From IMG/VR virus record IMGVR_UViG_3300037245_002187, positions 1 to 22,303 of that record: a stretch of DNA of 22,303 nucleotides; one strand, written 5' to 3'. The stretch comes from a virus. Below the pieces are notes generated by a model, which was not told the origin of the DNA, made no database searches, and saw only the letters and a list, made by a program, of their open reading frames with translations. Positions 1 to 22,303 of the stretch are shown one piece after another. The first letter of the stretch is position 1, and the number at the start of each line of letters is the position of its first letter. The translations under genes and the position numbers were made by a program.

Positions 1-19
1 CAATGCATATCTAGAGCAT

Positions 20-57
20 AATAGCATAGAGGTAGGGGTAAAGAACCTCGCGCTATT
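20..57 (+). promoter_or_regulatory. Imperfect stem-loop at window start
   Basis: An outer stem AATAGC (20-25) pairs with GCTATT (52-57). After a small internal loop, an inner stem GAGGT (29-33) pairs with ACCTC (45-49). The sequence after it, GATTCCCCTTTT, is pyrimidine-rich, so this could be a weak terminator for an upstream gene or a 5' leader element for the gene at 121. No convincing promoter was seen in positions 1-120. Confidence 0.3.
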
Positions 58-120
58 GATTCCCCTTTTAACCAAATACCAACCCTCACAGAGAGTACAA
101 CTAACCAAGGAGTACTTATC

Positions 121-360
121 ATGTCACTAACAATAAAGCTATGCTTAGGACAGTACGAGATAACAAGGATAGCCACTACCTTCTCCGCCCCTCCTCCCTA
201 TTATCACTTAGCCATGATGGAAGGAGTCCCACTGCACAGATCAGTGACAGATGAAGAAGCCCTACAGTCATTACCCATCAAGACAGCAGTCTTCGAATAC
301 ACAGGACAAACCAGCCGAGAAGGGTATGTATACCACCTCAAGAGCATAGTAGAGGGATAG
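121..360 (+). CDS. Small hypothetical protein (79 aa)
   Basis: I do not recognise this protein. It is a soluble-looking 79-residue product with a short Pro-rich stretch (APPPYY, around residues 23-28) and no membrane segment or signal peptide. The start is supported by an AAGGAG Shine-Dalgarno a few bases upstream (CCAAGGAGTACTTATC then ATG). The same AAGGAG-TTATC-ATG style precedes the gene at 7261. It is followed after 2 bases by the gene at 363, so the two are probably co-transcribed. Its place upstream of the terminase genes fits a small accessory protein at the edge of the packaging module. Codon use (ATA, CTA, AGA/AGG) matches the rest of the phage. No function can be assigned. Confidence 0.6.
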   Translation: MSLTIKLCLGQYEITRIATTFSAPPPYYHLAMMEGVPLHRSVTDEEALQSLPIKTAVFEYTGQTSREGYVYHLKSIVEG

Positions 361-362
361 CC

Positions 363-557
363 ATGCTATTAGACTGTTGTGTAGAATGCAACCACCTCAT
401 AGTCTACCCAGAGAGAGAACCAGAGGAGTACTGCAATAAGGAACAGTGTGACGTACTCTATACGAAGTGCATGAGCCACCATGCTGTAAAGGTATACTTA
501 GAGAGCCATAAGCTCGATAAGCTAAGAGAAACTGGTGGCTTACCTCTAGTTTACTAA
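363..557 (+). CDS. Small Cys-rich hypothetical protein (64 aa)
   Basis: The 64-residue product begins MLLDCCVECNHL and has further Cys at about residues 23, 28 and 35, followed by a His pair (SHH). A CxxC-like knuckle plus later Cys/His suggests a small zinc-binding protein, but the spacing fits no family I can name. The start is 2 bases after the stop of the preceding gene, with a weak GAGGGAT Shine-Dalgarno overlapping that gene's end, so translational coupling is likely. A 286-bp non-coding stretch with many stem-loops follows, so this may be the last gene of a short leftward operon. It could be a transcriptional or assembly accessory factor; no function is claimed. Confidence 0.5.
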   Translation: MLLDCCVECNHLIVYPEREPEEYCNKEQCDVLYTKCMSHHAVKVYLESHKLDKLRETGGLPLVY

Positions 558-576
558 GACAGTGTATAGAAAAGGA

Positions 577-591
577 TACGTAAAATACGTA
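577..591. repeat. Paired TACGTA palindromes
   Basis: TACGTA occurs at 577-582 and again at 586-591, separated by AAA. Each is self-complementary, so the pair is both a direct and an inverted repeat. It lies in the non-coding stretch 20 bases after the gene ending at 557. It could be an operator-like site or the stem of a tiny hairpin. The assignment is weak. Confidence 0.3.
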
Positions 592-607
592 CGAATGGTA
601 TAGGATA

Positions 608-781
608 GGGAGCTGTTGTTTTGCAACAGCCCCCAATTGGAGCACTTCGCTCCCAATTAGGGAGATGCTTTTACTAGTTGCTAAAGCAACCAGTTTGAGC
701 GTATACTCCAAACTACGGGAGTAGTTTAGCCTATCAATGATACATAGGATATACCTACTATAAAGATAGTCTATATAGTAG
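608..781 (+). ncRNA. Array of six consecutive stem-loops (structured RNA or packaging-site candidate)
   Basis: The 558-843 interval contains no supported gene but a run of hairpins. (1) GCTGTTG 612-618 pairs with CAACAGC 624-630, extendable by GGG/CCC across a bulged A. (2) GGAGC 639-643 pairs with GCTCC 649-653, extended by AATT/AATT around a bulged C. (3) GTTGC 677-681 pairs with GCAAC 686-690, extended by ACT/AGT across one mismatch. (4) AAACTAC 710-716 pairs with GTAGTTT 721-727 around a GGGA loop. (5) CCTAT 730-734 pairs with ATAGG 744-748. (6) CTACTATA 755-762 pairs with TATAGTAG 774-781. The location directly upstream of terS suggests a structured leader, a small RNA, or a terminase recognition (pac/cos) region. 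The function is unknown. Confidence 0.5.
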
Positions 782-843
782 ACCTAGCCAGTATAGTATT
801 CACCACTTAGGTAGTCAACATATCCTACGATAGAGAGGACAGA

Positions 844-1314
844 ATGACAACACGGTATACTAATGGATACCACGCACAGATACTTGATATCCTTACAGAA
901 GATGGTACACTTATGCCCAATAGGACTGAGCTGGCTCGCCGTATGGGTATAGATAGAGATACATTGTACAACAACTTCACTGGTGAGGAGTTGACTGAGG
1001 TATACAATGAAGCACTGGATATAAGACGTAAGCAATTGGCTGGTAAGAGTGTGGAGGTAGACAGGGCTCTACTTAAGGCAGCACTAGCAGGAGACACACA
1101 CGCCATAAAGCTCTACTACCAGAGACATGAGGGCTGGTCTCCCACCACTAAGATAGAAGGTGACATCACTCATATGACTTTAGCAGAGAGGTTGATGCAG
1201 ATAGAGAAGGGTGAAGCCGCGGCCGGCACATCCACCCCATCCCTTCCACAGATAGAGGATACCAAGTTGGGAGACGACCACGTCGCTCCAACCTCCGACA
1301 CGGAGGTGTCATAG
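844..1314 (+). CDS. Terminase small subunit (TerS-like DNA-packaging protein)
   Basis: This is the likely small terminase subunit, which recognises the phage packaging site and recruits the large subunit. The 156-aa protein has an N-terminal helix-turn-helix (about residues 26-45, TELARRMGIDRDTLYNNF) typical of DNA-binding TerS. A helical middle follows (LLKAALAGDTHAIKLYYQR, about 76-94), a pattern seen in phBC6A51-type HTH small terminases. The tail is Pro/Thr-rich and acidic and probably disordered. The start is preceded by GAGAGGAC. The stop overlaps the GTG start of the bS21-like gene by one base, and TerL lies 0.7 kb downstream, which supports the assignment. The last 24 coding bases also carry an RNA hairpin that controls access to the next gene's ribosome-binding site. 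A plain HTH regulator is the alternative. Confidence 0.75.
   Translation: MTTRYTNGYHAQILDILTEDGTLMPNRTELARRMGIDRDTLYNNFTGEELTEVYNEALDIRRKQLAGKSVEVDRALLKAALAGDTHAIKLYYQRHEGWSPTTKIEGDITHMTLAERLMQIEKGEAAAGTSTPSLPQIEDTKLGDDHVAPTSDTEVS
1291..1310 (+). promoter_or_regulatory. SD-sequestering hairpin with mutually exclusive alternative, upstream of rpsU-like gene
   Basis: ACCTCC (1291-1296), the same sequence as the 16S anti-SD core, pairs perfectly with GGAGGT (1302-1307), the SD of the GTG start at 1314, around a GACAC loop. The loop bases GACAC (1297-1301) can instead pair with GTGTC (1306-1310), which leaves GGAG exposed in a 4-base loop. The two folds exclude each other. Because the element lies inside the end of terS, translating ribosomes should melt it, which would couple the two genes. 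The SD itself (GGAGGTG, 1302-1308) complements the 16S 3' end over seven bases. Confidence 0.6.
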
Positions 1315-1520
1315 TGCCAATAGATAAATGTAAGCCACTAGAAGTAAGGGTGGGGGACTACCGTACGTTTGAAGCAGCAGTGAAGAAGTTCAGGAAGAAG
1401 GTAGAGAAGGAAGGCAGACTCAGAGAAGCCCTTAAAAGACAGTACTATACCAAGCCTTCACAGCTTAAACACAACAAGCGCAGGACTGCAGCATATATCA
1501 GAGACAAGTACGGATCTTAG
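1314..1520 (+). CDS. rpsU: Phage-encoded ribosomal protein bS21 homologue
   Basis: bS21 sits on the 30S platform beside the 3' end of 16S rRNA and helps mRNA recruitment. This 68-aa, strongly basic protein aligns without gaps to E. coli bS21 (recalled sequence) with a 7-residue offset. Matching positions are F19, F26, E31-K32, G34, L36, E38, R42, Y44-Y45 and the K47-P48 signature, followed by a basic C-terminal helix. The start is GTG, overlapping the terS stop by one base and preceded by a perfect GGAGGTG. Viruses carrying bS21 are known from cultured and metagenomic phages; the copy here lies between terS and terL. The bacterial C-terminal extension is slightly shorter. It could replace or compete with the host protein on ribosomes; that role is inferred. 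Confidence 0.85.
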   Translation: MPIDKCKPLEVRVGDYRTFEAAVKKFRKKVEKEGRLREALKRQYYTKPSQLKHNKRRTAAYIRDKYGS

Positions 1521-1768
1521 TCAGTTGTTTATATTCTCTAGAGGTCATTAGAGTAGAGATCTATTCTCAAGTTTAATTCTAACCATTTTTCTGGACTTTG
1601 TATCAAATCGTACTTGTTCAATATCATTACAAGTAATGCGGGTCCTGCACCCTATGGATAGACCGATTCACAGTATCACCACAAATTACACTTTACCAAC
1701 TAAAAGGACCCTTAGAGCTAGCTATATGGTAAATCTCGTGAAGTAAGAAGTAATAAAGAGGAAAGCTA
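1521..1768 (+). other. Non-coding gap between rpsU-like gene and next gene
   Basis: No supported gene is seen here. Two structures stand out. CATTAC-AA-GTAATG is a tight palindrome around 1625-1638. The 7-base inverted repeat GGGTCCT (1640-1646) and AGGACCC (1705-1711) is separated by 58 bases and could close a long leader structure. The first 100 bases are AT-rich, and a promoter for the terL transcript could lie there, but I find no good -35/-10 pair. Confidence 0.35.
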
Positions 1769-1960
1769 ATGGCTGACTTAACCTTAGACGTTCTAAGGTG
1801 TGTCACTCAGAACCTACCCTCCAATTACGCACTGATGATCCGACAATTCGACTGCGACGCCTTGGAATGGTTTACTGTTCCAGTAAACCTAATTGGAATT
1901 ACAGATGACAACGAGGTTCTATTTCTACATGATCCAGATGGCCAACCATCTCCACCGTAG
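1769..1960 (+). CDS. Small hypothetical protein (63 aa) upstream of terL
   Basis: The 63-aa product begins MADLTLDVLRCVTQNLP and ends in an acidic, Pro-rich tail (DPDGQPSPP). It contains no motif I recognise and no membrane segment. A purine-rich SD (AAAGAGGAAAG) precedes the ATG at good spacing, so translation is plausible. It lies alone between the bS21-like gene and the large terminase, with a 52-base gap before terL. Small genes between the two terminase subunits are common in phages and often unassigned. The evenly mixed, soluble-looking sequence suggests a small folded cytosolic protein. No function is claimed. Confidence 0.55.
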   Translation: MADLTLDVLRCVTQNLPSNYALMIRQFDCDALEWFTVPVNLIGITDDNEVLFLHDPDGQPSPP

Positions 1961-2012
1961 GTCTAGTGACAACCCTTAATGTAAGAAGGGGATAGGGACT
2001 CCTATATCCAAA

Positions 2013-3440
2013 ATGACTGATAACGTGACCAAGGACTTCATAGCAAGATCACAAGAAGACTTCCTCTATTTTAATCAATGCGTCTGGGGAACCTGGGGCA
2101 TGCCCTGGGATAAACAGATTGACGTTTGGGAGTCGGTCAAGAATCATAAAAGAACGACTGTACGCTCAGGCCACTCCACTGGAAAGTCCTTTATTGCAGG
2201 GAAACTAACCATATGGTCTTTATTCTGTTGGCCTGACAGCTACGTGATCACTACAGCCCCCACACAGAGACAGACAGACCTAATTCTATGGTCAGAGATA
2301 AGACAGTGCTACAATAAGAGCTTAATCAACCTAGGTGGCAATCTGCTACCGCGGGCCTCTGAATTACACATAGGAGACAAGTGGAAGGCGTTTGGCTTCA
2401 CCACTGGGAAGGGAACTGTAACAGATGTAGGCCAAACACCCATGGCCGGGTTCCATTCCAACTCTAGAGTGTTCGTTATTATAGATGAGGCAGCTGGAGT
2501 AGCCCCTGGTCTCTTCTCTGCAGTGGAATCTATCACTACAGGTGGCAACGATCGCATACTGGCGATCGGTAATCCCACCGATCCACAAGGAGAGTTTGCA
2601 AGATCGTTTAAAAGTCCTGGTCCTGATGTGTATGGTGGGTGGAACAAGCTCAAGATAAGCACTCTGGATACTCCGAACGTCAAGGCAGGTAAGGATATTA
2701 TACCCGGACTGGCCTCCCATACCTGGCCTGAGGAGATGAAAGTAGCTTATGGAGAGGGAACCCCGATGTATCAAGCCAAAGTGCTTGCTGAGTTCCCTTC
2801 ATTCTCTGATGACGCTTTAATCCCCATGCATTTCCTAGATTTAGCTCTAACCAGGAAAATAGAAGAAATTAAGGAAGTTCCTAAGTATAACAACATCGGT
2901 TGTGATATTGCACGATTTGGCGGCGATGACTCCGTCATCTATGAAGTGCGGGGTGCATTCGCTAAAAGAAAAGGGAAGTATAGTAAAAAGGATACTGTGG
3001 AAGTAGGAAGGAAGATCCACGAGATGCAAGAGAAGGAAAAGTATACCAGGATAAACATTGACGACGATGGAATTGGGGGAGGCACTGTGGACTATCTTCG
3101 CAAAGTGGCTGAACTCAAGAACATAATACGCATCAACGGGAACGCGAGACCGTCCCAACCAACCAAATTCTACAATAAGAGAGCTGAGCTCTTCTGGGAT
3201 TTGAGACAGCGCTTTGTGGATAGACAGGATATCATCTTAGACTGTCCTACTACCGCAAGTGAGCTTGCTGCCATCGAATACGAATATGTAGTTAAAGGTG
3301 GTGAGGGAGTAGTTAAGATCAAGGATAAGAAAAAGATCAAGAAGACCCTTGGTTTCAGCCCGGATAACTCTGATGCCCTAGCTTATGCAGGAAACAACAG
3401 AGCCAGGCGCCCCACACCAGGTGCGGTACAATTCGTATAA
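2013..3440 (+). CDS. terL: Terminase large subunit (packaging ATPase and nuclease)
   Basis: TerL drives ATP-dependent DNA packaging into the prohead and cuts the genome concatemer. In the 475-aa protein the Walker A loop is SGHSTGKS (residues 52-59) and the Walker B is VFVIIDE (153-159), with catalytic E159. The ATPase coupling segment is AIGNPT (184-189). The C-terminal RNase H-like nuclease shows acidic clusters at D298 (GCDIARFGGDDS), D350-D352 and D454 (NSDALAYA). Length and domain order are normal for phage TerL. The start is the only good in-frame ATG after the stop at 1977-1979. Its SD is poor: AAGGGG is about 20 bases away, and ATAGG (1992-1996) can pair with CCTAT (2001-2005) just before the start, so initiation may be weak or regulated. 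The portal follows after 12 bases. Confidence 0.95.
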   Translation: MTDNVTKDFIARSQEDFLYFNQCVWGTWGMPWDKQIDVWESVKNHKRTTVRSGHSTGKSFIAGKLTIWSLFCWPDSYVITTAPTQRQTDLILWSEIRQCYNKSLINLGGNLLPRASELHIGDKWKAFGFTTGKGTVTDVGQTPMAGFHSNSRVFVIIDEAAGVAPGLFSAVESITTGGNDRILAIGNPTDPQGEFARSFKSPGPDVYGGWNKLKISTLDTPNVKAGKDIIPGLASHTWPEEMKVAYGEGTPMYQAKVLAEFPSFSDDALIPMHFLDLALTRKIEEIKEVPKYNNIGCDIARFGGDDSVIYEVRGAFAKRKGKYSKKDTVEVGRKIHEMQEKEKYTRINIDDDGIGGGTVDYLRKVAELKNIIRINGNARPSQPTKFYNKRAELFWDLRQRFVDRQDIILDCPTTASELAAIEYEYVVKGGEGVVKIKDKKKIKKTLGFSPDNSDALAYAGNNRARRPTPGAVQFV

Positions 3441-3452
3441 GGACAACTCATT

Positions 3453-5108
3453 ATGACAATTAGAGGAAGGTTGCTCAAGTGGCTAGAAGCTGGGACAGAT
3501 AAGAAATCCTACAGCGCAGACTGGCTCATGTCGAGAGAGGGCTTCTTCAAAGATGGTGCAGACGTTAGCAAGCCAATGGAACAACATCCTACCGTCTATG
3601 CCGCAGTACAGGTTATCTCTCAGAACGTAGCCGCCACCCCTACCTTGGTCATTAGAGGCGAAGACCCTGTTTATGACACTCCCCTCCAAAAGCTATTATC
3701 CAAGCCAAATCCCCTAGAATCCGAATACAGCCTATATGAGAAGACAGCTATGTTCATGTCTCTTCAGGGCGAAGCATTCTGGGTACTTATTGGCAGTAAG
3801 GGTATGAAAGCAGGCTTCGGTGGTTCCGTCCCAGCACAAATATGGGCCGTACCTCCGGATACTATGAAGGAAGCTACCGATGATAGCGGTAATATCATAG
3901 GGTGGGTCTATCAGCCAAAGACTAAAGGGAACAGGCTCACATTTGAACCGGAGGAAGTCCTCCACTTTAAGAGGACCAATCCGTACAATGCATACCGCGG
4001 GCTCTCTCCGCTCTCGGCCGCCAGGCTTACACTGCAGACTGACGCTGCAGCTATCGTCTTCCAGAAGTCATTCTATGACCATAGCGCGGTGCCGGGAGGT
4101 GTTGTTACCGTCCCGGGGGAACCTGGCGTCCCAATTGATCAAGACCTATATAATCAGTACAAGGCACAGTTCGAAAACAGGCATAAAGGTTCTGGTAACG
4201 CCTACAAGGTAGCAATATTGTCAGAAGGCACTACCTTCGCCTCCACAAAGATTTCATTCGTCGATCAGCAGTACCTGGAAGCAAGAAAGTGGAATAGGGA
4301 TCAACTCTGTCAGATCTGGTTAGTGCCCAAGACCGTAATCGGGGCCACAGAGGATCTAAACTATGCCACAAGCGCAATCCAGCGCAGACAGTTCTATGTA
4401 GACTGCCTCGGACCACTAATGAAGCTGATTGAGATCAAGGTGAATGAAGATCTCTTCCAGCCTTTCCAGCCCGATACGTACTTCAAGTACGACAGAGACT
4501 CCATTGAAGAGCTCAAGCCGGCACAAGAGCTGACAAGCTCCCTGGCCGACACCTACTGGAGAATGGGTGTTCCGATGACAGAGCTCGTGGAAGCCTTCAA
4601 TCTTCCACTCGATCCCACCTGGGAAGGGGCAGATGAGTCTTATATCCCTGTAGGGGTCAAGAAGTCCGGTGAACCCGATCCGGTAACTCCCCCACCTCCA
4701 ACAGGCACAGCTCTAGAGAGAGATGCTGCCCGGGCACTTATGCACTCTAAGCTGAAGAGATTCATATTTGAGCAGAGACTGAGAGTCATTAAGTCTGTGG
4801 AGGAGGGCTACGACCCTGACATGTGGAAGAAAGAGGATGAGGAGCTCGCTAAAGCACTAACTCCCGTCTTACAGGGGATGTATCGTGAAGCGCCTGAGCT
4901 ACTCGAGGACCACATCAGAAAACTCTCTGGAATCAACGAAACCTTCAAAAGGAACGTAGAAGAATACGCTCTAAGCTTAGAAGGTGACACAGACGAGAAA
5001 ATAGAACGGATAAAGAAGGTTTATACCAATGCAGGATCCAAAGCTGGCAAGATAGCTAACTTGGAAGTGCAATTCGCCTTCGATTCCATCTCGGCCATAA
5101 AGGAATAA
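3453..5108 (+). CDS. Portal protein (HK97-type) with C-terminal extension
   Basis: The portal forms the dodecameric ring at one capsid vertex through which DNA enters and leaves. Residues about 40-395 carry the HK97/phage_portal pattern: EQHPTVYAAVQVISQNVA near the N-terminus, VLHFKRTNPYNAYRGLSPL in the wing/stem region, and IWLVPKTVIGATEDLNYATS, followed by the helical crown segment. A Pro-rich linker (PPPPTGT) then leads to an extra helical, charged region of about 130 residues, not part of the minimal HK97 portal (usually about 400-430 aa). It could be a scaffold-like or head-morphogenesis extension. The SD is AAGGA (ATAAGGACAACTCATT-ATG). TerL upstream and the protease downstream give the canonical HK97 order. 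The core call is secure; the role of the extension is unknown. Confidence 0.93.
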   Translation: MTIRGRLLKWLEAGTDKKSYSADWLMSREGFFKDGADVSKPMEQHPTVYAAVQVISQNVAATPTLVIRGEDPVYDTPLQKLLSKPNPLESEYSLYEKTAMFMSLQGEAFWVLIGSKGMKAGFGGSVPAQIWAVPPDTMKEATDDSGNIIGWVYQPKTKGNRLTFEPEEVLHFKRTNPYNAYRGLSPLSAARLTLQTDAAAIVFQKSFYDHSAVPGGVVTVPGEPGVPIDQDLYNQYKAQFENRHKGSGNAYKVAILSEGTTFASTKISFVDQQYLEARKWNRDQLCQIWLVPKTVIGATEDLNYATSAIQRRQFYVDCLGPLMKLIEIKVNEDLFQPFQPDTYFKYDRDSIEELKPAQELTSSLADTYWRMGVPMTELVEAFNLPLDPTWEGADESYIPVGVKKSGEPDPVTPPPPTGTALERDAARALMHSKLKRFIFEQRLRVIKSVEEGYDPDMWKKEDEELAKALTPVLQGMYREAPELLEDHIRKLSGINETFKRNVEEYALSLEGDTDEKIERIKKVYTNAGSKAGKIANLEVQFAFDSISAIKE

Positions 5109-5112
5109 ACCA

Positions 5113-5973
5113 ATGTCAACTCAATACAAACACATGAACTTTGACGTGAAGGCAGTTGGCGATGATACGCTTACCTTCGTCGGAAGTGATGAGACAGTTG
5201 ATCGCTATCAAGAGGTCATCAAATCAGATGGCTGGGACTTCAAGGCATACAAGAAGAACCCGGTAGTGATGCTTTTCCACAATTATGCCTCATTGCCCAT
5301 AGCCAAAGCCACCAAGGTCTGGGTAGAGAACAAGAAACTGATGTTCAACATCAAATTCGTACCCATGGACTATGGAGAGATAGGCTCCTTAGCGGATACC
5401 GTTAAGAAGCTCTACGAGAACAAATTCATGTCGGGTGTTTCCGTGGGACTTATCGCCCACGAAGTCGAGAGGGCAGAGCCAGACAACAAGAAGGGAATCT
5501 ACCAGTATATCACCAAGGCAGAGCTCCTAGAATTGAGTCTGGTACCTATACCGGCCAATCCTTCGGCTTTAATCACCTCTCGCGGTATCAAAGATGCTAT
5601 GGATGCAAAGGCAGTTGACGTTGGAGAGATGCAACATCTTCAAATGGCCTTAGATGAAATGATAGAAGCAGCCCAGAAGGAAGAGGACGATGCCGTCCTC
5701 CAAATCCTTAAAGACATGTGCAGCACAGAAAACATCATCCCTGAGGTCTTTTGCTCAGACTGCAATAACCTCCTGACGATGTCGTGCGATGAGTGCGATT
5801 CTGATGAAATAGACTGTGACTGCAAAGAATGTGACGATTGTAAGGCTCTTCTAGAGCCTTCAACATATGATCTACTTCTGGAAATCCGGTCAGAGCAGAC
5901 CAAGGAACCTTCTAAAGAGGAAGATCTGATCACTCAAAGGTTAATATCGATCTTTGAGACTCCAACTGAGTAA
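5113..5973 (+). CDS. Prohead maturation protease (S78-type) with Cys-rich insert
   Basis: This HK97-type prohead serine protease trims the capsid protein's scaffold domain and other head proteins inside the prohead. The catalytic domain spans about residues 1-155: His56 (VVMLFHNYASLPIA), the nucleophile Ser110 in SGVSVGL, and the acidic/Pro-rich LLELSLVPIPANPSA motif (138-152). A helical segment follows, then residues 203-243 contain nine cysteines (203, 214, 217, 225, 228, 235, 237, 240, 243) with three or more CxxC knuckles and many Asp/Glu. This is unusual for the family and suggests metal binding. The end is a helical acidic tail. The gene starts 4 bases after portal. The protease domain is well supported; the role of the Cys segment is unknown. 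Confidence 0.88.
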   Translation: MSTQYKHMNFDVKAVGDDTLTFVGSDETVDRYQEVIKSDGWDFKAYKKNPVVMLFHNYASLPIAKATKVWVENKKLMFNIKFVPMDYGEIGSLADTVKKLYENKFMSGVSVGLIAHEVERAEPDNKKGIYQYITKAELLELSLVPIPANPSALITSRGIKDAMDAKAVDVGEMQHLQMALDEMIEAAQKEEDDAVLQILKDMCSTENIIPEVFCSDCNNLLTMSCDECDSDEIDCDCKECDDCKALLEPSTYDLLLEIRSEQTKEPSKEEDLITQRLISIFETPTE

Positions 5974-5988
5974 CGGAGAACACTCTTT

Positions 5989-7170
5989 ATGAGCTTAACT
6001 GAAGAGCAAAAACTCCGGGGAATCCTTGATGAGGTCGTTTCAAAAAGGTCCGATGAGCTCAAGACTGAGTTCGAAGAGCGCCAAGAGGCACTAGCCCACA
6101 AGCTAGAGGCCATGGACTCTGAGACAAAAGCGAAGTGGGAAGCTCTGGCCGCACAGCCAGCGCAACCGATGGACCTACCAGTCCCGGGCAAGGACAAGAC
6201 CGTACGTCTCTACAAGGGTTATAATCTAGACCGTCAGTGCATGGAACTGAAAGTTATCGATCAGGACAAACGCGATATCATCGCTAAGACCTTCATCGAT
6301 GCGATCACCCGTGCCGCCCTAGCTGAAGGCGCAGGCCCAACTGGTGGATATCTAGTCCCCGACGAGTTCGCGGATGAGCTTCTGGCGTATGCTCGTCTCG
6401 GTTCACTGGCGCTGAATAAGTGCCGCATTTGGAGTATGGCGGGAAAAACGCTTTATATTCCAGGTGAGGACGGAACTGTGACAGTAGTGTACACAGATGA
6501 AGCGGTGGCAGCTACCGAAAGCAATCCAACTTTTAGGCAGGTCCCCTTGACCGCTGTAAGACTGGATGCTTTCGGCGTAATGTCCTCGGAAGTGCAGGCA
6601 GATGCACAGATCGATCTCGTATCGAACGTGTTCGAGCAGTATGCGCAAGCTATTGCCGTGCAACTAGATTCGGATCTATTTGTAGGAACCTCCCCATTTA
6701 CTGGTATCAAAACAGCTGCTTCGGTCAATCTCGTGACCATGGCAGCTGGAGATGATGAGTTCGCAGACATCGACGCAATTTATTACAGCGAGATGATCGG
6801 TGCTCTACCGGTGAACAAGCTCGGCAACGCCGAATTCTACTTCGGTAGAACAATCGGGCACAGGACTCGCTCCCTGTCCGATACCACAGGCCAGCTGATC
6901 TGGGGTCAGTTCGCAAGCGGTGAGCCAAATACCATATACGGATATCCCGTAAACACGTCGGATGCTTTTCCTGCCGACTCAAATGACGAGATGGCTGTAG
7001 TGTTTGGTGATCTGAAGAGAGTTGCCTTAGGCATCCGCCAGGGCATGGAATTCTCGATTGATCCTTATGGTTTATGGACTTCAAGCCAGATCCGCACCAA
7101 GGTTACAATGCGTGTGGCGATGGTAGTGGCCCAACCTGACGGATTAGTGAGACTCTTCACTATCGCGTAA
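5989..7170 (+). CDS. Major capsid protein (HK97 fold)
   Basis: This is the main shell protein. The 393-aa product starts with a charged, coiled-coil-like stretch (about residues 1-60), resembling the HK97 delta scaffold domain that the upstream protease removes. A Pro-rich linker (QPAQPMDLPVPG) follows and is a likely cleavage zone. The HK97-fold body has recognisable phage_capsid features: GPTGGYLVPDEFADELL (N-arm/spine start), TFRQVPLTAVRLDAFGVMSSEV, and the C-terminal YGYPVNTSDAFPA and VFGDLKRVALGIRQGMEFSIDP. The SD is GGAG (ACGGAGAACACTCTTT-ATG). It lies directly after the protease. The folded RNA region that follows it (7184-7255) probably tunes expression of the next gene relative to this abundant product. 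Confidence 0.93.
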   Translation: MSLTEEQKLRGILDEVVSKRSDELKTEFEERQEALAHKLEAMDSETKAKWEALAAQPAQPMDLPVPGKDKTVRLYKGYNLDRQCMELKVIDQDKRDIIAKTFIDAITRAALAEGAGPTGGYLVPDEFADELLAYARLGSLALNKCRIWSMAGKTLYIPGEDGTVTVVYTDEAVAATESNPTFRQVPLTAVRLDAFGVMSSEVQADAQIDLVSNVFEQYAQAIAVQLDSDLFVGTSPFTGIKTAASVNLVTMAAGDDEFADIDAIYYSEMIGALPVNKLGNAEFYFGRTIGHRTRSLSDTTGQLIWGQFASGEPNTIYGYPVNTSDAFPADSNDEMAVVFGDLKRVALGIRQGMEFSIDPYGLWTSSQIRTKVTMRVAMVVAQPDGLVRLFTIA

Positions 7171-7183
7171 GCCAAATAGCGTG

Positions 7184-7255
7184 GGGTCCCCTCCTGCGCG
7201 TCGGGACCCGAGGGTTTTCCTCCTTGGGTTACCTCGGGTCCCTTTTCCCAAGGAG
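7184..7255 (+). promoter_or_regulatory. Attenuator-like RNA switch / partial terminator after capsid gene
   Basis: Three pairings compete. Hairpin A: GGGTCCC (7184-7190) with GGGACCC (7203-7209). Hairpin B: GGGACCCGAGG (7203-7213) with CCTCGGGTCCC (7232-7242), an 11-bp perfect stem followed by TTTT (7243-7246), terminator-like. Hairpin C: CTCCTTGGG (7220-7228) with CCCAAGGAG (7247-7255), a 9-bp perfect stem that buries the SD of the gene at 7261. A and C can coexist (SD hidden). B excludes A and, sterically, probably C (SD free, or transcription ended). A classical H-type pseudoknot of B plus C looks strained because only 4 bases span the 11-bp stem. Confidence 0.65.
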
Positions 7256-7260
7256 TTATC

Positions 7261-7425
7261 ATGGATAACAAAATGATGGACCCAGCAAAGCCTAATCTCT
7301 TCAAGTATATTAGGGTATGCAGTAAGTGCGCTCACAGAGAGACATACGATAAGCAGGACAACTCAAAGTGTGGATCCTGCGGAGCAGGAACACCATTCAG
7401 TCTTACCAGAAATCGAAGGAGCTAA
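7261..7425 (+). CDS. 54-aa zinc-ribbon-like protein
   Basis: A short gene missed by ordinary length cut-offs. The 54-aa product begins MDNKMMDPAKPNLFKYIRVC and contains two knuckles, CSKC (residues 20-23) and CGSC (37-40), separated by 13 residues. The layout is that of a rubredoxin-like or zinc-ribbon fold, so one structural zinc is likely. It has a good AAGGAG SD at 7250-7255, which is the strand buried by the upstream RNA switch. It ends with its own AAGGAG that serves the next gene, whose ATG is 4 bases after the stop. It sits between capsid and connector, a place where phages often carry small head or cement proteins. Its exact role is unknown. Confidence 0.75.
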   Translation: MDNKMMDPAKPNLFKYIRVCSKCAHRETYDKQDNSKCGSCGAGTPFSLTRNRRS

Positions 7426-7429
7426 CCAG

Positions 7430-8080
7430 ATGTCTACAACTAGCAGCACAAGCACCTCCAGCACCTCCAGTAGTAGTAGCACTACCACCACTACGATGCC
7501 GATCGAGGTCTTTGTGACTACAGACGACATGAAGAACTATCTGGGGGACATGGACGATATTTCTAGCTCTGAAGAGAATCTCCTACAGCAGATGATCGAC
7601 GGTGTGCTTGATCTATTTGAAGCCTACACCAATAGGAAGTTCGCCAGAGATGTCTTTGTTGAAGTCCACGATGGTGAATACTCAGATAAGCTGTTCCCAA
7701 AGAACGTGCCTATTACGGAGATCAACTCGATCCATCAGTCTACAGATCAGACCTGGGATAGCACCACAGTCTTGGCTGCCACAGATTATGTCATAGCACA
7801 CAATACCTATGTCCAGTACATGACTCAAAGGACACTTCAGTGGCCACAGTCGATACGAATCTCCTATACGGCAGGATACACCACAGATACGTTCCCGCAG
7901 GACCTGAAACTTGCTCTCATTGAGCAAGTTGCTTATAAGTTCCAACAGGAATACTCTGGTAGGAAGCTAGGCGTACAGTCTATGACTGCACAGGACGGTA
8001 TCGTTACCTTCCAGATGCAGAAGCTACTGCCAAGTGTCGTACTGGTCCTCAACCGTCATAGGAAGATGAATCTAGGCTAA
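7430..8080 (+). CDS. Head-tail connector (gp6-like) with Ser/Thr N-terminal tract
   Basis: This adaptor ring protein probably docks under the portal. The start at 7430 is chosen because AAGGAG lies 8 bases upstream; an in-frame ATG at 7370 lies inside the preceding zinc-ribbon gene and has no such signal. Residues 2-22 are exclusively Ser/Thr (21 of 21). The body then follows the phage gp6-like connector pattern: VTTDDMKNYLGD, a helical ENLLQQMIDGVLDLFEAYTN, a beta section, SIRISYTAGY, and the LKLALIEQVAYKFQQE helix. At 216 aa it is slightly long for the family because of the tract. Its TAA overlaps the next ATG (TAATG). Connector family membership is likely; the role of the Ser/Thr tract is unknown. 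Confidence 0.82.
   Translation: MSTTSSTSTSSTSSSSSTTTTTMPIEVFVTTDDMKNYLGDMDDISSSEENLLQQMIDGVLDLFEAYTNRKFARDVFVEVHDGEYSDKLFPKNVPITEINSIHQSTDQTWDSTTVLAATDYVIAHNTYVQYMTQRTLQWPQSIRISYTAGYTTDTFPQDLKLALIEQVAYKFQQEYSGRKLGVQSMTAQDGIVTFQMQKLLPSVVLVLNRHRKMNLG
7433..7495 (+). repeat. Ser/Thr-only coding tract in connector N-terminus
   Basis: Low-complexity DNA built from AGC, AGT, ACT, ACC and TCC codons encodes 21 consecutive Ser/Thr residues. It matches in style the tracts at 9336-9398 and 12653-12898, so the same kind of element decorates three separate virion proteins. Confidence 0.85.
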
Positions 8081-8460
8081 TGATCACACTAAGCTGGGAC
8101 AAGAAATCAGAGCGATTCTGGCGTGACCTCCCTGCGAGATTCAAGAGAGGTATTGCCAGTAGTCTGCCTAAGATAGGGGCCATAGGTAGAACCAGTGCCA
8201 AGAAGCAGTTCGGTGGGTCCAGACAACTAAAGGTACGCTCAGGCACCCTACGTACAAGTATCGTCTCCGGTGTGGAGACTAAAGGTGGAAAAGAATACGC
8301 ATACGTAGGGACAGATGTCATCTATGGTCCAACACATGAGTACGGGGATTACCGCAGGAACATACAAGTACGACCATACCTAGAGCCCGCTGTGAGAGTA
8401 AGCCTCGCCAAGATGATCCGGGTCATAGAATCAGAGATTGTCAAAGAAGTGGAGAAGTAA
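8080..8460 (+). CDS. HK97 gp10-like head-tail joining protein
   Basis: This is likely a head-tail joining or tail-completion protein of the HK97-gp10 family. The 126-aa basic protein carries the family's typical progression: a helical N-terminus (RFKRGIASSLPKIGAIGRTSAKK), then VRSGTLRTSIVSGV, YAYVGTDVIYGPTHEYG, and VRPYLEPAVR near the C-terminus, then a final helix. Length is normal. The start overlaps the connector stop (TAATG), so translation is probably coupled. It is followed after 2 bases by the tail terminator-like gene. The separate head-closure gene usually found between connector and gp10 is not seen here. Confidence 0.85.
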   Translation: MITLSWDKKSERFWRDLPARFKRGIASSLPKIGAIGRTSAKKQFGGSRQLKVRSGTLRTSIVSGVETKGGKEYAYVGTDVIYGPTHEYGDYRRNIQVRPYLEPAVRVSLAKMIRVIESEIVKEVEK

Positions 8461-8462
8461 TC

Positions 8463-8912
8463 ATGGCTATCAGCAACCGTAGATCAATCCTCGAAGGTCT
8501 CAAAGATGTATTTGAGAAGATTAAGGTGAACACCTACCAGTCTGAACTAGCTGAAGTCAAGAGGGGAATCTTCTACTACAATGAAATGCTACAGCGGCCG
8601 GCGCTGTGCTACTACAATGTAGAGATGCTCAAGCTCGAAGACCAAGAGGAGTTTGGCAGACGCTCAGCACGGCAGCTTAAAATCATAGTAAGAGGGTTCG
8701 TTGACCTACATACTACCGATGATGTGTACGATCCTCTGGATCGTCTCATCTCAGACGTAGAAAAGGTCCTCGAAAACGAAACCGCAAACCCCTACTACGC
8801 AGATACCTATGTGGGTAATGCTGCGATCATGGAAGGGGGATTCCAAGAGAATGTCGGTTGGTTTGAGATGGAAATATTCATCCAATACGATTACGACATA
8901 AATTCCCCATAA
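8463..8912 (+). CDS. Tail terminator-like protein
   Basis: The 149-aa protein is probably the tail terminator, which caps the tube and meets the head. It starts with a helix (RRSILEGLKDVFEKI). A beta-rich middle contains QLKIIVRGFVDLHTTDDVYDPLDRLISDVEKVL; the pattern of a beta strand, a short acidic loop and then a helix ending in DVE is common in gpU-like and tail-completion proteins. It ends with GWFEMEIFIQYDYD, a strand typical of the family. The position after the gp10-like gene and before the tube protein is exactly where terminators lie. There is no strong SD; translation probably continues from the upstream gene, which stops 2 bases earlier. The family call rests on pattern and position. 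Confidence 0.72.
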   Translation: MAISNRRSILEGLKDVFEKIKVNTYQSELAEVKRGIFYYNEMLQRPALCYYNVEMLKLEDQEEFGRRSARQLKIIVRGFVDLHTTDDVYDPLDRLISDVEKVLENETANPYYADTYVGNAAIMEGGFQENVGWFEMEIFIQYDYDINSP

Positions 8913-8924
8913 GGAGATTCAATC

Positions 8925-9401
8925 ATGGCCCAGATTATGGGAAAGAACGCTTCCATATACTTAGGAAACGATATGGTAGCCCAAATGGTGGAGTATTCCA
9001 TCAACGTCAGCGCAGAACATGCGGGAGAGGCAGAATTTGGTGACGACTGGGATCGTACTATTGGTTCCGCTCTGAATAGTTTCACCATGACCATGTCTGG
9101 GCTAGCAAGCGTGGTGGATACCGCAGGTCAGGATATCCTTGAGGCAGCCGCATTAAACGGCAACAAGATTACCGATCTCAAGCTATTCGTCGAGACACGG
9201 GCAAATGGAGCAAAGTATTGGTGGGCAGACTACATTAATGACTCGGCTAACGCCGGAGTCTTCGTGGAGTCTTTCAATGTGACCTCTCCTAGAGGTGGCG
9301 TTGTAGGCCTAGAGATTACCCTGAAGGGTACGGGTACTTTGACCACAGCCACTCACACAACAACCACTACAAGTACTTCAACAACGACTACTACACCGTA
9401 A
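8925..9401 (+). CDS. Tail tube protein, paralogue 1, with Thr/Ser C-terminal tail
   Basis: Probable major tail (tube) protein of 158 aa. It shares close similarity with the next gene: both begin MAQ..GK and share GEAEFGDDWDRT(I/V)GSAL, GQD(I/V)LEAAAL and PRGGVVG(L/I)EIT(L/I)KGTG. It differs by a 21-residue C-terminal tail (138-158) made almost only of Thr/Ser, with Leu, Ala, His and a final Pro. The SD is AAGGAG (ATAAGGAGATTCAATC-ATG). Tube proteins of other siphophages often carry extra C-terminal surface domains (for example Ig-like in lambda gpV); here the simple tract takes that place. Either paralogue could be the main tube subunit. The tube fold is inferred from gene order and repetition. 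Confidence 0.78.
   Translation: MAQIMGKNASIYLGNDMVAQMVEYSINVSAEHAGEAEFGDDWDRTIGSALNSFTMTMSGLASVVDTAGQDILEAAALNGNKITDLKLFVETRANGAKYWWADYINDSANAGVFVESFNVTSPRGGVVGLEITLKGTGTLTTATHTTTTTSTSTTTTTP
9336..9398 (+). repeat. Thr/Ser-rich coding tract at tube paralogue 1 C-terminus
   Basis: This low-complexity segment of ACA, ACT, ACC, AGT and TCA codons encodes 21 residues, of which 17 are Thr or Ser. The paralogue at 9415 lacks it and ends soon after the shared KGTG motif, so the tract was gained by one copy or lost by the other. Confidence 0.8.
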
Positions 9402-9414
9402 GGAGCATTAAACC

Positions 9415-9831
9415 ATGGCACAATTACTTGGTAAAGATGCCGCTTTCAAAATCGCTACCGTAACGGTAGCCCAGATGGCTGAGTGGGCACTCAACATCGC
9501 CTCTGAAAACGTCGGCGAAGCTGAGTTCGGAGATGATTGGGATCGCACTGTAGGTTCAGCTCTGCTGACCTGGACTGCTACAGTCTCTGGTTTTGCATCC
9601 GTTACCGATAGTAATGGACAGGATGTCCTAGAAGCGGCAGCCCTTTTGGGAACTAAGCTGACAACTCTACGTTTCTACGTAGATGCGACTAATTACTGGA
9701 CTTCGGATACCGGTACTGACGCTACTGCCGGCGCCTTCATCGAGAGCTGGAACATTACAGCACCTCGAGGTGGAGTCGTAGGTATCGAAATTACTATCAA
9801 GGGTACCGGTCCACTGCACAAAACATCGTAA
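9415..9831 (+). CDS. Tail tube protein, paralogue 2
   Basis: The 138-aa product is a tandem duplicate of the preceding protein, co-linear along its whole length and identical at many positions (for example EAEFGDDWDRT and PRGGVVG). It lacks the Thr/Ser tail and ends in a short PLHKTS. SD: TAAGGAGCATTAAACC-ATG. Two adjacent tube-like genes may form mixed tubes, or one may serve a special position such as the tube end, with the other the main subunit. The sequence cannot decide which. The chaperone genes follow after 31 bases, as expected for the tail module. Confidence 0.78.
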   Translation: MAQLLGKDAAFKIATVTVAQMAEWALNIASENVGEAEFGDDWDRTVGSALLTWTATVSGFASVTDSNGQDVLEAAALLGTKLTTLRFYVDATNYWTSDTGTDATAGAFIESWNITAPRGGVVGIEITIKGTGPLHKTS

Positions 9832-9862
9832 CCAGGGTAGTAACTAACCCAGGAGGTACAAC

Positions 9863-10183
9863 ATGAAGATTAACAAAGAAGCCATTGCTGGCGAATGGAT
9901 AGAGCATCCAGAAGACGATGTATCTTTTCACATTCGACCATTTCCATTCTCTAAGGGTGTTTGGAGCTTTAACGAAGAAACAGCCTTCGTGAACAGTCTA
10001 CGGGCGCAGTATGACTATGCCCTCTTAGGCTGGAAAGGCATCATGAATGAGGATGAAACAGATTTCCCATGTAACGAAGAGAATCGCAAGTTCGTCTTCG
10101 ACTTTGTAGGGAAGTACCGTTCTTTCATAGTGGAGGAGTCCACTAAGATGGCCCACACCCTCGCAGGTGAAATGGGAAATTAA
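9863..10183 (+). CDS. Tail assembly chaperone, short form (gpG-like)
   Basis: This 106-aa protein is likely the tail assembly chaperone that coats the tape measure during tail assembly. Features include an N-terminal beta section (GEWIEHPEDDVSFHIRPFP) and the motif GWKGIMNEDETDFPCNEEN followed by a helix (KFVFDFVGKYRSFI), common in siphophage gpG-like chaperones. It has a strong AGGAGG SD (CCAGGAGGTACAAC-ATG). It ends at a GGGAAAT slippery heptamer immediately before its TAA, and a fraction of ribosomes should shift -1 to make the longer GT form. Location directly before the tape measure gene supports the call. Confidence 0.85.
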   Translation: MKINKEAIAGEWIEHPEDDVSFHIRPFPFSKGVWSFNEETAFVNSLRAQYDYALLGWKGIMNEDETDFPCNEENRKFVFDFVGKYRSFIVEESTKMAHTLAGEMGN

Positions 10184-10548
10184 AAGAGCTCGCACTGTGG
10201 CGACATAACCAGGGCCCCGGGTGTACAGAATGTCACACACTAACCCAGGCCACTACTGGGAAGAACCCCAACTGTCTTGAGCTCTGCCCAGAAAGGCCAT
10301 CATTATCTGATGAGAATGTGGCCGCAATGGCTATCATAGAGAAGTATCTCTCCCTCTTGATCACACCTGATGGGGGCCTGTCGCCCGAGGGTGTGCGTCT
10401 TGCCCTAGAATTAGAGCAAGTACCCTTAAATCAGAGGGAGGAGATGGCCCTGAAGATGACTGCCTACGCTGCAGCAGTAATAGCTGCTTCTCGTGGTGAG
10501 ACCTTCTCTGATAAGGAAGAACAGAATGGCCAAAAGAGCCCAGATTGA
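9863..10548 (+). CDS. Tail assembly chaperone, frameshifted long form (gpGT-like)
   Basis: This product needs a -1 shift at 10174-10180. The zero-frame codons GGA AAT re-pair as GGG AAA and reading continues from TTA at 10180 without a stop to TGA at 10546-10548, adding 122 residues (about 228 aa in total). The T part begins LKELALWRHNQGPGC and contains C-T-E-C and later C-L-E-L-C, a likely zinc knuckle common in siphophage T domains. Helical segments follow (MAIIEKYLSLL and LKMTAYAAAVIAASRG). A stand-alone ATG at 10318 exists in the frame but has no good SD, which favours the fusion. The end overlaps the tape measure start by 23 bases. In lambda the G:GT ratio matters for tail assembly. Confidence 0.82.
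10174..10180 (+). promoter_or_regulatory. -1 programmed ribosomal frameshift site (GGGAAAT)
   Basis: The heptamer G GGA AAT obeys the X XXY YYZ rule in the frame of the gpG-like gene and differs only in the last base from lambda's GGGAAAG. The zero-frame stop TAA follows immediately. A possible downstream hairpin (GACAT 10202-10206 with ATGTC 10230-10234, plus GTG/CAC) begins about 16 bases later, further than a usual stimulator. The -1 frame is open for 122 codons. Confidence 0.85.
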
Positions 10549-12637
10549 CATAGTTGCCAAGGATAAGGCAAGCGGTACCATACAGAAGGTTAGTACATCT
10601 GCTACGGCCCTAGCTGCCTCTACGGGTGCCATAGCTGCAGCCGCACTCGCAGCCGCACTCGCTATGAAAAAACTGGCTAGTGTTGCAATAGAGGCCAGAA
10701 AGGCCTTCGAGGAACAACGCAGAGCCGTAGCGGGTATGGAAGCTGCCATGAAGTCTATGGGGCGCTACACTGGTGCAGCATCAGCACAGATCCAACAGCT
10801 AGCAAAAGCTCTCCAGAAGACTACCAACTTTGGGGATGAAGCTACGCTAGCTGCTACCAAATTCCTCTTTACCTACCGGGAAATTACCGATGACCTGATG
10901 CCTGAAAGCATCAAGGTCATGCAGGATCTCGCTGCCCTTATGGGTGGAGGTCCAGGTGGACTAGTACGTGCAGCCAACATGCTCGGTAAAGCCAGTATGG
11001 GCATGACCGGAGAGCTACGTCGAGTAGGTATCTCAGTAGATCAGGCTACCTTCAAGCTTGGTGGTTATGCTGCCGTCTTAGCTCAGATTCGAGAGCAAGT
11101 TGCAGGTCAGGCAGAGGCCATGGCAGATCCATGGACTCAATTGGGTAATACTATTGGTGACACCGGAGAAATCCTTGGTACGTTTATCGCTATAGGTTTT
11201 GATGATTGGGCTAGAGATGTCAACGCCCTTATAAGCCGCGTCAATGAAAGCTTTGACGACCTACAATCTAAAGTTATAGAAACCGAAATGGTTTACCTCA
11301 GATCTAATAGGAGGATATTACAAGACGCAATTGATACTCAGAGCATATTGGTTGATTTAGGTGGTATAGGTGTTGATTACAAAATTCAAGTGGATAACCA
11401 AGAGCTCTTTGCAGCAGAGAAGAAGATAGTTGATATTGATAAAAAGCTTAAAAAGCTCGGTGATAAGAGAATCACTATCGGGATAGATTATGAATTTGAG
11501 ACCCAAGCATTAGGATTAGCACTCGGGCCCGGGGGAGAATACAGTGTAGAACCACCTAAGGAGGGTGAGACTGAGGAAGAAACGAAGGCACGACAGAAAA
11601 AAGAAAAGCTTATGAAGGCCCACTATGCACGTATGAATCAGATGCAGATCCGGCAATTGCAGATACGTGCTAAGACAGAGAAAGACGCCACCGAGAAGAT
11701 CATGGCAGAGGGTGATGTTGCCATGGCCAAACTTATGGTCAAGCAGCTAAAAGATGATGGGATGGTCTTTGCCAATGCGGATGCTCGTAATGAATTTCTC
11801 CTAGAGAAAACGAAGCTCTTCGAGGCAGAGAAACTGCTCATTATGTTTGAGGCCAAAGAGAAGTTCAATGAGGCCATGAAAGACTGGGCGGAAAATGAAG
11901 TGAAGATACTGGAGGAAACAGCAGACGCGGATATCGAGACACTCCGAAAACGAAAGGCAGCCATGGAGGAGTATGCTAAGACGCACGGAGATGCTGCTTT
12001 GGGTATAAGGGCAGGGCTCATAGAGTGGAGAGAAGAAGCTGGTAAGACATTCTCTCAATATAAGCAACTAGCCAAAGACGCTGCCAGTATGACATCAGAC
12101 CGTCTTGGTGACGCTATCTACGATGTCATACAGGGTACCAAGGACTGGAAGGACGCTATGAAAGAGGTAGCACGCTCCATTATGGAAGACATTTCCAAAA
12201 TGATCATCAAGATGCTTGTCCTTAGAGCTATCCAGGCTAGTATGGGCCATATGGGCTTCGCAGGGTCACTTTTCGCTAGCAAAGCACATGAGGGTGGTGT
12301 GGTAGGTTCTACCAGCTTCCCACAGAGACGAGTGCCAGCAGGAGCCTTTGCAGGCGCCCCACGCCTTCATTCAGGTCTTGCTGGGGACGAATTTCCCGCT
12401 ATTTTACAGAAGGGTGAGACCGTTATACCTAAGGGTGCGAAGCTATCAACTGGCGACTTCAATATCTCTACCCATGTTACACTCGAAGGTGGTGGTGGCC
12501 TAGCAGGCAGTGACGCCACAGATGAAGACCGCACGAGAGCAAGCCAACAGATTGCAGGGCTGGTGAATGCTGCTATTGATGAGAGACTTAGAGGACATAT
12601 GAGGCCCGGTGGTATGCTTAACCGGAGTCCTGCATAA
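10526..12637 (+). CDS. Tail tape measure protein (703 aa)
   Basis: The tape measure sets tail length and is ejected with the DNA. The ATG at 10526 is preferred over an in-frame ATG at 10493 because AAGGA lies about 9 bases before it and the overlap with GT is then only 23 bases. The N-terminus has an Ala-rich hydrophobic segment (about 23-50), followed by a long helical body with many Lys/Glu (KAHYARMNQMQIRQ, FEAKEKFNEAMKDW). The C-terminus has the lambda-family signature: HEGGVVGS, then PRLHSGLAGDEFPAILQKGE and TVIPKG. The length is short for a lambda-like phage (853 aa in lambda) and at roughly 1.5 angstrom per residue predicts a tail near 105 nm. No lysozyme or peptidase domain was seen. 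Confidence 0.9.
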   Translation: MAKRAQIDIVAKDKASGTIQKVSTSATALAASTGAIAAAALAAALAMKKLASVAIEARKAFEEQRRAVAGMEAAMKSMGRYTGAASAQIQQLAKALQKTTNFGDEATLAATKFLFTYREITDDLMPESIKVMQDLAALMGGGPGGLVRAANMLGKASMGMTGELRRVGISVDQATFKLGGYAAVLAQIREQVAGQAEAMADPWTQLGNTIGDTGEILGTFIAIGFDDWARDVNALISRVNESFDDLQSKVIETEMVYLRSNRRILQDAIDTQSILVDLGGIGVDYKIQVDNQELFAAEKKIVDIDKKLKKLGDKRITIGIDYEFETQALGLALGPGGEYSVEPPKEGETEEETKARQKKEKLMKAHYARMNQMQIRQLQIRAKTEKDATEKIMAEGDVAMAKLMVKQLKDDGMVFANADARNEFLLEKTKLFEAEKLLIMFEAKEKFNEAMKDWAENEVKILEETADADIETLRKRKAAMEEYAKTHGDAALGIRAGLIEWREEAGKTFSQYKQLAKDAASMTSDRLGDAIYDVIQGTKDWKDAMKEVARSIMEDISKMIIKMLVLRAIQASMGHMGFAGSLFASKAHEGGVVGSTSFPQRRVPAGAFAGAPRLHSGLAGDEFPAILQKGETVIPKGAKLSTGDFNISTHVTLEGGGGLAGSDATDEDRTRASQQIAGLVNAAIDERLRGHMRPGGMLNRSPA

Positions 12638-12649
12638 GGAGAGAAGTAA

Positions 12650-13249
12650 ATGACTACCAGTTCTTCAAGTACATCCACCAGCACCAGTACTACTAGTAGT
12701 ACCAGTACAGTCACGACTAGTAGCACCAGTACTAGCACTAGCACACATTCTACTTCTACTGCCTCTACCACTAGTAGTACTTCAACAACTTCTAGCACAA
12801 CTACGTCAAGTTCCACCTCTGTTACGTCAAGTTCAACCAGTTCTACGGCAAGTTCAAGTACAAGTTCATCAAGTACAAGTTCAAGTACAACAACTACAGC
12901 TCCAATACCTACACTTAACTACACTCCGACTTATGCTTCCAAGAAAAAGACCAAGCCTAGGATTCTCATCGCAGATCTGGGTGATGGCTACCGGACCAGG
13001 GCTCCAGATGGGATCAACTATCTGGATCTAGAGTGGACTGTAATCTTCGTAAAGGCTAAGGCTACTATCGATGCTATTGAAGCCTTCTTTGAAGAACGTG
13101 GTGGGTATGGAGCCTTCATCTGGCAGGATCCGCGCAGTGGTACAGACGACATCTGGACCTGTGCGGAGTGGAAAAGAGTTTATATGGGCGACAAGGTAGA
13201 TAAACTAACCTGCAAGTTCCGCAGGGAATTCGACCTATACGGGACATAA
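12650..13249 (+). CDS. Minor tail protein M-like with giant Ser/Thr N-terminal tract
   Basis: The C-terminal half (residues about 89-199) matches lambda gpM-like minor tail proteins, which act at the tail tip. Features are KPRILIADLGDGYRTRAPDG, then NYLDLEWTVIFV, IDAIEAFFEERGGYGAFIWQ and a terminal strand with CKFRREFD. Residues 2-83 are 77 Ser/Thr out of 82 (the others are Val21, His33, Ala38, Val58 and Ala67), a mucin-like extension not part of the normal family, which is close to 110 residues. A strong SD (AAGGAGAGAAGTAA-ATG) shows that the tract is translated from its own start. Downstream is the L-like gene, in the lambda order M-L-K-I-J. The tract may be glycosylated, act as a flexible spacer, or both; that is inference. 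Confidence 0.8.
   Translation: MTTSSSSTSTSTSTTSSTSTVTTSSTSTSTSTHSTSTASTTSSTSTTSSTTTSSSTSVTSSSTSSTASSSTSSSSTSSSTTTTAPIPTLNYTPTYASKKKTKPRILIADLGDGYRTRAPDGINYLDLEWTVIFVKAKATIDAIEAFFEERGGYGAFIWQDPRSGTDDIWTCAEWKRVYMGDKVDKLTCKFRREFDLYGT
12653..12898 (+). repeat. Long Ser/Thr-coding microsatellite-like tract
   Basis: 246 bases of degenerate AGT-ACT-ACC-AGC-TCA repeats, with short perfect repeats such as AGTTCAAGTACAAGTTCA near 12850-12890. Such DNA is prone to slippage and recombination, so the length may vary between relatives. The opposite strand also reads open as a Val/Leu-rich chain, an artefact of the repeat. Confidence 0.85.
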
Positions 13250-13252
13250 GAT

Positions 13253-13981
13253 ATGCCACTGACAACAGATCCGAACATCGCTTCTGATACTCAGAAGCTC
13301 GTTCCTGGTGAGATAGTAATGCTCTACCAGATAGACGCCACCGACCAGGGGGCGAATGCCATCTACTACTTTGTGCAGGCTACCATAGAGAATTCAGCAG
13401 TGCAATTTGATGGTGACACCTACATTCCTATAGATATGAAGATACGTGGCTTCGAGTCTTCAGGTAGAGGTCTCCCTCGGCCCAAGTTTACTATCTCTAA
13501 CATCACCAAAGCTATGGCGAGTGCCGTACTCAACTATGAGGACATTTTAGGAGCTACACTGACTAGAATTAGGACCTTTAGAAAGTACCTAGACGGAGAG
13601 AGTGAAGCTAACCCGTCCGCTTATTTCCCCCCAGAGCTATGGGTCTTCCAGAGGAAGACCGCACACTCAAAGTTCGTTATAGAATGGGAGTTGGCAGCCT
13701 ATTTAGACTTCGAAGGTACCACATTACCTAAGAGACAGGCTATCAGAGAGACATGTGATAATGCATATCGATTCTGGAACGCTGTCTCTAGATCCTGGGA
13801 CTATTCTAAGGCTACTTGTCCCTATGTGGGAGATGATATGTTCGAAATAAGCGGAACACCTACCAATGACGAAACAGATGATGATTGCGGTAGGAAGGTA
13901 TCTGATTGCAAGCTACGCTTTTCTGCTACATCGCTACCATTTAGAGGATTTCCAAACATTAGCAAACTAAGGGTGAGATAA
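13253..13981 (+). CDS. Minor tail protein L-like (Fe-S cluster tip protein)
   Basis: Lambda gpL-like tip protein. The 242-aa product begins with the family's beta-rich N-domain (SDTQKLVPGEIVMLYQID) and includes the typical RGFESSGRGLPRPKFTISN stretch. The C-terminal domain has four cysteines, C168 (RETCDN), C189 (ATCPYVGDDMF), C212 (DDDCGRK) and C219 (SDCKLRF). They occupy the arrangement that coordinates a [4Fe-4S] cluster in lambda gpL relatives (established for that family); cluster binding here is inferred. It ends with FRGFPNISKLRVR, similar to the family's FGGFP motif. The gene lies between M- and K-like genes; its TAA overlaps the next ATG (ATAATGG). Confidence 0.87.
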   Translation: MPLTTDPNIASDTQKLVPGEIVMLYQIDATDQGANAIYYFVQATIENSAVQFDGDTYIPIDMKIRGFESSGRGLPRPKFTISNITKAMASAVLNYEDILGATLTRIRTFRKYLDGESEANPSAYFPPELWVFQRKTAHSKFVIEWELAAYLDFEGTTLPKRQAIRETCDNAYRFWNAVSRSWDYSKATCPYVGDDMFEISGTPTNDETDDDCGRKVSDCKLRFSATSLPFRGFPNISKLRVR

Positions 13982-14748
13982 TGGATCTTACAGGCCTAAC
14001 TTCAACCATGAAAGAGGGCTTTGTAGATTATTTCGGAGGGGATATCGACACCGCGGTTCGCGACCATGCAAAAGAAGAGTATCCGAACGAAAGCTGCGGT
14101 CTCATTGTAGACGATTACTACTTTCCCTGTAAGAATATCCACAAAGAACCCGAAAACCACTTCCGTATTGACCCCAAGGACTCCCTGAAGGCTCATAACG
14201 CTGGAGAGGTGCGTGCCGTAGTCCATAGTCACTCCATGGATCATGCTTGGCCCTCCCCAGACGACATGAGAATGCAGGTGCAATCTAAGCTCCCTTGGGG
14301 CATTGTTGTTCTTAGAGAGAACCTTTCCACAGAGGGTCCGTACTACTGGGGCAGCCGAGAACTATGGCCTAAACAGCCATATGAGGGCAGACCCTTCATC
14401 TACGGCGCCCAGGATTGCTATTCGCTCTGTTGGGACTATTATATGAATGAGTTCGAAATAGAGCTACCCATTGTACCCCGCAAGTGGGGCTGGTGGGAAG
14501 ACGAAAAGAACATCTTCGTCGATATGTATGAGGAAGCCGGCATGGTGCTGGTAGACATCACGGATATCAAGCCCGGAGACATGCTCTACATGACAGTAGG
14601 CATAAGCAACGGCATTTCTAACCACAGTGGGATCTATCTGGGCAATAATCTCATCTTACACCACTTAGTCAACAGGCTCTCCCGCAGAGAGCCCTTTGTC
14701 AACTGGCGTGACAGCGTCACACATGTTATAAGGCATAAAAGCCAATGA
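13981..14748 (+). CDS. Tail tip K-like protein: JAMM plus NlpC/P60 peptidase
   Basis: This 255-aa protein joins two domains in the lambda gpK order. The N-terminal MPN/JAMM domain (about 20-125) has E37 in NESCGLIVDD and a perfect zinc motif H82-x-H84-x7-S92-x-x-D95 (HSHSMDHAWPSPDD). The C-terminal NlpC/P60 cysteine peptidase (about 135-255) has C146 in YGAQDCYSLCWDYY, H215 in SNHSGIYLG and a third polar residue at H227 or H228. Such proteins are thought to trim tip components and cut peptidoglycan during DNA injection. Both active sites look intact. It overlaps both neighbours (ATG at the L stop; ATGA with the I-like gene), as in lambda-type operons. Confidence 0.92.
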   Translation: MDLTGLTSTMKEGFVDYFGGDIDTAVRDHAKEEYPNESCGLIVDDYYFPCKNIHKEPENHFRIDPKDSLKAHNAGEVRAVVHSHSMDHAWPSPDDMRMQVQSKLPWGIVVLRENLSTEGPYYWGSRELWPKQPYEGRPFIYGAQDCYSLCWDYYMNEFEIELPIVPRKWGWWEDEKNIFVDMYEEAGMVLVDITDIKPGDMLYMTVGISNGISNHSGIYLGNNLILHHLVNRLSRREPFVNWRDSVTHVIRHKSQ

Positions 14749-15326
14749 TAAGAAACATCTATCTATATGGTCATCTTGAAGAGCAGTTTGGAGGCCAACA
14801 CGAGTATGATGTAGAGAGTCCCGCAGAAGCAATACGAGCACTACAGGCCAACAAAGGAGACTTCTATGATACCCTCAGAGAGGGTAATTACTATGTCATT
14901 GTTGGAGATGATCTTGATGTGGGTAAAGACATCCCTAAAGAGGAGCTTCTTCTACAGCGTAAGGATGACATCCATATCGTACCTGAGTACCACGGTTCCG
15001 GTAGTTCAAAAGGATGGTATTACATCATCGCTGGAGTTATACTCATCGCAATAGGTATCGCATTCCCAGTTCTGGCCCCCTATACTATCCCAATGGGTGT
15101 TGCCCTGATTGCTGGTGGTATCGCTATGCTCTTAGCTCCATCTCCACAAGTCACTGATTATGGATCACAAGAGCAAGCAGATGAACGTCCATCCTTCCTA
15201 TTTAAGGGACCTGTCAATCTAGTTGAACAGGGTCATCCTATCCCATTAGTCTACGGAGAGGTTATAATGGGCTCTATCGTTGTTCACTCTGGTCTTGAAG
15301 CCGAGGAAATCGCACCCGGTCCTTAA
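14745..15326 (+). CDS. Tail assembly protein I-like
   Basis: This is the gpI homologue, required for tail-tip assembly together with K and J. The 193-aa protein has an N-terminal ubiquitin-like region (IRNIYLYGHLEEQFGGQ, SPAEAIRALQANKGDF, then EELLLQRKDDIHIVPEYHG). Two hydrophobic segments follow (about 91-108 and 113-131, GVILIAIGIAFPVL and MGVALIAGGIAMLLAPSPQ). The C-terminus has the family's NLVEQGHPIPLVYGEVIMGS motif. It starts in an ATGA overlap with the K-like gene and is followed by the J-like gene 13 bases later. Membrane-like helices are usual in gpI and may contact the host envelope at injection. Confidence 0.88.
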   Translation: MIRNIYLYGHLEEQFGGQHEYDVESPAEAIRALQANKGDFYDTLREGNYYVIVGDDLDVGKDIPKEELLLQRKDDIHIVPEYHGSGSSKGWYYIIAGVILIAIGIAFPVLAPYTIPMGVALIAGGIAMLLAPSPQVTDYGSQEQADERPSFLFKGPVNLVEQGHPIPLVYGEVIMGSIVVHSGLEAEEIAPGP

Positions 15327-15338
15327 GGAATAGCCATT

Positions 15339-18300
15339 ATGTCTGAGATTCAATACTATAAAGGTAAGAAGGGAGGAGGTTGTTTTCCTTCTGGCACCAT
15401 GATCGAAGCCCCGGATGGGCATAAGCCCATCCAAGAGTTCCAAGTCGGGGATCCTATTTGGTGCTATAACTCAAATGGTGAGTTAATTCAAGGTCAGGTA
15501 AAAGAGGCCTTCAAACATAGCCTCGAAGATACAGAGAATAGAGTTCTCTATATCTATCACGAGAGCGGAGTGCTGCGACCAACCTTCAATCACTATATCC
15601 TTACGGAAGAAGGCAAGTACAAGGAAGCCAAAGACTTCAAGATTGGAGAGAAGCTCACTAATGAGGCAGGTGACCTTAAAAGGATCCTGGCAGTAATTCC
15701 AGATCCGGATGAATATGATTATACCTACAATCTTACCGTATTTCCATTCCCCACCTATATTGCAGATGGCATAAAAGTCCATAATAAGGGTGGTGGAAAA
15801 GGAGGCGGTAGCGAACAAAGAACACCTGTAGAGGACGCAAATAGCCTCCAGGCCCGCGGTATGGCTCGTCTTATCGACATTATGTGCGAAGGTGAGATCC
15901 ATGGGCTAGTAGATGGCGCCAAATCCATCTTTTTTGATGAAGTTGTCCACCAAAATGACGACAACTCATACAATTTCGACGGCGTAACCTACTATGAGCG
16001 AAAAGGGACCGCAGATCAAGACATAATTAGTGGTTTCAAGGACAGTGAAGGCGAACACTCCGTACAGATAGAAGTTACCGAGCAGGGTGGTGGCATTATA
16101 CGCCAAATTACCGATACAGAGGTCGATGACGTACGCGTAACCGTACAGGTACCACAGCTTTATCAAGTTAATAATGAGACTGGCGACATCCAAGAGCATA
16201 CAGTCCAAATGCAGATCCACGTGCAGCCTTTTACTGGTAATTTCTCGTCTGTAGCCACAATCAATTTAGCAGGCAAGTGTACTTCTGCATATCAGAGGTC
16301 TGTGCGCATTACGGGCCTAGCCAACTATGGCCCAGGTCCCTGGAAGATCAAAGTTACCAGAACAACCAAGGATTCAGATTCTGTCTATTTTATCGACAGG
16401 ACATATTGGTTCTCCTATACTGAGTTAATAAATGAGCGATTTTCGTACCCTCACAGTGCTCTTATAGGGCTGGAAGTCAACGCGGAACAGTTCGGGGACC
16501 GTATTCCCAACCGTTATTATCACATTAAGGGCATGAAGATCAAATATCCATCCAACTACAACCCTACAACCAGAGTTTATACCGGTGAGTGGAATGGGAC
16601 TTTTGTTACCGGGTGGACGGACAATCCTGCGTGGGTTTACTATGATCTTGTGAACAATTCCAGGTATGGTCTTGGTCTTAACGCTGCCTACATAGATAAA
16701 TGGGGTCTGTACACGATCGCTCAGTATTGCGATACTCTGGTCGACGACGGATTCGGTTCTACCGAACCGCGCTTCACGTTCAACGGTGTAATCCAGTCTC
16801 GGGCAGAAGCCTACTTTGTCATGACTATGATCTGTAGTTGCTTCAGGGCGATGCCATATTGGGCCTCAAATACAGCATACGTCTCTCAGGACAGCCCAAA
16901 AGCCGCCTCAAAACTAGTCACCGCAGCCAGTGTTATCGGTGGAGAGTTCATTTATGAGTCTTCAGGTCTCACAGGGCGTAGGACAGTCGCAAATGTGACC
17001 TGGAATGACCCAGCCGATTTTTACAGACCGGCCGTAGAGCAAGTTCAGCACGATTTAGGTGTTAACAGATATGGATTTAAGCCAATAGATGTCCAGGCAT
17101 ACGGCTGTACGTCCAGAGGCCAGGCTCACAGGCTTGGTAAGTGGATTATCGACTCAGAGTACAGTGAAACAGAGTTAGTGCGCTACAGAGCCTCCTGGGA
17201 CCACGTAGATGTAGTTCCGGGCGACATCATCAAGATAGCCGATCCCCACTATGCTTCTAATGCGGAATTTGGGGGTCGCATCGATAATGCGACCACCACA
17301 TCTATCACTCTAGATAGGGAAGTGACCCTAGACGGGGTTACGGCATATACTCTCTGGTGTACTTTACCGGACAATACTATTGAAGAGAAAGATGTCCTTT
17401 CTGGAGTCGGTACTCACACCACTTTGACAACTGTAGCCTTTAGTTCTGCTCCACAGAAGCATGCACTTTGGGTGCTTACCTCAAACGTCCTAACTACTAG
17501 AGACTTCCGTGTCCTAACCATCAAAGAGTCAGAGCCTCATATCGCAGAGATCCATGCACTAGAATATGATGCAACTAAGTTCGCCAGAGTCGAACAAGAC
17601 ATCTATTTAGATACCACACCAGTCTCTCAGACTCCTAGTGGTCCATTGATTGCCCCTACCGGTCTCACTATTCAAGAATACCATCGAATGGAAGGCCAAA
17701 ACTCCCTTTTTGGTGTGATTATCTCTTGGGAACCATCGGCAGACAACAGAGTTATCCTCTATGAGGCACAAATTAAGCAAGATGGCGACTACCAATGGAC
17801 GACAATCGGAAATTCTACCACAAATAGCATCACCATCCAGAGTCTAGAGGCAGGTACATACGATTTTAGAGTGCGTGCTAGGTCTTATACACTGATGTCT
17901 TCCTGGATATCGACATCTGAGGTCATTGATAATGACCCAGATGCCCCACCTGACATCGAAGGATTGCAGGTCGCTGGTGGTGGAACCCAATACACCGGGA
18001 AGAACATAGAAATCGAGTGGACAGAGAGCGCAGACCCGAAGATTCTCAACTATAAGGTAGATGTCTACATGTACGTGGATGACGTTTTCCTCCGTACAGA
18101 GTACGTACCTGTCGGCCGCTATACTTACTTCTGGGACTACAATCTAGAAGATAATGGTGGTGTAGGCAAGAGAGCAATTAGATTTAGGGTCTATGGTCAG
18201 GATGTCCATGGTAAATTCTCTAACAATCCGGCAGTTCTTGTCGCATCTAATCCTCCACCCGACATGTCTGGTTCTTCACCGACAATTACGCCTATCTTTA

Positions 18301-20045
18301 ATGGACTCAAGATCGATTGGGGAGCCATTCAGCCAGCAGACACTGATCTCGATAAGTATAAAGTCTATATAAGTGCCTTTAGTCCACCAACTGATATTGT
18401 AGGTGTCGTGGATAAAAACACGCTTATCCATTACCCCGGGGGCCTACGTTCTGATACTACTTATTATGTACAGATAGAGCCGTGGGATCTTTGGGGTCCT
18501 GGCACAAAAACAACCCCCACTTCGGGCTATGAACCGCTTGAGGTTCCTCAGTTCAATATTGATTCCGAGCTGTCTGAAAACATCACCATGACGGACTTCG
18601 ACGGGAACAATGCGGCCGCTCTTATCTCACTTTATGACAGGAATAAGACGAGTGGAGGAGTGTCTTACACTATTGGTGGCACGGATAAGTGGATTGACTA
18701 CACATTCCCAATCAAGATGCTTATAGATCGTATTGCAGTCTGGGTATCTGACAGTATGGATGTGTACGTTGCCTATACGGAGGACGGGACAACCTGGAAC
18801 TGGCTCAAAGCTGAAGCAGATCACACTCTCACCAGTACGAACGAGTTACTGGCTGGTGCCAATCAGGCAGACTGCCAGACGAACTACTGGACGCTCCCAG
18901 CGTCCGGCAAGCATGTCGCTATCTTTCCACAGCAGACTGTGGCGAAGGCTGTACGTCTGTACATGATGGGTAGCGTCACTAGGTCCATTTACGAGCTAGT
19001 CTTCTTCCGGGAAGTACTAGCAGAGTACATTATAGCCGATTATCTATCAGCCATCAGTGCCAATCTAGGTACGATTACCGCTGGTATTCTACAAAGTCCT
19101 ACTTGGGACGCAGATAATGGAATGCTCTTTGATTTGATTGCTGAAGCTGTAAAATTTGGTGGTGCAACAGACCCAAAATTTGATTGGGATGGTGGTACAA
19201 ATACATTAAACATCGGAGCAGTCGTAACATTTGAAAGCGCGTCATCAGGCTATTCTAACATAAGTGACAAACCTACAGACTTGGGTGATATTAATGAAGG
19301 TGAAGGAACCAAATTGACGGGTATTGCCACAGGAGCAGATGTAACAGGAGATAATACGGCAGATGATACAGATAAGGTTGGTGGGGTTGATGCTGCTACT
19401 ATCGCTGGTTGGAAATATGCTGGTCAAACAACCATTGATGGTGGTGATATTCAAACAGATACTATTACAGCAGTTCAAATTGGAGCGAATGAAATCATTA
19501 CAGTAGAGGCAAACATTGATAATGCTGTTATTAATACATTGCATCTAGCAGAAGCTGCTGTAACTGACTTTTCAAATTACTTCTCTACCGGAGATGTTTC
19601 TATAAACGCATGGACATATGGTACTTGGTATGATCTGTTTGAATTAGACTATGATATTTCACCAACACAAACAGATTATGGACTCATAATTAGTGGGCAA
19701 ATAGGCGCATCCACATCTTCATTTATAGATAGTGGCTATATTAACTATTCTGTTGGTTTGGAATATAAATGGATAATAAGTGTAGTTGGAGGAGCAACTA
19801 TACGAACATTTACAGACCGTATAGGTCAACTATTTACAGTAAAACAAGCGGTTCAAGGTGTATTCTTTTATCAAGAAGATTCAGGTGGTAATTTTAATGC
19901 TTATATCACAGATTCAAGTTTTAGTGCTGATGATACTGTTAGACTTACTTTACAAGCAAGACGGATTACTGGAGGTGGCACCTCCGCCACAGTAACCGGA
20001 GATATATCACTTAGATTTGGAAGTATAACGGGGTTGAAAAAATAA
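15339..20045 (+). CDS. Tip attachment / host specificity protein J-like, with Hint domain
   Basis: Lambda gpJ-like central fibre that binds the receptor. The 1568-aa product has a Gly-rich N-terminus split by a Hint domain (15-149). The conserved tip body covers about 160-760: SYNFDGVTYYERKG, RYYHIKGMKIKYPSNYNP, YGLGLNAAYIDKWGLYTIAQ, CTSRGQAHRLGKWIIDSE and TLDREVTL parallel lambda J closely. Three fibronectin-III-like modules follow (about 766-865, 868-970, 971-1067). Next is a discoidin-like (F5/8) carbohydrate-binding-like region (about 1072-1227, for example VYVAYTEDGTTWNW and VAKAVRLYMMGS). From about residue 1255 the DNA becomes AT-rich and the sequence is a different, probably exchanged, distal end. 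The SD is AAGGAA. It is longer than lambda J (1132 aa) because of these additions. Confidence 0.93.
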   Translation: MSEIQYYKGKKGGGCFPSGTMIEAPDGHKPIQEFQVGDPIWCYNSNGELIQGQVKEAFKHSLEDTENRVLYIYHESGVLRPTFNHYILTEEGKYKEAKDFKIGEKLTNEAGDLKRILAVIPDPDEYDYTYNLTVFPFPTYIADGIKVHNKGGGKGGGSEQRTPVEDANSLQARGMARLIDIMCEGEIHGLVDGAKSIFFDEVVHQNDDNSYNFDGVTYYERKGTADQDIISGFKDSEGEHSVQIEVTEQGGGIIRQITDTEVDDVRVTVQVPQLYQVNNETGDIQEHTVQMQIHVQPFTGNFSSVATINLAGKCTSAYQRSVRITGLANYGPGPWKIKVTRTTKDSDSVYFIDRTYWFSYTELINERFSYPHSALIGLEVNAEQFGDRIPNRYYHIKGMKIKYPSNYNPTTRVYTGEWNGTFVTGWTDNPAWVYYDLVNNSRYGLGLNAAYIDKWGLYTIAQYCDTLVDDGFGSTEPRFTFNGVIQSRAEAYFVMTMICSCFRAMPYWASNTAYVSQDSPKAASKLVTAASVIGGEFIYESSGLTGRRTVANVTWNDPADFYRPAVEQVQHDLGVNRYGFKPIDVQAYGCTSRGQAHRLGKWIIDSEYSETELVRYRASWDHVDVVPGDIIKIADPHYASNAEFGGRIDNATTTSITLDREVTLDGVTAYTLWCTLPDNTIEEKDVLSGVGTHTTLTTVAFSSAPQKHALWVLTSNVLTTRDFRVLTIKESEPHIAEIHALEYDATKFARVEQDIYLDTTPVSQTPSGPLIAPTGLTIQEYHRMEGQNSLFGVIISWEPSADNRVILYEAQIKQDGDYQWTTIGNSTTNSITIQSLEAGTYDFRVRARSYTLMSSWISTSEVIDNDPDAPPDIEGLQVAGGGTQYTGKNIEIEWTESADPKILNYKVDVYMYVDDVFLRTEYVPVGRYTYFWDYNLEDNGGVGKRAIRFRVYGQDVHGKFSNNPAVLVASNPPPDMSGSSPTITPIFNGLKIDWGAIQPADTDLDKYKVYISAFSPPTDIVGVVDKNTLIHYPGGLRSDTTYYVQIEPWDLWGPGTKTTPTSGYEPLEVPQFNIDSELSENITMTDFDGNNAAALISLYDRNKTSGGVSYTIGGTDKWIDYTFPIKMLIDRIAVWVSDSMDVYVAYTEDGTTWNWLKAEADHTLTSTNELLAGANQADCQTNYWTLPASGKHVAIFPQQTVAKAVRLYMMGSVTRSIYELVFFREVLAEYIIADYLSAISANLGTITAGILQSPTWDADNGMLFDLIAEAVKFGGATDPKFDWDGGTNTLNIGAVVTFESASSGYSNISDKPTDLGDINEGEGTKLTGIATGADVTGDNTADDTDKVGGVDAATIAGWKYAGQTTIDGGDIQTDTITAVQIGANEIITVEANIDNAVINTLHLAEAAVTDFSNYFSTGDVSINAWTYGTWYDLFELDYDISPTQTDYGLIISGQIGASTSSFIDSGYINYSVGLEYKWIISVVGGATIRTFTDRIGQLFTVKQAVQGVFFYQEDSGGNFNAYITDSSFSADDTVRLTLQARRITGGGTSATVTGDISLRFGSITGLKK
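15381..15785 (+). other. Hint (intein-like) domain inside J
   Basis: Residues 15-149 of the J-like protein form a mini-intein-sized Hint domain with no endonuclease. The N-terminal splice block is CFPSGTMIEAPDGHKPIQEF with the nucleophile Cys15. Block B is PTFNHYIL with Thr82 and His85. The C-terminal blocks are YNLTVFPFPTYIADGIKVHN, ending in His148-Asn149. The next residue is Lys150, not the Cys/Ser/Thr needed for normal splicing. The flanks are Gly-rich (KKGGG before, KGGGKGGG after), the same place as the short Gly/Ser start of lambda J. All the cleavage residues are present, so autocleavage or an unusual splicing route is possible. Confidence 0.87.
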
Positions 20046-20443
20046 TGGACTATACAACTTATGATGAAAATGGATTAATTCTTGGTAATATATTTACCAA
20101 TTCAGTGGAAAATCTTACAAACTTTAACTATATTGAAGGAACATATGATGGTGATACTCATTATATTGTTGATGGTGAAGTAGTTGAAAGACCATTATTG
20201 ACATCCGTTGCTTCTTTTGATAAAACCACACTTGTTCCGAATGGAATAGATTCTTGTGTTATTTCTACATTACCTGAATGTGTAGTTGTGGTTAGTTATA
20301 AAGATGAGACTCTAAAACCGGCATTTAATGAACCTATAACAGATGGTGAGTTAGAGATAACAGCAGATGAACCTGGAACTATTGTTGTAACTATTGATGC
20401 TTTTCCATATCAACAGTATAATGTAGAATTGGAGGCAACATAA
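20045..20443 (+). CDS. Small tail-fibre-associated protein with beta-sandwich-like C-terminus (132 aa)
   Basis: The 132-aa product resembles small proteins encoded next to phage fibre genes. It starts with DENGLILGNIFTN, then has YDGDTHYIVDGEVVERP, a pattern ('..YIVDGEVVERP..') that recurs in such proteins. The C-terminal half looks like a beta-sandwich (GELEITADEPGTIVVTIDAFPYQQYNVELEAT). It may be a fibre accessory or assembly protein, but its exact function is unknown. The ATG overlaps the J stop (TAATGG), and the next gene's ATG overlaps its own stop. It lies in the AT-rich island and shares its codon use, so it was probably acquired together with the J distal end. Confidence 0.68.
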   Translation: MDYTTYDENGLILGNIFTNSVENLTNFNYIEGTYDGDTHYIVDGEVVERPLLTSVASFDKTTLVPNGIDSCVISTLPECVVVVSYKDETLKPAFNEPITDGELEITADEPGTIVVTIDAFPYQQYNVELEAT

Positions 20444-20583
20444 TGTCAAAAATGAATATAAGTAAGATTCAACAGAGTTCTTTCGTACCTGATGATTATG
20501 CGCCTAAACATAAAGGAAAGAAAGCAGTCAATCAACTTGAATCATTAGAAAGGAGAATCAAAGAACTGGAAGATAAATCATAG
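20443..20583 (+). CDS. Very small helical hypothetical protein (46 aa)
   Basis: This gene falls below common length cut-offs. The 46-aa product begins MSKMNISKIQQSSFVPDDYA and ends in a Lys/Glu-rich heptad-like helix (VNQLESLERRIKELEDKS), so a short coiled coil is likely. A GGAGG SD lies 8 bases before an ATG that overlaps the previous stop, which supports real, coupled translation. The next gene follows with its own SD. It belongs to the AT-rich island. A fibre-associated or oligomerising accessory role would fit, but no function is claimed. Confidence 0.6.
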   Translation: MSKMNISKIQQSSFVPDDYAPKHKGKKAVNQLESLERRIKELEDKS

Positions 20584-20595
20584 AGGAGAAGAGGT

Positions 20596-21255
20596 ATGTC
20601 CCGACTTATTAGAATACAAGAACTCGAGGTAGAGGATCACATTATAGAGCGTGACAAGCTCTTCCAAGTGTACGTCTTCGGTCTGCCGCGCTCTGGCACA
20701 TCTATGATGACCAGAGTTTTGGAACTTCTAGGGGTGAATATGATCTACACCTCAGAGGAGAAGAAAGAGGAGTCTGACGAGAGATTCAAGAAGAAGTTCG
20801 GTGAGTATCATCCCAATCCCACAGGCTTCTATGAGGTAACAAGAGATCAGTTTAAGATGTTCGCAAAGGTTGTGTCTACCCCCTATGGTGGATGTAAAAT
20901 GATAGTTCCTGTCTCAGGTGTCAGGTGGGAGATCGTAAGAGATTTCCCTAGTAAGGTAATCCTCATGCTGCGAGACGCAGAAGAGATCAGGCAGTCCCAG
21001 ATGGCCTACTATAGAGAGGTAGATATAGATGTGGCCGCTATTAAGACGCTCCTTGTACAAGAGAAGCTAAAGCTCAAGAACCACAAGATCCCCTTTCTTG
21101 CAGTGGACTACAGACAGGTCTTAGAGGATAAGGTCTACATGGTTAAGCAGATCGCTGAGTTCATACGAAGCGATGTGGACCCACAGGCAGCTATAGGTTT
21201 CATCAATCCTAAGCAGAACCGCTTCAAGGCGGAACAGCTGGAGGCAGGCATTTGA
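20596..21255 (+). CDS. Sulfotransferase-like protein
   Basis: Sulfotransferases move sulfate from PAPS to hydroxyl or amine groups. The 219-aa protein has the 5'-phosphosulfate-binding loop GLPRSGTS (residues 29-36). It also has the 3'-phosphate region KVILMLRDAEEIRQSQ with Arg126 and Ser134 eight residues apart, the family's usual spacing. The product is short but includes both PAPS motifs; the acceptor-specific part is small. It has no signal peptide. SD: AGGAGAAGAGGT-ATG. Composition returns to the normal phage level here, so it is not part of the AT-rich island. It lies between the fibre region and another putative surface protein, which suggests modification of host glycans, of phage fibres or of the Ser/Thr tracts. 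That is speculation. A P-loop kinase is the alternative. Confidence 0.75.
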   Translation: MSRLIRIQELEVEDHIIERDKLFQVYVFGLPRSGTSMMTRVLELLGVNMIYTSEEKKEESDERFKKKFGEYHPNPTGFYEVTRDQFKMFAKVVSTPYGGCKMIVPVSGVRWEIVRDFPSKVILMLRDAEEIRQSQMAYYREVDIDVAAIKTLLVQEKLKLKNHKIPFLAVDYRQVLEDKVYMVKQIAEFIRSDVDPQAAIGFINPKQNRFKAEQLEAGI

Positions 21256-22303
21256 ATATAGCAGAACTAAAAGCACAGTATACTGAGGTCAGAGAGCAAA
21301 GAACCTCTCATGCCAAGACCTTCTATAAGGGTGATGGCCAATATACTATGGTCTCTACCGCCTCACCGATACATTATGTCGATGATCAGGGAGATCTGCG
21401 CGAAATAGACCTCAACTTTGATGGAATCTCTGTCAACAAGACCTTCTTCTCCCTAGAATTGCTCACAGGGGGTCAAATAGGCTACTCAGTCGTATCTAAG
21501 CATGACGGTAGCCGAATAGATGTCAAGCTAAAATCGATCGGTCAGACGCCTATTAGCTACACTGAGCCCGTCATTACGGATAACATAGCACTGTGGGAAG
21601 AGATTGTACCAAATGTAGACTTCTATATCCAGGTTCGCAAGGCCCGTATTCGGTGCTGGAAGGTCCTTAAGAGTGCTGATGCTCCCACCGATATCACTTT
21701 CACAGTTATAGAGGACGAGGGAGAGAAAGACCTCAGGGTTGTAGATAAGATTCGGGGCCATGACTCCAAGGGTCGCCCGACCCAATCTCTGCAAGCTGTT
21801 ACCCCAAAGACAAAAAAGACTACAGAAGTAACCCAAAAGAATGTAGAAGAGTACGATATAACAGAGACCTTCCAAGGGAAGGTGACAGTGCTAGATCCGG
21901 AAACTAGGGTCAAATCTCTGTCTGAAGATATAGAGTACCCCGTATATATAGATGCCGACGTAGAGGTTTCTGTAGGTGCGAGTGCAGACGATGGTTCTGA
22001 TGTTTATTTCCACAAAGAAGGAACGCTAACCACAACAACGACTAGCTCTATTTTATTCACTCCAGACGAAAAGAATATAGTCCTCAAGGGTACTCAGGAT
22101 GCTGCACCCGCTTTCTTTGTTGAGATTGATTCTCAGCCATACCAACGCTTTGACACTGTAATCATTCCGTCCGGCGCCACAATTGACGATGCCACACTAA
22201 AGCTCTATCACCATGGCAGCTTGAATCCCTATATTTACATCTATGCCTTCGATGAGAGTGATCCAGATGCTCCTACTGCTGCAGGCGACCTTATCAACAA
22301 GAC
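21252..22303 (+). CDS. DNRLRE/wall-associated-like structural protein, 3' truncated by window end
   Basis: An open frame from TTG at 21252 runs at least 350 codons to the window edge without a stop. The start is supported by GGAGG (21240-21244) 7 bases upstream and by overlap of TTG with the previous TGA. The product begins (M)NIAELKAQYTEVREQR. Its N-terminal part has MVSTASPIHYVDDQGDLREIDLN, a pattern of Rhs/wall-associated proteins ('IHY.D..G..REID'). The visible C-terminal part, RFDTVIIPSGATIDDATLKLY followed by YIYIYAFDESD, resembles DNRLRE-type beta modules linked to surface or carbohydrate proteins. It could be a tail spike, a fibre or a secreted adhesin. A short Thr tract (TLTTTTTSS) appears again. 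The C-terminus is unknown. Confidence 0.7.
   Translation, partial: MNIAELKAQYTEVREQRTSHAKTFYKGDGQYTMVSTASPIHYVDDQGDLREIDLNFDGISVNKTFFSLELLTGGQIGYSVVSKHDGSRIDVKLKSIGQTPISYTEPVITDNIALWEEIVPNVDFYIQVRKARIRCWKVLKSADAPTDITFTVIEDEGEKDLRVVDKIRGHDSKGRPTQSLQAVTPKTKKTTEVTQKNVEEYDITETFQGKVTVLDPETRVKSLSEDIEYPVYIDADVEVSVGASADDGSDVYFHKEGTLTTTTTSSILFTPDEKNIVLKGTQDAAPAFFVEIDSQPYQRFDTVIIPSGATIDDATLKLYHHGSLNPYIYIYAFDESDPDAPTAAGDLINK

Follow-up and report, generated by a model that had tools for sequence, protein, structure and literature searches.

A ribosomal protein bS21 homologue located between the terminase genes of a virus with siphophage-type layout

The ribosomal protein most commonly encoded by viruses is bS21. 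More than a thousand viral genes for it have been described, and the product of one of them, from phage HTVC008M, enters E. coli 70S ribosomes (PMC6375957). What might such a gene do between the genes of the small and large terminase subunits? We analysed a stretch of viral DNA (the window) that comprises a whole IMG/VR record of 22,303 bases, a figure that is the length of the record and not an established genome size. We compared it with its relative L003, an IMG/VR contig of 20,532 bases.

The gene, its product and its place

The genes of the window run in the order terS, terL, portal, apparent protease, MCP, tail genes, probable tape measure and gpJ-like tip (protease and tape measure were called by order and length only); judged by this order, the layout is of siphophage type. 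The features discussed below, in window coordinates, are as follows.

844..1314, + strand: terS, terminase small subunit, 156 aa (phrog_24579, E 6.7e-10; 52% identical to L003 4407-4820)
1266..1292, + strand: hairpin 1 (predicted), GTTGGGAGACGAC-CAC-GTCGCTCCAAC, within the 3′ end of terS and ahead of bS21 (arms identical in L003 5730-5760)
1291..1307, + strand: hairpin 2, ACCTCCG-ACA-CGGAGGT, predicted to sequester the bS21 Shine-Dalgarno (SD) sequence, window only (RNAfold MFE and centroid)
1302..1308, + strand: bS21 SD, GGAGGTG (anti-SD pairing −13.4 kcal/mol, the strongest of the window genes scored)
1312..1316, + strand: TAGTG, terS stop and bS21 GTG start with one base in common (read from the sequence)
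1314..1520, + strand: bS21 ribosomal protein homologue, 68 aa, GTG start (PF01165, TIGR00030, phrog_21469; model and PDB matches)
1314..1340, + strand: N-terminal extension of 9 residues (MPIDKCKPL) ahead of the bS21 domain (PF01165 starts at residue 10; pattern kept in L003)
1494..1496, + strand: Tyr61 codon, the counterpart of Tyr54 in Flavobacterium johnsoniae bS21 (7jil_z aligned without gaps at offset 7)
1769..1960, + strand: 63-aa ORF between bS21 and terL, of no known family (Pfam/PHROG searches)
2013..3440, + strand: terL, terminase large subunit, 475 aa (phrog_2, E 2e-34; 76% identical to L003)

An earlier note, made from the letters alone, had read the 68-aa product as a bS21 homologue and proposed a PF01165 search and a structure prediction as checks; both bear the reading out. 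PF01165 matches residues 10-61 with E 1.6e-11 and 44.2 bits (curated cut-off 27), TIGR00030 scores 40.7 bits (curated cut-off 28.95) and phrog_21469 matches with E 2.2e-8; by these scores the profile matches are far beyond chance. The AlphaFold model, whose input held 22 locus-derived bS21 sequences (pLDDT 80.6, pTM 0.42), has predicted helices at residues 19-33/35-43 (19-43) and 48-66, joined at the KP linker as in the bS21 fold. The top PDB rows returned by Foldseek were all bS21 chains, with modest E-values (0.018 at best). Against bacterial bS21 chains VIA-align gave Z 5.3-5.8 and rmsd 2.0-2.6 over 55-60 residues; among the controls, mitochondrial bS21m reached Z about 4 and unrelated helical rows Z 3 or less. 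The alignment to bacterial bS21 had been described as gap-free, which holds for bS21 of the Flavobacterium type (52 columns) and fails for Escherichia-type chains, where a 2-residue gap follows KP. The best cellular matches are from Desulfobacterota (49%) and Geobacter (46%), and identity to any cellular bS21 found is about 50% at best.

The GTG start was correctly said to overlap terS: the overlap is one base, with the terS stop TAG at 1312-1314 and the GTG at 1314-1316. The claim that the gene is embedded between the terminase genes stands as to order (terS-bS21-terL) and needs amending as to neighbours: bS21 shares the interval with the 63-aa ORF and 248 nt without a called + strand gene. 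It lies on the strand of terS, terL and portal. On the + strand from terS to terL we found no terminator-like site and one weak promoter-like match only, a scan that leaves unsupported the idea of a moron acquired by transfer along with a promoter and terminator of its own. The stretches 558-843 and 1521-1768, which flank the terS-bS21 pair, have no called + strand gene and are a possible location of a packaging site. A tRNA search found none.

Several other window genes deserve mention. The gpJ-like tail tip protein (15339-20045) has a Hint domain near its N-terminus (PF07591 PT-HINT, E 2e-7, residues about 11-151) that starts GGG|CFPSGT and ends VHN|KGGG; given the Lys after HN, cleavage rather than full splicing is possible. 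A sulfotransferase-like protein (PF13469, E 4.9e-6) is encoded beyond the tail genes at 20596-21255. Three structural-module proteins (7370-8080, 8925-9401 and 12650-13249) have long Ser/Thr-rich low-complexity stretches. The adjacent, similar tail-type proteins at 8925-9401 and 9415-9831 apparently arose by tandem duplication, and L003 has a matching pair.

Conservation in a relative and placement in other phages

The earlier note looked to relatives that keep the gene, and L003 is one. Its bS21 (5784-5999), likewise inside the terS-terL interval, is 49% identical to that of the window and collinear with it from residue 1. The N-termini align as MPIDKCKPLEV (window) and MPLERAKPLQV (L003), with the common pattern MP[IL][DE][KR]xKPL; the GTG start is supported because the L003 protein, whose gene starts with ATG, can be aligned with it one to one from position 1. 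Identity at codon positions 1/2/3 is 0.72/0.68/0.38, and judged by this profile bS21 is under protein-level constraint (purifying selection), with third positions nearly saturated. L003 has lost the KP motif, and its bS21 is uncoupled from terS and runs into terL instead. The small ORFs around the gene differ between the two phages (one between bS21 and terL in the window, several between terS and bS21 in L003), and bS21 is therefore the persistent element of the interval.

In L003 the start region of bS21, comprising its ribosome site and initial ten codons, appears twice, at 5692-5731 and 5775-5814, 83 bases apart; with 33/60 positions identical at offset 83, the duplicate looks like a tandem copy of the bS21 start. 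A 30-aa ORF (5701-5793) with its own SD spans hairpin 1, and its end overlaps the bS21 start.

None of the next 80 TerL relatives (27-36% identical, many of them fragments) had bS21 above the family cut-off, and therefore the gene was most likely gained in the lineage of the window and L003. This lineage is sampled by two genomes with bS21 between terS and terL; protein scans with window queries missed the L003 bS21, so further relatives may have been missed too.

The earlier note had called a bS21 gene that overlaps terS in the packaging module of a lambda-like layout unexpected. A place close to packaging genes is not: bS21 lies near packaging or head genes in jumbo phages (PMC9723584) and in T4-like contigs. 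In the Bacteroidetes jumbo phages of Chen et al. 2022, the gene sits in a conserved region, about five genes or fewer from TerL, portal, protease and MCP, is expressed with the structural genes, and has been proposed to act by late-stage ribosome substitution (PMC9723584). The window and L003 share this packaging/head-gene location, which characterizes late-module phage bS21. The jumbo phages are, however, 293-331 kb myoviruses whose bS21 and structural genes lie on opposite strands, whereas the window is a 22-kb record of siphophage-type layout in which bS21 lies between terS and terL and shares their strand.

Searching for viral bS21 with a nucleotide pattern encoding A-[hydrophobic]-KKF-[KR]-KKV, we matched 37 viral stretches, all 37 with bS21. 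In the T4-like groups inspected, bS21 adjoins, on the same strand, the head maturation protease (phrog_207) and MCP (phrog_138) genes and lies between them, while in the window and L003 it lies between terminase genes. Late-module bS21 has at least three arrangements (jumbo phages, T4-like groups and the window lineage). Among the loci examined (many with short flanks, and with a TerL profile that may miss distant terminases), none outside the window/L003 lineage had bS21 between terS and terL; a literature search that combined S21 with both terminase subunits also found none. Like the window, pelagiphage HTVC008M and other aquatic phages have a bS21 homologue under purifying selection (Mizuno et al. 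2019, PMC6375957). Huge-phage rpS21 has an N-terminal extension too (Al-Shayeb et al. 2020, PMC7162821); that of the window is only 9 residues long and has no aromatic. Divergent bS21 genes in similar neighbourhoods, possibly phage-derived, occur in gut Clostridia and Bacilli MAGs (L097, 4965-5183; L095, 4986-5210), and the L097 genome additionally has a normal bS21.

New in the present locus are the place of the gene between terS and terL in a siphophage-type layout, a predicted hairpin that precedes bS21 in both phages with the same arms, a strong SD that appears to be hidden (window only) and Tyr61.

The bS21 leader

The arms of hairpin 1 (GTTGGGAGACGAC/GTCGCTCCAAC) are the same in both phages around loops of CAC (3 nt) in the window and TTAAGTA (7 nt) in L003. 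The window hairpin is made of terS codons. That of L003 also immediately precedes bS21, although the terS stop is ~900 bases upstream. Since the loop change shifts the reading frame, the match does not come from protein constraint. Counting 60 places, the arms would be kept by chance with a probability of about 1e-2 at 70% identity and 3e-4 at 60%, and the conservation ahead of both bS21 genes is therefore suggestive only; two sequences cannot show covariation. Stability alone is undistinctive, as about 0.4-4% of stretches are as stable, depending on the window length used. Rfam found nothing in the leader; its four weak matches lay elsewhere and fell short of the gathering scores. A search for the hairpin pattern matched zero genome contigs; a relaxed pattern matched three further viral contigs with no bS21 in the fetched stretches, which we took as chance.

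In other phages cos and pac sites occur within or near terS. Hairpin 1 also lies within or near terS and the DNA near it is rearranged in L003, so a packaging site on the DNA (cos or pac), or a remnant of one, is a possible reading in place of an RNA regulator of bS21. We consider it unlikely: in L003 the hairpin is far beyond terS yet directly ahead of bS21, and a difference of 4 bases in arm spacing would fit poorly with a rigid DNA dimer site and do no harm to an RNA hairpin.

In the fold predicted for the window, the bS21 SD region is about 19% unpaired and the start codon about 1%. The L003 leader has no second hairpin corresponding to hairpin 2, and its bS21 SD reaches −8.2 only. In both phages an upstream frame crosses hairpin 1 and terminates on the bS21 start codon. 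For the window, the hidden SD and the stop-start overlap suggest the classical picture of translational coupling, here with terS.

A role at the host ribosome, rival readings and Tyr61

We think it probable that the gene encodes a late, terS-coupled phage bS21 that exchanges into the host 30S subunit to support or skew initiation. It would be expressed late, probably co-transcribed with terS. Because the terS stop overlaps the bS21 start and the SD is folded away, ribosomes finishing terS would most likely open the SD and reinitiate on bS21. The product may then take the seat of host bS21 on the platform, next to the 3′ tail of the 16S rRNA, and support or skew initiation during capsid and terminase synthesis, preference for phage mRNA being the unproven part. 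Late substitution is an already published hypothesis (PMC9723584, PMC6375957, PMC7162821) that appears plausible here. The HTVC008M protein had a strongly impairing effect on E. coli ribosomes in vitro (PMC6375957), which leaves room for inhibition rather than preference. Further evidence against this explanation comes from L003, where bS21 lacks KP and is uncoupled from terS; the form of coupling seen in the window is not conserved.

It is doubtful, though conceivable, that the gene is a copy for ribosome maintenance against shutoff, which only replaces host bS21 lost in infection and confers no mRNA preference. bS21 is loosely bound and exchangeable (PMC6375957), and its loss or targeting in infected hosts has been speculated on (PMC9976891), both in keeping with such a copy; the window protein, however, is markedly unlike any cellular bS21 found, and mere replacement would need neither the N-terminal extension nor Tyr61.

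We regard as improbable that a small basic protein derived from bS21 binds DNA or RNA and aids the terminase rather than the ribosome. Small accessory genes near the terminase are common, the gene lies between terS and terL in both phages and L003 is without KP, but the window protein keeps the bS21 signature positions and fold, neither terminase gene is its immediate neighbour in both phages, the 80 relatives with similar TerL have no bS21 match, and T4-like phages place the family by capsid genes instead.

Tyr61 aligns without gaps with Tyr54 of F. johnsoniae in both the window and L003. A tyrosine at this position was seen in 0/88 cellular bS21 (three sampled phyla and named genomes, Bacteroidota not among them) and 0/34 other viral bS21 scored; with Bacteroidota outside the sample, either shared descent or convergence may explain the match. 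The F. johnsoniae protein helps to sequester the 16S 3′ tail, and Y54A raises translation of strong-SD reporters (PMC9976891). The window resembles F. johnsoniae rpsU (McNutt et al. 2023, PMC9976891) in the gap-free alignment, the Tyr54 equivalent and a very strong SD. Unlike in Flavobacterium, most window genes have an SD and that of bS21 is predicted to be hidden in a hairpin; L003 is without a very strong SD. The Bacteroidia-type pattern, with rpsU nearly alone in having an SD, below −13 kcal/mol, was found in neither phage.

SD motifs precede 17/21 window genes vs 18% of ATGs (p 5e-9). The host is therefore probably SD-using, unlike Bacteroidia, in tension with the Bacteroidia-like Tyr61, and a Bacteroidia host with SD-blind ribosomes is disfavoured. 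A host call from bS21 was also rejected: the Desulfobacterota and Geobacter matches conflict with the Flavobacterium-type Tyr61 and the top PDB matches. We left the host open because of this conflict and because Bacteroidota genomes are unsampled. A search of 58 genomes from the L092 phylum with TerL found nothing at E 1e-30.

A long shot, less probable than any reading above, is that a phage bS21 with the anti-SD-binding tyrosine of Bacteroidia would alter availability of the 16S 3′ tail in an SD-using host and so retune late initiation, with coupling to the terminase genes and the hairpin conserved in its leader setting its dose. Such anti-SD retuning, along with mRNA preference and autoregulation of bS21, is speculative.

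The lineage of the window and L003 is apparently an independent case of phage bS21, in which the gene has been held in the terminase operon of a siphophage-type layout through considerable divergence. Repeated late placement of the gene by head or packaging genes in unrelated phages argues that selection keeps the timing of bS21, not its mere possession. Tyr61 and the leader hairpin lead to specific, testable predictions on anti-SD availability and dose control.
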